In this document: positions 1-59,095 of the stretch, piece after piece
How positions within the stretch are numbered: the stretch's first letter is position 1
Layout of the letters: each line of letters opens with the position of its first letter
Assembly: GCA_947449695.1 (NCBI GenBank)
Contig: CANFST010000016.1
Coordinates: 1 to 59,095 of the forward strand
Origin: Chitinophagales bacterium
GTDB taxonomy: Bacteria > Bacteroidota > Bacteroidia > Chitinophagales > CAIODY01
Length of the DNA: 59,095 bases
Direction of reading: 5' to 3'
Translations under genes and position numbers: made by a program
Notes under the pieces: model-generated
The model's input: only the letters and a program-made list of their open reading frames with translations
The model's database searches: none
What the model was told of the DNA's origin: nothing

Positions 1-846
1 AAGGCTTTGGGAAAAGAAACTTTCAGCACCATGGGTATTCAGAAAGCCACTAATTATGCTTTGAAGCATCACAACAAAGCCGATTTTGTGAAAGATGTAA
101 CCAGTGGCTTGAATGCTCCGCCAGTATATTTCCCAATTAATGCAGGCATTAATAAAAATGGGCATGAACTTTTAGATAATGTAATGAGCAACGCCAAGGC
201 TTTATCCATTGAAGAGTTTGAAGCTATTTCGAAAACTGATATAATCATTTTAGATACACGAAACGCAGCACAATTTGCAGATGGATTTATTCCTGAATCT
301 ATTTTCATTGGATTAGATGGTAGGTTTGCTGAATGGGCTGGTACAATTTTGCCTTATGATAAAAACATTGTGTTGGTAACTGAAATTGGCAAAGAACAAG
401 AAAGTATTGTTCGCTTAAGTCGTGTTGGATTAGATAAAGTAATTGGCTATTTGCAAGGCGGATTTGAGGCTTGGAAAAATGCAAATAAGAAATTTGATTT
501 GGTTATTAATGTGGAAGCTGATGAATTGAAAATGGATTTGCAATATGATGAAGATAAAATGGCTGTGATAGATGTTCGCAAACCATCTGAGTTTGAAAAT
601 GGACATATAGATATTGCACAAAATTTTTCATTAGCCGAATTAAGTGAGGAAATGACTGATTTGCCCGAAAACAAAAACTTATATGTGCATTGCGCTGGGG
701 GCTATCGCAGCGTAATTGCTATTTCATTGATGAAAAAAGAAGGCTATCATAATGTTCGGAATATTGTTGGCGGTTGGAGTGAAATAATGAAAGTGCCAGA
801 AATGCCAATCGTGTTGCCAGTTCCTAAAGAAACACAGTTGAATTAA
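1..846 (+). CDS. MBL-fold hydrolase/rhodanese fusion, 3' part (5' end outside window)
   Basis: The frame is open to the left edge, so only the C-terminal 281 residues are present. The segment near residue 40, with PPVYFPINAGINKNG, resembles the linker that follows the metallo-beta-lactamase domain in persulfide-dioxygenase/CstB-type proteins. Two rhodanese domains follow, at roughly residues 65-160 and 175-270. The first lacks a cysteine in its active-site loop (VLVTEIGKE) and is probably non-catalytic. The second has HCAGGYRS with its cysteine codon at 691-693. Family knowledge suggests persulfide or sulfane-sulfur oxidation and transfer in the cytoplasm. The metal-binding domain itself is not visible, so the activity is inferred. 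The next gene starts about 115 bases downstream, after a repeat-rich gap. Confidence 0.8.
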   Translation, partial: KALGKETFSTMGIQKATNYALKHHNKADFVKDVTSGLNAPPVYFPINAGINKNGHELLDNVMSNAKALSIEEFEAISKTDIIILDTRNAAQFADGFIPESIFIGLDGRFAEWAGTILPYDKNIVLVTEIGKEQESIVRLSRVGLDKVIGYLQGGFEAWKNANKKFDLVINVEADELKMDLQYDEDKMAVIDVRKPSEFENGHIDIAQNFSLAELSEEMTDLPENKNLYVHCAGGYRSVIAISLMKKEGYHNVRNIVGGWSEIMKVPEMPIVLPVPKETQLN

Positions 847-862
847 TGCAATAGAATTTCAA

Positions 863-924
863 CGCAAAGAGCGCAAAAAAATAAAGACGCAAAGTTTTCA
901 GAGTTTTAAAATTCTTTGCGACTT
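863..924. repeat. CGCAAAG / CTTTGCG intergenic repeat cluster
   Basis: CGCAAAG occurs at 863-869 and 888-894, and its reverse complement CTTTGCG at 914-920. The 12-mer TCTTTGCGACTT at 913-924 recurs at 2422-2433, just before paaC. The cluster lies immediately upstream of paaA and could fold into a small hairpin. Similar ctttgcg-type interspersed sequences are familiar in Bacteroidota intergenic DNA; their function is not known to me. Confidence 0.5.
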
Positions 925-960
925 GGTGTAACAAAACAAAAATCAGCAAAAAATATTTTT

Positions 961-1956
961 ATGTACGGAAACGGATATACATCGCCTGAAGAAGCAGCCA
1001 AACAAAAGCCCGACCCTTTAGCTGGTGAGGATTTGCAGCAGTTGGCTTTGTTTGAAGAACGCATTGCCAAAGGTGAAAAAATTGAACCACAAGATTGGAT
1101 GCCGAAGGAATATCGCAGGCAATTAATTCGAATGATTGAGCAACATGCACACAGCGAAGTGATTGGGGCATTGCCTGAAGGCACTTGGATTACAAGAGCT
1201 CCGAGCTTTAAGCGCAAATTGGCTTTGATTGCAAAAGTGCAAGATGAAATTGGTCATGCACATTTATTATACAATGCTGCCGAAACTTTGGGCAAAAGCC
1301 GTGAAGCCATGATTAATGATTTGTTGAGCGGCAAAAGCAAATACAGCAATGTGTTCAACTATCCTGCTACCACTTGGGCTGATGTAACGGTGATTGGATT
1401 TTTGATTGATGGTGCTGCGATTGTAAATCAGGTTATCAATGCCAAAGGCTCTTATGGTCCATATTGCAGAGCGTTGGAAAGAATTTGTTACGAAGAAAGT
1501 TTTCATTTAAAACAAGGGCATGATGCGTTGGTGCATTTAGCCGTTGGCACAAAAGAACAACGAGCCATGTTGCAAGATGCTTTAAATCGTTGGTATCGCC
1601 CGATTATTCATTTTTTCGGACCAAGCGACAAAGCCAGTGTTCATGGCACTTTGCTGATGAAATGGAAAGTGAAAATGGCAAGCAATGATGATATGCGAAA
1701 TCAATTTCTTGACCAATATGTTCCAAAAATTCGTGAGCTGGGTCTAGATTTTCCTGACCCTAAATTGAATAAAAATGCGGAAGGCATTTGGGAATTCAGC
1801 GACCCGAATTGGGATGAATTTTTTGCCACCATTAATGGAAACGGGCCATGCAATGCAGAGCGTTTAGCTGTTCGTCGTTGGGCTGAAGAACATGGCAGAT
1901 GGGTTCGTAAAGCTTTGATGAATCCAAACCAGAAGCAGGTGCTTCCATTATCTTAA
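961..1956 (+). CDS. paaA: 1,2-phenylacetyl-CoA epoxidase catalytic subunit PaaA
   Basis: PaaA is the di-iron oxygenase subunit that epoxidises the aromatic ring of phenylacetyl-CoA, the key step of aerobic phenylacetate breakdown. The 331-residue product has the ferritin-like fold with ligand motifs [11 protein letters not shown] and [13 protein letters not shown], consistent with the Glu and ExxH iron ligands of PaaA. The start is placed at ATG 961 ([12 protein letters not shown]); the frame is open further upstream but that stretch is repeat-like and has no ATG. Length matches the family. paaB and paaC follow on the same strand with gaps of about 80 and 57 bases, so co-transcription is likely. 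paaD and paaE are not in the window. Confidence 0.93.
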
Positions 1957-2000
1957 ACAAAATCAATAACACAATTTGAGATTTTGCCAATGTATTTTTC

Positions 2001-2040
2001 ATTAGCAAATTAGCAGATTAGCAAATTCGTAAATTGAATG
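2001..2040 (+). repeat. Tandem 8-bp repeat (ATTAGCAA type) before paaB
   Basis: Bases 2001-2040 read as five consecutive octamers: ATTAGCAA, ATTAGCAG, ATTAGCAA, ATTCGTAA and ATTGAATG. The first three differ by one base at most and the last two are degenerate. The final unit contains the paaB start codon at 2038, so the repeat occupies the ribosome-binding region and a change in copy number would alter that leader. Confidence 0.7.
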
Positions 2041-2397
2041 CAATCATTTGACCCAAGAGTTAATAGAATTAAGCCCATTGAAGAAAAAACCGAAATGAAT
2101 ATCGGTGAAGCATGGGAACCATATGAAGTTTTTCATCAAAAAAAACGTGGCGACCATCACATTCATGTGGGCAGTGTGCATGCGCCAAATGCAGCACAGG
2201 CTTTGCTTTTCGCTAAAGAACAATATGGCAGAAGACAAAATTGTGTAAACATGTGGGTGGTGAAAACAGCCGATGTAACTCAATTTCAGTATGATGATGC
2301 AGATATTTTTGAAACAGCTATTGATAAAGAATATCGCGAAGCTTATGGCTTTAAAGTGAGAGATAAAATCAACGCTTATAAAAAGGCAAATCCATAA
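2038..2397 (+). CDS. paaB: 1,2-phenylacetyl-CoA epoxidase subunit PaaB
   Basis: PaaB is a small non-catalytic subunit that bridges PaaA-PaaC pairs in the epoxidase complex. The conserved core is visible: WEPYEVFHQKKRGDHHIHVGSVHAPNA, then YGRRQNCVNMWVVK. The product is 119 residues, longer than the roughly 95 residues of enterobacterial PaaB because of an N-terminal extension (DPRVNRI) that I associate with Bacteroidota PaaB. For that reason the ATG at 2038 is preferred over the internal ATG at 2095. There is no clear Shine-Dalgarno sequence; the upstream bases are the octamer repeat. Confidence 0.9.
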   Translation: MQSFDPRVNRIKPIEEKTEMNIGEAWEPYEVFHQKKRGDHHIHVGSVHAPNAAQALLFAKEQYGRRQNCVNMWVVKTADVTQFQYDDADIFETAIDKEYREAYGFKVRDKINAYKKANP

Positions 2398-2454
2398 AAA
2401 ATTCAACAAACTCACTCTGTGTCTTTGCGACTTTGTGAGCAAAATAAAAAATTG

Positions 2455-3207
2455 ATGACACCAGAACTTTATAATTTTATTTTAAAAACAGCAGATGACT
2501 GTTTTATTTTAGGGCACCGAAACAGCGAATGGACAGGCTTTGGACCATTCATGGAAGAAGATATTGCCTTTGCTTCGATGGCGCAAGACAAGATAGGTCA
2601 TGCCTGGTTGTTGTATAAAATGTTGGATGAAAACCCAACAGCGGCAGAAACATTAGCTTTCAAACGAGCCGAAAAAGATTTTAAATGTTGCCACTTTGTT
2701 GAGCAACCCATTGGTGAATACGATTTCAGTTTGATGCGTCATTTTTTGTTTGACCATGCCGACCAATTGCGTTATGAAATGTTGATGAACAGTAGCTTTG
2801 AGCCATTGGCGCATTTTGCAAAAAAGTTTAAAGGCGAATTAAAATATCACACCATGCATGCTGATACTTTTATTTTGCAACTCGGCAATGGTAATGAAGA
2901 GAGCAAAGCCAGAATGCAATCGGCATTGAATTTTTGTTTGCCGTTGGCTCTAGGAATTTTTGAAGCATACGAAGGCGAACAAGAAATTATCGCACAAAAT
3001 ATTTTTGCTGGCGAAAAAGTTTTACAAGCAAAATGGTTAGAAAAAATTTCACCCATCATAAAAGATGCAGGTTTGCAAATGCCTGATATGGCTTCGTTAC
3101 AAGCTGTTAATGGCGGACGACATGGATTTCATTCTGATTATTTGCAACCGCTTTTGAAAGAAATGAGGGAAGTAGTAGATGCGTTTCCTGACGCAAAGGA
3201 ATGGTAA
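2455..3207 (+). CDS. paaC: 1,2-phenylacetyl-CoA epoxidase structural subunit PaaC
   Basis: PaaC pairs with PaaA and has the same ferritin-like fold but is catalytically inactive. The 250-residue protein carries SMAQDKIGHAWLLYKML, aligning with [11 protein letters not shown] of PaaA but with Lys replacing the iron-ligand Glu, as expected of the structural subunit. The start is set at ATG 2455 (MTPELYNFILK); codons upstream in frame overlap the TCTTTGCGACTT repeat and are unlikely to be coding. The next gene starts only 14 bases after the stop. Confidence 0.92.
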   Translation: MTPELYNFILKTADDCFILGHRNSEWTGFGPFMEEDIAFASMAQDKIGHAWLLYKMLDENPTAAETLAFKRAEKDFKCCHFVEQPIGEYDFSLMRHFLFDHADQLRYEMLMNSSFEPLAHFAKKFKGELKYHTMHADTFILQLGNGNEESKARMQSALNFCLPLALGIFEAYEGEQEIIAQNIFAGEKVLQAKWLEKISPIIKDAGLQMPDMASLQAVNGGRHGFHSDYLQPLLKEMREVVDAFPDAKEW

Positions 3208-3221
3208 TCATTGATTAAATA

Positions 3222-3707
3222 ATGGCTACAAAAAAAAATCTTACATTAACCATCGAACCCGAAATTGATTTCGAGTTGATAGCCATTTCCGCCACAGCAG
3301 CTGATTACAAGATTTGCATGGCGTTAGATGAAGCATTCGATTTACCGTTTCAACTATCGGAAACGATTGAAAAAAAGACACAAAATGTAGTTGCAAAATT
3401 TTCTGTTTTCAGTTTGGTATGTGATGTGAGGCAAACAGAAATTTGTCTCATCAACAATAAATCGGAAGGAAATATTTTAGTGAATGATTTTCGTCAGGCA
3501 GATTTTATTTTGAGATTAAAAGGCGACTGGGCATTGCAACAAAAAGAAAATTTAATTTCTTTTTTGAAAAACATCAACGGTGTAAATGCAGTGATGAAGC
3601 CTGATGCAGACACTTTGAAAGATGCAGAATGGCTCACTTTTGAATTACCCGACAAAGAATATTTTTATCATAAACAATATGTGGAAGGAAGAAAACAACA
3701 GTCTTAA
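3222..3707 (+). CDS. Probable IPExxxVDY family protein
   Basis: This is a 161-residue cytosolic protein with no signal peptide or membrane segment. The pattern FELIAISATAADYKICMAL, a middle FSVFSL segment, ADFILRLKGD and a C-terminal NINGVNAVMKPDADTLKDAEWL resembles Bacteroidota IPExxxVDY proteins, but the name-giving motif is degenerate here. That family has no established biochemical role known to me. It was tested against PaaD because of its place after paaC and does not match: the PaaD motifs and cysteines are missing. Its last 29 bases overlap the next gene, suggesting translational coupling. Confidence 0.55.
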   Translation: MATKKNLTLTIEPEIDFELIAISATAADYKICMALDEAFDLPFQLSETIEKKTQNVVAKFSVFSLVCDVRQTEICLINNKSEGNILVNDFRQADFILRLKGDWALQQKENLISFLKNINGVNAVMKPDADTLKDAEWLTFELPDKEYFYHKQYVEGRKQQS

Positions 3708-3909
3708 TCGCATTTTTGAGTTCAAAAACTTTAGCGAAGCTTTTGCTTTTATGACGCGTGTGGCTATGCTTGCCGAGCAACATAATCATCATCCTAACTG
3801 GAGCAATGTTTGGAATAAAGTGAACATTCAATTAACAACGCACGATAAAGGCAATGTGGTTACAGAAAAAGACCGTAAATTAGCCGCCGCAATTGATTCA
3901 ATTTTATAA
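3679..3909 (+). CDS. 4a-hydroxytetrahydrobiopterin dehydratase (PCD/PhhB)
   Basis: This enzyme dehydrates 4a-hydroxytetrahydropterin and so recycles the cofactor of phenylalanine hydroxylase. The signature is clear: EQHNHHPNW, then W eight residues after the Pro, a His in LTTHDKG and a later Asp in TEKD. The product is 76 residues from ATG 3679 (MWKEENNSL), somewhat shorter than the usual 95-110, so the N-terminal strand is abbreviated; the frame is open upstream but that region codes for the preceding gene. Placement behind paaABC fits aromatic amino acid catabolism, though no phenylalanine hydroxylase is in view. Confidence 0.85.
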   Translation: MWKEENNSLNRIFEFKNFSEAFAFMTRVAMLAEQHNHHPNWSNVWNKVNIQLTTHDKGNVVTEKDRKLAAAIDSIL

Positions 3910-3951
3910 TTGATTCAGCTATCTGCAAAAAAAACTACACCAATATTTTTA

Positions 3952-5037
3952 ATGACACCAGCAATTCTTCTTCTTCAAGACGGAACAATTTTCAACGGAT
4001 ACGCTGCCGGAAAAATTGGCACTACAACGGGCGAAATATGCTTCAACACGGGTATGACAGGCTATCAGGAAGTTTTTACTGACCCTAGTTATTACAAACA
4101 AATTGTGGTGATGACCAATATTTTTATTGGCAATTATGGTGTAAAAAAATCGGAAACTGAAAGTAGCAAAATGCAAATTGCTGGCTTAGTTTGTAAAAAC
4201 TGGATGCCACAATATAGTCGCTCGATGGCTGATGGAAATGTGCAAGATTATTTTGAACACGAGCAAATGGTGGGCATTCAAGGCGTTGACACCCGTGCGA
4301 TTGTGCAACACATTCGCAATGCAGGTGTGATGAATTGCATTATTTCTTCTGAAATTACTGATATTGAAGAATTAAAAAAACGCTTAGCCGCCGAGCCTTC
4401 GATGGCTGGCAGAGAGTTGAGCAGTGAAATTTCAACTACAGAATCTTATTTTTTTGGCGATGAAAAATCATCCATTAAAGTTGCTGTTTTAGATTTGGGT
4501 GTGAAGCAAAATATTTTGCGTTGCATGGCTGATAGAGGCATGTATTTGAAAGTATTTCCGGCCAAAACAAAATTGGATGAAATGATGAAATTCAATCCAG
4601 ATGGGTATTTCATTAGCAATGGACCAGGCGACCCAGCCAGCATGCCTTATGCAATTGAAACGGTGAAAGATATTTTAGCCACAAACAAACCAATGTTTGG
4701 AATTTGTTTAGGTCATCAATTGCTAAGCGAAGCTTGCGGCATTTCAACTTATAAAATGCATAACGGACATCGAGGGTTGAATCATCCTGTGATTAATTTG
4801 CAAACTGGCAAATGCGAAATCACTTCGCAGAATCATGGCTTTGCGGTAAAAGAAGAAGAAGCTAAACAAAACGCAAATGTGGAAGTAACACATTTGAATT
4901 TGAATGACAACACGATTGAAGGTATTAAAGTAAAAAACAAAAAAGCATTTAGCGTACAATATCATCCCGAAAGCAGCCCTGGTCCGCATGATTCGAGATA
5001 TCTGTTTGATGATTTTTTAGAAATGATTAAAAACTAA
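3952..5037 (+). CDS. carA: Carbamoyl-phosphate synthase small (glutaminase) subunit
   Basis: CarA releases ammonia from glutamine and channels it to CarB for carbamoyl phosphate, feeding pyrimidine and arginine synthesis. The 361-residue protein has the N-terminal CPSase domain (GEICFNTGMTGYQEVFTDPSY) and a class I glutamine amidotransferase domain with nucleophile Cys252 in FGICLGHQ and His338/Glu340 in YHPES. ATG 3952 is chosen because MTPAILLLQDG is the normal CarA start; an upstream in-frame TTG would add an unlikely tail. carB is not in the window. The gene is convergent with gcdH, with 17 bases between stops. Confidence 0.95.
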   Translation: MTPAILLLQDGTIFNGYAAGKIGTTTGEICFNTGMTGYQEVFTDPSYYKQIVVMTNIFIGNYGVKKSETESSKMQIAGLVCKNWMPQYSRSMADGNVQDYFEHEQMVGIQGVDTRAIVQHIRNAGVMNCIISSEITDIEELKKRLAAEPSMAGRELSSEISTTESYFFGDEKSSIKVAVLDLGVKQNILRCMADRGMYLKVFPAKTKLDEMMKFNPDGYFISNGPGDPASMPYAIETVKDILATNKPMFGICLGHQLLSEACGISTYKMHNGHRGLNHPVINLQTGKCEITSQNHGFAVKEEEAKQNANVEVTHLNLNDNTIEGIKVKNKKAFSVQYHPESSPGPHDSRYLFDDFLEMIKN

Positions 5038-5054
5038 ATTAGTTTTAATCATTT
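5021..5054. terminator. Bidirectional hairpin between carA and gcdH
   Basis: Bases 5021-5035 (AAATGATTAAAAACT) pair with 5041-5054 (AGTTTTAATCATTT) with one bulged A and a 5-base loop. The carA stop codon lies at the tip of the left arm. The stem is A/T-rich with T-rich flanks on both strands, as expected for a shared terminator of convergent genes. Confidence 0.65.
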
Positions 5055-6239
5055 CTATTTAAACGCATTCAATCCTGTTACATCTTGTCCGGTAATCAAC
5101 AAATGAATATCGTGTGTGCCTTCGTAAGTGATAACACTTTCCAAATTCATCGAGTGGCGCATCATACTGTATTCGCCTGTAATGCCCATTCCGCCAAGGA
5201 TTTGACGACCTTCACGTGCAATCTGAATGGCCATGTTTACATTGTTGCGTTTCGCCATACTGATTTGTGCAGGTGTTGCTCTGCCTTCATTTTTCAAAAC
5301 ACCTAAGCGCCAGGTTAACAATTGTGCTTTGGTAATTTCAGTAATCATTTCCGCCAATTTCTTTTGTGTTAATTGAAATTGCCCGATTGGTTTTCCAAAT
5401 TGGATTCTTTCTTTTGAATAACGTAATGCAGTATCATAACAATCCAAACCTGCGCCCAATGCGCCCCAAGCGATACCATAACGAGCAGAACTCAAACAAC
5501 CCAATGGTCCTTTCAAGCCTTGTACATTTGGTAAAATATTTTCTTTTGGCACTTTTACATTATCAAAAACCAACTCACCTGTTGCACTTGCTCGTAAACT
5601 CCATTTGCCGTGAGTAGTAGGCGTAGTAAAGCCTTCCATGCCACGTTCAACAATTATCCCTTGAATTTTTCCTGCTTCGTTTTTCGCCCAAACCACCGCC
5701 ACTTGTGCAAATGGCGCATTGCTAATCCACATTTTAGCACCGTTCAAAATCACATGTTTCCCATCACCAGCATCTTTGAAGTTGGTAATCATGCTGCCTG
5801 GGTCAGAGCCATGACTTGGTTCGGTTAAACCAAAACAGCCCAACCATTCGCCGCTGGCTAATTTTGGTAAATATTTTTTGCGTTGTTCTTCGCTGCCATA
5901 AGTATAAATCGGGTACATCACCAACGAGCCTTGCACCGATGCTGTAGAGCGCAAACCGCTATCGCAACGTTCCAATTCCATCATCATCAAACCATAACTG
6001 ATTTGGTCTAATCCGCCGCCGCCATATTCTGTTGGAATGGTTGGACCGAAGCAACCAATTTCGCCTAGTTGTTTTACCAAATGTTGAGGAAATTCAGCAC
6101 GTTGCGCATAATCTTCAATAATCGGCGATACTTCTTTTTTCACCCATTGGCGAACCGAATCACGAATCAACTTGTGTTCGTCAGTCAGCAATTCATCCAT
6201 CAGATAATAATCGTGGTACTCAAATTTATCGGTGTACAT
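5055..6239 (-). CDS. gcdH: Glutaryl-CoA dehydrogenase
   Basis: This FAD enzyme oxidatively decarboxylates glutaryl-CoA to crotonyl-CoA in lysine, tryptophan and aromatic degradation. The 394-residue sequence follows human GCDH closely: ELERCDSGLRSTASVQ with the substrate-binding Arg, GCFGLTEPSHGSDP, FSLRASATG-type WSLRASATG, RYGIAWG, and the catalytic base Glu373 in ITYEGTHDIH. These features separate it from short-chain acyl-CoA dehydrogenases. It sits tail to tail with carA and about 4 kb from paaABC, consistent with an aromatic and amino-acid catabolic neighbourhood. A TAnnTTTG-type -7 element lies about 50 bases upstream. Confidence 0.94.
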   Translation of the reverse strand: MYTDKFEYHDYYLMDELLTDEHKLIRDSVRQWVKKEVSPIIEDYAQRAEFPQHLVKQLGEIGCFGPTIPTEYGGGGLDQISYGLMMMELERCDSGLRSTASVQGSLVMYPIYTYGSEEQRKKYLPKLASGEWLGCFGLTEPSHGSDPGSMITNFKDAGDGKHVILNGAKMWISNAPFAQVAVVWAKNEAGKIQGIIVERGMEGFTTPTTHGKWSLRASATGELVFDNVKVPKENILPNVQGLKGPLGCLSSARYGIAWGALGAGLDCYDTALRYSKERIQFGKPIGQFQLTQKKLAEMITEITKAQLLTWRLGVLKNEGRATPAQISMAKRNNVNMAIQIAREGRQILGGMGITGEYSMMRHSMNLESVITYEGTHDIHLLITGQDVTGLNAFK

Positions 6240-6290
6240 AATCGGTTGTAAAGTTTATAAAATTGAAAGTTTGTAATGAAAAATGAAACG

Positions 6291-6298
6291 CAAAAGTA
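6291..6298 (-). promoter_or_regulatory. -7 element for gcdH
   Basis: The minus strand reads TACTTTTG, matching the Bacteroidota -7 consensus TAnnTTTG, 51 bases before the gcdH ATG. No clear -33 TTTG is seen at the expected spacing, so only half the promoter is supported. Confidence 0.4.
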
Positions 6299-6335
6299 AG
6301 GGAATGTGTTTGCGGATGAAAGGAAAATTCAGAAT

Positions 6336-7355
6336 TTAAAGCAATTCATCTGGAATGTAGAATTGGTCATGGTTGACAATAGGGATAAAGTTAAATTGCG
6401 TTAAAACTGTATCTTCATTCCATTTCAGTTTGCTTGCAAACATCAAAATTAGTTTGTCTTTTATTTTATGAAATTCTTCTTCAGTTGGGTATTGTAAATA
6501 AATATTTTTCTTTGTTGCTCCTCTAAAGGTTGAAAGAATCTGCCAATCAATACTGCGATTATAATAAGGAAATGAGTAACCAATTATCACTGCTGAATTT
6601 GATTGAACAAATGAATTTTGTGCCTTGTTAATAGAGTCCTCATTTTTTTCCCAAGCAAATCTCAGATGATTTCTGTACTTTGATTTTTCATCTTTAATAA
6701 TTTCGCAAAATAATTTTAGGTAATCATTATCATTAATCAAAAGATTGTCAAACGGATAAATTATTTTTTCTCCGTCTTGATATTCAAACCAAGCTGAGCC
6801 ATTTAATCTGTAAATTTTGTTGTCATCAACTAAGCCCTGAAATGTTTGATGTAAAGGGATTCCAGGCTTTTCGTATTGATGTAATGTTCTTTCAAACTGT
6901 AAATCATAATTCCAAGTTACTAAAGAAAAATTCTTCGGTAGTGTTGCTGATTTTTCTTGAATTGCAGCGCACAATACATCATATCTATAATCTAATGTGG
7001 TAAATATTTTTTCAATTTTTGAATCACCTTTTTGATTCTTTTCTTGTTCAAGATATTTTTTATTGAGTTGTTCCCAAATTATGTAACAAGAAAGAAAGTT
7101 TTTGAACTGATAATAATTTGATTCCCATTCTTTCCCCAACAAAAAAAGTTTCTTTGCATAAGTATCAGGGCTTGCATGAAGTTTGATTTGGTCTAAAATA
7201 AGAACGAATAAGTTATCGGAAGAAAACATTTCATTATTGTAACTATTTATCCTTCTTAATTCTTGGACAAAAATTTCAACCCTTCTCTTAAAATCATCTC
7301 CAACTAAAGGCAACGCTTTCGCACTTGCGCCAGCACCTAATAAGTATGTAACCAT
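6336..7355 (-). CDS. Stand-alone SIR2-like domain protein (possible NAD-linked phage defence)
   Basis: The 339-residue protein has the nucleotide-binding pattern of the SIR2-like superfamily: GAGAS at residues 7-11, TWNYD with Asn149, YRLNGSAW at 182-189 and IIGYSFPYYNRSID at 257-270. In defence SIR2 proteins such as ThsA and DSR2, an Asn in the NYD motif and a His in the LHG motif are needed for NAD cleavage. Here the His position is Asn185 (codon AAT at 6801-6803), so activity is uncertain. No second effector or sensor domain is visible, although residues 30-140 and the last 70 are unassigned helical or mixed regions. It is flanked by housekeeping genes, with no other defence gene adjacent. 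A function in phage defence is inference. Confidence 0.75.
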   Translation of the reverse strand: MVTYLLGAGASAKALPLVGDDFKRRVEIFVQELRRINSYNNEMFSSDNLFVLILDQIKLHASPDTYAKKLFLLGKEWESNYYQFKNFLSCYIIWEQLNKKYLEQEKNQKGDSKIEKIFTTLDYRYDVLCAAIQEKSATLPKNFSLVTWNYDLQFERTLHQYEKPGIPLHQTFQGLVDDNKIYRLNGSAWFEYQDGEKIIYPFDNLLINDNDYLKLFCEIIKDEKSKYRNHLRFAWEKNEDSINKAQNSFVQSNSAVIIGYSFPYYNRSIDWQILSTFRGATKKNIYLQYPTEEEFHKIKDKLILMFASKLKWNEDTVLTQFNFIPIVNHDQFYIPDELL

Positions 7356-7390
7356 AGCAATTGTTTTGTGTTAAAAATAAAAAAATCAAC

Positions 7391-8212
7391 CTACTCAAAC
7401 AAAGCAGCCTGTACATAGCGTTTCAACTTTACAAAAGTTTTTTCAGGAGCATTTTCGATGTGGTAAACATTTGATGCTTCATAACGTGAAGCAATTTCAA
7501 TCAACACATTATCAGCATGAGGCAGAAATAATTGCTTCGCTAATTCAGGATGATTATTTTCTTTTGATAAATGCGACAACAAAATGTGTGTCATAAATTT
7601 TGGTTTATGTTGTAGGAATAATTCCAAAGCTTGTTTGTTTGACAAATGCCCTTCGCCACCTTTGATTCGGTTTTTTAAATGCAAAGGGTAACTGCCATTT
7701 TCCAACATTTCTTCCTCATAATTTGATTCCAAAAAAATCGCGTTGCATTGTTTGAAATATTTTATCACCTCATCACATACAATTCCAATATCTGTAAAAA
7801 CCCCAACGGTAGTAGCTTTGTGGCTAATGATAAAACTATGTGGGTCAAGTGCATCATGTTTTTTTTCGAATGGTGTGATGATTAATTCGCCAATTGTAAT
7901 TCGTTCATCAGCTTTGAAATCATTGAACAAATGACTGATTCCTTTTATCCAGTTTCTTCGTGTTTTTTTAGTGATGTAAACTGGCAATGAATATTTTTTC
8001 GCCAATACTGCCAAGCCTTTTATATGGTCAGTGTGTTCGTGTGAAATGAAAATTGCTTTCACATTTTTCATTGCCAAATTCAAATGCTTCATTCGTTTTT
8101 CAACTTCTTTACAACTGATACCGACATCAACCAAAATCGCTTCAGTAGCCGTTCCTACGTAATAACAATTTCCATTACTTCCTGAATTAATTGATGCGAT
8201 TTGCATTGACAT
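7391..8212 (-). CDS. MBL-fold metallo-hydrolase, YycJ/WalJ type
   Basis: The 273-residue cytosolic protein begins IASINSGSNGNCYYVG, the typical YycJ N-terminus, followed by the metal-binding motif SHEHTDHIKGL. Further motifs are DIGIVCDEV, LESNYEEEML and, near the end, HILLSHLSKENN, all at places expected for YycJ-like beta-lactamase-fold exonuclease-type enzymes. In Firmicutes the family is linked to DNA repair and wall homeostasis; its Bacteroidota substrate is not established. Only 35 bases separate it from the SIR2-like gene downstream, so read-through transcription into that gene is plausible. Confidence 0.85.
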   Translation of the reverse strand: MSMQIASINSGSNGNCYYVGTATEAILVDVGISCKEVEKRMKHLNLAMKNVKAIFISHEHTDHIKGLAVLAKKYSLPVYITKKTRRNWIKGISHLFNDFKADERITIGELIITPFEKKHDALDPHSFIISHKATTVGVFTDIGIVCDEVIKYFKQCNAIFLESNYEEEMLENGSYPLHLKNRIKGGEGHLSNKQALELFLQHKPKFMTHILLSHLSKENNHPELAKQLFLPHADNVLIEIASRYEASNVYHIENAPEKTFVKLKRYVQAALFE

Positions 8213-8305
8213 AGTTGCAAAGAAAACAAAAATTGTTGATGCAATGATTCATCAAAATAAATAGTATGGTTTGTTTTTTATTTGACTTTTTTTTATTTTT
8301 CGTAA

Positions 8306-10903
8306 ATGAAAAAAATCATTTTCTGCTTATTGATTTTGTTTGCAATAAAATTTGCAAATGCACAAGTGAATGACCAATTCACTGATGGCAATTTTTCTTC
8401 AAACCCAACATGGTTAGGCGATACAAGCAAATTCATTGTCAATCAAAATTTTCAATTACAATTGAATGCGCCTGCAATCGCTGATACAGCAAGCATTTCA
8501 ACAATTTCAAATCGTTTAGATTCAACTGAATGGCAATTTTGGGTGAAGTTAGATTTTTCGCCAAGCACTTCAAATCAGCTACGGGCTTATCTTTCAAGCG
8601 ATAGCATGAATTTAAAAAAAACTGCTAACGGTTATTTTATTCAAATGGGAACAAGCGGCTCAAATGATTCCATCGAATTATTCAAACAAGTTGCAAGCGT
8701 TAAAACCAAGATTGGTGGTGGTTTGAAAGGTCATTGCGGAAAAAATACCAATTCTTTACGATTAAAAATTCGCCGAGATTTAATCGGCAACTGGACAATT
8801 TGGAGCGATACTTTGGGCGGAAATGATTTCAGTTTAGAATTCACTTGTTTTGATACATCCGTTCACAACTCAAGCTATATGGGCTTTTGGTGCAATTATT
8901 CTTCAACCCGAAGCACTAAATTCTATTTTGATGATGTATATGCTGGCAGCAATATTTATGACGTTACGCCACCAACTGTTGTGAATGTTACACCAATTTC
9001 ATCTACTCAAATTGATGTGTTGTTTAGCGAATCAGTGCAACTTTCTTCTTCAGAAAACGTAGTAAATTACTTTGTAAATAATGGGATTGGAAATGCTTTG
9101 AATGCCACACGTGATGCGGCAAACACAAGTTTGGTACATCTCACTTTTGTCAATTCATTTCAAAACAAAAATTATCAAATCACAGTGAGTAATATTGCTG
9201 ATGTGAGTGGAAATATAATGACGAATCAAACTTTGAATTTTACTTTTTACAAAGCAAAAGCGTATGATGTGGTGATTGATGAAATCATGGCAAATCCTAA
9301 TCCACCAGTGGGTTTGCCGAACGGAGAATATGTTGAGTTGAAAAATGTTTCTAGGTTTTCAATTGATTTATATCATTGGATGTTTACCGATACAACCAAG
9401 GTTGGAACAATTATTTCACATTTTATTTTACAACCAGACAGTTTTGTATTACTCTGCGGAAACAGCATTGCAAATACACTTCAGCAATACGGAAATTTGA
9501 TTGTAGGTTCAAGTTTACCACCATTAAACAATGACGGTGATAAAATAATGTTGTATGATGCAGACACCAATTTGATTCATTCCGTCAATTACGATTTGAG
9601 TTTTTACCAAAGCACTTTCAAACAAAATGGTGGATGGAGTTTGGAAATGATTGACACGAAAAATCCATGCAATGGCAACAATAACTGGAAAGCCAGCAAT
9701 GATGCCAGTGGCGGAACTCCGGGCAGAAAAAATTCGGTAGATGGCATTAACCCAGATAATACTTCACCTGATTTGATTAGAGCATTTCCAATCAATGATT
9801 CCACTTTAGAAATATTTTTTAGTGAGCCGATGAATGTGAGTGCAATTTCCAACTTGCAAAATTTTGTAGTTGATAATTCTGTTGGAAATCCCATCAATGC
9901 AGTATTTGGTAGATATTCCGAACAAAGCATTGTTTTGACTTTTGCAAATAATTTTCTACCAAAAACAATTTACAACATCACCGTTCAAAATATTTTTGAT
10001 TGCAGTGGCAATCCAATTTCAGCCAATACTGCAAAATTTGGATTACCTGAAACAGTTGATAGCATTGATGTTGTGCTGAATGAAGTGTTGTTCTATCCAA
10101 AAACCTATGGCAATCGTTTTGTAGAAATTTATAATCGCAGCAATAAAATTATTGACCTCTCAAAATTAAAAATTGCCAACGCCGATGCTTCAGGAAACTT
10201 GAATACGGCTGTGTTTGCACAAAAAAATGGCTACTTATTTTTCCCAAATGATTATGTGTCAATAACGGATTCACGAGATAATATTTTGCAAAATTATTCT
10301 ACGCCTAATCCGAATGGTGTGCTTGAAATCAGCTCTGTGCCAACGCTTGACGATCACAATGGTACAATTGCTTTGATAAATCCATCTGGAAAAATTATTG
10401 ATGAACTCACTTATTCGGATGCCTGGCATTATCCATTATTGCACAACAAACAAGGTGTTTCACTAGAAAGAATTTCAATTGAAGCAAAAACGCAAGATGA
10501 AAATAATTGGCATAGTGCCGCCTCGGTGGTGGGTTTTGCGACACCAGCATATCGAAATTCAGAATCCATTTCTTCCATTTCTACAAATGCCGAAATTGAT
10601 TTAGAACCCAAAGTTTTTACGCCCGATGAAGATGGCAAGAACGATATTTTAACCATTCGCTATTATTTAGATAATGCTGGGTACAACGCCAACATCAATA
10701 TTTATAACAGTTTGGGCGTTTTAGTCAAAACAATTTGCAACAATCAAACTTTAGAACAATCAGGATTTTTTCAGTGGGATGGAACAGATGCAAGTGGGAA
10801 TAAATTGAATAAGGGCATTTACATTGTTTATGCTGAACTATTCAACGCAGCAGGCAAAAAAATCAACTTTAAAAAAGATTGTGTGTTGAGTGGAAAAGAA
10901 TAA
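8306..10903 (+). CDS. Large T9SS-secreted protein with lamin-tail and Ig-like domains
   Basis: The 865-residue protein has a signal peptide (MKKIIFCLLILFAIKFANA), a beta-rich lectin-like N-terminal region to about residue 210, and an SbsA-type Ig-like domain near 220-315 (TPPTVVNVTPISSTQIDVLFSE). A lamin-tail domain follows near 320-475 (VVIDEIMANPNPP, EYVELKNVS), then a second Ig-like domain (480-580) and a second lamin-tail domain (585-740; VVLNEVLFYPKTYGNRFVEIYN). The last 100 residues are a FlgD-like gliding-motility/T9SS C-terminal domain (FTPDEDGKNDILTI, WDGTDASGNKLNKGIYIV). It is probably exported by the type IX system and attached to or released from the surface. Target and ligand are unknown. 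Confidence 0.85.
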   Translation: MKKIIFCLLILFAIKFANAQVNDQFTDGNFSSNPTWLGDTSKFIVNQNFQLQLNAPAIADTASISTISNRLDSTEWQFWVKLDFSPSTSNQLRAYLSSDSMNLKKTANGYFIQMGTSGSNDSIELFKQVASVKTKIGGGLKGHCGKNTNSLRLKIRRDLIGNWTIWSDTLGGNDFSLEFTCFDTSVHNSSYMGFWCNYSSTRSTKFYFDDVYAGSNIYDVTPPTVVNVTPISSTQIDVLFSESVQLSSSENVVNYFVNNGIGNALNATRDAANTSLVHLTFVNSFQNKNYQITVSNIADVSGNIMTNQTLNFTFYKAKAYDVVIDEIMANPNPPVGLPNGEYVELKNVSRFSIDLYHWMFTDTTKVGTIISHFILQPDSFVLLCGNSIANTLQQYGNLIVGSSLPPLNNDGDKIMLYDADTNLIHSVNYDLSFYQSTFKQNGGWSLEMIDTKNPCNGNNNWKASNDASGGTPGRKNSVDGINPDNTSPDLIRAFPINDSTLEIFFSEPMNVSAISNLQNFVVDNSVGNPINAVFGRYSEQSIVLTFANNFLPKTIYNITVQNIFDCSGNPISANTAKFGLPETVDSIDVVLNEVLFYPKTYGNRFVEIYNRSNKIIDLSKLKIANADASGNLNTAVFAQKNGYLFFPNDYVSITDSRDNILQNYSTPNPNGVLEISSVPTLDDHNGTIALINPSGKIIDELTYSDAWHYPLLHNKQGVSLERISIEAKTQDENNWHSAASVVGFATPAYRNSESISSISTNAEIDLEPKVFTPDEDGKNDILTIRYYLDNAGYNANINIYNSLGVLVKTICNNQTLEQSGFFQWDGTDASGNKLNKGIYIVYAELFNAAGKKINFKKDCVLSGKE

Positions 10904-10956
10904 AGAAAGAATAGCAGAATTTTAGTTTTAAATGATTGATAATTCTCAAATTAATA

Positions 10957-10988
10957 TTTGTTAATTTAAAATAAGATTGTTAAATTTG
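10957..10988 (+). promoter_or_regulatory. Bacteroidota-type promoter before the 172-residue membrane protein gene
   Basis: TTTG at 10957-10960 and TAAATTTG at 10981-10988 are separated by exactly 20 bases, matching the -33/-7 arrangement of Bacteroidota promoters. The predicted start of transcription near 10995 gives a leader of about 37 bases before the ATG at 11032. Confidence 0.6.
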
Positions 10989-11031
10989 AAAATCAAATAC
11001 CCTATTTTCCTAACTACTAAATTCTCACCCC

Positions 11032-11550
11032 ATGAACTCCGAACAAAAAGTAGCCCGAATCAGCTATTACCTTCATTGTTTTTATAGTTTGTATGCCTTA
11101 TTTGGTGGGATTTTCGTAGTTGCATCATTTTTTGATTTCTTTTTTATGACATCCTTATTGTCAAAATTTTTTCCAATTGCTCCGGCAGCCGAAGCCCATT
11201 CATTTTTTGAAAAATTGTTCATTGCAGCCAGCTTAATAAATGTGATATTTTACTTTTATATCTTTTTTACTAACGAAAAAATATGGCTAATAAAAGATTA
11301 TAATCAATCATTAAGCAGAACGTTTTGGTGGTTGTTTGTGCTTACGCATCTTTCAACTTTATTTTTGTTTTTCTCATGTACAAAAATGTATTTGCCAGGC
11401 TTATCCTTGCTGGGCAATAATGACCCTAAATCTTTTTTATTGTCATTATTTTTTATGTTGCCTGTAATACCTTTGTTAATCAACATTTTCGGATTGATTG
11501 AAAATTATTTGTCAGACGCAATTGAAAATAAGGTTGCGGCAGTAGTTTAA
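11032..11550 (+). CDS. Hypothetical four-helix membrane protein
   Basis: I do not recognise this 172-residue protein. It shows four hydrophobic segments at about residues 12-36, 62-80, 98-116 and 136-156, with basic residues near the N-terminus. The C-terminal end (NYLSDAIENKVAAVV) is hydrophilic. No catalytic motif is visible. It has its own promoter and stands between a secreted protein gene and phosphosulfolactate synthase, with no obvious operon partner. Confidence 0.65.
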   Translation: MNSEQKVARISYYLHCFYSLYALFGGIFVVASFFDFFFMTSLLSKFFPIAPAAEAHSFFEKLFIAASLINVIFYFYIFFTNEKIWLIKDYNQSLSRTFWWLFVLTHLSTLFLFFSCTKMYLPGLSLLGNNDPKSFLLSLFFMLPVIPLLINIFGLIENYLSDAIENKVAAVV

Positions 11551-11623
11551 TTTTTACATCTCGTTTAATATCGTTTTTAATTACGTATAAACATCTTATC
11601 AAATTACTCCCTATTTTTACCGC

Positions 11624-12418
11624 ATGAGTAAAGCATTAAATTCTATACAAAACTTTGAGTTAAAAGGTTTACCAAAACGCACCATGAAGCCCCGAAACAG
11701 TGGATGGACAATGGTGATGGACAAAGGAATGAGTACACCCGAAGTAGAAAATTTTTTAAACATAGCTGCACCTTACACGGATATTGTAAAGCTTGGATTT
11801 GGAACAGCTTATGTTACAATGAACCTCAGCGAAAAGCTGGAAGTTTATCGTAAACATCATATTCCATACTATTTTGGCGGTACAATGTTTGAAGCTTTTA
11901 TTGCTAGAAATCAATTTGCAGATTATCAAAAAGTGTTGGAAAAATATGAAATGGAATATGTGGAAGTAAGCGATGGCTCTTTAGAAATTCCGCATAGTAA
12001 AAAAATGAAATACATTGAAACACTTGCTAAGAAAGGCTTAAAAGTGTTAAGTGAGGTAGGAAGTAAAGATGCTGAAAAAATTTTTCCTCCATATCAATGG
12101 ATTGAATTAATGCAAACCGAATTAGATGCCGGCGCTTATAAAGTAATTGCAGAAGCTCGTGAAGCAGGCAACGTAGGCATTTACCGTGGAAGTGGCGAAG
12201 TAAGAGAGGGCTTGGTTCAAGAAATTCTAACTAAAATCAAAAAAGAAAAAATAATTTGGGAGGCTCCGCAAAAAGCACAACAAACTTGGTTTATTAAATT
12301 ATGTGGGGCTAATGTAAATTTGGGCAACATTGCTCCAAACGATGTTATTCCAGTTGAGACTTTGCGTTTAGGCTTAAGGAGCGATACCTTTCATCATTTT
12401 TTGAATGAAGAAAAATAA
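11624..12418 (+). CDS. Phosphosulfolactate synthase (ComA family)
   Basis: ComA-family enzymes add sulfite to phosphoenolpyruvate to make (R)-phosphosulfolactate. The 264-residue protein shows the family pattern: KPRNSGWTMVMDKG near residue 20, DIVKLGFGTAYV, YYFGGTMFEAF, EVSDGSLEIPHSKK, KVLSEVGSKD, AGAYKVIAEAREAG and the C-terminal LRLGLRSDTFHHF. In methanogens this starts coenzyme M synthesis and in Bacillus it gives spore sulfolactate. No ComB, ComC or other sulfonate gene is adjacent, so the end product here is unknown; sulfonated metabolites or lipids are speculative. Confidence 0.85.
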   Translation: MSKALNSIQNFELKGLPKRTMKPRNSGWTMVMDKGMSTPEVENFLNIAAPYTDIVKLGFGTAYVTMNLSEKLEVYRKHHIPYYFGGTMFEAFIARNQFADYQKVLEKYEMEYVEVSDGSLEIPHSKKMKYIETLAKKGLKVLSEVGSKDAEKIFPPYQWIELMQTELDAGAYKVIAEAREAGNVGIYRGSGEVREGLVQEILTKIKKEKIIWEAPQKAQQTWFIKLCGANVNLGNIAPNDVIPVETLRLGLRSDTFHHFLNEEK

Positions 12419-12427
12419 TTTTTCTTT

Positions 12428-13855
12428 CTAATCCAGTTCATACAAATACCAGCATTCAGTTCTATCAATCCAATGATTAAAGTTGAAATTAAAAATCCAA
12501 TGAGGCAAAGTAGTATAAACTAACTTGCTCTTTATATTCAGATTTTTTATTTCATCAGGATTATTTAATACTAGTAAATGTTTTTTGTTTTTACTTAATT
12601 CAATTTTTTGATTTGAATCAATAGCTAAAAATTCTAAATTTTTTGGCTTATAAAAATTAACCATCATTACTCTTTCATAAGGATTATCTTTCAGATGATA
12701 CAATACTGTTGAGGCTTGCTTACAATCATTGTAGATAAACTGATATAAATCGATTAAGCTATTAGCTGGTTTAAATGCTATCACTATTAAATAAATAATA
12801 TTGATAGTTATCATCAGTTTTGCAAAGAAATTTACCCAAACATTTTTCCAATTCAATTTCCATTTTTGTTGCATCCACTCTAATGCTTTTATTATCATAA
12901 TAGGTGCAAAACCAATAATTGGAAACATGAAGCGCAATTCTTTATGCCCTATTAAAAAATGAGTAAATAAAAATGGAAAAAGTGTAAACGTTAGTCGGTC
13001 TTTTCTTTGGGTGAAAATGACAATTAAAAAACCAACTATCATTAAAATACTAAAAGGCGGAATGGCTTGAATAAATGTCTGTTTGAAGAAATACCACCAA
13101 GGCTCTGTGCCAAATTCAGCCATTTTACCTTGTAATATATTTTGGCTGAAATAATTCCAAGTGGTTAATGTCCATTTGCCATAAAACCATTTATCTATAA
13201 GTATTCCAACACCAATCATTAACAATACACCCAATGAAATCAAAATTGCATTGTATATATTTTTTTGAATACCCCAATACCATAACAATAATCCTGCAAT
13301 TAAAAATCCAGTTTGATATCGAAACAAAAATGAAAATCCGATAAGGATTCCAATTAAAAAATAATTTAATTTATTTGCATTGGGTTTATTATTGAGCAAA
13401 GCAAATGATATTAAAAATAAACTCCCTGACCAACTTTCAGATGAAAAACGAACACAATTAAATATCATCATCCATAATAAAAATGATAGCCACAAAAACC
13501 ATTTCTGTAGCGTATCATCAGTAATTATTTTGCAATAAGATTGGTACATTAAATACATTGCTAAAAAACCAATTGTTGCCGAACACAACCGCAAAATAAA
13601 TGCAATAAAAAAAGGATTTTGATAATGAAAGAAATCCATCATAGTTCCTAAAAACACTACCATTAAAGGCTGCAGAGCTGGTCGCATCTGATAGTTATAC
13701 TCCCATGGCATGAAATGAACAGTAGTTAAATTCAATTTTACACCAGCAAATTCAAGAATTTGAATTTGTTCATCAAAATGATAATACCCTTTAGAAAAAA
13801 TTGCTGCAACAATTAAAATGAAGATGCTTAAAAAATAAATTCGATTTTGATGCAT
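12428..13855 (-). CDS. GT22-like (PIG-B/ALG9 type) mannosyltransferase
   Basis: This 475-residue polytopic membrane protein has about ten hydrophobic segments. Motifs typical of dolichol-phosphate-mannose-dependent GT-C enzymes are present: HFDEQIQ in the first lumenal or periplasmic loop (the HxDE acid motif), PWEYNYQMRPALQP, RFSSESWSG, FLFRYQTGF, GTEPWWYF and the conserved GHKELRFMFP. The last 100 residues form a soluble domain. The likely role is transfer of a mannose-like sugar from a polyprenyl-phosphate donor to a surface glycan or glycolipid. It is convergent with the synthase gene, with 9 bases between. Acceptor and sugar are inferred from family only. Confidence 0.78.
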   Translation of the reverse strand: MHQNRIYFLSIFILIVAAIFSKGYYHFDEQIQILEFAGVKLNLTTVHFMPWEYNYQMRPALQPLMVVFLGTMMDFFHYQNPFFIAFILRLCSATIGFLAMYLMYQSYCKIITDDTLQKWFLWLSFLLWMMIFNCVRFSSESWSGSLFLISFALLNNKPNANKLNYFLIGILIGFSFLFRYQTGFLIAGLLLWYWGIQKNIYNAILISLGVLLMIGVGILIDKWFYGKWTLTTWNYFSQNILQGKMAEFGTEPWWYFFKQTFIQAIPPFSILMIVGFLIVIFTQRKDRLTFTLFPFLFTHFLIGHKELRFMFPIIGFAPIMIIKALEWMQQKWKLNWKNVWVNFFAKLMITINIIYLIVIAFKPANSLIDLYQFIYNDCKQASTVLYHLKDNPYERVMMVNFYKPKNLEFLAIDSNQKIELSKNKKHLLVLNNPDEIKNLNIKSKLVYTTLPHWIFNFNFNHWIDRTECWYLYELD

Positions 13856-13875
13856 TAAAAAAAATTGAAAATGAT

Positions 13876-14634
13876 TTATCCGAAATTTCTGCTTTTAATT
13901 TCTTTCAAAAATTTTGAAGCAAAAATAAATTCATCCAATTCAGGATTAGTTGCTGTGAATACCTCTTTACCACTGCCTTCCCAGTTTTTCAACCCTTTCC
14001 ATAAAAATACAACATGGTCGCCAATTTCCAACACACTATTCATATCGTGTGTGTTGATGATGGTGGTTATTTTAAATTCTTCGGTAATTTCTTTGATGAG
14101 TTGGTCAACCACCAACGAAGTTTGTGGGTCGAGCCCACTGTTGGGTTCATCGCAAAAAAGATATTTTGGATTCATCACAATAGCTCGTGCAATGCCGACA
14201 CGTTTTTTCATTCCACCACTAATTTCGCTGGGCGATAATTTATTTTTACCGGTAAGGTTTACTCTATCTAAACAAAAATTTACTCGGTCTAATTTTTCTT
14301 TTTTGGTCATCGTGCTAAACATGTTGAGCGGAAACATCACATTTTGCTCGATGTTCAGGCTATCAAACAATGCACCGCCTTGAAACAACATGCCAATTTC
14401 TTTGCGAATACTTTTTCTTTCGGCCAAAGTCATGGTCGAAAAATTTCTTCCATCATACAAAATTGCGCCGCTATCTACTTCAAACAAACCCACCATACAT
14501 TTTATGGTTACAGTTTTTCCGCTACCACTTGTACCAATAATTAAGTTGGTTTTGCCTGCTTCAAATTTGGCTGAAATGCCTTTCAAAACATCGTTTTCGC
14601 CAAATTTCTTTTTGATGTTTTGTAATTCAATCAT
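13876..14634 (-). CDS. ABC transporter ATPase, MlaF-like (phospholipid transport)
   Basis: The 252-residue ATPase has Walker A GTSGSGKT, a Q-loop in MLFQGGALFDSL, signature ISGGMKKRVGIARA, Walker B YLFCDEPNSGLDP and switch His in INTHDM. The QGGALFDSL and GGMKKRVG wording is typical of MlaF/Ttg2A ATPases that energise lipid movement between inner and outer membranes. Its ATG overlaps the stop of the MlaE-like permease by four bases (ATGA at 14631-14634), indicating translational coupling. An upstream in-frame start would add 18 residues lying inside the permease gene and is not favoured. No MlaD-like substrate-binding gene is adjacent. Confidence 0.9.
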   Translation of the reverse strand: MIELQNIKKKFGENDVLKGISAKFEAGKTNLIIGTSGSGKTVTIKCMVGLFEVDSGAILYDGRNFSTMTLAERKSIRKEIGMLFQGGALFDSLNIEQNVMFPLNMFSTMTKKEKLDRVNFCLDRVNLTGKNKLSPSEISGGMKKRVGIARAIVMNPKYLFCDEPNSGLDPQTSLVVDQLIKEITEEFKITTIINTHDMNSVLEIGDHVVFLWKGLKNWEGSGKEVFTATNPELDEFIFASKFLKEIKSRNFG

Positions 14635-15377
14635 AAAATTAATTGTGCTAAAACGTAATCGCTTACTAAAATAAAAATGCAACTCCATACCACCGCTTTG
14701 GTGCTGCTATTACCAATTTCAAATGCACCACCCTCTGTAAAGTAGCCATAGTAGCATGATATAGATGAAATAATAAAAGCAAAAGTGAATGCTTTGATTA
14801 AACAAAAAGTAACATTGAAACCTACAAATTTATCGTGCAAGCCATATAAATATTGTTCGGGTGTAATGACACTGGTGAAAAATGAAACTGTGTAACCGCC
14901 CAAAATTGTTACAGCACATGAAATAATTACCAACGCTGGAATGGCAACTAATGCACCTAAAATTTTTGGTAAAATTAAATATGCTTTGCTGTTTACTCCC
15001 ATTATTTCTAATGCATCAATTTGTTCTGAAATACGCATGGTTCCTAACTCTGAAGCCAAGTTGCTGCCAATTTTTCCTGCTAATACTAAACACAAAACTG
15101 AAACAGATAATTCTAGAATTGCCGAATCACGAACAATAGATGCTATAACATATAATGGCACCAAAGGAGATACTAATTGATAAGCAGTTTGCACTGTTGT
15201 AACTGCACCTAAGAAAAATGAAATTACACATACAATCCCTAATGAACCTATTCCCATTGAAACCATTTGGCGAATAGTTTCCTTCCAATACATGCCAGCA
15301 TTTTCAGGCTTACTGAAAGCACCTTTCAGCATCAGGCAATATCTTCCAAAATGATATAATGGTTGAAACAGCAACAT
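14631..15377 (-). CDS. ABC transporter permease, MlaE family
   Basis: The 248-residue permease shows MlaE-family features: an amphipathic N-terminal helix (FGRYCLMLKGAFSKPEN), about five membrane segments, and the conserved LVLAGKIGSNLASELGTMRISEQIDALEIMGVNS coupling region followed by LILPKILGALVAIPAL. With the downstream ATPase it forms the inner-membrane core of an Mla-like lipid transporter that maintains outer-membrane asymmetry. TACGTTTG on the minus strand at 15382-15389 matches the -7 consensus but leaves almost no leader, so either the transcript is leaderless or translation begins at a later Met (codon 17). Confidence 0.9.
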   Translation of the reverse strand: MLLFQPLYHFGRYCLMLKGAFSKPENAGMYWKETIRQMVSMGIGSLGIVCVISFFLGAVTTVQTAYQLVSPLVPLYVIASIVRDSAILELSVSVLCLVLAGKIGSNLASELGTMRISEQIDALEIMGVNSKAYLILPKILGALVAIPALVIISCAVTILGGYTVSFFTSVITPEQYLYGLHDKFVGFNVTFCLIKAFTFAFIISSISCYYGYFTEGGAFEIGNSSTKAVVWSCIFILVSDYVLAQLIL

Positions 15378-15571
15378 GCCTCAAACGTAATAATTTTTTT
15401 TGAAACACCCTAAAACCTTTATAAATCAAGTATTTCAAAGGCATTTAGGTTTTTCTACTTAGCATTTTGGAGTTGCTTACTTAACCATTTCAACTTTTTG
15501 CAATAGTAATTTTGTATCATCAAAGGGGAAGAAAAAACTTTGAAAACACAAACTACTAAAACACTGAATAA

Positions 15572-16084
15572 ATGATTAAAAAAATATCCTTCATCTCCAT
15601 CGGAAGTTTTGCCATGCTGTTTTGCATGCTGATTTCGGTAGCCACATTTGCAGGTGATAAACATAAAAAAGCTAAAGCTGCTAAAGCTGCATTAGAAACG
15701 GTTGTTCAACAAAATATTTCGATAGCCGAATTGTATTTGAATATGAATTACACTTATGTACCTGTAAATAGTAATACCACTTTACAATTACAAAATGGAC
15801 AATTACCAACTGCTAATCAGCAAAATGTTTTTATGATAAGTAAAGACGATTATCATTATTATTTTCAAAAAAATGCTAAATCATTTCAGTTTCTATATGC
15901 CTTGAAAGACAATTCTATTCCACTCTTCGACGGATTTGAATATGCCAATTCAGTAAAGATTCCAATTGGCACACAATTGTTTACATTCGATTTAGTGAAT
16001 GGCAGACCAGTAGATATGAGTACTGAAATTTTAAATTTCGATAACAATAATAATGTGGCAAATACAGAAATTATTTTGCCTTAA
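15572..16084 (+). CDS. Hypothetical secreted protein
   Basis: The product is 170 residues with a signal peptide (about residues 1-27, ending near VATFAGDK), then a lysine/alanine-rich stretch (KHKKAKAAKAALE). The mature part is mixed beta with many Asn and Gln and contains DDYHYYFQKNAKSFQFLYALKDN. No known domain, lipobox or T9SS sorting tail is recognised. A -7-like TAATTTTG at 15507-15514 precedes it and a strong terminator follows, so it appears monocistronic. A periplasmic or surface location is inferred from the signal peptide only. Confidence 0.7.
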   Translation: MIKKISFISIGSFAMLFCMLISVATFAGDKHKKAKAAKAALETVVQQNISIAELYLNMNYTYVPVNSNTTLQLQNGQLPTANQQNVFMISKDDYHYYFQKNAKSFQFLYALKDNSIPLFDGFEYANSVKIPIGTQLFTFDLVNGRPVDMSTEILNFDNNNNVANTEIILP

Positions 16085-16166
16085 AAATATTGGCAATAAC
16101 TGCCAAACCTAACCCAGATGACCCTCTTTATCTTTTAGAAACACACATCAACACACAACAACAATT

Positions 16167-16199
16167 GCCCGGGGCTGCCAAGCCAACCGGGCTTTTTTT
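16167..16199 (+). terminator. Rho-independent terminator
   Basis: GCCCGG at 16167-16172 pairs with CCGGGC at 16187-16192, closing a 14-base loop, and is followed by a seven-T run at 16193-16199. It lies 83 bases after the hypothetical secreted protein gene and insulates the BatA-domain gene. Confidence 0.8.
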
Positions 16200-16240
16200 G
16201 CATAATATTCAAATTAAAAATAAGTGTACCATTAAATTTT

Positions 16241-16248
16241 TACTTTTG
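16241..16248 (+). promoter_or_regulatory. -7 element before the BatA-domain gene
   Basis: TACTTTTG matches TAnnTTTG and lies 19 bases before ATG 16268, downstream of the previous terminator. No TTTG is found at the -33 position, so support is partial. Confidence 0.35.
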
Positions 16249-16267
16249 TTTTTATCAAATAGAAAAA

Positions 16268-18301
16268 ATGAATTTCCTTTTTCCTGCTTTTTTAATTGCA
16301 TCTGCTGCCATAGCTATACCAATAATTATCCATCTGTTTAATTTTCGGAGATACAAAAAAGTATTTTTCCCAAATATTCAATTTTTAAAAGAAGTAAAGC
16401 AACAAACTACCCATCAAAACAAGTTGAAACACCTACTTGTTATGGCTTGTAGAATATTAGCAATATTATTTGCTGTATTTGCTTTTGCACAACCATTTAT
16501 AAAAAACAACCACCCATTAATAAACAAAGAAAAACAAATAGTCTCCATATATTTAGATAATTCATTCAGCATGAATTCAACTAAAAATGGTGTGCCTTTG
16601 ATTGAAATTACTAAACATAAATCCGATGAAATAATTGATGCATATAATTCAACAACTCAATTTCAAATTATCAGCAATGAAATGACTGGCAGCCAACAAC
16701 ATCTAGTCGGGAAAGAAGAGGCAAAAAAAATTGTTGACGAAATAAAAATAACGCCTGCTTCGCCTTTTTTAAACGAAATTATAGCGAAACAAAAGCAAGC
16801 TATTGCATTTAACGGAAATAAAAATGCACAATGCTATTTGATTTCTGATTTTCAAAAATCACAATTACATGAAGCTGCAATAAAACAGGATACCAATTAT
16901 AATGCTTTAGCTACAGTTTTATCAGCTGATGAGAAAACTAACGTAAGCATAGATTCTTGTTGGTTTGATAGCCCAATACAAACTATAAATCAATCAGTAA
17001 AACTATTTGTAAAAATTTCAAACTACAATCCTCATTCAATAAATAATAATCGACTAACTCTCAGCATCAACAATCAATTGAAGTTCTTAGGAGATGTTAA
17101 TTTGGGTGCTAATGCAACAATAACAGATACTATTCCATTCACTGTTACGAATACTGGTTGGAATAAATGTGTTCTCAATATCAATGATAACCCAATTACG
17201 TTTGATGACAACTATTATTTCTGTTTTGAAGTACTCAATACAATAAATGTAATGAGCATAAATGGCGAAAAAGAAAATCAATTTTTAAAAGCTTTGTATG
17301 CTAATGATGTACAAATTCATTATACCAATCAATCTTTTTCACAAATAGATTTTAATTATTTCAATCACCAACAATGCATTCTTCTTAATGGCTTGCAAAG
17401 CATTAGTAGTGGATTAGGAAGCGAATTGCAAAAGTTTGTTCAGAAAGGTGGAAGTTTAATTATTTTCCCAGATGAAAATATTGATGTATTAAGTTACAAT
17501 ACTTTTTTGAGCTTGGTTCATGCAGGCGCATACAACACATTGTCAAATAAAGAACAATCCGTTAATGCAATCAATCATGAGGCTGATGTTTTTAAAAATG
17601 TATTTTTAAAGGTATCAGATAATATGGAACTACCGAAAGCAAAGAAATATTACCCAATTTCATTTTCTATTTTAAATGCACATGAAGCATTACTAACTAT
17701 GAAAGATGGAAATGATTTGATGAGTAAATTTCAATTCGAAAAAGGAAACGTATACATCTGTGGAGTTCCACTGAACAAAGCTTTTAGTGATTTGCCATTC
17801 AAAGCCATTTTTGTCCCAATGGTACTAAAAATGAGCTTTAGCGGTATTCACTTAGCCGAAATGAGTTATGTAATTGGAAAAAATAATCACATTCAAATCC
17901 CAGCTTTTACTAACAAATCTGAACCAACATATTTGCTCAAAAACAAATTACAAGAATTTATTCCTGAGCAAATCAATATTGAAAATAATCTGTATTTACA
18001 TATTCGTAATGAAGTAAATCAAGCTGGAATATTTGAATTAATCGGTACTTCTGATTCGCTTAAACCTTCAATAGCATTTAATTTCAACAGAAATGAATCA
18101 AATATGAATTTTTATAGCACACCCGAATTAGAAGAAAAACTATTACCACTCAACATTCGTGTATTAGATGCTTCGCATAAAAATCTGACTACCGTTGTTG
18201 GTGAAATTAATCACGGGATTGTACTTTGGAAAATATTTTTAGTGTTGGCTTTATTGTTTTTACTAATCGAAGTGTTATTACTCCGATTTTGGAAAATCTG
18301 A
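16268..18301 (+). CDS. BatA-domain membrane protein (von Willebrand-like, aerotolerance family)
   Basis: The N-terminus LFPAFLIASAAIAIPIIIHLFNFRRYKKVFFPNIQFLKEV followed by KLKHLLVMACRILAILFAVFAFAQPF is the double-transmembrane BatA module. The 677-residue protein continues with a VWA-like segment (IVSIYLDNSFSMNS, a DxS-type start of a metal-binding site) and a large periplasmic beta region. It ends in a C-terminal membrane helix (IFLVLALLFLLIEVLLLRFWKI). Bat proteins were named for aerotolerance in Bacteroides, but the exact role is unsettled. The other bat genes (batB-batE, moxR) are absent here, so this is the stand-alone long form. Confidence 0.85.
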   Translation: MNFLFPAFLIASAAIAIPIIIHLFNFRRYKKVFFPNIQFLKEVKQQTTHQNKLKHLLVMACRILAILFAVFAFAQPFIKNNHPLINKEKQIVSIYLDNSFSMNSTKNGVPLIEITKHKSDEIIDAYNSTTQFQIISNEMTGSQQHLVGKEEAKKIVDEIKITPASPFLNEIIAKQKQAIAFNGNKNAQCYLISDFQKSQLHEAAIKQDTNYNALATVLSADEKTNVSIDSCWFDSPIQTINQSVKLFVKISNYNPHSINNNRLTLSINNQLKFLGDVNLGANATITDTIPFTVTNTGWNKCVLNINDNPITFDDNYYFCFEVLNTINVMSINGEKENQFLKALYANDVQIHYTNQSFSQIDFNYFNHQQCILLNGLQSISSGLGSELQKFVQKGGSLIIFPDENIDVLSYNTFLSLVHAGAYNTLSNKEQSVNAINHEADVFKNVFLKVSDNMELPKAKKYYPISFSILNAHEALLTMKDGNDLMSKFQFEKGNVYICGVPLNKAFSDLPFKAIFVPMVLKMSFSGIHLAEMSYVIGKNNHIQIPAFTNKSEPTYLLKNKLQEFIPEQINIENNLYLHIRNEVNQAGIFELIGTSDSLKPSIAFNFNRNESNMNFYSTPELEEKLLPLNIRVLDASHKNLTTVVGEINHGIVLWKIFLVLALLFLLIEVLLLRFWKI

Positions 18302-18306
18302 TAAAA

Positions 18307-18774
18307 TCAATGATGGTAATTTTGATGATTGACAATAGTAAAAACCCGATATAACTGCTCGGTTAAAATTAACCTTGCCAGTTGGTGTGGCAATACAAAA
18401 TCTGACAATCTGATTTTGTTAAAACCCTTTATCTGCTCTGCATCCCAGCCATATCTACCTCCAATACAAAAGCATAAATTTTTGACACCACTTTGCATTT
18501 GCCTTTGAACAAAATTTGTAAAGCTCATGGTAGTGAATCGTTCACCATTTTCATCTAAGAAAAAAAAGAAAGCATCCTTTGATGGCAATTGTCTTAACAA
18601 AAAAGTTGTTTCTAATTTTTTAATTTCTTCTACCGAAAGTGAATTATTGGTTTTGGGATTGAGCAACACACATTCTAGTTTGCAATAGTGCTGTATTCGA
18701 TTTTCAAATTCAGTAAATGCTTTTTCATAATAAGTAAACGACTCTTTACTAACTGCATAAATAAAAATTTTCAT
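18307..18774 (-). CDS. rlmH: 23S rRNA (pseudouridine1915-N3)-methyltransferase RlmH
   Basis: RlmH is a SPOUT enzyme that methylates pseudouridine 1915 in helix 69 of 23S rRNA. The 155-residue protein has the SAM-binding knot (DAFFFFLDENGERFTTMSFTNFVQ and FCIGGRYGWD) and the diagnostic C-terminus LPHQLARLILTEQLYRVFTIVNHQNYHH. Length matches the family. It is convergent with the BatA-domain gene, with 5 bases between stops. No promoter was identified with confidence. Confidence 0.94.
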   Translation of the reverse strand: MKIFIYAVSKESFTYYEKAFTEFENRIQHYCKLECVLLNPKTNNSLSVEEIKKLETTFLLRQLPSKDAFFFFLDENGERFTTMSFTNFVQRQMQSGVKNLCFCIGGRYGWDAEQIKGFNKIRLSDFVLPHQLARLILTEQLYRVFTIVNHQNYHH

Positions 18775-18795
18775 CGATTACAATAATGATTAAAA

Positions 18796-18838
18796 TAAAA
18801 AAAGCGAAAGCAAATTTCTATTTGAAAAATGCTTTCGC
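18796..18838 (-). terminator. Terminator of the small T9SS protein gene
   Basis: GCGAAAGCA at 18804-18812 pairs with TGCTTTCGC at 18830-18838. Read on the minus strand the stem is followed by a run of seven T residues (A run at 18797-18803). It lies 26 bases past the stop of the 132-residue T9SS protein. Confidence 0.8.
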
Positions 18839-18864
18839 CTTGCAATGTTATTAGTAAAGTTCAA

Positions 18865-19263
18865 TTATTTTACAACTGAAAACTTGCCATTGGCAATGCT
18901 TTTGCCATCCACATTCAAAATGGTATAAACATAAACACCATTATTAAAATCTGAAACATTGATAGCATTAGTTGCTTTGCTTAAATTTTGCGACAATAAT
19001 TTTTTGCCTGACAAATCGTAAACAACAATCGTAACATTAGTTGGCAAATTGCTGAAATTGATATTCACCACATCCATAGTTGGATTAGGAAATACTTTTA
19101 CAACATTTTCATTGTTGTTTAAATCGTTCACACCCAATGTTGATTCCAAGTAAGCGCTTTTTGGATTTGACGATACAGTGTGTGTTTTCCCGGCATTTGC
19201 AGTTAAAAAACCGATTGAAATAACGGCTACACTTAAAATTGAGGAAAGTAATTTTTTGGTCAT
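18865..19263 (-). CDS. Very small T9SS sorting-domain protein
   Basis: The protein is only 132 residues: a signal peptide (MTKKLLSSILSVAVISIGFLTANA), a linker of about 30 residues, and a complete type A T9SS C-terminal domain starting at VVKVFPNPTMDVVNINF and ending NGKFSVVK. Almost nothing remains as passenger once the sorting tail is removed. It could be a decoy, a regulator or reporter of T9SS flux, or a remnant of a longer protein. It has its own strong terminator and starts only 28 bases from the divergent Wzz-like gene. Confidence 0.82.
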   Translation of the reverse strand: MTKKLLSSILSVAVISIGFLTANAGKTHTVSSNPKSAYLESTLGVNDLNNNENVVKVFPNPTMDVVNINFSNLPTNVTIVVYDLSGKKLLSQNLSKATNAINVSDFNNGVYVYTILNVDGKSIANGKFSVVK

Positions 19264-19291
19264 AATTATTTATTTTATAGTCTCAAAAATA

Positions 19292-20269
19292 ATGACTTTA
19301 TTTGAAACGAAAAACAGAATTATACAAATTTACAAACATTTAATAGTGAACAAAGAAGTTGAGGAATATATATTAGTGCTGCGAAAAAACTTCAAATGGC
19401 TGATGGCATTATCATTAGTGTCTATTATTTCATATTTTTCAATCTATTATACTAATTATCATTACTACCGCTCAGAGTGTACAATTCTTGTCAACCAAGA
19501 CGTAATGAATATTGGTGCAACCAATTATAGTTTTTTAAACGACGACCAATTGCCTACTTCAACTGCTGAAAACAGGCTAATGTTTATTTTCAACTCCAAT
19601 GCGCTTCGTGATTCATTGTTGTACAGATTAGATTTAATTAATCATTACAACATTCGTAAAACCACTGCTTTTAGATATGAAAAAACAGTAAAAAAATTAT
19701 CAAAGCTTGTAAAGCTGCAACGTATAGATAATAACATTTATAAAATTTTTGTAAATGATAAAGAAAGACCAATGGCTGCCACGATTGCCAATGAAATTCC
19801 ACGATTAATTAATACGGTGGCGAAAGAATTAATGCTGAAAAATTTAAGAGCAAAGGTTTTAAAATATCAAACTTTGATTGACACATTGGATAAACAAAAT
19901 CATCAAATACAAAAAATACAATTTGATTTGGTGCAAAAAGTTACAACACAGGATTTACACTCATTAGAAATTCAAAAATATGTTAGCAATGCAATCAATT
20001 CGTTAAAGAGTTTGAACGAAGGCAATATCCATCAAATCGAAGCATATAAATTTATTTTGATGAATGAAAAACAAATGGATTTAAATGCTGTAACTGTACT
20101 AACCAAAGCCTATCCAGATGTAAATTTAGGTTATGACTTTATCAATGCTTTTATAGTGTGCGTGTATTTCATTATTGGCATTTTTACATTTTTCATGGTA
20201 GGTTTTGTCTTTTACCATACCAACAAAATATATATTCATTTATTGCTGTTTGGAAAAAATAAACCCTAA
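19292..20269 (+). CDS. Wzz-like chain-length determinant/polysaccharide co-polymerase
   Basis: The 325-residue protein has two membrane segments, near residues 35-52 (WLMALSLVSIISYFSIYY) and 283-308, flanking a periplasmic region with predicted coiled coil (residues about 180-260). This is the topology of Wzz/co-polymerase proteins that set glycan chain length. Sequence motifs are weak, so the call rests on topology and on the O-antigen-ligase-like gene that begins directly after its stop. ATG 19292 is preferred; the frame is open upstream but overlaps the divergent T9SS gene. No tyrosine kinase domain is fused. Confidence 0.65.
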   Translation: MTLFETKNRIIQIYKHLIVNKEVEEYILVLRKNFKWLMALSLVSIISYFSIYYTNYHYYRSECTILVNQDVMNIGATNYSFLNDDQLPTSTAENRLMFIFNSNALRDSLLYRLDLINHYNIRKTTAFRYEKTVKKLSKLVKLQRIDNNIYKIFVNDKERPMAATIANEIPRLINTVAKELMLKNLRAKVLKYQTLIDTLDKQNHQIQKIQFDLVQKVTTQDLHSLEIQKYVSNAINSLKSLNEGNIHQIEAYKFILMNEKQMDLNAVTVLTKAYPDVNLGYDFINAFIVCVYFIIGIFTFFMVGFVFYHTNKIYIHLLLFGKNKP

Positions 20270-22099
20270 TTGTTCTTGAAAAATTTTAGCTCAATAGTGT
20301 TGATTGCAATTTTCGTTTTGCTTCCAAATCTATTTTGCAATCAACTTATAGAACCAGAAAACAGCTTAAAATTACTAGTATTATCAAGCATTTTAGCTGT
20401 TTATTTGCTATTTACCATTTTTAAAAAAAACTCATTACAAGTAATAAGAATTCCGTTCGGATTTACTTTTCTACTTTGCTTCATCCTATTAAAGTTTACT
20501 GGCATTTTTTTTTCGTACAACAAATCTGAAGCAATTTTTGATTCATTACTTTGGTTAGTTTCTACATTAGTTAGCATTCTAGTTTTAAATGATTTCATTA
20601 ATAAAGAAATCACAATTCAAAAAATTTCCATGCTAGCAGCTTGTGCCAGCATTTGCTTTACTGGCTGGGGTATTTATTCGGCAATGTCTCAAATTAATCT
20701 TTTAATAAAAAATCATCGGCCGATTCATGTTGATTATCTAATTTGTTCCTCATTAGGAAACAAAAATTTTTATACCCAAGTTTGTTTTTTGCTACTTCCT
20801 TTTTTAGTGATTGGAATTAAAAAACTTGATTTGATTTCAAAAATATTTGTAGCATTTGCAATTGTATTAAATGTGGCATCAATAATTGTTTTGAAAAGCT
20901 TTGCAGTTTATATAGCTAGTGCAATTACAATTTTAATAGTTCTCTATTATTTGATGAGAAACAAGAAACCATTATTATTTTTTTCAACCATTATAATATC
21001 AGTGCTGTGTTTTATTTTTTTTAGTTTAAATCTCAAAACACAATTTTTATCTAATCGAATTGCTGAGTTCTCAAATGCAAAATCAGTCCCTGATAATATC
21101 AATAGCAGTGCCGAAAGAGTAATGTTGTGGCAAACTTCATGGAAAATAATCAAAGAAAATCCATTTGGAATTGGAACTTGTAATTGGGCAATTTATTTCT
21201 TAAAATTTTCACCAGATTGCTCACTAATAAACAATTATGGTGAGATGAAATACAAACGGCCACACAACGATTTTTTATTGATATTCTCAGAAAATGGTTG
21301 GCTTGGTTTATTTGTTTTTCTAATATTTTTTGCAATATTATTTTACCAATGTCTATGTATTCCAAAACGCGATTTAATTAAATATTCTTTATTAACAAGC
21401 CTTACTGGATTTTTCATTTTTTGCTTATTTGATTTTCCAATGCAGCGATACTATGGTTTGCAATTACTTTTTATTGCAATTGCGCTTATTTCATTTTTCT
21501 CAATTCGGCAAAAACATATTTTTTCGAAATGCATTTCAATTCCTAAAAAGTCTTTTTTAATTGTGGCAATATTGATTGCAATCTCATCAACATGCATAAG
21601 TGCTATGCGCCTACAAGGTGAATTTATGCTGTACAAAACCATTGAAAACCGATTGCAGGGAGATTGGTGGCAGATGAACGAAAGCGGTAAAGCCTCATCG
21701 GGTGTATATTACACACATGACCCAGTTGGGCAACCAATAAATTGGTATCGGGGTATTGCTTTACTAAATCAAAATAAAACATACGAAGCTAAATGCTATT
21801 TTTACAAATCATTAGAACAAAACCCGTTTCATTTTGAAAGCTGGAATGACTTAGGTTCATGCTATGAAAGACTTGGCAACAATGATTCTGCAATTATTTG
21901 TTTTAGGCGAAATTTGAAATTTGCGCCGCACCATCCCAATTCGTCATTTAATATGGCGGTTATGATGTTTGATAAAATTCAGTATGATTCAGCTCAATTT
22001 TTTTTAAGGAATTATCCATATAAAAACTTTCCTGAATATTTAGCATTCACTAAACAATTGAATGATTCTTTACATCACAGCAACATTTCAAAAAAATAG
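20270..22099 (+). CDS. O-antigen ligase-like membrane protein with C-terminal TPR repeats
   Basis: The 609-residue protein has about twelve membrane segments and a Wzy_C/WaaL-type loop near residues 275-345 (SSAERVMLWQTSWKIIKENPFGIGTCNWAI, then KRPHNDFLLIFSENGWLGL), the pattern of O-antigen ligases and related polymerases. After the last helix (about residue 430) come tetratricopeptide units (WNDLGSCYERLGNNDSAIICFRRNLK). It starts at TTG 20270, immediately after the previous stop, or at TTG 20276; no ATG occurs in the first 120 codons. It probably joins glycan chains to a lipid or protein acceptor at the periplasmic face, with the Wzz-like protein as partner. Confidence 0.8.
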   Translation: MFLKNFSSIVLIAIFVLLPNLFCNQLIEPENSLKLLVLSSILAVYLLFTIFKKNSLQVIRIPFGFTFLLCFILLKFTGIFFSYNKSEAIFDSLLWLVSTLVSILVLNDFINKEITIQKISMLAACASICFTGWGIYSAMSQINLLIKNHRPIHVDYLICSSLGNKNFYTQVCFLLLPFLVIGIKKLDLISKIFVAFAIVLNVASIIVLKSFAVYIASAITILIVLYYLMRNKKPLLFFSTIIISVLCFIFFSLNLKTQFLSNRIAEFSNAKSVPDNINSSAERVMLWQTSWKIIKENPFGIGTCNWAIYFLKFSPDCSLINNYGEMKYKRPHNDFLLIFSENGWLGLFVFLIFFAILFYQCLCIPKRDLIKYSLLTSLTGFFIFCLFDFPMQRYYGLQLLFIAIALISFFSIRQKHIFSKCISIPKKSFLIVAILIAISSTCISAMRLQGEFMLYKTIENRLQGDWWQMNESGKASSGVYYTHDPVGQPINWYRGIALLNQNKTYEAKCYFYKSLEQNPFHFESWNDLGSCYERLGNNDSAIICFRRNLKFAPHHPNSSFNMAVMMFDKIQYDSAQFFLRNYPYKNFPEYLAFTKQLNDSLHHSNISKK

Positions 22100-22110
22100 T
22101 TTTCATCTTT

Positions 22111-22722
22111 GTGAAAAATAAAATTTTGAAATACCCAATAGTTGAACATTTTTATACTTTGCAGGGCGAAGGATTTTATGCAGGTAATGCGGCTTACTTT
22201 GTAAGACTTGGCGGCTGCGATGTAGGCTGTGTTTGGTGTGATACCAAAGAAAGCTGGGATGCAAAAAATCATCTGCAATTTGAAAGTGTTGAGATAAAAA
22301 ACTGGATAAAAAATACTACTTCAAACATTGTTGTAATTACTGGCGGCGAACCTTTGATGCACAATTTAGAAGATTTATCGTCAGTATTTAAAAATGAAAA
22401 TCTACAAATTAATTTAGAAACAAGTGGTAGTCATCCATTCAGTGGAAATTTTGATTGGGTATGCCTTTCGCCAAAAAAATTCAAACCAGTTTTGGCTAAT
22501 AATTATAGGTTTGCCAATGAGTTGAAAATCATCATTTACAATAAATCTGATTTTGAATTTGCCATCAGCGAAGCAAAAAAAGTGAATGAAAAATGTTTGC
22601 TTTACTTACAACCTGAATGGAGTAAAGAACAAGAAATGCTGCCACTCATCATCGAATTTATCAAGCAAAACCCACATTGGAAATTATCGTTGCAAACGCA
22701 TAAGCACCTGAATATTCCTTAA
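22111..22722 (+). CDS. queE: 7-carboxy-7-deazaguanine synthase QueE
   Basis: QueE is a radical-SAM enzyme that converts carboxytetrahydropterin to 7-carboxy-7-deazaguanine on the way to queuosine. The 203-residue protein has YTLQGEGFYAGNAAYFVRLGGCDVGCVWCDT, giving the CxxxCxxC iron-sulfur motif, followed by VVITGGEPLMH and LETSGSHPF. Translation starts at GTG 22111, since no ATG is available upstream of the conserved core. The other queuosine genes (queC, queD, queF) are not in the window. The gap to the preceding gene is 11 bases. Confidence 0.93.
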   Translation: MKNKILKYPIVEHFYTLQGEGFYAGNAAYFVRLGGCDVGCVWCDTKESWDAKNHLQFESVEIKNWIKNTTSNIVVITGGEPLMHNLEDLSSVFKNENLQINLETSGSHPFSGNFDWVCLSPKKFKPVLANNYRFANELKIIIYNKSDFEFAISEAKKVNEKCLLYLQPEWSKEQEMLPLIIEFIKQNPHWKLSLQTHKHLNIP

Positions 22723-22728
22723 CAGAAA

Positions 22729-23217
22729 TTAATCCATGTGCTTTAGTTGTATTGAATACAAAATAATAAAAACAACGGGAATAATTAGCAAGAAAGCAGA
22801 AGTAATAATTCCAAATGTTCCTTTACCAAACCCTATAAAAAACAAACTGTACATCATCGGAATTAATTCACCAATGGTGTAAATAAAAAATCCGTTTTTT
22901 TTCAATTTCCACATCAATAAAACGCCAACTAAACATAAAATTCCAGCAACTAAATTGACAATTAATGAAGGAATTTTATTTTGTTGTTCTTTTAATAAAG
23001 CTGTTTGTGCATCGTGCATTATATCAATCAAAAGGCCATTGCCTGAATCTTCAATTTTATTGATTTTTGATTCCATTTCAATCACTTTTTTATCGATTGT
23101 CATGTAATTGTTTATTCCACTTACAAAATTGAACAAGCCAATGCCAATAAAAGATAAAATGCATAGTATCTTTAAATTTTCAGGCAGCAATTTTTTGGAA
23201 TTAATTATTTCGTCCAT
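22729..23217 (-). CDS. Hypothetical membrane protein in the exporter operon
   Basis: I do not recognise this 162-residue protein. Hydrophobic segments lie at about residues 16-36, 84-102, 107-127 and 133-155, with a charged central stretch (KKVIEMESKINKIEDSGNG) that is probably extracytoplasmic. It is the third gene after the C39 exporter and HlyD-like adaptor, 12 bases downstream of the latter, so it is probably co-transcribed. An immunity or accessory role is possible from context but is not shown by sequence. Confidence 0.6.
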   Translation of the reverse strand: MDEIINSKKLLPENLKILCILSFIGIGLFNFVSGINNYMTIDKKVIEMESKINKIEDSGNGLLIDIMHDAQTALLKEQQNKIPSLIVNLVAGILCLVGVLLMWKLKKNGFFIYTIGELIPMMYSLFFIGFGKGTFGIITSAFLLIIPVVFIILYSIQLKHMD

Positions 23218-23229
23218 TATGATTTTGTT

Positions 23230-24531
23230 TTATTGGTTATTTTTTAAACTTCGGAAAGGTTCGAAAAATTTCTGTAACAAATTTACATCTTTTGTAATAA
23301 TATCAGCATAGCCTTGTAACTCAACGCCACGGGGCAACTCACGATTGTAGGTGGTTTTATTACCATTCGGCAATTCAACATCAACAATAAATTTTCCATC
23401 AACAGGCATAGCCGAAATATTACTGACATTGCCTTTAATAATTCCAAATTCCTGAAAAGGAAAATTATCTAATCTGATTTTTACTTCAGCTCCCATTTTT
23501 ATTTTTCCGCTATTCATAATTGGTATAACAGCTTTGCCAATGAGTTTATCGCCATCCGGTACAACCGTCATTACTAATTCACCTTCTTTTACAAATTGAT
23601 TTTCAGCCCAAAATTTTGTCATCGCTATTTTGCCACTCACTGGTGCTTTTATAATATATTTCTGTTGCCACTTATTTAAATCGCCGGTCAATTGTTCAAA
23701 AGAAGTACGAACATTGGTTATGCAATCATTCAATTTGTCTTTGTAATTTTTTTCGTTTTCCACTAAATTTTTCTCGTACTCTTTCGATTTCAGAATATTT
23801 TGAGTGAGTTGCGATTCAGCATTTTTCTTTGTCATCAGCTGATCATAATATTTTTTTTGTGTTTCTTCCAAATCTTTGTTGGATATGATTTTTTCGTCTT
23901 TTAGTTGTTGTGTTTTATCTAAATTACTTTTTTCCAATGCAGTTTTTTTATCTAAGATTTTACTTTGGTCAGCCAACTGAGCATTTAGTTCTTCATATTC
24001 TTTCAATTGTTTTTTTAAGGTAATTGCAATTTTGTTGTATGATTTATCTACAATCACTACTTGGTATTTTAATAACGCATCAAAAAACTGATTGAATGAA
24101 GTTTGCAATTCGCCCACTTGCAACATTCTGTTTATTTGCGGAATAAAATTATTTTCAATTTTCTTTTTGGTATGAGGTTCAATAGCCAGCAAACTATCAA
24201 TCTGCACCGCTTCAATTTCTTTTTTCAATTCCATCATATCGGCAAAAGATGCACTGTTTTCAAGCAATGCCAAATTGGTTCCGGATTTTACTGTATCATT
24301 ATTTTTAATAAATAATCGGATTATTTTACCCGAAGTGAGTGCATACAATTTTGCAGGTGGTGTGGGTGATGTAATAATAATTTCACCGGTTACTGTGTCG
24401 GGGTAACGAATTAACCAGGCCATTAATAAAAATAATGCCACTGTGATGGCAACAATGATGATGCCCCAACGGGTAAGCCAGCTGGGTGGCTTACTGATGA
24501 TATCTTTACTATCGCTGGCGTAATTTACCAT
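23230..24531 (-). CDS. HlyD-family periplasmic adaptor of the C39 exporter
   Basis: The 433-residue protein has one N-terminal membrane anchor (WGIIIVAITVALFLLMAWLIRYPD) and the split biotinyl-lipoyl halves of membrane fusion proteins (TGEIIITSPTPPAKLYALTSGKI and IIKAPVSGKIAMTKFWAENQFVKEGE). A long alpha-helical hairpin rich in Lys, Glu and Gln spans about residues 100-290, followed by the beta-barrel (IGKAVIPIMNSGKIKMGAEVKIRLDNFP). It would link the inner-membrane ABC exporter to an outer-membrane channel of the TolC type. It lies 16 bases after that exporter. No TolC gene is adjacent. Confidence 0.88.
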   Translation of the reverse strand: MVNYASDSKDIISKPPSWLTRWGIIIVAITVALFLLMAWLIRYPDTVTGEIIITSPTPPAKLYALTSGKIIRLFIKNNDTVKSGTNLALLENSASFADMMELKKEIEAVQIDSLLAIEPHTKKKIENNFIPQINRMLQVGELQTSFNQFFDALLKYQVVIVDKSYNKIAITLKKQLKEYEELNAQLADQSKILDKKTALEKSNLDKTQQLKDEKIISNKDLEETQKKYYDQLMTKKNAESQLTQNILKSKEYEKNLVENEKNYKDKLNDCITNVRTSFEQLTGDLNKWQQKYIIKAPVSGKIAMTKFWAENQFVKEGELVMTVVPDGDKLIGKAVIPIMNSGKIKMGAEVKIRLDNFPFQEFGIIKGNVSNISAMPVDGKFIVDVELPNGNKTTYNRELPRGVELQGYADIITKDVNLLQKFFEPFRSLKNNQ

Positions 24532-24547
24532 AATTCATTTTTCAAAA

Positions 24548-26731
24548 TTAACTCCCTAATTCTAATTGATTTTTTACTAATTCAAAGTACTTTCCTCTTG
24601 CTTCAGTTAAAGTTTGATGCGAACCTGCTTCTACAATTTTTCCATCTTCCAATACTAAAATCTGATCGGCATCTTTTACTGTGCTTAACCTATGCGCTAT
24701 AACCACCACCGTTTTATTTTTATAAAACTCTTTTAATTGCTCCATGATATATTTTTCGTTGTTCGCATCCAATGCGCTCGTTGCTTCATCAAAAAATAAA
24801 TAATCTGGATTTTTATAAACAGCTCGTGCTATTAAAATGCGTTGCTTTTGCCCCATGCTTAATCCATCGCCACCCATACCAATTTTTGTTGAAAGCCCAT
24901 TTGGTAAAACCTTTACAAATCGTTCGATATTGGCAATTTTAACAGCTTGTATTAAACGAGCAGTATCAACATTTTCATCGCTGCCTGAAATATTTTTTGT
25001 AATCGAATCGGTAAAAATAAATCCATCTTGCATCACTGCTCCTATTTTAGTACGCCATACTTCGCTATTGATTGATTTTAAATTAGCATCACCCACCATT
25101 ATTTCGCCTTGCTGCGTTTCATAAAATTTCAATAACAATTTTAATAGCGTTGTTTTGCCACTTCCGCTGGTACCAACAATGGCTGTAACTTTCCCTTCAG
25201 GAAACTGACAAGAAATATTTTTTAAAACCTGTGCATGTTGAGGACCTTCATAGCCGAATGACACATTCTGAATAGTAATAGATTTATCAGCTGGCAATTG
25301 CACAATAAATTGTTGTTGTTCGTCCACTTCATTTTTCATGCTATTCACTTCACCTAATCGTTCGATACTGGTTTGTGCGCCTTGTAGCGAACGGAAAAAA
25401 TCTAACAATCGTTCGATGGGTGCACTCATTTGACCAATGATATAAGCGATTGCCATCATGGTTCCTAAAGAGATTTGACCATCAATCACCAATCGGGCAG
25501 ATACATAAGAAACAATAATATTCCGTAACTGATTAAAAAAACCGCTGCCAGCTTGTTGCAATTGCAAAGTGTTCAGCATTCGCATATTCACCTGAAACAT
25601 TTGTGTTTGTATGCGTTCCCAATCCCAACGTTTTTGTTTTTCGGTACCATTTAATTTTATTTCGGGCATACCCACAAGCAGCTCATGAAGCGAACTTTGA
25701 TGCGATGACTGACGTTTGAACATCAGGTAATCTAAATTTTTCATTTTCTTTTGGAAGAGTAAAATCCAAACAATTGACAATAAACTTCCTACTAAAAAAA
25801 TGACCACTATTTTCCAGCTAAACACCATCAGCACCAATGAAAACACTAACAGATTGAACATGCCAAACAAAGTTTGCAAGCTGGTTTGCGTTAAAAAATT
25901 TTCGATGCGCTTGTGGTCTAAAATGCGTTGTGTTATATCACCCATCATTTTTGATTCAAAAAAACTAACTGGTAATTGCATGATTTTATACAAATAATCG
26001 CTGAGCAGCGAAATATTTATTCTAAACCCTACGTGCAACAAAATCCTGTTTCGCACCATTTCGATGACTATCCGGCTGAAAAAAATCATCAATTGTGCAA
26101 TCAGAATTAAATTGACAAAACTCAAATTCTGATAATTGATTCCCTTATCAACCATCGATTGGGTAAGGAATGGCATCATTAAATCAAACAAACTCACTAC
26201 CAATAAACCAACAAATAACTGAACGATGAGTTGCTGATAATTTCTGATATAGCCATATAAATATTCGAACCAATTTTGCTTTTCTTCCACTCCTTCATTA
26301 TCGGCCTGATGAAAGGCTGGTGTGGGTTCAAACATCATTACCAAGCCAAATTCGCTTTCTTTACTGTAATAACTTTTTTGTAATTCTTGCTTAGGCACTT
26401 TCACCAAACCATGCCCTGGGTCAGCAATGTAAGCCACATCACCTTTAATTTTATACAACACCACAAAGTGTTCTTGCTCCCAAAATAAAATGCACGGAAA
26501 GGGTACTTTATCTTTCAAATCATTCCACGATGCTTTGGCAGCAGCACTTCGCAAACCAATTTTTTCGGCAGCTGTGCTGATAGAAAGCATACTCACTCCG
26601 CTTTTGGTGAGGTACATTTGATTGCGCAAATATTGCAACGAATAGTTTTTGCCATAATGCGCCGCTATCATGCGGAGGCATGATGGACCACAGTCCATTT
26701 GGTCGTGTTGTGGAAAAAACGGAAATGCCAC
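24548..26731 (-). CDS. Peptidase C39 domain-containing ABC exporter
   Basis: The 727-residue protein combines an N-terminal C39 peptidase domain (about 1-140), six membrane helices (about 165-450) and an ATPase domain (480-720). The protease has HDQMDCGPSCLRMIA with Cys14, EHFVVLYKI with the catalytic His and IADPGHG with Asp. The ATPase has GTSGSGKTTL, LSMGQKQRILIARA and LFFDEATSALD. Such transporters cut double-glycine leaders while exporting bacteriocins or signal peptides. The catalytic residues are intact, so cleavage is expected. The HlyD-like adaptor follows immediately. No precursor peptide with a GG leader was found nearby. Confidence 0.92.
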   Translation of the reverse strand: MAFPFFPQHDQMDCGPSCLRMIAAHYGKNYSLQYLRNQMYLTKSGVSMLSISTAAEKIGLRSAAAKASWNDLKDKVPFPCILFWEQEHFVVLYKIKGDVAYIADPGHGLVKVPKQELQKSYYSKESEFGLVMMFEPTPAFHQADNEGVEEKQNWFEYLYGYIRNYQQLIVQLFVGLLVVSLFDLMMPFLTQSMVDKGINYQNLSFVNLILIAQLMIFFSRIVIEMVRNRILLHVGFRINISLLSDYLYKIMQLPVSFFESKMMGDITQRILDHKRIENFLTQTSLQTLFGMFNLLVFSLVLMVFSWKIVVIFLVGSLLSIVWILLFQKKMKNLDYLMFKRQSSHQSSLHELLVGMPEIKLNGTEKQKRWDWERIQTQMFQVNMRMLNTLQLQQAGSGFFNQLRNIIVSYVSARLVIDGQISLGTMMAIAYIIGQMSAPIERLLDFFRSLQGAQTSIERLGEVNSMKNEVDEQQQFIVQLPADKSITIQNVSFGYEGPQHAQVLKNISCQFPEGKVTAIVGTSGSGKTTLLKLLLKFYETQQGEIMVGDANLKSINSEVWRTKIGAVMQDGFIFTDSITKNISGSDENVDTARLIQAVKIANIERFVKVLPNGLSTKIGMGGDGLSMGQKQRILIARAVYKNPDYLFFDEATSALDANNEKYIMEQLKEFYKNKTVVVIAHRLSTVKDADQILVLEDGKIVEAGSHQTLTEARGKYFELVKNQLELGS

Positions 26732-26843
26732 TGTGTGTTTGGAGTTTGTTAGTTTGTTTGCTCGTGTTAAATATAGAAATATTATTCCATTACCAAATCA
26801 CATGGCTTTGTTGAATGTATGATGCAGTAGAAAAGTATTGTTT

Positions 26844-28378
26844 TTATTCTTTTACAAATTTTTTAATTTCAACATTTCCTTTTTCATCTACTACTTTTAA
26901 AATATAAATGCCATTAGGAAAGCAACTTGCATCTATTTTCATTTCTTGATTGGTTGAATTAGTGATTGGTTGATTGAACACAACCTGCCCTACAACATTT
27001 TCTATTTGTATTTCTTTCACTAAAAATTGAGCACTTACCATTAAAAACTCTCCAGTTGGGTTGGGATAAACCGTTAATCGTTTTTCATTCATCGTTACTT
27101 CTTCTACCCCTACCCCACAAGTTATTTTACCTAAAGCATAGTTAGGCACATTTGGCAAGCCGCCATCGCTAAAATGAGCTTCGCTATTATTATGCCCATA
27201 ATAGCCAACCGTGCCAAAGGTTATTTGCCGCTGCTTAAATTGGCAAAAAGTATCTAATAAATCGGGTTTGTTTATTACATGTATATTTTGTGTGCTGCCA
27301 TAAGTGCTTATATATATTTTGCCATCGGGGGCATTTTTCATCTGCCAGAAATAGGTATTATTAGGAATGTTAAATCCATCCCAATCACCTACATCAATTT
27401 TATTATAATAAGGATTTGAATTTTGCAAATCTAATTGATACATATTCACTCCGTTGGTTACATAAATAAACCGATTGTTAGGAGAGAAACAAGCCCCAAC
27501 TGCTGAAAGTGTATCGTGACGAACTGGTGGTTTTGATAACGTAATTGATTTATAATTGCTTACCATCCCAGTGCATCTATCAAAATCACAAATATCTAAT
27601 TGAGAAGGTAATGCTATTGGTCCTCCTTCTTCATATAAATAAAATAATTTACTTCCGTCAATTGATGAATTCCCATTTCCAAAATTTATTGATTGTTTCA
27701 TAAATGGGATACCTATATTTTGAATAATTGGTTGATGAGGACCGCTACTATCCACCAAAACCATATAAAATTGATTGCTGTGAAACTTACGGACAATTAC
27801 CCACCAATCTTTACCATTTCCATGTTTTATAGTATATACGTTACCCTCTTGTAAAGTATCTCCTTTTACAATAACCGAATCTTTAAAAACCACATCACCT
27901 AAGCCACCATCTAATCTTTTATCTACTACTAAATATTGCAATCTATCAGGTAAACCTAAACCAAAATTGTTAAACTCATCGTTTTCATAAAACATATAAA
28001 ATTGGTTAGTGTCTTTTACAAATGGAATAATAACACAACCATTTTTTATAGGAAAGATGCCATTTGATGCGATATAAGGATTACCATAAGTGCCGTGATT
28101 AAAATTGCCGCCATTGGGCATTTGCTGATAGTTCCGATTATACACTTTGTAGGAATTGCTATAAAAGAGCAAGTTGCCATTATTGTCGCAAATGTTAGTA
28201 CAGCCTCTTGTTAATATTAATGGGTTAGTATAATTGGTAGAGTCCGCCAATCCGATTCCGCTTCTAAAATCAAGATTACAATTTCTGCCTACTACCCAAA
28301 ATTTCGCAGTTTGAGCAAAACATTGAATACTCAATAGTGAATAGTGAACAAATACAAAAAAAAGAACTATTTTTTCAT
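26844..28378 (-). CDS. T9SS-sorted secreted protein; start displaced by a frameshift
   Basis: The coding part ends in a type A T9SS domain (LTVYPNPTGEFLMVSAQF to VEIKKFVKE), preceded by a beta-rich region of about 400 residues that begins AKFWVVGRNCNLDFRSG. The frame extends upstream of any ordinary start and there encodes a convincing signal peptide, KIVLFFVFVHYSLLSIQCFAQ. The only ATG in place, at 28376-28378, is out of phase by one base: six A residues follow it, and a seventh would give MKKIVLFFVF. Without that base the first usable start is TTG 28332-28334, which would leave a defective signal. It lies 13 bases after the upstream secreted protein gene. Confidence 0.75.
28370..28375 (-). 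other. A6 homopolymer at the start of the T9SS gene (frameshift site)
   Basis: On the minus strand the ATG at 28378-28376 is followed by six A residues and then TAG, ending after two codons. Seven A residues would join the ATG to the signal-peptide frame. This may be strand slippage, a real inactivating deletion or a sequencing error. Confidence 0.6.
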
Positions 28379-28391
28379 GTCGTTGTGTTTT

Positions 28392-29432
28392 TTAGTGATT
28401 AGGAATGCTTTGCATACGCAAGTAGTGATTGATGACAATACTGTTGTATTGTTGTTGGTTTACTTCGGGCTGCAAGGTAGCCGTAATGCTATTGTTCAAG
28501 GTTTTAGCATCGGTATAGTTGCCGCTATTCATCAATTGTTGCACTTGATTAAATTTACCTATATTACCATTCGTAGCTTCGTTGTACCAATTTATAATGT
28601 CGGGATAGCTCAAGGCTGCTGCTGCCCATTGTTTATTCAAATTGTATAGATAGCTCATTTTCGCAGCGTCGGCTGCATCCATGTTGCTTACATCTAATGT
28701 AGCAGGGCTATTGGTAATGCTATATAATCTATCATATAATTGTTGCTTATCATTCCAATTAGCGGCATTAAACCAAGTACACATTTGCTCATTGAAATAA
28801 AACCCTGCCAATGTTTTATCTATTTCGTTTTTATGAATAGGCAGGGCTTTTAAATTAGCAGAATTACCACAGCTTAGGTTGTTAATGGGAAAAGGAACTG
28901 AAATTGGTTGCAGGGCATTAGATAAATAAATATTTCCACTAACATCAGTAGCAGTGTTGTTTGTTGGTGTTGTTTTATAACTTGACCCTGCTGTGTTTGG
29001 TAAGGTGTAAAAAGCTGTACCAGAATAATTATTATTTGAATTACCACCAATAGCCCCATTACTAAAAACTGTTTCATTAGGGCTGTGGTTGGGGCTGCTG
29101 TTGTGTGTCCACACATTGCCATTTACAGTTTCATTGCCAGGTGTATTATCGCCTTGCTGCCCAATAGTGCCGTTGGGTTGGCTTATTTCTAATTGTATGA
29201 AGTTATCATCCATTTGGTTGCGTATAAAACCGCCTGTGTTTGGGGCGTTTAAATCGTTTTTGCCATTAAATACAAACCCTTTACCAAGGCGGTGTGCTTC
29301 GTTGCATTTAATTTTTACACTATCAGTATTTTTTAGAATAATTGAATCGGTAACTATACTATGTAACTCTTGCCAATTTTGCGCTTTGGTTTGTGAAAAT
29401 GCAAAAATTAAAATGAGGAAAATGTTTTTCAT
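28392..29432 (-). CDS. Hypothetical secreted protein
   Basis: The 346-residue protein has a signal peptide (MKNIFLILIFAFSQTKAQ) and an Asn/Thr/Gly-rich middle (about residues 80-165) typical of surface-exposed regions. The remainder is more helical and contains KTLAGFYFNEQMCTWFNAANW and a region like tetratricopeptide units (QVQQLMNSGNYTDAKTLNNSI). No T9SS tail is present; the protein ends RMQSIPNH. Its C-terminal region resembles the ends of large Bacteroidota surface proteins, so it may be a partial paralogue. It is probably co-transcribed with the downstream T9SS protein gene. Function is not recognised. Confidence 0.65.
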   Translation of the reverse strand: MKNIFLILIFAFSQTKAQNWQELHSIVTDSIILKNTDSVKIKCNEAHRLGKGFVFNGKNDLNAPNTGGFIRNQMDDNFIQLEISQPNGTIGQQGDNTPGNETVNGNVWTHNSSPNHSPNETVFSNGAIGGNSNNNYSGTAFYTLPNTAGSSYKTTPTNNTATDVSGNIYLSNALQPISVPFPINNLSCGNSANLKALPIHKNEIDKTLAGFYFNEQMCTWFNAANWNDKQQLYDRLYSITNSPATLDVSNMDAADAAKMSYLYNLNKQWAAAALSYPDIINWYNEATNGNIGKFNQVQQLMNSGNYTDAKTLNNSITATLQPEVNQQQYNSIVINHYLRMQSIPNH

Positions 29433-29591
29433 TTATTTTTTATTTCAAAATTAATAATTCGTTTAACTATTATTGTAAAATGCAAAAGTAATCAGATTGT
29501 CTTTTGCTTAGGAGGGTAGTTTCGTGACCCAACAAAACATTTTTTTTGTTTTATCAAAAATAAAAATAACATCTAATAAAAAGGGAAATTG

Positions 29592-29655
29592 TCAATCGGA
29601 AACTTCCAATCGAGGCATTTATGTATTCCGAGCCTAAACGGAAACTTCCGATTGA
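29592..29655. repeat. Interleaved inverted and direct repeat
   Basis: TCAATCGGAA at 29592-29601 is exactly complementary to TTCCGATTGA at 29646-29655. The 11-mer CGGAAACTTCC also occurs as a direct repeat at 29597-29607 and 29639-29649. Transcribed from either strand the outer arms would form a long-loop hairpin. It has no T-run, so it is not a classical terminator. Confidence 0.6.
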
Positions 29656-29806
29656 GCAAATCATAATTAAATGTAAACAAATCGAATATTGATAAGATGA
29701 TTAATGCCCCAACTCGTCATCGGTTGTTGCAAAGCAGTTGATATTTTTTACAAAACAAAAAGAATTGCTACGTTAGGCAAGGAAGAAGCGGATTGAAATT
29801 ATAAAA

Positions 29807-29814
29807 TAAATTTG
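29807..29814 (+). promoter_or_regulatory. -7 element for fabI
   Basis: TAAATTTG matches TAnnTTTG and lies 62 bases before the fabI ATG. A TTTG at the -33 position is not found, so the assignment is partial. Confidence 0.4.
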
Positions 29815-29876
29815 TAGCCTGTAGCTTCCATTTTTTACGATGAATTGCTTTTCTTTGAACTTTAAATTTTTTAAAA

Positions 29877-30677
29877 ATGAATAATCTATTACAAGGCAAA
29901 CGTGGAATTATTTTTGGCGCATTAGATGAGCGCAGCATAGCTTGGAAAGTGGCCGAAAACTGCCATGCACAAGGTGCAAAAATTATTTTAACCAATGCAC
30001 CCATAGCATTGCGCATGGGCGAAATTAATAAGCTGGCAACGGCCTGCAACACCGAAGTGATTCCTGCCGATGCTACATCGGTTGACGATTTGAAAAATTT
30101 ATTAATTCAATCGCAAGAAAAATTAGGTGGTAAAATTGATTTCATTTTACACAGCATAGGCATGAGTGTGAATGTGCGTAAAAACCGCCCTTATACCGAT
30201 TTGAATTATGAATTTTTGAATAAAACATTAGATGTATCAGCTATTTCATTGCACAAATTATTGCAAACTGCTTATCAGATGGATGCCATTGCTGATAATG
30301 GCTCGGTAGTGGCGCTTACCTATATTGCAGCACAACGAGCTTATTCTTTTTATAGCGATATGGCTGATGCAAAAGCGATGTTAGAAAGTATTGTTCGCAG
30401 CTTTGGCTATCATTATGGAGTGAAAAACAAAGTAAGAATCAATTCAGTTTCACAATCGCCAACTGCTACCAGCGCTGGTAGCGGTATTCAGGGCTTTGAC
30501 AAATTTTATGGCTTTGCCGATAAAATGTCGCCACTGGGCAATGCAAGTGCAGATGATTGTGCTAAATTCTGTACCATGTTATTTAGCGATTTCAGCAAAA
30601 TGGTAACCATGCAAAATTTATTTCATGATGGTGGTTATAGCATGACAGGTATTACTGAAACTGTTTTAAACAGTTAA
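29877..30677 (+). CDS. fabI: Enoyl-[acyl-carrier-protein] reductase FabI
   Basis: FabI reduces trans-2-enoyl-ACP with NAD(P)H in the last step of each fatty acid elongation cycle. The 266-residue protein is an SDR with FGALDERSIAWKVAENCHAQGAKI for the cofactor-binding region, HSIGMS in place of the usual HSIA, LTYIAAQRA, and the catalytic Tyr-x6-Lys pair in FYSDMADAK. The C-terminus (HDGGYSMTGI) is typical of FabI. It is flanked by a repeat-bearing gap upstream and a terminator downstream, so it is probably transcribed alone. Confidence 0.93.
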   Translation: MNNLLQGKRGIIFGALDERSIAWKVAENCHAQGAKIILTNAPIALRMGEINKLATACNTEVIPADATSVDDLKNLLIQSQEKLGGKIDFILHSIGMSVNVRKNRPYTDLNYEFLNKTLDVSAISLHKLLQTAYQMDAIADNGSVVALTYIAAQRAYSFYSDMADAKAMLESIVRSFGYHYGVKNKVRINSVSQSPTATSAGSGIQGFDKFYGFADKMSPLGNASADDCAKFCTMLFSDFSKMVTMQNLFHDGGYSMTGITETVLNS

Positions 30678-30699
30678 TCGTAAAAATAATACAAAACAG

Positions 30700-30738
30700 A
30701 AAAGCGATTTTTTTACAAGCGTAGAAAGTCGCTTTTTT
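30700..30738 (+). terminator. Rho-independent terminator after fabI
   Basis: AAAAGCGA at 30700-30707 pairs with TCGCTTTT at 30729-30736, and the T-run continues to 30738. It lies 22 bases after the fabI stop. Confidence 0.75.
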
Positions 30739-30800
30739 GTTTTCAAAAATCACCTACTTCGAAAAAAAATTCTACTTTCGATTATTAAATTAATACAACT

Positions 30801-31301
30801 ATGTATCAGGTAAATATCAATTCAAATTCACCGCTTCAAATTGAATTTAAAAATAAGGAAGCTTATCTGAATGGTGAAAAAATAGCTTGGGATGCCGTGT
30901 CAACGGGCAATTCATCCTTTCATGTATTACAAAACAACAAATCATATAATGTTGAAATAGTAGCTGTAAATGCTGAAGAAAAAACGTTACAAATACGTAT
31001 AAACAACAACTTGTATCAGGCTCAGGTGAAAAATAGTATGGATATATTACTATCGCAAATGGGCATGAGCAGTGCTGTTTCGCAAAAAGCCAACGATTTA
31101 AAAGCCCCTATGCCTGGCTTGGTTTTGAAAATAAATGTAGCGGAAGGCGATGTGGTGAAAAAAGGAGAAAGCTTATTAATTCTGGAAGCAATGAAAATGG
31201 AAAATGTGCTGAAAGCCGCTGGAGATGGTGTTGTGAAAGCAATCAAAATAAAAGAAAAATCAACTGTTGAAAAAGGACAGCTATTAATTCAGATTCAATA
31301 A
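30801..31301 (+). CDS. Biotin/lipoyl carrier protein (biotin carboxyl carrier subunit)
   Basis: The 166-residue protein ends in a biotinyl domain (about residues 95-166) with the lysine to be biotinylated in EAMKMEN, preceded by APMPGLVLKINVAEGDVVKKGE. The N-terminal 80 residues form a beta-rich region (YQVNINSNSPLQIEF) like that of carrier subunits of acyl-CoA carboxylases or biotin-dependent decarboxylases in Bacteroidota. It carries CO2 between the carboxylase and carboxyltransferase subunits, neither of which is adjacent. Whether it serves propionyl-CoA, acetyl-CoA or another substrate cannot be told from sequence alone. Confidence 0.88.
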   Translation: MYQVNINSNSPLQIEFKNKEAYLNGEKIAWDAVSTGNSSFHVLQNNKSYNVEIVAVNAEEKTLQIRINNNLYQAQVKNSMDILLSQMGMSSAVSQKANDLKAPMPGLVLKINVAEGDVVKKGESLLILEAMKMENVLKAAGDGVVKAIKIKEKSTVEKGQLLIQIQ

Positions 31302-31323
31302 TTCAAATTGCCTCAGAATCAAT

Positions 31324-31914
31324 TTAATTGTTTTTCAACCAGCCCGTAATACTCATTCGCTGCTGATGAGTTACTAAAACTTCGTGTTCAATTTCATTAC
31401 TATTAAAAAAAATAGTTTTGCCTTGTGTTGGTGAAATTTGTTGGTTGCCACTTGATTGATGAATCAACAATTCTCCGCCATCAGCAGCTACCCAATTATT
31501 ATTTAAATAACTAATCATCGAATATTTTCTGTTTGAATCGTTTTGAAACTGGTCGAAATGTTTTTTATAAAAACTTCCGATTTCATACATCGAATAATGA
31601 AATTCATAATCAGTAATGCCTGCAAAACAGCTACTATTGAGGTATCGAATAAAATCATCCATCAAATCAAAAAATTGATTTTCATACCTGTCATTATTTT
31701 TTCTATCGAGCCAAAAAATGGCATCACTGCGAATGGATTTATCAAATAACTTTTCTGTATTCCCGGTGCCTGCTGCCAACAACAATTTTTGCTGATGCAA
31801 GGCCAATAAATTTATTTTTAAATGTGTAGCTAAATCATCTTTGATAAAGTGTTGGCAAATGCCAACTTTATTTTCAATAAATTCCGAAATAAGCGTTTCA
31901 AAATCTGTTTGCAC
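31324..31914 (-). CDS. 2-oxoglutarate/Fe(II)-dependent oxygenase, prolyl-4-hydroxylase type
   Basis: The 196-residue protein has the jelly-roll pattern of P4H-like dioxygenases. The HxD iron ligands are in FYKKHFDQF, the distal His is in NEIEHEVLVT, and the Arg that binds 2-oxoglutarate is in QQRMSITGWL. The segment YSMISYLNNNWVAADGGELLIH is the usual strand pair between them. The substrate is unknown; relatives hydroxylate prolines or ribosomal proteins. It is convergent with the biotin carrier gene. Confidence 0.85.
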   Translation of the reverse strand: MQTDFETLISEFIENKVGICQHFIKDDLATHLKINLLALHQQKLLLAAGTGNTEKLFDKSIRSDAIFWLDRKNNDRYENQFFDLMDDFIRYLNSSCFAGITDYEFHYSMYEIGSFYKKHFDQFQNDSNRKYSMISYLNNNWVAADGGELLIHQSSGNQQISPTQGKTIFFNSNEIEHEVLVTHQQRMSITGWLKNN

Positions 31915-32015
31915 AATTAAATATTTATTTACTCAACAGTTGAAGGTAGACTAATTAAAAATCAAAAACAGCAATACTTCTTTTTTCTTCGCCGCTTCAT
32001 TTCTATTTTCACCAA

Positions 32016-33848
32016 ATGCCAGTTACACATCCGCATATTCAGAAATTGATTCAGTGTATTAATTTAGAAGAAACTGAAGAAGTAAAACGTTATAGCCTCG
32101 ACCAGCAACAAAGCCTGAAAGCATTAAAAGCGGAAGGTTTGGCGTTACATCCTATTGTTGTTACACGAAAAACATTCGGTTATGCTGATTATCCTGAAAT
32201 CAGTTTCCGTTTAAATTTTCCAGCAGAAACAGGTCGCTTCAGAGATGGAACTGCAATTGAATGTTTCATCAATGGCGAACAACCTGTGAAAGGAATTTTA
32301 CTGAATTTAGAAGGTAGAGCTGGTGAGTTTCGATTATTCGCTCCTGACTTTCCTGATTGGATGGAAGATGCTGGCGTAGGCATTAAATTAGCACCCGACC
32401 AACATACTACATCGATCATGAAAGAGGTATTGAATAATCTGGAAAGTAATAAACCGCTTTTCAAATTGTTTGATAAAATTCATTCTGAAAACATTGTAAA
32501 CACAAAATCAGAATTAAAATCGGAGAACATTTCTTTCAGCAACAATCGTTTGAATGAAAGCCAGCAACAAGCTGTAAATGCGATTATTCAAAATGAAGAA
32601 ATGACGATTGTGCATGGTCCTCCTGGTACAGGAAAAACAACAACATTGGTTGAAGCCATTTATCAATTGGTGAAAAAAGAAGAAAAAGTTTTGGTGTCAG
32701 CACCAAGCAATACAGCGGTAGATAATATTGCTAAAGGGTTGATTGCACAGGGTTTAAAAGTGCTTCGGGTAGGTAATTCAAGCAAGGTAGATGAAACAAT
32801 TTTCCAACATACACCCGAAGGAAAATTAGCCAACAGCAAACAACAAAAGGAAATTAAAGAATTAAAAATAAGAGCTGAACAGTTTCGTCGAATGGCTTTG
32901 AAATACAAACGTAGTTTTGGTAAAGCCGAAAGAGAACAACGCAATTTGTTGTTTAAAGAAGTGAAAGCAATCAGAACCGAAATAAAAAACATTCAGGCAT
33001 ACAACGAAGAAAAATTATACGAAGAAGCGGATGTAATTTTAGGAACACCTATTGGTTTGAATGATTCAAAAATTGCAGGAATAAAATTCCAAACTTTGGT
33101 GATAGACGAAGCAGGTCAATGCCTTGAACCATTGGCCTGGTGCATATTTCCGTTTGCTGAAAAATATGTTTTAGCAGGTGACCATTTACAATTACCCCCA
33201 ACAGTTTTGAGTAGAGAAGCCATGAAACTTGGCTTTAATCGCTCTATTTTAGAAGTGAGTTTTACAAAAGTTCCACAGGTGTTTTTATTAAACACACAAT
33301 ATAGAATGAGAGCATCAATTGCTGGATTTTCAAGCGATTATTTTTATGAAGGTCTGCTGCAAACAGCTCCGCATCTAAAAAATCTTGCTTCACATATTTG
33401 CTTTATTGACACTGCAGGATCAGGCTTTAACGAAGTAAAAGGCAGTGATGGGACAAGTTTACAAAATGAAGGAGAATTACGTTTGATTCAAAAATTGATG
33501 GAAACAGAAAATCTGAATCCTGCTGAGACAGCAGTCATTTCACCCTATTCGGGACAAGTTGCCGCTGCAAAAGAAGTATTGCCCAACATGAGAATCAGTA
33601 CCATTGATAGTTTTCAAGGGCAGGAAAAAGAAACCATCATACTTTCTTTGGTAAGAAGTAATGACGATGGCGATATAGGTTTCTTAAAAGATTATCGGCG
33701 CATGAATGTTGCCATTACCAGAGCAAAAGAGCAGTTGTATGTAATTGGAGATAGTGCAACTATTGGTGGCGATGCATTTTATAATTCATTTCTAACTTAT
33801 ATCGAATCACATGGTAGTTACAGAACAGTTTGGGAATTTGAATTGTGA
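32016..33848 (+). CDS. SF1B helicase, Upf1/IGHMBP2-like
   Basis: The 610-residue protein has an N-terminal beta-barrel region (to about 165), then a helicase core. Motif Q/I is ESQQQAVNAIIQNEEMTIVHGPPGTGKTTTL, motif Ia SAPSNTAVDNIA, motif II VIDEAGQCLEP, motif III LAGDHLQLPP, then LNTQYRM, TIDSFQGQEKETIILSLVRS and RRMNVAITRAKEQL. The order and wording match the Upf1-like SF1B subgroup, in particular IGHMBP2/SMUBP-2, which unwinds DNA or RNA 5' to 3'. A coiled insertion (about 280-335) sits between motifs Ia and II. Its cellular role in Bacteroidota is not established. Confidence 0.9.
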   Translation: MPVTHPHIQKLIQCINLEETEEVKRYSLDQQQSLKALKAEGLALHPIVVTRKTFGYADYPEISFRLNFPAETGRFRDGTAIECFINGEQPVKGILLNLEGRAGEFRLFAPDFPDWMEDAGVGIKLAPDQHTTSIMKEVLNNLESNKPLFKLFDKIHSENIVNTKSELKSENISFSNNRLNESQQQAVNAIIQNEEMTIVHGPPGTGKTTTLVEAIYQLVKKEEKVLVSAPSNTAVDNIAKGLIAQGLKVLRVGNSSKVDETIFQHTPEGKLANSKQQKEIKELKIRAEQFRRMALKYKRSFGKAEREQRNLLFKEVKAIRTEIKNIQAYNEEKLYEEADVILGTPIGLNDSKIAGIKFQTLVIDEAGQCLEPLAWCIFPFAEKYVLAGDHLQLPPTVLSREAMKLGFNRSILEVSFTKVPQVFLLNTQYRMRASIAGFSSDYFYEGLLQTAPHLKNLASHICFIDTAGSGFNEVKGSDGTSLQNEGELRLIQKLMETENLNPAETAVISPYSGQVAAAKEVLPNMRISTIDSFQGQEKETIILSLVRSNDDGDIGFLKDYRRMNVAITRAKEQLYVIGDSATIGGDAFYNSFLTYIESHGSYRTVWEFEL

Positions 33849-33928
33849 GTCTTTTAAAAAAATAGTAATTTTTAAATGGAAAGAAGCAGCAATAAAATTT
33901 GTAGTATTGCATCACAGCATTTTTTTTC

Positions 33929-34498
33929 ATGAATGATATTTTGCACTTATTACAAACCTATAACTATCTGTTGCTTTTTCCATTGGCAATTATTGGCGGA
34001 GTAGTGACAGCAATAGTTTGCGGCTTTTTAATATCCTTGCATCAATTTAATTTCTTGCCTGTAATGGCCATCATTTTAGCTGCTGATACAACTGGTGATA
34101 CCATTTTTTATATGATTGGCAGATGGGGAATGAAGCTGATTGAAAAATATGGTTATCGAATTGGCATCACTAAAGAAAAAATAGATAAGGCGACTGAGTT
34201 TTTTAATTTACATCATCGCAAGGCAGTTTATCTTTCTAAAATGGCAATGGCAATTGGTATTGTTGGTTTAATTGCTGCTGGTTGTTTGAGAGTTAATTTC
34301 TGGCGCTATTTATTAATTTGTTTAACTGTTACTTTTTTCCGTTCAATCATATTAGTAGGCATTGGTTATTTTTTTGGCAATGCTTATCATCAAATTGAAA
34401 AAATGCTAAACGTATATGTTGCATGGTTCACAGTTGCAATATTGCTGATAGCTGCTGTATGGTTGATTAACCGATTAAGGAAAAAAGCAATAAAATAA
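33929..34498 (+). CDS. DedA/VTT-domain family membrane protein
   Basis: The 189-residue protein has the short re-entrant helix and several membrane segments of DedA-like proteins, with the characteristic AADTTGDTIFYMIGRWGMKLIEKYG and KMAMAIGIVGLIAAGCLRVNFWRYL. It is close in length to the family's usual 200. DedA proteins include undecaprenyl-phosphate and lipid flippases of the inner membrane; the lipid moved here is unknown. The typical Arg and acidic residues of the two motifs are only partly conserved, so the transport activity is inference. Confidence 0.8.
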   Translation: MNDILHLLQTYNYLLLFPLAIIGGVVTAIVCGFLISLHQFNFLPVMAIILAADTTGDTIFYMIGRWGMKLIEKYGYRIGITKEKIDKATEFFNLHHRKAVYLSKMAMAIGIVGLIAAGCLRVNFWRYLLICLTVTFFRSIILVGIGYFFGNAYHQIEKMLNVYVAWFTVAILLIAAVWLINRLRKKAIK

Positions 34499-34547
34499 GG
34501 GGGTGATGAAAGAGAAATTTCTGTATAAAAAACAAATGATTGTTTGA

Positions 34548-34982
34548 TCACATTCTGTGATGATCTGCTTTCCAGTTTTTGATAGCCAGCTTAATTTCTT
34601 TGTTACTCATTTTTTCTTTCAAAGCTTTATCAGCTAAAGCAATCAGTTCATCATCGGGTGCAAATCGCAAAGCAATAATTTGCTTCATAGTGATTTCCTT
34701 ATCTAATAATTTTCCTGTTAAAACATAGTAGCGCAAATTTTCTTCTGCTCTTATTACTCGGTCTTACGCTTTTAAAGGAAACTGACGAACAATTAAAAAC
34801 ACAATGGTAAAAGATGCAGTCATTAATAATAAAATAATTGATTGCATTAAATTATTGCCCTGCCGATAATTTTCAACCACATTAATAATTGTTAAAACTA
34901 ATGTTGCTAATAAAACAGTGAACAACACATAATGATAAACTGGAACAAGGCGACTATGATTTTTAAAATTTTGTTGTTGCAT
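34548..34982 (-). pseudogene. DUF6526-like membrane protein gene interrupted by one in-frame stop
   Basis: Both halves lie in the same frame. The first 72 residues (MQQQNFKNHSRLVPVYHYVLF, two membrane helices, then IVRQFPLKA) end at TAA 34766-34764. Reading on in frame gives DRVIRAEENLRYYVLTGKLLD and ends KNWKADHHRM. Together, with one residue at the stop, they make a 144-residue protein that matches my memory of DUF6526, whose members read LKAQDRAIRAEENL at this point. A single CAA to TAA change explains the break. TAA is a normal stop throughout the window, so recoding is unlikely. Either a real pseudogene or a sequence error; the family name is from memory. Confidence 0.75.
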
Positions 34983-35060
34983 AACTTATTTGAAGTTGTT
35001 TCTCTTTTCAAAACCAAATGTAAACCAATAAACAGTTTTCAAAACACTTTGTTTGTTATG

Positions 35061-35092
35061 TTGTATTTAATTCAGAAAGCGTTTTAAATTTG
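35061..35092 (+). promoter_or_regulatory. Promoter for clpS
   Basis: TTG at 35061-35063 and TAAATTTG at 35085-35092 are separated by 21 bases, close to the Bacteroidota -33/-7 arrangement. The -7 element ends 20 bases before the ATG at 35113. Confidence 0.55.
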
Positions 35093-35112
35093 TAGTTCGA
35101 TTATAAAAAAAC

Positions 35113-35397
35113 ATGAATCCGAATACCATTGAACAGGAAGATGCCGACGTTGAACTGCTTTTAACGCCACCTTATATTTTAACCTTGCACAATGACGACT
35201 TCAATACATTTGATTGGGTGATTAAATGTTTGATAAAAGTGTGTAATCATAAATATTTGCAAGCGACTCAGTGTGCCCACATTGTTCATAACAATGGAAA
35301 ATGTGAAGTAAAAAAAGGCGACTATGATGAAATTAAAACGATGTACGAAAAATTACTCTCAGCTGATTTAACTGTATCAATGGAAGCTGCGGAATAA
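35113..35397 (+). CDS. clpS: ATP-dependent Clp protease adaptor ClpS
   Basis: ClpS binds N-end rule substrates and delivers them to the ClpA or ClpC ATPase. The 94-residue protein has the conserved YILTLHNDDFNTFDWVIKCL, containing the NDD motif that reads N-terminal residues, then QATQCAHIVHNNGKCEVKKGDYDEIKTMYEKL with the conserved His and GKC. The length matches the family. It has its own promoter. The partner ATPase is not in the window. Confidence 0.92.
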   Translation: MNPNTIEQEDADVELLLTPPYILTLHNDDFNTFDWVIKCLIKVCNHKYLQATQCAHIVHNNGKCEVKKGDYDEIKTMYEKLLSADLTVSMEAAE

Positions 35398-35418
35398 TAG
35401 TATTTCATCTCAAAAAAA

Positions 35419-37659
35419 TTATTTACAATTTTCATTGTAAGCAGATTGAGCTTCTTTGTTTCCTAAGGTTATCGCATTTGACAAGTCATTACAAGCACCT
35501 GCTTTATCAGACAATTTTAACTTAATTAATCCTCTTTGATAAAAGGCATCAATATGTTTCGGATTAATAGCAATGGCTAAATCATAATCAACCAAAGCTT
35601 CTTTATACCGATTTAGTTTCGATTTGCAAATGCCACGTTCGCATATACAATTGGCATATTGAGGATTTATGGCAATGGCTTTGTCATAATTTAAAATTGC
35701 ATTGTCATAATCCAATAATAAATAATAATAATAGCCCACATTGTTATAAGTAACTTCATCCTTTTCTTTTTCAAAGCTTAATGATAGCAAGCCATGATAT
35801 AATGCAGCTTTATGATCATCTAATTTTGTATCTACTCTTGCCCATTCAAAATAAACATCTGCATTAGTTGAATCAATATTCCAGGCAGCAATACAATCAT
35901 TTTTTGCTGATTGATACATTCCTTTTTTACGCTTTAAAGATGCTGACTTCAAATAACTATCAATATCTTTTGGATTAATTTTTACAAGCATCTCGTAATC
36001 ACTTATTGCACCCAAGGTATCTTGTAGCTCAAGTCTGTCAAGTGCCCGGTTATGATAAGCTGAAATTGCTTTGGGATTGATAGCAATGGCCTTGTTATTA
36101 TCCTCAACAGCACCTTTCAAGTCATTCATAAAAGCTTTGCAAACTGCTCGATTCATATAAGCTTCATCAAATGTTGTATCAATTACAATTGCAATATTCA
36201 AATCAATAAGTGAATTTTTATAATCGCCCATTTCACCTTTGCACAAACCTCTCATAGTGAAAGCTACCTTACTATTGGGATTTAAGCTAATTACCTTTGT
36301 AAAGTCTTGAATGGCCTCTTCATTCAATTTCATTTCATTTTCTAACTCACCTTTATCTTCATATGCGCTTGCACTTAATGGATTAATTTTTATGGCATTT
36401 ATATAAGCTGCCAAAGCATTTTTATAATCTTTTAAGTCGCGATAGTTAATACCAAAATTTCGCCAATATTCATCATTGTGAGGGTCGAGTGCAACTGCTT
36501 TTTCAAAATCTAATGAGGCGCTTTGGTAATCTTCTAAAAAAACTTTTGCTCTTGCCCTTGTATAATAGGCATCTGCCTTTTTATTGTTCAATGTTATAAA
36601 TCTATCAAAATAATTAATTGTCCCTTTATAGTCTTGTAATTCAAATTTTGAATATGCTGCAAAATATAAAGCATTTTCATTTTTTGGATTAACTACTAAT
36701 GCACTATCATAATCAGTTATTGCCTGATGATATTGTTTTAATTCATAATAAGCATTGGCTCTGTTTTCGAAAGCCAACGGGTGTCGGGAGTTGATTTTTA
36801 TGAGCAAATTATCAACTGCGATTGCCCCATGATAATCACCTAGTTCTTTTCTCACATTACCTAAGTTATATAATGTTTCATCGCTATCTGGATTTAACTC
36901 GTAAGCCCTTGTATAATCGGGTAAAGCTTTTTTATAATCACTCAGATCATATCTGCAAGAGCCTTTTAAAGTATAGGCTGATACATAGGCTGAATCTCTT
37001 TTTATTAGTTGATCACAAAGAGCGATTGCAATATCATATTGCTTTAAGTGATAATGTGCCAATGCCTTATTATAAATGATTTCAATATTATTAGGATTAA
37101 TGCGATAAGCTTTAGTAAAATCTTTTAAGGCAGCTTTGTAGTTACCCAAATAAAAATAATTGAAAGCTCTTAAATAGTATAAATCCCATCCCTTAGGATA
37201 TTTTTTTAATGCTTTGGTAAAATCGCGATTACTATTTTCATAATCCATTAAGTAATGTTCAGCAGTAGCTTTTAAAACATAAATCTCTTTTAGTTTTTTG
37301 TTTAAAAGCAGGGCTTTAATACAGTCAGTTAATTCATCTTTATAATTTCCGATTCGCTCTTCTACATAAGCTCTGAAGTAATATACGTTTGCAGAGTTAG
37401 GCCTCATTGCCAAATAAGTTGAGAAATCTTTTATCGAGCCTGAATCATCTTTTAATTCCATTTTGGCTATGCCTCTTAAATAATAAGCTAATGCAAGGGT
37501 ATCGTTCAACTTTATCACATCGTTACAATCATCTAATGTTGATTCGAAATCTTTTAAATTATAATTTGTTATTGCGTTACTAAGCAATTCAACGGCTGAT
37601 TGTGCTTGACAAAATTGAACTAATAAATAAGCAACAAGTAATAAAAATATTTTTTTCAT
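35419..37659 (-). CDS. Secreted or periplasmic protein made of many TPR repeats
   Basis: The 746-residue protein has a signal peptide (MKKIFLLLVAYLLVQFCQAQ) and then consists of about 19-20 tetratricopeptide units of 34 residues, for example YYLRGIAKMELKDDSGSIKDF and ALAYYHLKQYDIAIALCDQLI. The units run to residue 720 or so, leaving no other domain. The end (NKEAQSAYNENCK) is charged. TPR solenoids of this kind serve as protein-binding scaffolds in the periplasm. The partner is unknown. The downstream gene clpS is convergent, and the gene for another secreted protein lies 33 bases upstream, so the two may be co-transcribed. Confidence 0.85.
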   Translation of the reverse strand: MKKIFLLLVAYLLVQFCQAQSAVELLSNAITNYNLKDFESTLDDCNDVIKLNDTLALAYYLRGIAKMELKDDSGSIKDFSTYLAMRPNSANVYYFRAYVEERIGNYKDELTDCIKALLLNKKLKEIYVLKATAEHYLMDYENSNRDFTKALKKYPKGWDLYYLRAFNYFYLGNYKAALKDFTKAYRINPNNIEIIYNKALAHYHLKQYDIAIALCDQLIKRDSAYVSAYTLKGSCRYDLSDYKKALPDYTRAYELNPDSDETLYNLGNVRKELGDYHGAIAVDNLLIKINSRHPLAFENRANAYYELKQYHQAITDYDSALVVNPKNENALYFAAYSKFELQDYKGTINYFDRFITLNNKKADAYYTRARAKVFLEDYQSASLDFEKAVALDPHNDEYWRNFGINYRDLKDYKNALAAYINAIKINPLSASAYEDKGELENEMKLNEEAIQDFTKVISLNPNSKVAFTMRGLCKGEMGDYKNSLIDLNIAIVIDTTFDEAYMNRAVCKAFMNDLKGAVEDNNKAIAINPKAISAYHNRALDRLELQDTLGAISDYEMLVKINPKDIDSYLKSASLKRKKGMYQSAKNDCIAAWNIDSTNADVYFEWARVDTKLDDHKAALYHGLLSLSFEKEKDEVTYNNVGYYYYLLLDYDNAILNYDKAIAINPQYANCICERGICKSKLNRYKEALVDYDLAIAINPKHIDAFYQRGLIKLKLSDKAGACNDLSNAITLGNKEAQSAYNENCK

Positions 37660-37692
37660 GGTGGTGAAATAAAATAGAGTTATAGGTAGAAA

Positions 37693-39513
37693 TTATTTGT
37701 CGGTTAATTTTTTATAAATAGCTTCATCTGCTTTAAAAGTGTCATCCAGTTTTTTGCTAAAAGGCAACTCTTTGTGTTTTTCAGAATAATAATTATTTAA
37801 ATCTTGCAAAATATATAATTCTTCTTGTGCAGCTCTGTCTTCAGCTGAAGTTAATTTTTCGGTTTTATTTTTAGTTACTGCATCAAAATTAGCAATTGCA
37901 TGTTGGTAGAATATTTCTGCTAGTTTATCTGCCTCTTCTTTTTCGTTGCAATCATAAAATAATTCAGGATATTTAATCATGTAAACATCAAAAGGTAAAT
38001 CGCTATCTGGATAATCGGTCATTGATTTTTTTAGTAAGGCTGCTGCATCAGCTTTATTTTCTTCAGCTAATATTTTTGCTACTCTGTAAAAAAAAGTACG
38101 ATAACCATCAACCATTTGTTTTTCCAAATTATCTCTGAATTTGTGTTCGGTATTTGCATTGGTATAATTTTCTTTTAGCCACTTTAAGGTAGATACTAAA
38201 TTTACTTTGCCTCCAAATATTCCATCAAAAGCCACATCAGCTTTTGATGGAGAAAGTAAAATTGAAATGCCTTGTTGTTTCAAATTGTTTTCAAGCCCTT
38301 TTAAATCTTCATAGTTTGGATTGTATGTTGATTGTATAGGACGTTGCCAATTATTTGCGCTAATCAAACTCAACAACATGAAATCATTTTTCAATACCCA
38401 TCTTAATGGTGCTTTATAAGTATTTATATCGATGCCTGCTGTAGTTGCTAAATTGGTTATTACTGAATCTTCCGATGATAAATAATCATTAGTATGACCA
38501 GCATAAAAAGCAGGCTTTAAACTAAAGCTGATGGGTTCAGCATCAAATACTTTTCGGGTTAAAAAATTTGCATACCTGCTGGTTTGAATCAAACTCATGT
38601 TGACAATTAATACATCTTTTCGGAAGTTGTCTTTGGCTTGAAGATAATACATCGTGTAAGTATCATTATCCCCCCAACATAATAGTATTGCATTTGGTTT
38701 ACATGAACTTAATGTATTTCGAGCATGATTCAAATAGAATGCACCATATAGGTTATCTTTTAATTGAGTTTTTGCCTCTTGTAAATTTTGATAGTATGCT
38801 AATGCTATGTAATCATACATCACTTCGTTGCAATATTCAATGTAGATGTTACCTACAAATGTGTTGAAGGAAGCATCTTTTTGATAACACTTCCAATAAT
38901 ATTCTTGTGCTTTTTGTTCAGCATCTTTAAATGTTTTCAATTGCTCGGCTGATAGACTATTTTCTGATTCGGGCTTGCCAGTAATATTCTTTTCGTTGAA
39001 ATTTTTATCTACATTCAACATCACATTAATTGCTTTGTTGTGGTAAGCCCTTCCTAAGGCATTTAACTGTTCAGCTGTAAGAGATGCATTTTTATTTTCA
39101 AATAAAGCAATCACATCATTATACCAATTATCGTAACCGTAATAGGGTTCTAATTTAAAACATAATCTCTCTAGTTCATCTAATTGAAAATCTTGCGCTG
39201 CTTCAGCTTCTTTATCAGCATCAACAAAATTTATTTTGTTAAATTCATTATTTTTTTTGTTCCAGAATAATTTGCTTTCATGCACTTGATAATCATCGTC
39301 TTTAACAATTTTTAAAGTTACGTACCAGCCATCCGTTCTTTTTTCTAAAAAATATTTTTCATCGCTAGTCCGTTTCAATTGTAAATCAGTGAATTTTTTA
39401 ACCACTTCATCTAATGAAGGGAATTGATTGGTTTCATTGTTTTGTGCTTTCAAGCAAAGAGAACTTGCGATTAAAAGCAATACTAAAAAGGTTTTGTTGA
39501 TTGAATTTGACAT
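37693..39513 (-). CDS. Secreted protein with similarity to the soluble part of DUF2723 proteins
   Basis: The product has 606 residues and starts at ATG 39513 with a signal peptide (MSNSINKTFLVLLLIASSLCLKAQ); an upstream start would add 13 residues without purpose. The segment AILLCWGDNDTYTMYYLQAKDNFRKDVLIVNMSLIQTSRYANFL (near 275-320) resembles the GDNDT segment of the soluble domain of Bacteroidota DUF2723 membrane proteins. No membrane domain is attached here. The rest is largely helical, with TPR-like stretches. A role in periplasmic or surface metabolism is possible but not shown. It precedes the TPR protein gene and may be in its operon. Confidence 0.65.
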   Translation of the reverse strand: MSNSINKTFLVLLLIASSLCLKAQNNETNQFPSLDEVVKKFTDLQLKRTSDEKYFLEKRTDGWYVTLKIVKDDDYQVHESKLFWNKKNNEFNKINFVDADKEAEAAQDFQLDELERLCFKLEPYYGYDNWYNDVIALFENKNASLTAEQLNALGRAYHNKAINVMLNVDKNFNEKNITGKPESENSLSAEQLKTFKDAEQKAQEYYWKCYQKDASFNTFVGNIYIEYCNEVMYDYIALAYYQNLQEAKTQLKDNLYGAFYLNHARNTLSSCKPNAILLCWGDNDTYTMYYLQAKDNFRKDVLIVNMSLIQTSRYANFLTRKVFDAEPISFSLKPAFYAGHTNDYLSSEDSVITNLATTAGIDINTYKAPLRWVLKNDFMLLSLISANNWQRPIQSTYNPNYEDLKGLENNLKQQGISILLSPSKADVAFDGIFGGKVNLVSTLKWLKENYTNANTEHKFRDNLEKQMVDGYRTFFYRVAKILAEENKADAAALLKKSMTDYPDSDLPFDVYMIKYPELFYDCNEKEEADKLAEIFYQHAIANFDAVTKNKTEKLTSAEDRAAQEELYILQDLNNYYSEKHKELPFSKKLDDTFKADEAIYKKLTDK

Positions 39514-39664
39514 GACAATAAGTTGATTGAATCTGTTATACGTATTCAACAAATATCAAATTAAAAAAGAGGAAAAGAAAGATTTTATCTGGAAAATGAT
39601 TATTAGGTTTATAGCTCAATTCGAAACTTTTCAAGTTCACTTTCAATAATGAATCATAAAGAAT

Positions 39665-40164
39665 ATGCTTCTTCAACACAAAAAATTATTAAGGCTTTTA
39701 CAACAAGCGTACTCGGCAGAAAAGGCAGCTGCTTATGCTTATATTGGTCATGCAGATAGTGTTAGGGATTTAAAACATCAACAACTTATTCATCAAATTG
39801 AAATTGATGAATGGAATCATAGATCTGAAGTTTTAAAAATCATGCAGCATTATCAAATACCTGTTTCTACATTTTTTGAAATCAAATATGGTGTCATCGG
39901 AAAATTGATTTGTGCATCTTGTTATGTAATTGGTTGGTTTATGCCATATTATTTCGCTGGGAAATTAGAAAGTGGAAATGTATGCGAATATTTCGCATGA
40001 TGCATTATTTCCATGAACTTGGTATCAATGAATATGACAATGTGCTTTACGACATGGGAATGAAAGAAAAAGAACATGAAATGTATTTCTTAGCCCAAAT
40101 CAAACATAACAGGTGGTTACCCATTTTCGAAAAAATATTTTTCTGGGGTTCAAAAAAAGTTTGA
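39665..40164 (+). pseudogene. COQ7-like ferritin-fold hydroxylase gene broken by a one-base frameshift
   Basis: The first part (from ATG 39665, 111 codons) carries YSAEKAAAYAYIGHAD and QIEIDEWNHRSEVL, the first Glu and ExxH ligands of a di-iron ferritin-like protein. It stops at TGA 39998-40000. The second part continues in the next frame from about 39991 with RMMHYFHELGINEYDNVLYDMGMKEKEHEMYFLAQI, giving the remaining ligands (MKEKEHE). Adding one T to the TTT run at 39991-39993 joins them as CEYFRMMHYFHEL. The joined protein of about 165 residues resembles demethoxyubiquinone hydroxylase (COQ7)-type proteins of Bacteroidota. It may be a genuine pseudogene or a sequence error. Confidence 0.8.
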
Positions 40165-40277
40165 ATGATGTTGATTTAGGTAGAAAATATTCGGTGCAGT
40201 CTTCAAAATCTTATTGTAGAAAATAATTTTGAGTCTGCCGTAATTCAAACAAACTATTGTTCAGAAAAACGAATGAG

Positions 40278-40838
40278 TTATTCTTCCCAATTTATTTGCA
40301 ACCAATTCCTGTATAATTCAGTTTTAGCAAACTTATCATCAAATGTTGTTTGCATAAAACACAAGTAGATTGGTCCTTTAAATTTGTTTACTTTTATTTT
40401 TGGGGTAGTTAAAAAACTTAAATACTTAATTTTTCGGTAAGCTATCAGTTTTTCATCTTGCCATTCAACTTTATCAAATCTGTGATCTTTTTTGTTTTCA
40501 TAATAGAAATAATTAAAGCCATCATGATTGAATATAATATCTTTATCTTTATTAAATAAATAATCGGCCATACCTCTTCCAGCGCCAAATACATCAACTG
40601 TATCTGCCATCACAACTCCATTTTTAATTAAATTAAAGTAATAAGGTGATGTATCGGCCTGTACATTAATATTATTAATTGTTGTAAATTCAAACTTCAA
40701 AATAAAAGATGCTTTTTTTAATCGCACCTCATGATTTTTAATAGCTACTTCATGTCCATCTTGCATCACTTTTATGATACACTGTGCAATAGACAACCTA
40801 AAAATTAACAACAAAACGAATGTCAAAATTAAACGCAT
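40278..40838 (-). CDS. Hypothetical secreted protein
   Basis: I do not recognise this 186-residue protein. It has a signal peptide (MRLILTFVLLLIFRLSIAQ) and a mature part of mixed beta strands (HEVRLKKASFILKFEF, GFNYFYYENKKDHRF) with no lipobox, no T9SS tail and no catalytic motif. It is separated from its neighbours by 110-220 bases on each side and so seems to be transcribed alone. It may be a small periplasmic or outer-membrane-associated protein. Confidence 0.65.
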   Translation of the reverse strand: MRLILTFVLLLIFRLSIAQCIIKVMQDGHEVAIKNHEVRLKKASFILKFEFTTINNINVQADTSPYYFNLIKNGVVMADTVDVFGAGRGMADYLFNKDKDIIFNHDGFNYFYYENKKDHRFDKVEWQDEKLIAYRKIKYLSFLTTPKIKVNKFKGPIYLCFMQTTFDDKFAKTELYRNWLQINWEE

Positions 40839-41062
40839 GACTTGTTGAAGTGGTATTTATTAATTTAAAATGCTAAACTAATTATTTTTGTCGTCTTTTA
40901 AGAATTTTGAAACACCAAACGCTTGAAGAATATTTGTTCTGATATTCCCAACTCTACTTTCAATATACGATAAATTACTTAGTTTTTTAAGTTTTTTCTA
41001 TTACAGGCTTTCGTTGCAATGTATCGTTATTTGCTGCGCTTCAAAATCCACTATTTACCCGA

Positions 41063-43342
41063 ATGAAAAAGTTAATCTCAGCTGCGTTTATTTTTTTTAC
41101 AATAAACTGCATTAAAGCAAATGCACAAATCGGTATAGGAACAACTACACCTAAATCAACATTAGATGTATATGGTTCATTTGGCATGAAGGTAGATACC
41201 ATAACAGCCAGCACAACATTAGATGTAAATTATGGTATTATCATTTGCAAAAACACATCTAATATTACCTTAACGATGCCGTCTGTAGCAACATCAAAAG
41301 GAAGAATGTATTTTATCAAAAAAGCATCAACAGGTAATATAACTATATCACCATTCACCGCTCAAACCATTGATGGCTCAGCTAACTTGGTTTTATCATC
41401 TGCCAATCAAATGATAAATATTGTTGCGGATGGTATTAGTAAATGGTTGATAACACAAAACACAACAGCTAGTTCAAACAGTTCCGCAACCACTAACACT
41501 TTATCGTCATCAGGCAATACTTTAACATCTACAGTAAACGGAACAATTGCTACAGCATCAGCAGTGAATAGTATTTCAAATACTTCTTCAGCTAATACTC
41601 TTAGCACAACTGTGAATGGCATTACTGGCTCAAACGTAAATATTATTAATACTAATGCTTTATCTTCTTCATCAAATGCTTTAACATCAACTGTGAATGG
41701 TGTGTCAGCAGCATTAACACCAGTAGCTGGAACAATAGGAACTTCAACCTACTTAGGATTTGATGCCAGTGGTAATTTAGTAAAAGGGGCAACTCCAACA
41801 ACCACCAATACTTTAACGTTATCTGTAAATACCTTAACATCAACTGTGAATGGTGTTGCAGCAACATCAAACGCAGTAAGCAGTGTTAGCAATACCTCAT
41901 CTGGGAATAATTTAACTACTACTATAAATGGTGTAGCAGGTTCATCTGTGCCAATGATAAATTCTAATTCAATTTCAATTTCAGGTTCTACTATTACCAG
42001 CACAGTAAATGGCATCAACAGTTCAGCATTAAACTTAGCGCCCATTGATTCAAGTATTTATAAAGCTGATGGAACTTTAAGGGCTACAAGAACAGTAACG
42101 ATGGGTGCAAAGAATTTAACCTTTAGTTCTACTACAGGTAATTTAATTTTCAGCCCATCTTCAACAGGTAAAATAGGAATTGGAACAACGTCACCAGGCT
42201 CTGAATTAGATGTAAAAGGAACTTTAAGATTATCCGGTTCATCTTCAGGTTATGTAGGGTTGGCACCTGCTGCTGCTGCTGGTTCAACTACTTATACTTT
42301 ACCAAGTGCTGATGGATCAAATGGCTATGTACTTTCAACAAATGGTAGTGGAACTTTATCATGGATTGGGGGTGGATGGTCAACAACAGGAAACAGCAGC
42401 ACAAACGCAGGTACAAACTTCATAGGAACTACTGATAATGCTGATTTAGTTTTTAAGAGAAATAATACCACTGCCGGAAACTTAGGAGCATTAACTACTT
42501 CATTCGGCGTTTCATCATCTGCCTCTGTCACAAATGGAACTGCATTTGGGGCATCTGCAACAGCAAGCGGTTCAAATTCTATTGCATTAGGTTATAATGC
42601 GCAAGCCACTCAAGGCAATTGTATTGCTATTGGTTATGGTGCTTCGGCAAATACAAATTCTAATTGTATGGCAATTGGTTATAATGCGCAAGCAAATAAC
42701 AATAATTATGTAACCGCCATTGGTTACAATGTGCAAAGTACTTCGGGGCAAAACACTCTAGCCGTTGGCGCATTAGCATCCGCAAGCGCTGATGATGCCA
42801 TTGCTGTAGGCAAAAGTGCTTCGGCTTCAGGACAAAATTCAATTGCATTAGGAACAGGTTTATCTGTTACTTCTAACAACACTGTAAGAATTGGAAACAG
42901 TTCCACAACAAGTATTGGTGGTTGGGCTAACTGGAGTAATGTATCAGATGGAAGATTTAAAACCAATATTAAAGAAGATGTAAAAGGTTTGGAATTCATC
43001 ATGAAGTTGCGCCCTGTAACTTATAATTTGAAAATAAAAGAACTGAATGCAAAACTGAAAATGCCAAACGGAAACGAAGAATCAATTGCTCAAAAGGAAA
43101 AAGAAATACAATCTGGATTTATTGCACAAGAAGTTGAAAAAGCAGCCAATGATTCAAAATATAATTTCAGTGGTGTTATAAAACCTGCTAATGAAAATGA
43201 TACATACCGATTGAGTTACGCAGAGTTTGTAGTGCCAATGGTGAAAGCAATGCAAGAGCAACAAAAAATAATAGACGAACAACAACTATCGATAAATGAC
43301 TTAAAGAAACAACTGGAAGTATTAAAATCGAAAGTGCAATAA
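41063..43342 (+). CDS. Surface fibre protein with YadA-type head repeats and S74 chaperone domain
   Basis: The 759-residue protein has a signal peptide (MKKLISAAFIFFTINCIKANA) and an opening segment QIGIGTTTPKSTLDVYG. Threonine/serine repeats of the type NTLTSTVNG cover about residues 145-335. After another GIGTTSPGSELDVKG module come YadA-like head repeats (residues about 490-600; units such as SIALGYNAQAT and MAIGYNAQAN), then an S74 intramolecular chaperone domain with SDGRFKTNI. The last helix (QEQQKIIDEQQLSINDLKKQLEVLK) is a trimeric coiled coil. S74 proteins trimerise and often cut themselves before the SD motif. Adhesin, phage-tail-like or structural roles are possible; no phage genes are nearby. 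Confidence 0.85.
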   Translation: MKKLISAAFIFFTINCIKANAQIGIGTTTPKSTLDVYGSFGMKVDTITASTTLDVNYGIIICKNTSNITLTMPSVATSKGRMYFIKKASTGNITISPFTAQTIDGSANLVLSSANQMINIVADGISKWLITQNTTASSNSSATTNTLSSSGNTLTSTVNGTIATASAVNSISNTSSANTLSTTVNGITGSNVNIINTNALSSSSNALTSTVNGVSAALTPVAGTIGTSTYLGFDASGNLVKGATPTTTNTLTLSVNTLTSTVNGVAATSNAVSSVSNTSSGNNLTTTINGVAGSSVPMINSNSISISGSTITSTVNGINSSALNLAPIDSSIYKADGTLRATRTVTMGAKNLTFSSTTGNLIFSPSSTGKIGIGTTSPGSELDVKGTLRLSGSSSGYVGLAPAAAAGSTTYTLPSADGSNGYVLSTNGSGTLSWIGGGWSTTGNSSTNAGTNFIGTTDNADLVFKRNNTTAGNLGALTTSFGVSSSASVTNGTAFGASATASGSNSIALGYNAQATQGNCIAIGYGASANTNSNCMAIGYNAQANNNNYVTAIGYNVQSTSGQNTLAVGALASASADDAIAVGKSASASGQNSIALGTGLSVTSNNTVRIGNSSTTSIGGWANWSNVSDGRFKTNIKEDVKGLEFIMKLRPVTYNLKIKELNAKLKMPNGNEESIAQKEKEIQSGFIAQEVEKAANDSKYNFSGVIKPANENDTYRLSYAEFVVPMVKAMQEQQKIIDEQQLSINDLKKQLEVLKSKVQ
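41500..42030 (+). repeat. Degenerate tandem repeat in the fibre protein gene
   Basis: The coding sequence repeats a module centred on TTAACATCTACTGTGAATGG-like stretches, encoding LTSTVNG or LSTTVNG, seven times at irregular spacing (41520 to 42010). The units differ by many silent and replacement changes, so they are old, and recombination between them is probably limited. Confidence 0.6.
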
Positions 43343-43361
43343 TTTTATTTACCAATCAGAA

Positions 43362-43405
43362 CTAAAAAGCGCCAAACAAAATATATGTTTGGCGCTTTTA
43401 GTTTT
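43362..43405. terminator. Strong hairpin after the fibre protein gene
   Basis: AAAAGCGCCAAACA at 43365-43378 pairs perfectly with TGTTTGGCGCTTTT at 43386-43399 over a 7-base loop. T-rich sequence follows (TTTTAGTTTTA). It lies 22 bases after the stop of the fibre gene and would also terminate on the opposite strand. Confidence 0.75.
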
Positions 43406-43566
43406 AGATAAATGATAGAATAAGAATACTAATCAAATTGAATCAAAAGATTTATTGAAAATATTTTCTGTTTAATTTTATCAACTTGATGATTCTAAAT
43501 AACACAAAATTGGTTCATACAACTTTTTAGAGTTTAGCTTTGTTTGTCTTTTCTAATCAACCTACC

Positions 43567-44043
43567 ATGAACAATTTTAACCGCATGATACAACTGGCAC
43601 AAGAGGTGTTTGCTGCTCACAACGATCCTATGCAATTGGATGTGGATGAACAAATCATTGAGCAATTAAAACAATTACATACTGCTACTATATCTGAATA
43701 TATAGATGGTGACGGGCCTGTGTTGTGGGTTATTATCATACCTACCACTATCACTTTGATGCACGAATTTATTGATGGTAAAATATCCGAAACCGAGTTG
43801 CTGTCGAAAACACCTTTGCAAAGCCAATACGATGCTCTGTATTTGTGTTCGGCAATGGTATTAGATGAATACCGCAAAAAAGGATTAGCAAAACAATATA
43901 CGCTGGCTGCCATTCAAGCCATCCGAAAAGAACACCAAATCAAAAATGTGTTTGTGTGGGCATTTACCCCCGAAGGCAATGCCTTAGCCGAAAGCATTGC
44001 GAAGCAAGAAAACCTGCCACTGCTGAAAAGAGAACGGAAGTAA
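43567..44043 (+). CDS. GNAT-like acetyltransferase
   Basis: The 158-residue cytosolic protein carries the acetyl-CoA binding pattern of the GNAT fold: LYLCSAMVLDEYRKKGLAKQYTLAAIQAIRKEH (motif A with the RKKGLA loop), preceded by a strand LWVIIIPTT and followed by VFVWAFTPEGNALAESIAKQENL. The start is set at ATG 43567 (MNNFNRM); an earlier in-frame start would add nine residues. The substrate is unknown. A hairpin terminator follows the gene. Confidence 0.65.
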   Translation: MNNFNRMIQLAQEVFAAHNDPMQLDVDEQIIEQLKQLHTATISEYIDGDGPVLWVIIIPTTITLMHEFIDGKISETELLSKTPLQSQYDALYLCSAMVLDEYRKKGLAKQYTLAAIQAIRKEHQIKNVFVWAFTPEGNALAESIAKQENLPLLKRERK

Positions 44044-44070
44044 AGAATAAATGAATGTGGTCATAAAACA

Positions 44071-44102
44071 AACGGCTGTAAGAAACTAGTCTTACAGCCG
44101 TT
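44071..44102. terminator. Bidirectional hairpin between the GNAT and hppA genes
   Basis: AACGGCTGTAAG at 44071-44082 pairs perfectly with CTTACAGCCGTT at 44091-44102 over an 8-base loop. It lies between two convergent genes. T-runs are weak on either side, so termination strength is uncertain. Confidence 0.65.
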
Positions 44103-44145
44103 ATCATATTGTTTTTACTGGTTACTAATAACCAGCTACTAAAAA

Positions 44146-46590
44146 CTATTTTTTTGCACTCATTTCTTCTGCACCTTTTTTGCAGCAATGACGGCGTTCA
44201 GCTTTTGTACTATCACACATCATTTTCATTTTAGCCATACATTCTTCTTTAGTTTTGCAACCCATCTTAGCCATACAAGCTGAATCGCATTCCATTTTTC
44301 CATTCATTGCAGGGCATTCAGCACTCATATCACCACATTCTGATTTGCCTTCGCATTTTCCATTGGTGCAATTTTCATTAATAAAATCTTTTGAGTTAAA
44401 ATCACCACAACCTGATGTATTCATCATGCTGTTGATTTTTTCATAACGATGTGCTTCAATTTTATCATGATAAATATGTGATAAAGTTGGTGCAATTACC
44501 AACGCCACAATACTCATCAATTTAATCAAGATATTCATCGAAGGACCACTTGTATCTTTAAATGGATCACCAACTGTATCACCAGTAACTGATGCTTTGT
44601 GTGGTTCAGATTTTTTGTAGAACATTTCACCATTGATGTTCACCCCTTTTTCAAAAGATTTTTTAGCATTATCCCAAGCACCACCAGCGTTGTTCTGGAA
44701 CATACCCATCAACACACCACAAACAGTTGCACCAGCTAAGAAACCACCTAATACTTCAGGCCCAAAAGCAAAACCAATAACCAAAGGCATAATGATAGCG
44801 ATAGCACCAGGAATCATCATTTCACGGATAGATGCTTTAGTTGAAATAGCCACACATTTATCATATTCAGGTTTTCCTTTTCCTTCCATAATACCCGGTA
44901 TTTCACGGAACTGACGACGAACTTCTTCCACCATCGCCATTGCTGCACGACCAACAGCCGCAATTGCAAATGAAGAGAATAAGAAAGGAATCATACCACC
45001 TACAAATAAACCAGCTAATACATCAGCACGATAAATATCAATACCATCAATACCTGCAATACCAACGAATGCAGCAAACAATGCTAATGCAGTTAAAGCC
45101 GCAGAAGCAATCGCAAAGCCTTTTCCTGAAGCAGCAGTAGTATTTCCAACTGCATCTAATACGTCAGTTTTTTCACGAACATCAGCAGGTAATTCGCTCA
45201 TTTCAGCAATACCACCAGCGTTATCAGCAATTGGTCCGAAAGCGTCAATTGCTAATTGCATAGCTGTTGTAGCCATCATACCAGCAGCAGCAATAGCCAC
45301 ACCATATAAACCTGCACATAAATAAGAACCGAAAATACCAGCAGCCAACACAATGATTGGCATGGCTGTAGATTCCATACCTACTGATAAACCACCGATA
45401 ATATTAGTAGCTGAACCTGTTGCTGATTGACGAATAATGCTCAACACAGGGCGTTTGCCCATAGCTGTATAATATTCAGTGATGATACTCATTAAAGTAC
45501 CTACACCCAAACCAACCATGATAGCACCGAATACACCATTTGAAGTAAATTCATGTCCACGTAATGTCATCGTATCTGGCAACATCCATTTTACTGCGAA
45601 ATAACAAGCAATAGCCGTGATAATCATAGAACCCCAGTTACCCATGTTCAATGCTTTTTGTACTTTATCAGTAGTTGCAGTTCCATCATCACTCACACGA
45701 ACAAACAAAGTTCCGATGATAGAGAAAATGATACCCATACCAGCAATTAACATCGGTAATAAGATTGGAGCCATTCCACCAAAATTATCTGAAGAAGAAG
45801 TTTCTCTTCCTAATACCATGGTAGCTAATACTGTTGCAACATAAGAACCGAACAAGTCAGCACCCATACCAGCCACATCACCTACGTTATCGCCTACGTT
45901 ATCAGCAATTGTTGCCGGATTACGAGGATCATCTTCAGGAATACCTGCTTCTACTTTACCAACTAAGTCAGCACCTACGTCAGCTGCTTTTGTATAAATA
46001 CCACCACCCACACGAGCAAATAATGCGATTGATTCAGCACCTAATGAAAAGCCTGTCAATACTTCAATCGTACGTTTCATTTCTTCTGAATCAACAGCTG
46101 CGCCTGGAGCGAAATAATGTTTCAATACTAAGAATAAACCACCTAAACCTAATACTGCCAAACCTGCAACACCCATTCCCATTACGCTACCACCACCAAA
46201 TGAAACAGCTAATGCTTTTGATAAGCTTGTACGGGCTGCTTGTGCTGTACGAACGTTAGCTTTAGTAGCAATACGCATTCCGATAAATCCAGCGCATGCA
46301 CTGAAAACAGCACCGATGATAAATGCGATAGCAATTACCCAGCTGCTGCCCGGGTCAGTTGAACCCATAAATGCTAATAAAATAGCTGCAATAGCCACGA
46401 AATAAGCCAACACTTTATATTCAGCTTTCAAAAAAGCCATTGCACCTTCGGCAATGTAAGTGCTGATTTCTTTCATGCGGTCATTACCAGCATCTTGTTT
46501 GCTCACCCAATTGCTTTTTAAGAAGGTGTAAAGCAAACCAACGATACCAAATACAGGAATAAGGATTTGTAGAATTTTTAAAGTAGTCAT
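44146..46590 (-). CDS. hppA: Membrane-bound ion-pumping pyrophosphatase with Cys/Met-rich tail
   Basis: HppA couples pyrophosphate hydrolysis to Na+ or H+ export across the inner membrane. The 814-residue protein has about 16 membrane segments and the catalytic core [45 protein letters not shown]. Ala in [11 protein letters not shown] is the residue linked to K+-dependent enzymes (Lys in K+-independent ones). After the last helix the protein continues for about 90 residues with 12 cysteines and many Met and Lys ([43 protein letters not shown]). Such a tail is not part of the enzyme core and suggests metal or redox binding. The ion pumped cannot be decided here. Confidence 0.93.
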
Positions 46591-46629
46591 TGAATCTTAG
46601 ATTGTTATTTAATTTATTTTTTGGGAGGG

Positions 46630-46637
46630 CAAAAGTA
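46630..46637 (-). promoter_or_regulatory. -7 element for hppA
   Basis: The minus strand reads TACTTTTG, matching TAnnTTTG, 39 bases before the hppA start codon. The -33 TTTG is not at the usual distance. Confidence 0.4.
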
Positions 46638-46732
46638 AGAAACGATTTGCAAATATTAATTAACTAATTGGAAAGTGTTTTTTGAGACAAAAAAAATATT
46701 TTTAGAAAAACTTGTAGAAACAAAAAAATATT

Positions 46733-46746
46733 TAGACATTTGTCTA
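46733..46746 (+). promoter_or_regulatory. Palindromic operator before sdpR
   Basis: TAGACA-TT-TGTCTA is a perfect 14-base palindrome ending 20 bases before the sdpR ATG. ArsR/SdpR repressors bind such dyads, so this is the likely autoregulatory operator of the sdpR-sdpI unit. Confidence 0.6.
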
Positions 46747-46766
46747 ATTATTTAACTATCTAATTC

Positions 46767-47021
46767 ATGGATAATTTATTCAAAGCTTTAAACGACCCTA
46801 CCCGACGAGAGATTTTAAAACTTTTGAAAAAGAAAGATTTGACTGCTGGCGAAATTGCTGATGCATTTAATATTTCAAAACCCAGCATTTCGCATCATCT
46901 CGAAATATTAAAACATGCTGATTTGGTAACGAGTGAAAAGCAAGGGCAATATGTAATGTACTCCATCAACACAACCATTTTAGACGATTTACTAAGCTAT
47001 ATTCTTAAACTAAAAAAATAA
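46767..47021 (+). CDS. sdpR: ArsR-family autorepressor, SdpR-like
   Basis: The 84-residue protein is a winged-helix repressor: LFKALNDPTRREILKLLKKKDLTAGEIADAFNISKPSISHHLEILKHADLVTSEKQGQYVMYSINTT. No metal-binding cysteines are present, as in SdpR rather than in metal sensors such as ArsR. It is followed after 12 bases by the SdpI-like gene, the arrangement of the Bacillus sdpRI immunity operon in which SdpR represses its own operon until SdpI senses the SDP toxin. The palindrome upstream supports autoregulation. Confidence 0.87.
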   Translation: MDNLFKALNDPTRREILKLLKKKDLTAGEIADAFNISKPSISHHLEILKHADLVTSEKQGQYVMYSINTTILDDLLSYILKLKK

Positions 47022-47033
47022 AATACCGCTATC

Positions 47034-47693
47034 ATGAAAAACTTTGACATCAAAAAAGAAATCTTGATCTGGATAATTGTGATTTTACCAATTATTTATT
47101 TAGCCTCTGTCTGGAATTCATTACCTGAAATTGTACCCACACATTTCGATTTGAATGGTAAACCTAATGACTGGAGCCATAAATGGGTTTTGATTATAAT
47201 AGTATTAGGTATGAATATTGGCGTTTATTCACTTTTAACTTTTATTCCAATGATTGATCCAAAAAAGCAATTTGAAAAAATGGGTAGTAAATATTTTAAG
47301 CTCAAACTTTTTTTTCAAATAATTCTTGGTGCAATAAGTGTTGTCTGTGTACAGTTATCTTTTAAAAGCGATTCCAATCATGTAGATATCATGTTTGTAT
47401 TAGTTGGTGGCTTGTTTATGTTTTTAGGAAATTATTTTCAAGCCATAAAACCAAATTATTTTATCGGAATCCGCACGCCATGGACTTTGGAAAACGAAAA
47501 CGTATGGCGCAAAACTCATCAATTAGGTGGTAAACTTTTTTTCATAGCAGGATTGCTGATAATGATTTTACCATTTGTTCTGCATCAACATTTTCACGAA
47601 ATATTTCTAACGATTATTTTTTCGGCAGCTCTCATTCCGGTGATTTATTCTTATATTTTATCCAAACAAGAAGAAAAGACTATCAAAAATTAA
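47034..47693 (+). CDS. sdpI: SdpI-family membrane protein (DUF1648/SdpI)
   Basis: The 219-residue protein has six membrane segments. It carries the DUF1648 pattern [23 protein letters not shown] near the N-terminus and the SdpI pattern [38 protein letters not shown] in the second half. In Bacillus, SdpI protects against the SDP cannibalism toxin and sequesters SdpR at the membrane. No sdpABC toxin genes are nearby, so here it may give immunity to other strains or have a general envelope role. Confidence 0.87.
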
Positions 47694-47767
47694 TCTGCTT
47701 TTTTTATCGCTTCATTAACAACCCTTTCAGCTATTTTTTTTATCTTCGCCGTCTAAATTTTTTCAAA

Positions 47768-47983
47768 ATGACAACAACATTGGGCTTTTTATTATTGGCC
47801 ATGCCAGGCGGAAGCGAATGGATTTTAATATTGTTAGTAGTGGTTTTATTATTCGGTGGCAAAAAAATACCTGAATTGATGAGAGGTTTAGGAAAAGGGA
47901 TTCGTGAATTCAACGACGCTAAAGATGGCGTAAAACGTGAGATTGAAGAAGGCATGAGCGAAAAGCCAAAAGACAGCAAATAA
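47768..47983 (+). CDS. tatA: Twin-arginine translocase subunit TatA/E
   Basis: The 71-residue protein has one membrane helix ([15 protein letters not shown]) followed by the amphipathic [31 protein letters not shown], the classical TatA layout with the FGGKKIPEL hinge. TatA forms the pore through which folded proteins with twin-arginine signals cross the inner membrane. tatC is not adjacent. The gene lies before gatA, with a 73-base gap. Confidence 0.92.
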
Positions 47984-48056
47984 TTAATTTAACTAATAAT
48001 TTATTTCACAAACTTGGACGGTTTTAAAACAACTTTCCAAGTTTTGTATTTAAAGT

Positions 48057-49499
48057 ATGTATCATTCATTAGCAGCCATACAAGCCGATTTAAAACAAGC
48101 TAAAACTTCCTGCGAAGCCTTAGTGAAAGATTATTTGGCAAACATTGATAACAAAAAGCACCTCAATGCATTTGTAGAAGTGTGGGCTGATGAAGCTTTG
48201 CAGGCTGCAAAGCTGATTGATACAAAAATTAAAAATAACACAGCAGGCAAATTAGCTGGAGCAGTAATTGCCATAAAAGATGTGTTGTGTTATAAAAATC
48301 ATTCAGTTACTTGTTCATCAAAAATATTAGGTGGCTTCGAATCGCTATACACAGCTACAGCTGTACAAAAATTAATAGATGAAGATGCCATTATCATTGG
48401 CAGAACCAATTGCGATGAATTTGCAATGGGAAGTAGCAATGAAAATTCATTTTACGGCAATGTACTCAATGATTTAGATAACACAAAAGTGCCGGGTGGT
48501 TCATCGGGTGGCTCTGCAGTTGCTGTTCAGGCAGATTTATGTTTAGCATCACTAGGCACTGACACTGGTGGTTCAATCCGGCAACCAGCATCATTTTGCG
48601 GAATAGTTGGTGTAAAGCCAAGCTATGGCAGGATTTCAAGATATGGTTTAGTAGCTTACGCTTCATCATTCGACCAAATTGGTGTGTTTACAAAATCAGT
48701 AGAAGATGCAGCATTATTATTACAAATAATGAGTGGTGCCGACAAAAACGATAGCACTTGTTCGCAAAAACAAGTGGAAGATTATTTACTAAATATTTCC
48801 AATACCGATGTTTCAAAATTAAAGATTGCTTATTTGCCTTCTGTACTTGAATCAAAAGGATTAGATAACGAAATCAAAAACAGAACTTTTGAAATTTTAG
48901 AAATATTAAAGTCAAAAGGAGCAACAGTTGAAGGAGCAACATTTGATAAGTTAGATTATTTAGTGCCTACTTATTATGTGCTCACAACTGCTGAAGCATC
49001 AAGCAACTTAGCCAGATTCGATGGGGTAAGGTATGGCTTCAGAAGCGCTAATTCAACTGACTTGGAAAGTGTTTATAAAAAAACCCGTAGTGAAGGATTT
49101 GGCAAGGAAGTAAAAAGAAGAATTATGTTAGGGACGTTTGTTTTAAGTGAAGGATTTTATGATGCTTATTACACTAAAGCACAAAAGGTTCGCCGAGCAG
49201 TTACCAATGAAATCAATGATTTATTCAACAATTATGATTTCATTGTTTGCCCAACAACCCCTACAACTGCATTTCAATTCAATAGTAAAAAAGACCCAAT
49301 CGAAATGTATTTGAATGATATTTATACTGTACTAGCAAATATTGCTGGCATACCAGGTATATCATTGCCATTAGGTTTTCACAGCAACAGGATGCCATTC
49401 GGTTTCCAAATAATGAGTAAAAAATTCAGTGAAGAACAACTGTTAAGTTTTTCAAACTGGTGTATGAAAAATATTTCAACCAACTACTTAAACAATTAA
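48057..49499 (+). CDS. gatA: Asp-tRNA(Asn)/Glu-tRNA(Gln) amidotransferase subunit A
   Basis: GatA is the amidase of the transamidation complex that converts Glu-tRNA(Gln), and often Asp-tRNA(Asn), to the amide form. The 480-residue protein has the amidase signature GGSSGGSAVAVQADLCLASLGTDTGGSIRQPASFCGIVGVKPSYGR with the Ser-cisSer pair, and the catalytic Lys in AGAVIAIKDVLC. FDQIGVFTKSVEDAALLL and PFGFQIMSKKFSEEQLL are typical of GatA. gatB and gatC are not in the window. The lytic transglycosylase gene starts two bases after the stop. Confidence 0.94.
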   Translation: MYHSLAAIQADLKQAKTSCEALVKDYLANIDNKKHLNAFVEVWADEALQAAKLIDTKIKNNTAGKLAGAVIAIKDVLCYKNHSVTCSSKILGGFESLYTATAVQKLIDEDAIIIGRTNCDEFAMGSSNENSFYGNVLNDLDNTKVPGGSSGGSAVAVQADLCLASLGTDTGGSIRQPASFCGIVGVKPSYGRISRYGLVAYASSFDQIGVFTKSVEDAALLLQIMSGADKNDSTCSQKQVEDYLLNISNTDVSKLKIAYLPSVLESKGLDNEIKNRTFEILEILKSKGATVEGATFDKLDYLVPTYYVLTTAEASSNLARFDGVRYGFRSANSTDLESVYKKTRSEGFGKEVKRRIMLGTFVLSEGFYDAYYTKAQKVRRAVTNEINDLFNNYDFIVCPTTPTTAFQFNSKKDPIEMYLNDIYTVLANIAGIPGISLPLGFHSNRMPFGFQIMSKKFSEEQLLSFSNWCMKNISTNYLNN

Positions 49500-49501
49500 A
49501 G

Positions 49502-50539
49502 ATGATGAGTTTCTTGAAGCAACTATTTATTATTATTTCAATTTTGTTAATGGGCATTAATGCTTTTGCATTAGGCTTAAAAAAAGATTCAATTGTAATA
49601 ATTGATAACCACTATGCCGTTATTTCTGAACCATCTGCCATTGATATTTCATACAATGATGATGTGCAACAAGTAAGTGAATTTTATCAAAGCAACGATT
49701 TTTCAAAAATCAAAACCATGATGGAACGTGGTAAAGATTGGTTTCCGATGATAGAAAATATTTTCAATGAAGAAGGCATTCCAACTGAATTAAAGTACTT
49801 AGCTTTTATTGAATCAGGTTTCAATACACATGTTTACTCACGTGCTGGCGCTAGAGGAATGTGGCAGTTTATGCGTTTTACAGGCATGAGATATGGTTTA
49901 AAAATCAATCGTCAAACTGACGAACGCACCAATCCTGAAAAAGCAACACGAGCAGCAGCTCAATATTTTAAAAAATTATTTAATCAATATCACGATTGGC
50001 AATTGGTAACAGCCGCCTATAATTGTGGCGAAGGAATGGTGGATGCAGCTATAGAAAAAGCAAATGGCTCAACTGATTTTTGGGTTATTTACAAATATCT
50101 GCCTCGTGAAACCAGGAAATATGTACCACATTTGCTTGGTATTGTAGATGCCATGAACAGCTACGCTGCTCAAACTGAATTGAGTAACTATTTACAAAAT
50201 CATGGAACACTAAATAGTGATAAAACCTTAACTGCAAGTATCAATAATAATTTTGAAGCTACTTCCGCTGCAACTATTAGCCCATCGGCAAAGCAATCAG
50301 ATTTTAATGAAAAACCATTAGTAATCACCTCCGCTGCCACAAATACATTAAATACAACCAAAACAGAAAAAGAATTTTATCAAAAAGAATTTTTCGTATA
50401 TATCATTAAGCCAGGAGATAAGATGGAAACCATTTCTAAATTATTTCCAAAAAATACGGTAGCATTAATTAAAGACAACAATAATATTTCCTCTAATGCC
50501 GAACTTAATGCAGGCAGCACTTTATTGTTAGAGAAATAA
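49502..50539 (+). CDS. Lytic transglycosylase (SLT domain) with C-terminal LysM
   Basis: The 345-residue protein has a signal sequence (MMSFLKQLFIIISILLMGINAFA). The SLT domain near residues 80-200 carries the catalytic Glu in YLAFIESGFNTHVYSRAGARGMWQFM, then NPEKATRAAAQYFKKL and TAAYNCGEG. The last 50 residues form a LysM unit (FFVYIIKPGDKMETISKLFPKN). It resembles MltD, which cleaves peptidoglycan glycan strands. ATG 49502 is chosen because the signal peptide begins there; the frame open upstream overlaps gatA. The tight junction with gatA suggests co-transcription. Confidence 0.9.
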   Translation: MMSFLKQLFIIISILLMGINAFALGLKKDSIVIIDNHYAVISEPSAIDISYNDDVQQVSEFYQSNDFSKIKTMMERGKDWFPMIENIFNEEGIPTELKYLAFIESGFNTHVYSRAGARGMWQFMRFTGMRYGLKINRQTDERTNPEKATRAAAQYFKKLFNQYHDWQLVTAAYNCGEGMVDAAIEKANGSTDFWVIYKYLPRETRKYVPHLLGIVDAMNSYAAQTELSNYLQNHGTLNSDKTLTASINNNFEATSAATISPSAKQSDFNEKPLVITSAATNTLNTTKTEKEFYQKEFFVYIIKPGDKMETISKLFPKNTVALIKDNNNISSNAELNAGSTLLLEK

Positions 50540-50593
50540 TTTTGTTGAAAAAGAATTATTGATTACTTTTGGTAAACTAAACCTTACAAAAAA

Positions 50594-50640
50594 GCTAAAA
50601 ACACAGCATAATCTTTCCGTTTTGTTTTTAGCAATTTTTT
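50594..50640 (+). terminator. Terminator after the lytic transglycosylase gene
   Basis: GCTAAAAAC at 50594-50602 pairs with GTTTTTAGC at 50624-50632 and a T-run follows at 50635-50640. It lies 54 bases after the stop and ends just before the DUF4290 gene. Confidence 0.65.
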
Positions 50641-50654
50641 AGCAGATAAATTTC

Positions 50655-51404
50655 ATGCAATACAACACTGAACGAGGCAAACTCATCATTAAAGAATATG
50701 GTCGTCATATTCAAAAAGTAGTTAATATAATAATGGCAGTTGAAGACCGTGAGAAACGGAATCAGCTTGCAAAAGCAGCGATTGAACTAATGGGCATGTT
50801 GTTCCCTCATTTAAAAAATGTGGAAGATTTCAGACACAAATTATGGGACCATTTATTTGTGATGAGTGAATTCAAACTCGATGTTGATTCTCCTTATCCT
50901 ATACCAACCGCCGAAACAATCATTGCAAAACCAAAACAATTAAAATATCCACGTCATAAAGTAAAATTTCGTCATTATGGTCATAATGTTGAAGTATTGA
51001 TTGATAAAGCCTTGGTTGAAAATGATGAGAAAAAGAAAGCCTTTTTTGCTGAAAGTATTGCAACAGTAATGAAAATGACATATCGCAATTGGAATAATGA
51101 AGATGTAAATGATGACACAATCAAAGATGATTTGCGAATGATGAGCGAAGGTGTATTGTCATTAGATGATGAGCAACGCATCCAGAATATGCAATTGCGA
51201 AATGATTTTTCCAAAGGAATTGGACAAAACAAGAAAAATTTTAGCAATAACAATCGTAGAAATAACAACAACAATAATAGGAATAATAACAGAAATAATA
51301 ACGGCAGCAGCAATGGTAATCAACCCAACAACAATCGCCGTAACAACAATAATAACAGACGATTCAATAACAACAATAGGAATAATAATCCGCCAGTACG
51401 ATAA
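50655..51404 (+). CDS. DUF4290 family protein with Asn/Arg-rich tail
   Basis: The 249-residue protein has the DUF4290 domain in residues 1-170 or so: MQYNTERGKLIIKEYGRHIQKV, AIELMGMLFPHLKNVEDFRHKLWDHLFVMS, KFRHYGHNVEVLIDKAL. The last 60 residues are low complexity, mainly Asn and Arg with Gly and Ser, and are surely disordered. Such tails often bind RNA or promote condensates. The family is confined to Bacteroidota and its function is unknown to me. Nothing in the sequence indicates membrane or secretion signals. Confidence 0.85.
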   Translation: MQYNTERGKLIIKEYGRHIQKVVNIIMAVEDREKRNQLAKAAIELMGMLFPHLKNVEDFRHKLWDHLFVMSEFKLDVDSPYPIPTAETIIAKPKQLKYPRHKVKFRHYGHNVEVLIDKALVENDEKKKAFFAESIATVMKMTYRNWNNEDVNDDTIKDDLRMMSEGVLSLDDEQRIQNMQLRNDFSKGIGQNKKNFSNNNRRNNNNNNRNNNRNNNGSSNGNQPNNNRRNNNNNRRFNNNNRNNNPPVR

Positions 51405-51453
51405 TAAAAAAATAATCAGTTTATAGATTTGATAATTTACAGGTGTAATAGAA

Positions 51454-53355
51454 TCACTTTTTAAGTTTTAAAAGTTCATCTAATGTTTGCTGTGATACGC
51501 TATGATAGCCACCTCGAGCCTTAGCATAAATTTGATGAGCTAATATTTTTCCATCTTCTGATTTTATCATTTCGCCATATAAAGGCAATAAATATTTTCT
51601 TCTGCCTACACTGCACAAAAATTTTTCCATCGCTGAATTAATTTTTGTGTAATGATTTTTCAAACACAAATAATACCAGGCATCAGCAATTTCGCAATTA
51701 CTATTTCCTGTAAAATGGTAAGCAGCATCTAAATTATCTAGCTGTTTTTCAGACAATTTTTCAGGTACGTTATTAATGAAATGCAACCACTCATTCGTTA
51801 CCCAATTTTTGCTGACAGTTTTTTCAATCAAATTTTTTGTTGTGAAATTTTTGATTTGTTCATCAACTTCAATAAATCTTGTAACATTGATGGTTGTCGC
51901 ATTTGCAGGCAATCCAACTTCGTAAATCCATTGATTGATATTCACTGAAGAAAATTTTTCTTTGTGAGGTTCAATCAAATTCTTGTTTAAAAATTCTACA
52001 AAATCTTCAGTAGTTACTGATTGAAATTGATGCGCCGCAAACCAGCTTTTTAAAAACTCATCCCACAAATTTCTTCCGACAGTTTCTTCCATCAATCGTA
52101 AAAATAGATAGCCCTTGTTGTAAGCAATATCGTTCATGCCGTCATCTGGATCTCTGCCTTTTAAATCCAATTTCAATTTGGTGTCAGGATTTTTTTCGCC
52201 AAAATCTTTTAAAGTATTTTGTAAATCTTGCACACACAAGTTGGCTTCCATATCGCTGTAATCCTTACCATACAAGGCCTCCATAATTCTCATTTGAAAA
52301 TACATCGTGAATCCTTCATTCAACCAGAAATCATTCCAAGTTGCATTCGTTGTTAAATTTCCGCTCCAACTATGCGCCAATTCATGCGCCACGAGCGATA
52401 CCAAACTTCTATCACCAGCAATTACAGTTGGTGTGGCAAAAGTCAAACAAGGATTTTCCATACCTCCAAAGGGGAAACTTGGTGGCAACACAATCACATC
52501 ATACCTACCCCAAGCATAAGGACCATAGAGCTTTTCAGCCGCATCTACCATTTTACCCATGTCAGCAAATTCCCAAGCCACTTTATCAACCATTGGCAAT
52601 TCAGCATAAATTCCGCAACGCTCATTTATTTTTTTGAAAGCAATTTCACCAACTGCTAACGCCATCAAATAACTTGGAATTGGTTTAGGTTGCGCATAAT
52701 GATATTCGCCTGAAGCATTGATGGATTGTGGATTATCAGCCACACTCATCACCGCCATTAAATTTTTCGGACAATAAATTGTTGCATCATAAGTAAAGCG
52801 AATAGCTGGACCATCCTGACAAGGAATCCAACTTCTGGCTAAAATTGCTTCTGATTGTGTAAATAAAAATTTCTGTTTGCCTGTGGTTTGTTCGGGTTTC
52901 AACCATTGCAATGCCAGCGCATTTTGTGATGTATGATAAAATATTTTTACCGAATTAGTGGTGGTAGAAATCGGGATATGTAAAGCGCTTCCTAAAATTT
53001 TATCAGCAGATTTTAATTCAAAATTGATTGGTGTTGAATCTTCATTCAACGTGATTTTTTCAATTGTTAAATCACGAGTATCGAAAATAATTTCTTTTGC
53101 ATCAGCAGATTTTTCAATTTGCCAATTCGCAAATCCACTTAAAATATTTTTTTCAAAATCAATATTCAAATTGAGTGAAAGGTGCTTTACTACTGCATTA
53201 TTCGGTTCTGCAAAAGAATGATAATCATGTCGCCAATCAGTTGCTATTTCCATTTTTTTTGTTGATGAATGTTTGGTGGCGGCATAGCCAATCAATAAAA
53301 TGATTGCCGAAAAAAAAGAAGTTTTTAAAAACGCTTTTGAAAGATTTTTTTCCAT
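51454..53355 (-). CDS. M1-family zinc aminopeptidase (leukotriene A4 hydrolase-like)
   Basis: The 633-residue protein starts with a hydrophobic signal or anchor (FLKTSFFSAIILLIGYAAT). The catalytic core has the exopeptidase motif FPFGGMENPCLTFA and the zinc site HELAHSWSGN with the third ligand Glu eighteen residues after the second His, in WLNEGF. The C-terminal region (from about 480) is the helical domain of LTA4H-type enzymes. It probably trims peptides in the periplasm or at the surface. The next gene downstream is DUF4290 in the opposite direction; the lipoprotein gene lies 6 bases upstream on the same strand. Confidence 0.9.
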   Translation of the reverse strand: MEKNLSKAFLKTSFFSAIILLIGYAATKHSSTKKMEIATDWRHDYHSFAEPNNAVVKHLSLNLNIDFEKNILSGFANWQIEKSADAKEIIFDTRDLTIEKITLNEDSTPINFELKSADKILGSALHIPISTTTNSVKIFYHTSQNALALQWLKPEQTTGKQKFLFTQSEAILARSWIPCQDGPAIRFTYDATIYCPKNLMAVMSVADNPQSINASGEYHYAQPKPIPSYLMALAVGEIAFKKINERCGIYAELPMVDKVAWEFADMGKMVDAAEKLYGPYAWGRYDVIVLPPSFPFGGMENPCLTFATPTVIAGDRSLVSLVAHELAHSWSGNLTTNATWNDFWLNEGFTMYFQMRIMEALYGKDYSDMEANLCVQDLQNTLKDFGEKNPDTKLKLDLKGRDPDDGMNDIAYNKGYLFLRLMEETVGRNLWDEFLKSWFAAHQFQSVTTEDFVEFLNKNLIEPHKEKFSSVNINQWIYEVGLPANATTINVTRFIEVDEQIKNFTTKNLIEKTVSKNWVTNEWLHFINNVPEKLSEKQLDNLDAAYHFTGNSNCEIADAWYYLCLKNHYTKINSAMEKFLCSVGRRKYLLPLYGEMIKSEDGKILAHQIYAKARGGYHSVSQQTLDELLKLKK

Positions 53356-53361
53356 TTTTTA

Positions 53362-53823
53362 TTATTTATTACCAATGAACTCATTAAAGAAAGAAGTATT
53401 ATTGACTCCACCGTATTCAATGTAGTGAAACTTTTTTGAACTCGTGTTGAGCCCAACAGATACAACACCTGTCGGAACACTAATTGTTGAATAAGATGAA
53501 TCGGTACTTATTTTTTCAAGATTGAAAGTATATGAACTCCAAGTATAAGTCCAAGATTGTATAATCAACTGAATTTGCTTTTTAGAAATTTGCTTCATGG
53601 TAGCGCAACAAGGAATTGCACCATAGCTGGTGTCATATTTATAGTTGTTATTCCCAAGAGCTATAAAGTTAATTGAAATGCTTTTCCCAGTAAGAGTATA
53701 TGCGCCTACGCAACCACTAATTTTTAACGAATCGGCATCGATAATTTTATATTCATTTGCCTTTTTCTTTTGACAAGAAATGCAACAAAAAAGTGTTAAA
53801 AAAAACAGTAAAAATATTTTCAT
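53362..53823 (-). CDS. Small lipoprotein of unknown function
   Basis: The 153-residue protein has a lipoprotein signal (MKIFLLFFLTLFCCISCQKKK) with the lipidated Cys most likely in CISC. The mature part is beta-rich and contains two adjacent cysteines (AIPCCATMK). No known domain is recognised. It lies between ruvB and the M1 peptidase gene with gaps of 17 and 6 bases, all on the minus strand, so an operon with both is plausible. An outer-membrane location is inferred from the lipobox. Confidence 0.72.
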   Translation of the reverse strand: MKIFLLFFLTLFCCISCQKKKANEYKIIDADSLKISGCVGAYTLTGKSISINFIALGNNNYKYDTSYGAIPCCATMKQISKKQIQLIIQSWTYTWSSYTFNLEKISTDSSYSTISVPTGVVSVGLNTSSKKFHYIEYGGVNNTSFFNEFIGNK

Positions 53824-53840
53824 GTAGAATTAATTTTATT

Positions 53841-54866
53841 TTAAAATAAATTCCCCACTCGTTGCGGTGGTATTTTTCCAACATGCTTGAACGCCAAATC
53901 TGTAGCTTCTCTTCCCCGAGGGGTTCGCATTAAATATCCCTCCTGAATTAAATAGGGTTCATACACTTCTTCAATGGTACCAGCCTCTTCGCCCACTGCT
54001 GTTGCAATGGTTGTAACGCCAACAGGGCCACCAGCAAACTTTTCAACGATGGCAGATAAAATTCTATTGTCCATTTCATCCAATCCATTTTCATCTACAT
54101 TTAATGCCTGCAAACCATATCGAGCAATTTCTAAATCAATTTTTCCGTTGCCTTTTACCTGTGCAAAATCTCTGATGCGGCGCAACAAAGCATTCGCAAT
54201 ACGAGGCGTACCGCGGCTTCTACGTGCAATTTCAAATGCGCCTTTCGTATCAATTTCTGTTTTTAAAATGGTTGCAGAACGTTTTACAATGCCTGCCAAA
54301 ACTTCTTTTGTATAATAATCAACCCGAGATGTAATACCAAAACGGCTTCGCAAAGGTGAACTTAATAAACCACTTCGAGTAGTTGCACCAACCAATGTAA
54401 ATGGATTCAATGCAATCTGCACCGAACGGGCGTTTGGACCACTTTCAATCATGATGTCAATTTTGAAATCTTCCATTGCGCTGTACAAATATTCTTCAAT
54501 GGTGGTGTTCATTCGATGAATTTCATCAATAAACAAAACATCATTCGGTTGTAAGTTGGTCAGCAAACCTGCTAAATCACCAGCTTTTTCAATCACAGGT
54601 CCGCTGGTCATTTTCATGCTTACGCCCAATTCATTTGCAACAATATGACTCAAAGTTGTTTTGCCCAAACCTGGCGGACCATGCAACAACACATGGTCTA
54701 AAGCTTCGCCACGTTGTTTGGCTGCTTGAATAAAAATCATCAAATTTTCTACAATTTTTTCTTGCCCTGCAAATTCATGAAAGCCTTGCGGACGCAAAAC
54801 TTTTTCAATCTCTTTATCAGTGGGCGACAAATTTTCTTGTTCGTTATTTAGATTCGGATTTCGCAT
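53841..54866 (-). CDS. ruvB: Holliday junction branch migration ATPase RuvB
   Basis: RuvB is the hexameric motor that drives branch migration of Holliday junctions with RuvA. The 341-residue protein has [19 protein letters not shown], Walker [11 protein letters not shown], Walker B FIDEIHRM, sensor 1 [18 protein letters not shown], arginine finger region [18 protein letters not shown] and the winged-helix end ([16 protein letters not shown]). Length matches the family. It lies between recN upstream and the lipoprotein gene downstream; recN-ruvB grouping gives a DNA-repair cluster. Confidence 0.96.
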
Positions 54867-54887
54867 TTATTTTTTAAAGATAAACAA

Positions 54888-56540
54888 TCAATTCAACAAC
54901 TCTTTTGCATTTGCCATAGCAGCTTCGCCAGGTTGATTGCCGCTCAACATTTTTGCAATTTCAACTATTCGCTCATGCTCATTCAGCGATTTTATTTGCG
55001 ATAAAGTTCGTTCGCCGCTGGTTGTTTTATAAACAAAATAATGAGCATTGCCTTTGGCTGCAATCTGCGGAAGATGAGTGATGCACAGCACCTGATGTGA
55101 TGAAGCTAACTGTTGCAAAACCTTTCCAACCTGCATCGCTACTTCACCGCTGATGCCTGTATCAATTTCGTCAAAAACCAACGTTGGAAGATGCGTTGAT
55201 GCAGCAACTAATGATTTGATGCACAACATTAATCGGCTCAATTCGCCACCAGAAGCCACTTTGCTGATTTCTTGTAATGCACTTCCTTTGTTGGCAGTGA
55301 ATAAAAATTTAAAATTGTCGCTGCCTGTTTGATTAATTTCTTGCAAAGCATGATGCTCAATTTTTAACAAAGCATGTGGCATTCCAACTTCATGCAATAA
55401 TTCATTTACATTTTTTTCAAATGGTGTTGCAGCTTGCAAACGCTTATTTGATAAGGATTTTGCCTTTGTCAATAAGTTTTGATGAAGTGTTGAAATTTCC
55501 TTTTCGATAGACTCGATTTCATCATTGCCAATTTCGATGGCTTTTATTTTTTGTTCAAAATCATTTTGAATTTGTAGCAATTCATCATCGTTGGCAGCGT
55601 TGTGTTTTTTCATCAATCTATTCAACAAATCAATTCGTTCACTCACAATTTGCATGCGTTCTGCATCCGTATTAATATGTTGATTCAAGCTGTCAATTTC
55701 ATCAGCAATGTCTTTAATTTCTAAAGCAGCACTGTTCAATCGCTGATGCAATTCAGCAATTTCAGGTTTTAAATTTTTGATAGAATTGACTTGTGAAATA
55801 ATATTTTTCAATTGCGAAGTAATCGCTTCATCACTTTCACTCAAACCCTGAAATGCTTGCTGCAAAGTGCTTTTAATGTTATCAGCATTTTCTAATAATT
55901 GCAATTCGCTTTCTAATTCAGTGAGTTCATTACCTATTAATTTTGCTTCACTTAACTCTTTAAATTGAAATTGAAAATAATCCAGATTGCGTAAAAGCTG
56001 CTCCTGTTCTGTTTTTAAAGCTGATAAACGATTTTGTTTTTGTTGGTAGTTTTTAAATTGTTGCTGATATGCTGCCAATAAAATTTCGTTTCCAGCCAAC
56101 GCATCTAACATGACCAATTGAAATTTTGAACTGTTCAATGATAACGTTTCATGCTGGCGATGTACATCAATCAATTCTTCTGAAAGCTGCTTTAATGCCG
56201 TTAAATTAACGGGCGTATCATTGATAAAAGCTCTTGATTTTCCATTAGCTGTAATTTCACGACGGATGATGCAATGTGTATCAAAATCAATTTCATTCTC
56301 TTTAAAAAAATCTTCTAAGCCTAAATTTTCAATCAGAAAATTTCCTTCTACCACACATTTTTTTTCTTTGTCAAACAACACATCACTATCAGCTCTTTCA
56401 CCTAACAGCAAGCCTAAAGCACCTAACAGTATTGATTTTCCAGCGCCTGTTTCACCAGTGATAATAGTGAGTTGGTTGGAGAAATTAATTTCCAACTGTT
56501 GTATTAAAGCGTAATTCTGAATATGTAAACTATGCAGCAT
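54888..56540 (-). CDS. recN: DNA repair protein RecN
   Basis: RecN is an SMC-like ATPase recruited to double-strand breaks. The 550-residue protein has Walker A in IITGETGAGKSILLGALGLLLGER, long coiled coils (about 150-350), the signature VASGGELSRLMLCIKSL and Walker B TLVFDEIDTGISGEVA followed by THLPQIAAKGNAHYFVYK. Length is typical. It lies 21 bases upstream of ruvB on the same strand, and a gap of about 50 bases separates it from the next gene. No SOS-like box was recognised. Confidence 0.95.
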   Translation of the reverse strand: MLHSLHIQNYALIQQLEINFSNQLTIITGETGAGKSILLGALGLLLGERADSDVLFDKEKKCVVEGNFLIENLGLEDFFKENEIDFDTHCIIRREITANGKSRAFINDTPVNLTALKQLSEELIDVHRQHETLSLNSSKFQLVMLDALAGNEILLAAYQQQFKNYQQKQNRLSALKTEQEQLLRNLDYFQFQFKELSEAKLIGNELTELESELQLLENADNIKSTLQQAFQGLSESDEAITSQLKNIISQVNSIKNLKPEIAELHQRLNSAALEIKDIADEIDSLNQHINTDAERMQIVSERIDLLNRLMKKHNAANDDELLQIQNDFEQKIKAIEIGNDEIESIEKEISTLHQNLLTKAKSLSNKRLQAATPFEKNVNELLHEVGMPHALLKIEHHALQEINQTGSDNFKFLFTANKGSALQEISKVASGGELSRLMLCIKSLVAASTHLPTLVFDEIDTGISGEVAMQVGKVLQQLASSHQVLCITHLPQIAAKGNAHYFVYKTTSGERTLSQIKSLNEHERIVEIAKMLSGNQPGEAAMANAKELLN

Positions 56541-56593
56541 GAATCAAAAAAAATATCGTGGGTTAAAATTAGTGAAAATGAATAAAGCCGAAA

Positions 56594-56986
56594 TCATTTT
56601 ATCCAATTCATTTTTTTGAAGGCTTCAATTCCTTTTTTAAAAAGTGCGTTTAATTCTTTTTCATCTACTTGTTCTTCTTTTTTAAAATGAAAACAAGTTT
56701 TTCCTTTCAAGGTTTTCCAGGTGTTGGGTGCTAAAGGTTTGAACTCTTTTTCATTCATGTAAGTGGGGAAAAAATAAAAAGTAACGGCATCTTTTCGAAT
56801 AACTATCGAAGCGAAATACATACCTGGCACCATCACTTTTTTGCTGCCATAAGGTGTTGGAATATTTCCAATCACTTCAAAAGCATGCTGGCTGCCTTTG
56901 TTGACAACCAATGGCGGACAATGTTTTTCCATCACCATTTTCAATTGCTGAAAAATTTTCGATTTACTTTCTTCGCTTAATGCCAT
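56594..56986 (-). CDS. Uncharacterised small cytosolic protein
   Basis: The product is 130 residues from ATG 56986 (MALSEESKSKIFQQLK); an alternative ATG at 57040 would add 18 residues, and anything longer would overlap rsmA. The sequence VVNKGSQHAFEVIGNIPTPYGSKKVMVPGMYFASIVIRKDAVTFYFFPTYMNEKEF followed by LKGKTCFHFKKEEQVDEKELNALFKKG looks like a compact conserved domain. It reminds me of DUF1801-like small proteins, but that assignment is tentative. It diverges from rsmA, which starts about 100 bases away. Confidence 0.7.
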   Translation of the reverse strand: MALSEESKSKIFQQLKMVMEKHCPPLVVNKGSQHAFEVIGNIPTPYGSKKVMVPGMYFASIVIRKDAVTFYFFPTYMNEKEFKPLAPNTWKTLKGKTCFHFKKEEQVDEKELNALFKKGIEAFKKMNWIK

Positions 56987-57084
56987 AAAAAATGTTTGAA
57001 GCGAAAATAATCTAATTTTTGTTTCCACATCAGCTTTCATTTTGCTGGGTTGTGTTATCTTTCCCACTTTAAACAAACAGCATT

Positions 57085-57873
57085 TTGCAAAAAAAATTTC
57101 AGCATAAAAAATCATTAGGACAGCATTTTTTAAAAGATGAGGGTGTTGCAATGGATATTGTTGATGCTTTGCAGAATGTAGATGGTGCTGTGGTTGAAGT
57201 TGGGCCAGGTTTAGGTGTTTTAACCAAATATTTAATCAAAAAATATCCGCATAATTTAACAGCCGTGGATATTGATGACAGGCTGGCGCAATTGATTCCA
57301 CAACAATTTGAAGGTATTCATTTTATTCATCAGGATATTTTGAAAGTTGATTTTGCAAAAAACTTTCCTGACAAAAATGTATACGTAATTGGTAATTTTC
57401 CATACAATATTTCTACTGAAATTGTTTTTAGAATAATTGAACAGCGCAATGTGGTGAAGCAGATGGTTGGTATGTTTCAAAAAGAAGTGGCTATGCGATT
57501 GGCTGCTAAAGAAGGCAATAAAGTATATGGCGTTACTTCTATTTTATCACAGGCATTTTTCAAAGTAGAATATTTATTAGATGTGCCTCCTCACTTTTTC
57601 GACCCTCCGCCTAAGGTTCAAAGTGGTGTGGTTCGATTTATGCCACTGGCTGAACCATTTATAATTAAAGATGAAAAACATTTTTTTAATGTGGTGAAAG
57701 CTGGCTTTAATCAGCGCCGCAAAACTTTGCGCAATGCCTTAAAAATTTATCCTGCATCAAAAAAACTGGATGAAAAAATATTGAACCAACGTGCCGAACA
57801 ATTGAGTGTGGCGCAATGGGTAAATTTAGCTAATGAAATTTTGAGCTTTGATGAATTAAATGCCGCTCGATAA
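57085..57873 (+). CDS. rsmA: 16S rRNA (adenine1518/1519-N6)-dimethyltransferase RsmA
   Basis: RsmA (KsgA) dimethylates two adenines near the 3' end of 16S rRNA. The 262-residue protein begins MQKKFQHKKSLGQHFLKDE and has the SAM motif VVEVGPGLGVLTKYL, the acidic VDIDDRL and the catalytic GNFPYNISTEIVFRI. FNQRRKTLRNAL is the usual C-terminal motif. Translation starts at TTG 57085, since no ATG fits. It is convergent with the T9SS gene, 8 bases apart. Confidence 0.94.
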   Translation: MQKKFQHKKSLGQHFLKDEGVAMDIVDALQNVDGAVVEVGPGLGVLTKYLIKKYPHNLTAVDIDDRLAQLIPQQFEGIHFIHQDILKVDFAKNFPDKNVYVIGNFPYNISTEIVFRIIEQRNVVKQMVGMFQKEVAMRLAAKEGNKVYGVTSILSQAFFKVEYLLDVPPHFFDPPPKVQSGVVRFMPLAEPFIIKDEKHFFNVVKAGFNQRRKTLRNALKIYPASKKLDEKILNQRAEQLSVAQWVNLANEILSFDELNAAR

Positions 57874-57881
57874 ATAAACCA

Positions 57882-58773
57882 TCATTTCATTACTTTCTGT
57901 TGCCACAGTTTTTTCCCATTTTGGTCTTTTTGTTCAATGATGTAAATACTTTGTGGCAATGCACTCATATCTATTTCATTGGCTATGCTACTGTTGGCAA
58001 CATAAGGTTGCTGCACTATTATTTGACCCAATAAATTATACAATACCAATGTGGTATTGCTATTATTTGCTGCATTACACCACACTTCCAAGTGTTTGTT
58101 ATTCGCATTATAAAAAGCATTGTTACCACTTGGCAAATTAGGTTGTTCAACTTCTTCATAAATTGAGGATAAATTATCTACCCATTCTATCCCAGCTCTA
58201 TCAGGCGTAACACTCCAACCTTCAATAGCAATATATTGATAATTATCATCAGATACAAACTCAACTTTATAACGATGCCATACACTATCTAATGGTGGCG
58301 ATAACCAAGCTTCTTGATTATACTCACATAAATGCTTACCTAATAATATTTTTAACATCCCAATATCGCATTGTGTGCAGTATTTAAATCTAACCACACA
58401 AGCAGCATCTAAATAAAAATAATATTTTTTCCATTGCTGCAAAGTTCCATTCAATTGCACTCCTAATATCTTATTAAAAGAATCTAATCCTTGTGATACC
58501 GCCCCCCCCCCCAACGTTAATGCAATAAGTTCCATTAGTGGGACTTTGAGTAGTGGGAACAAAAGCATTTCCAAAATTTTCTCCAGTAATCCATGGGGTA
58601 GGAAAGTAACTGCAAATATGCCATGTGAAAAATTGGTCATTATTAATGTCCACGTTCTCAAAAGAAGAGTCTGGAATAGTAATTACACTTTGACAAAAAG
58701 AAGGCTGTAGGGTCGAAAGCAATATCAACAACCCTACAACCTTTACAAACAATATTTTCTTAATGCACCACAC
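57882..58773 (-). CDS. T9SS-sorted surface protein, out of frame at an 11-base G tract
   Basis: The 5' part starts at GTG 58773, has a signal peptide (IKKILFVKVVGLLILLSTLQPSFCQ) and runs through ITIPDSSFENVDINNDQFFTW to CINVGGGGG. It then leaves the frame at the G tract and stops after ITRIRFF. The 3' part, in another frame, continues from GGGAVSQGLDSFNKILGVQLNG through WSVTPDRAGIEWVDNLSSIYEE to a type A sorting tail (VWCNAANNSNTTLVLYNLLGQII to WQQKVMK). Ten or thirteen G would join them into one protein of about 296 residues. The mature part resembles a beta-sandwich surface domain. In the state shown, no intact protein can be made. Confidence 0.82.
58502..58512 (-). repeat. Poly-G tract (11 G on the coding strand), candidate phase-variation switch
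   Basis: Eleven consecutive C on the plus strand lie inside the coding region of the T9SS protein and coincide exactly with the point where the two halves change frame. It is the only G/C homopolymer of this length in an otherwise AT-rich window. Confidence 0.85.
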
Positions 58774-58873
58774 TTATTTATCGTAAATGTTAAGTTGCAT
58801 TAGTTGCCTCCGGGTTGCTGCATAGCTTTTCAGCATTGGGGTTTGGTAGCTGCTTGATTCAGTTAGGCTTTTC
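58774..58873 (-). promoter_or_regulatory. Long 5' leader of the poly-G T9SS gene
   Basis: From the predicted transcription start near 58873 to the GTG at 58773 the leader is about 100 bases. It can form a small hairpin (TGCTG and CAGCA arms around AAAAGCTATG) followed by AACCCGGAGGCAACT. No known riboswitch pattern was matched. The extra GC content relative to other leaders suggests structure, but this is not proven. Confidence 0.3.
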
Positions 58874-58879
58874 ATTTTT

Positions 58880-58911
58880 CAAATCTAAACCATTCTTTTC
58901 AATCAGGCAAA
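58880..58911 (-). promoter_or_regulatory. Promoter for the poly-G T9SS gene
   Basis: On the minus strand TTTG (58911-58908) and TAGATTTG (58887-58880) are separated by 20 bases, an exact match to the Bacteroidota -33/-7 layout. Confidence 0.6.
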
Positions 58912-59015
58912 TTCATAACGAAGCTTTGTAACAATTAAAATTGAGGTTCATTGATAATGGATTGGGGTAGATTTTTATTTACTTTTTTTCATTCCTTATC
59001 AGGAATTTAGAAAAA

Positions 59016-59090
59016 CTGGTTAGGTTTTCACAAAAACATCCTTGGTTTTGTCAATTTCTGGTTAGGTTTTTATAAAAGCTGGTTAAGTTT
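59016..59090 (+). repeat. Short direct repeats at the right edge (CTGGTTARGTTT)
   Basis: CTGGTTAGGTTTT occurs at 59016-59028 and 59058-59070, and CTGGTTAAGTTT at 59079-59090; the starts are 42 and 21 bases apart. A weaker match (CTTGGTTTTG) lies at 59041-59050. The series appears to continue past the window end. The rest of the intergenic stretch from 58912 shows no open reading frame. Confidence 0.55.
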
Positions 59091-59095
59091 CACAA

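Follow-up and report, generated by a model that had tools for sequence, protein, structure and literature searches.

Organisation of the locus

The window examined here, that is, the whole analysed stretch of 59,095 nucleotides, is contig C16 of a draft genome of 99 contigs with 4% estimated contamination, represented by one assembly only (G000, the window's own genome); among the genomes used for comparison, G001 and G002 belong to the same genus and G003 to G005 to another genus. On the minus strand of the window, an ATG is followed by six A residues and then by TAG (Table 1), as the earlier sequence-only reading had stated, and a ribosome initiating at this ATG would make M-K-K and then stop. 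One base out of register with this ATG lies a frame of 508 codons, which begins IVLFFVFVHYSLLSIQCFAQT, contains no internal stop and ends at the stop codon at 26844-26846. Read from 28370, it starts as IVLFFVFVHYSLLSIQCFAQ, a signal-peptide stretch coded out of frame with the ATG. The same reading had held that the frame continues upstream of its first ordinary start. This is correct as far as it goes; the frame in fact reaches 28370 and beyond, opening downstream of the TAA (28394-28392) that ends the preceding gene, and the TTG at 28334 is only the first start codon listed for it. No ATG, GTG or TTG occurs in the long frame between that TAA and that TTG.

The C-terminal part of the frame matches the type A sorting domain of the type IX secretion system (T9SS) with 44 bits for PF18962 (cut-off 27) and 39.8 bits for TIGR04183 (cut-off 23). 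The proposal of a T9SS protein whose signal peptide stands one base off its ATG is borne out by the sequence. Like other T9SS type A cargo (PF18962/TIGR04183), the focal gene combines a signal-peptide stretch with a C-terminal sorting domain; unlike such cargo, its signal peptide is detached from a start codon. Since no start codon is placed so as to include the signal peptide, the long frame is not expected to yield an exported protein. Initiation at the TTG should likewise give no exported protein, since a Sec signal peptide is described as a property of T9SS effectors in PMC12618676. An AlphaFold model of the focal protein, built with 18 aligned sequences, has a mean pLDDT of 78 and is predominantly beta; its C terminus forms a beta domain of its own. 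Foldseek matches of this model are mainly beta-propeller proteins, PorZ being the first, with low TM-scores; we take only the fold class from this list and describe the predicted protein as propeller-like.

Table 1. Features of the focal locus and poly-G tracts of the genomes compared. Positions without a contig label are those of the window.
Feature	Position or contig	Strand	Tract and frame	Basis or remark
ATG, start codon of the out-of-register reading M-K-K-stop	28376..28378	-		sequence
A6 run after the focal ATG	28370..28375	-		sequence; ATG-A7 in paralogues L002, L003, L006 and in L011 of G001
TAG closing the ATG frame after two lysine codons	28367..28369	-		sequence
Signal-peptide coding stretch, in the long frame, without a start codon	28311..28370	-		cleavage end by eye
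508-codon headless frame, T9SS surface protein, mostly beta, propeller-like	26844..28370	-		translation, profile match, model
First TTG of the long frame; a start there would be without signal peptide	28332..28334	-		sequence
T9SS type A C-terminal sorting domain (PF18962, TIGR04183)	26853..27071	-		profile match
Upstream gene, 346 aa, signal peptide by eye	28392..29432	-		no Pfam or NCBIfam match
Downstream C39-peptidase ABC transporter	24548..26731	-		93% and 84% matches in G001 and G002
Frame change in the second T9SS gene of the window (G000:C16)	58502..58512	-	G11 (C11 on plus strand), out of frame	frame scoring; T9SS tail by Pfam
N-terminal part of the second T9SS gene, GTG start possible, signal peptide by eye	58513..58773	-		frame
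C-terminal part of the second T9SS gene, another frame	57882..58499	-		sorting domain 57900-58100, 28.5 bits (cut-off 27)
Tract	G000:C4		G8, in frame	T9SS tail by Pfam
Tract	G000:C17		G9, in frame	T9SS tail by Pfam
Tract	G000:C86		G11, in frame	T9SS tail by Pfam
Tract	G000:C79		in frame	T9SS by eye: YPNPANT motif, then stop; no Pfam match
Tract	G000:C25/C27			T9SS by tail match at C25:558-731, another frame; no Pfam match on the pieces
Tracts	G000:C11, G000:C61			not T9SS cargo; no Pfam match
Tract	G000:C21			not T9SS cargo; phage-sheath-like by eye only
Tract	G000:C32			not T9SS cargo; PagL
Two tracts	G000:C81			not T9SS cargo; SBBP protein
Tract (L316)	G000:C40:16610-16620		G11, in frame	helix-turn-helix gene, not T9SS cargo
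Tracts	G001:C20, G001:C57		out of frame	T9SS by Pfam
Tract	G002:C446		in frame	T9SS by Pfam
Tract gene	G002:C366			T9SS by alignment with the focal tail
Tracts	G002:C16, G005:C367, G005:C368, G003:C6		frame change	scoring non-coding
Tract	G004:C27		frame change	glycine-rich, secreted-looking protein

Start codons in the paralogue family

The genome G000 holds ten further members of the focal family, full or partial (E below 1e-37), the best of which is 64% identical. All eight of these other members that have a 5' end carry an in-frame ATG with a signal peptide. Two of them, L003 and L006, begin ATG-A7, as does L011 of G001; in L002, the nearest paralogue, two ATGs are in frame, and the second of them is followed by A7. 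It is the length of the start-adjacent run that sets the frame: six A in the focal gene, and seven with an open frame behind them in L002, L003 and L006. When the own genome, the relatives and GTDB genomes are taken together, 68 of 76 family loci have an ATG and a signal peptide, five have a GTG or TTG reading and three have none, the 76 being 79 loci minus L010, L065 and L070 (whose N terminus is not covered) and with some contigs counted twice. The three loci without a start reading are the focal gene, L049 and L073, the matches of the latter two beginning late in the query.

These starts bear on two ways in which the focal frame might still yield an exported protein. The frame is open at 28370, where it reads ATA, a rare start codon of translation table 11; use of this codon would give a signal peptide without a basic n-region, and since all eight other own-genome members with a 5' end use ATG with a basic residue close behind, we regard such a start as highly improbable. 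Alternatively, ribosomal or transcriptional slippage on the A6 run before TAG could produce a fraction of full-length exported protein. By our own reasoning, while TAG occupies the A site the lysine tRNA in the P site could slip back by one base on A6 and pair again, which would yield M-K-K-I-V-L and onwards. However, the shift site is not conserved across the 76 loci, the great majority of which (among them the eight own-genome members) have their ATG and signal peptide in frame. The runs treated as slippage-prone in Baranov 2005 (PMC1088944) consist of nine A or T, which is longer than the A6 here, and A_AAA_AAA is, according to PMC5009743, much less shift-prone than A_AAA_AAG in E. coli. 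Recoding of this kind is, in our estimation, very unlikely.

Constraint and lesions in the family

The focal frame aligns with L002 in one segment, and dN/dS between the two is 0.186, a rough value given a dS of 1.5. Unique residue changes are about even between the two, 29 versus 32 when L003 serves as the outgroup and 26-37 versus 30-40 over six outgroups. The loss of register in the focal gene looks recent, because the body of the gene is still constrained (dN/dS about 0.19) and is open over 508 codons.

Other family members are visibly damaged. L007 (G000:C66:8328-9797) carries two compensating frame changes, which are not at a long homopolymer; the short out-of-frame stretch between them shows five TGA, and a different genetic code for this gene was considered and rejected on account of the stretch being out of frame. 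A member at G005:C347 has an internal TAA, and in a member at G001:C22 homology is lost near residue 302. What is seen in L007 and at G005:C347 points to plain decay within the family. The focal locus could, by the same token, be a permanent pseudogene with an incidental A run and no switching, one more copy in decay in a family that gains and loses genes rapidly; the family has many copies, and members of it stand at the ends of several contigs. We consider this rather improbable, since the focal body is stop-free over its whole length and under normal constraint, and since two family copies, at G001:C57 and G002:C366, change frame at runs of G.

The paralogues L005 and L006 share 442 bases at 96.6% DNA identity, with about 69% in other parts, a pattern that suggests gene conversion.

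Chance and sequencing error

The string ATGAAAAAATAG occurs seven times in the 3.14 Mb of G000, the focal site included. Four of the other six sites lie inside long frames (L080, L083, L085, L086) and one in very short frames (L081); the last, L084, leads into a -1 frame of some 65 codons and was not taken for a gene. Among 75 of the 160 ATG-A6-T[ACT] places of the genome, five have a -1 frame of at least 40 codons opening within 60 bases, and only the focal place is a long frame with a signal peptide. Four candidates for further broken starts were dropped: L131 and L151, with frames of only 52 and 44 codons, and L093 and L143, without a signal peptide. In addition, L093/L123 adjoins a recombinase-like gene and has a later Met.

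The pattern ATG-A7-T[ACT] is found at 111 places in G000, versus 25 for the reversed pattern. Fourteen of 30 sampled ATG-A7 places look like ordinary gene starts, most of them with signal peptides by eye, and perhaps 50 genes of this genome start in this way; an A run alone is therefore not a dedicated switch. ATG-A8 occurs at 58 places, and seven of the 30 examined look like gene starts. No broken start was found among these 30 ATG-A7 and 30 ATG-A8 places, which are the first in contig order and not a random draw. When the window was scanned for coding paths (42 coding segments), no other frame break emerged, save that at the G11 at 58502, which the scan missed owing to the N-terminal part there scoring as non-coding.

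These controls weigh on the question of whether the base is truly absent in the cell, as we think probable, or whether the cell has seven A and the focal gene is ordinary and ON, the missing base being an assembly or consensus error. An error would fit a body that is open over 508 codons and constrained. It fits less well with a window otherwise free of breaks apart from the missed G11 and with 60 sampled A7 and A8 places of which none is broken; moreover, a run of six is short for short-read sequencing errors. According to Antonov 2013 (PMC3711429), BLASTp-validated singleton frame breaks are expected to be sequencing errors and not genuine indels. Because of this expectation, and because the locus is known from one draft assembly, we judge an error to be unlikely yet the most serious of the competing explanations.

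Neighbouring genes and the search for an orthologue

The upstream gene of 346 residues has matches, mostly to C-terminal pieces, at G000:C85, G000:C86, G001:C27, G001:C57, G002:C469 and G005:C105, and the contigs concerned also carry members of the focal family. The downstream ABC transporter gene served as a synteny anchor. In G001, the contig ends 235 bases past this transporter, just inside a frame ending ETKKLVVNK, which by eye resembles a sorting tail, and no focal orthologue is reachable there. At the corresponding place, G002 has an EamA-like gene and an open frame exceeding 2132 codons instead of the focal gene (both named by eye). No orthologue was found among the 60 genomes searched, own genome included, nor in a further search that may pass over the records closest to the window's genome; beyond the own genome, identity reaches 44% at best, as against 64% for L002. 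A search of viral contigs gave no relative.

Poly-G tracts in the focal family

The focal gene contains no poly-G tract. Such tracts are present in its relatives: the family member at G001:C57 changes frame at a run of eleven G, and that at G002:C366 changes frame at a G7 and has another run of eight G in frame. The own paralogue L005 (G000:C86) carries a G11 in frame, at the place homologous to the out-of-frame G11 of G001:C57. The two proteins are identical at 325 of 482 residues, and the dS between their genes is 1.64, with synonymous sites near saturation. Given this dS, and given that GGG accounts for 7.6% of the glycine codons used by 16 window genes, it is unlikely that three to four consecutive GGG codons have been kept at one place by chance. 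The G11 of G000:C86, with its counterpart in G001:C57, is a long coding tract beyond chance, at most 0.03 runs of G11 or more being expected in G000. That a second species shows it at the homologous site of its own assembly also speaks against an artefact.

Poly-G tracts across the genomes and T9SS genes

The genome G000 contains 14 separate tracts of G8 or more, or 13 if those of C25 and C27 are taken as one, whereas Markov models of order 0 to 4, trained on the window after shortening of its G11, predict 0.6 to 5. Of the internal tracts, three consist of eleven G, versus at most 0.03 expected for G11 or more. The pieces G000:C25:1-23 and G000:C27:3-15 are contig ends in a G run, and they resemble parts of one T9SS-type gene; the assembly seems to be broken at this tract, the bearing of which on variation in tract length is suggestive only.

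The cargo repertoire of this genome is very large: across its 3.14 Mb, 132 T9SS type A tails exceed the Pfam cut-off. By a strict Pfam count, four of the 13 tracts lie in T9SS-tailed genes (C4, C16, C17 and C86), and a looser count that adds C79 and C25/C27 gives six. With 7.6% of the genome taken as T9SS frames, the binomial P is 0.013 for the strict and 0.0002 for the loose count, both being rough values that rest on the summed open frames of the 132 tail places and ignore composition. The remaining seven tracts are outside T9SS cargo (C11, C61, C21, C32, C81 twice and C40). At G000:C40, the stop of the helix-turn-helix gene overlaps the ATG of a propeller-family gene that is 26% identical to the focal protein and has no type A tail among those listed; a coupled switch of the two genes is possible.

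In G001 and G002 taken together, four of six tracts are in T9SS genes. In the other genus (G003-G005) the figure is one of ten, namely G004:C17, in frame and T9SS-like by eye with no Pfam match, the other nine having been judged without Pfam. Over the own genome and G001-G005, nine of 30 scored tracts are frame changes: three in T9SS genes (C16, G001:C20 and G001:C57), one at the C25 contig end, four in sequence scoring as non-coding, and that of G004:C27. Copies of poly-G genes are thus found both in frame (C86, C4 and C17) and out of frame (G001:C57 and the 58502 tract of C16).

A probable OFF allele and candidate contingency loci

We hold with moderate confidence that one paralogue of this family of surface proteins, which are exported through Sec and T9SS, is present at the focal locus as a genuine OFF allele of recent origin. 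Its start-proximal run was probably once A7, as in three own paralogues, and would have lost one A by replication slippage, leaving expression off. The sequence-only reading had offered three alternatives, namely a gene switched off, slippage that restores some protein, or a base missing from the assembly; the first is the best supported, by the in-frame starts of all eight own-genome members, the constrained body and the relatives in two genomes that break at G runs, and the other two are rated lower. Reverse slippage would switch the gene on again, so that the state would be reversible in principle, if slowly because the A6/A7 run is short.

The closest precedent is inlA of Listeria monocytogenes, in which, according to Orsi 2010 (PMC2831843), a 5' A7 contracted to A6 near the start leads to an 8-residue peptide, at rates of about 5.5e-7 for A6 to A7 and about 3.9e-8 for A7 to A6. 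The focal gene is like inlA, as there described, in that an A7 to A6 contraction by the start would give a very short peptide, here of three residues; it differs in being Bacteroidota T9SS cargo, known from its sequence, and the reversion rates are those of inlA. Measured against these rates, switching at the focal locus would be slow.

The focal allele fits a wider pattern in the genus, in which other T9SS genes, the focal family included, carry tracts of 7-12 G. Copies that are in frame here and out of frame there would correspond to the anatomy of slipped-strand phase variation, and we read the G tracts in T9SS genes as homopolymer phase variation of surface proteins, with tract lengths that may vary in the population. 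The G tracts of the relatives belong to the type that in Neisseria and Campylobacter is called poly-G/C contingency loci. Compared with those loci, the present genes are similar in having long G tracts in surface-related genes with copies in and out of frame, and dissimilar in being T9SS cargo of Bacteroidota, in being static sequence and, for the focal gene, in having an A run.

We lean slightly towards the view that part of the T9SS surface repertoire of the genus consists of homopolymer contingency loci, a pattern that may be adaptive, with start-proximal A7 runs as a slow extra layer. This would involve at least two T9SS cargo families with gene-body poly-G of 8-12, single copies of which are ON or OFF: the focal propeller-like family and an 'N-L-x-x-N-x-x-F-E' family (named by eye). 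It would also include the G000:C40 tract in the helix-turn-helix gene that overlaps the propeller-family gene. Counting against the OFF allele and its place in this pattern are the shortness of A6/A7, the lack of poly-G in the focal gene and the seven of 13 tracts that are outside T9SS cargo.

Discussion of phase variation in Bacteroidota has mainly concerned DNA inversion. Should the poly-G tracts prove variable, this genus of Bacteroidota would use slipped-strand phase variation for T9SS cargo; a genuine OFF allele would show that a start switch of one base in a family of surface proteins can be captured in a draft genome. Genes of this sort will appear in gene-caller output as truncated and lacking a signal peptide. 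A literature search that lacked most subscription journals returned no report of T9SS cargo switched by homopolymer tracts; phase variation in the accessible part of PMC3796261 concerns autotransporters and Bap, not T9SS cargo.

Short-frame tails and tandem repeats

Nine stretches with T9SS tails in short frames were considered. Three of these are cut by contig ends, and among the six analysed (frames of 73-258 codons) no break at a homopolymer was found, which counts against the proposed pattern; three of the six look like whole small genes, the others being fragments or ambiguous. In addition, AT-rich 41-bp tandem repeat arrays of about six copies each are present in two contigs, near 21999 of G000:C1 (L190) and near 92008 of G000:C5 (L211), with similar repeat units.

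Follow-up and report, generated by a model that had tools for sequence, protein, structure and literature searches.

A G tract dividing a T9SS cargo gene in a Chitinophagales genome: a candidate slipped-strand contingency locus

In the window (the whole 59,095-nucleotide stretch analysed, on contig C16 of the 3.14-Mb, 99-contig source genome G000), a gene for a T9SS cargo protein is split between two registers by a run of eleven Gs. It is probable, though well short of certain, that this gene is a slipped-strand translational contingency locus that was assembled in its OFF state. The gene product would be exported by Sec and sorted by the T9SS as a secreted or surface protein, and replication slippage would be the simplest source of switching, with the tract length shifting by one or a few Gs. 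The ON register would yield the full-length cargo with its sorting signal, and the other two registers (OFF) would lead to a stop 5-8 codons past the tract and thus to a truncated, unsorted fragment. We infer that slippage in living cells would proceed at a useful rate and be reversible, and that variation of the surface proteome would be its selected function.

The divided cargo gene and its G tract

The whole cargo gene, as delimited by alignment with a paralogue on contig C65, spans 57882..58773 of the minus strand. Its upstream reading frame (58474..58773, minus strand) has 99 codons from a GTG start at 58773, with 87 open codons up to the tract and a stop 8 codons past it. The frame opens with a probable signal peptide, VWCIKKILFVKVVGLLILLSTLQPSFCQ (58690..58773, minus strand), for which the cleavage site was placed by eye; the charged start, hydrophobic stretch and likely cleavage site, all recognised by eye, are common to the C65 paralogue. 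The tract itself, a putative slipped-strand switch, occupies 58502..58512 of the minus strand (eleven Cs on the plus strand, eleven Gs on the coding strand), and is followed by a second register with 205 open codons (57882..58501, minus strand) ending in a stop at 57882. Two of the three registers past the tract run into a stop within 8 codons. These results agree with the original prediction in the exact position of the tract, in the loss of register between signal-peptide half and sorting-domain half at that point, and in a joined protein of about 296 residues, the read-through of both halves giving 296.

The downstream half carries a T9SS type A C-terminal sorting domain (57900..58100, minus strand), with a PF18962 match of 28.1 bits (E 2.5e-6; curated cut-off 27) in this half and a TIGR04183 match of 26.6 bits (curated cut-off 23) on the read-through protein. 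The likely signal peptide together with a C-terminal sorting domain scoring over cut-off is the arrangement of T9SS type A cargo. The sorting domain is the sole recognised domain in the protein, and a profile search of solved structures gave no match. The structure model of the read-through protein had a mean pLDDT of 41, only helix 2-21 being confident, and since such a model was unusable no fold search was attempted. With the tract at its assembled length, translation would be expected to yield a fragment of 99 residues that lacks the sorting domain.

The C65 paralogue, an intact protein of 294 residues, shares 61% identity with the read-through; its gene has no G tract and reads GGTGGGGAT at the corresponding site. 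As both halves of the window gene align end to end with this one intact protein, they were formerly a single gene. In comparison with C65, pN is 0.24-0.26 and pS 0.6-0.7 in both halves. Seven distant homologues (E 1e-8 or better), six of which cover the site, have no G run longer than 4. Because neither C65 nor these homologues carry such a run, the tract and its frameshift are, by this comparison, derived and were gained in the window copy. Within the N-terminal domain, the tract sits in a linker that varies in length and joins two conserved segments, and for this reason extra glycines are probably tolerated there.

An intact paralogue in the same genome, and the fact that no orthologue of the window gene was found in the sister species G001 and G002, would also suit a fixed pseudogene: the window gene would be a redundant copy of the one on C65, with its frame lost recently and for good. 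We consider this improbable, as the 205 downstream codons contain no second lesion and a random lesion is unlikely to fall precisely in the longest G run of the window. A wider search found no close relative of the window gene among 398 genomes of the order, and a genome-collection scan with the window protein likewise returned no relative. The collections searched also yielded no second isolate of the species.

The length of the tract far exceeds what the composition of the window would produce. The next longest G or C run in the 59 kb is 6, G/C runs drop about seven-fold per extra base (P(G|GGG) 0.13), and none of 100 dinucleotide shuffles of the window yielded an 11-G run. The tract has two features of a slipped-strand (SSR) contingency locus, being a homopolymer of at least nine bases in or before an ORF and beyond chance, at which a change of length shifts the frame of an otherwise intact gene. 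An assembly or consensus error, with the true tract in frame in nearly all cells of an ordinary G-rich T9SS cargo gene, is unlikely but carries some weight: 11-base homopolymers are prone to stutter, the G000 assembly is fragmented, and the 205 downstream codons are wholly intact. However, some 580 bases separate the tract from the end of the contig, its flanks align to the paralogue, and even with its length one off it would lie far beyond chance.

The sequence between the gene and the contig end contains a small ORF of 33 codons (MKSLTESSSYQTPMLKSYAATRRQLMQLNIYDK; 58774..58875, minus strand), with a stop codon immediately before the GTG of the cargo gene. This ORF is kept in C65 and its frame is lost in the C58 and C10 copies of the surrounding repeat, so that a conserved leader peptide was dropped from consideration. 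The upstream dispersed repeat (58782..59095, minus strand) is common to C65 and C58 (92-93%) and partly to C5, C10 and C64, and is probably the reason why contigs C16 and C65 end there. The same or a related repeat also precedes other T9SS cargo genes (C65, C58 and C5), and on C10 it sits between cargo genes. A plasmid search found none. In Bacteroides, a member of the same phylum, phase variation of surface structures is brought about by invertible promoters; the window gene differs in having no strong or otherwise suitable inverted repeat pair around it, and DNA inversion was rejected.

G tracts across the source genome

Runs of at least nine Gs occur at nine loci in G000 (counting the ends of contigs C25 and C27 as one), compared with an expectation of 0.07-0.13, or 0.6 with a generous ratio, extrapolated from the run-length decay of the window itself. 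Four of the nine loci (C16, C17, C25/C27 and C86) encode a sorting domain. The tract gene on C79 resembles T9SS cargo in sequence (with an NPSFE-type start), and has a truncated tail and no domain match. With 7.6% of the length of G000 taken up by T9SS cargo ORFs, the binomial probability is about 0.003 for the strict count of four in nine (calculated by hand) and 2.5e-4 for five in nine. The genome has 133 T9SS sorting-domain matches over cut-off and encodes SprA (C5:30600-37715, 2498 bits), and hence the T9SS translocon is present.

The other tract genes encode a membrane-like protein (C11), a helix-turn-helix protein (C40) and the products of the C61 and C81 loci. On C40 (L042:2611-2621) the eleven Gs are in frame near the C-terminus of a small helix-turn-helix protein, which, if switched, could represent a regulator under phase control. 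Across the genus, tracts of exactly nine Gs are all in frame and longer runs are found in mixed states; some of the 9-G tracts may be plain poly-glycine, and GGG is a rare codon (7.4% of glycine codons). A lost mismatch repair system was rejected as an explanation of the tracts, MutS1 and MutL being intact in G000, and slippage rates may be modest because both proteins are present.

The C25/C27 locus calls for caution. Contig C27 ends in GTGGGA-G13-CC after PHSDSTIV (L041:3-15) and contig C25 begins with G23-CCCTCAAG (L040:1-23), and the two segments continue each other when judged against their homologues on C17 and G001:C20. The 23-G end of C25 is in frame and the 13-G end of C27 is out of frame. 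The open frame adjoining the tract in C25 is not the one that encodes the sorting domain, and this gene may carry a second lesion. It is tempting to regard C25 and C27 as one gene in which the assembler stopped at two tract lengths, but the evidence is only suggestive because some contigs of other genomes end in poly-G artefacts, and the two contig-end tracts could themselves be assembly artefacts.

Tracts in sister species and other families of the order

The most informative comparison involves the 489-residue T9SS cargo gene on G000:C86 and its orthologue G001:C57 (L048; 68% identity), which matches contig CAIODY010000057 of the metagenome-assembled genome Umea3p1_bin-1165. At one shared site each gene has GGA and then eleven Gs; the frame is kept across this tract in G000 and broken in G001. 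With pN of 0.20-0.23 and pS of 0.61-0.63 in both halves, the two halves are, by this measure, under purifying selection, and since pN is well below pS in each, the out-of-frame C57 gene has been maintained as protein-coding over most of the divergence. An out-of-frame copy with both halves under such selection is a further argument against the view of the window gene as a fixed pseudogene. At this site the closest homologues that lack a tract read N-G-x-G or similar. As synonymous sites are near saturation, the tract was either kept or gained twice; the chance of three GGG third positions staying G by drift is about 0.05 (by hand), which makes its shared presence supportive rather than decisive. 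In addition, G001:C20 (L047) has twelve Gs that split another T9SS cargo gene, so that both G001 tracts (11 and 12 Gs) split genes of this class, and G002:C446 has eleven Gs in frame in an intact gene. A comparison of tracts in relatives, suggested with the original prediction, thus provided no orthologue of the window gene and did provide opposite frame states at C86/C57.

Two further explanations bear on the tracts as a set. The first is productive frameshifting, in which the ribosome or RNA polymerase slips on the 11-G run so that some full-length protein is always made, the tract setting a level of expression and not acting as a heritable switch. A stretch of GGG, a rare codon, can slip, and the frame break does lie inside the G run. 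However, tract lengths and frame offsets vary among loci with no constant arrangement, the orthologues of the two species differ in whether they are in frame, and RNA polymerase slips less on G runs than on A or T runs; together these points make frameshifting of this kind very improbable. The second is neutral homopolymer drift, whereby G runs would expand in weakly constrained, glycine-rich loops of secreted proteins with no selected switch. The tracts do occur in length-tolerant, glycine-coding loops, and secreted proteins evolve fast. We nevertheless give this explanation a low probability, as the steep decay of other G/C runs leaves no room for a general bias, runs of at least nine are absent from several complete genomes of the order, and orthologues share the tract site at a pS of about 0.6.

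Outside the genus, tracts also occur in G017, a genome of another family, in which paralogous secreted proteins have 9-11 Gs inside the signal peptide (L207-L214). In one set, MKKL...IFN-G(n)-NALYAQG, the tract of L210 (10 Gs) is in frame, and those of L207 (9 Gs) and L209 (11 Gs) are out of frame. In a second set (L208 and L213, ...LALHIWGGGNVLMGQ) the tracts of 10 Gs are in frame, the frame of L213 being assigned by its MKKL start. By analogy, this is the layout of a classical translational switch, and L207-L214 are likely to be a phase-variable set. Tracts of 13-14 Gs were also identified in or just before secreted-protein genes of G032, from a further family (L218, L219 and L224), those in two genes being in frame.

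In G040 and G028, contigs end in long G/C junk (L110, L111 and L120). This junk apparently stems from assembly and swells the poly-G counts of public genomes, and it lends some support to an assembly error in the window as well. Poly-G counts from G040, G028 and part of G017 were dropped as evidence, the tracts there being contig-end junk of this type. Against an assembly error stand the out-of-frame tracts at two loci of G001 and in G017. The alternative of a sequencing or assembly error, raised together with the original prediction, therefore keeps some force for the window copy and is weakened by the recurrence of out-of-frame tracts in the genus and in another family. The predicted phase switch, in turn, is partly supported: the great excess of tracts in the genome, their enrichment in T9SS cargo genes and the opposite frame states of an orthologous pair provide strong, though indirect, evidence for it.

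Relation to known systems and biological meaning

Campylobacter, Neisseria and Helicobacter have well-described contingency genes with poly-G tracts (PMC8355987, PMC3786947, PMC2823697). The loci described here resemble them in having tracts of at least nine Gs within ORFs of surface proteins, with out-of-frame lengths that truncate the product, and in the presence of several loci per genome in mixed ON and OFF states. They differ in their setting, a Bacteroidota-type genome with MutS and MutL and T9SS cargo as the target, and in that switching is putative here. Mononucleotide repeats were previously proposed to mediate phase variation in Akkermansia muciniphila (PMC3048395), another case of G repeats outside the classical pathogens that was deduced from a genome alone; that bacterium is a commensal of another phylum, the genes concerned are capsule genes, and no comparison of ON and OFF orthologues was made (PMC3048395). 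Repeat-based phase variation in general is covered by a systematic survey of frame transitions (PMC3711429). No paper on homopolymer-switched or phase-variable T9SS cargo was found in the open-access literature searched. The mechanism is known, and its T9SS-cargo setting appears to be undescribed in that literature.

The case is about evenly balanced for a broader proposal, namely that poly-G slippage serves the Bacteroidota of this order as a general and undescribed contingency system for proteins exported by the T9SS. In each genome a set of cargo genes would be turned ON or OFF independently of each other, by a tract in the first domain (in the genus) or in the signal peptide of a paralogous family (in G017). 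If this is true, uncultured and probably free-living Bacteroidota would vary the display or release of T9SS cargo by a random frame switch identical in kind to the one pathogens direct against immunity, and pressure from phages or grazers could explain such a switch outside a host. Frameshifted T9SS cargo genes in assemblies would then not be errors or pseudogenes by default, and the tract lengths in the underlying reads would matter.
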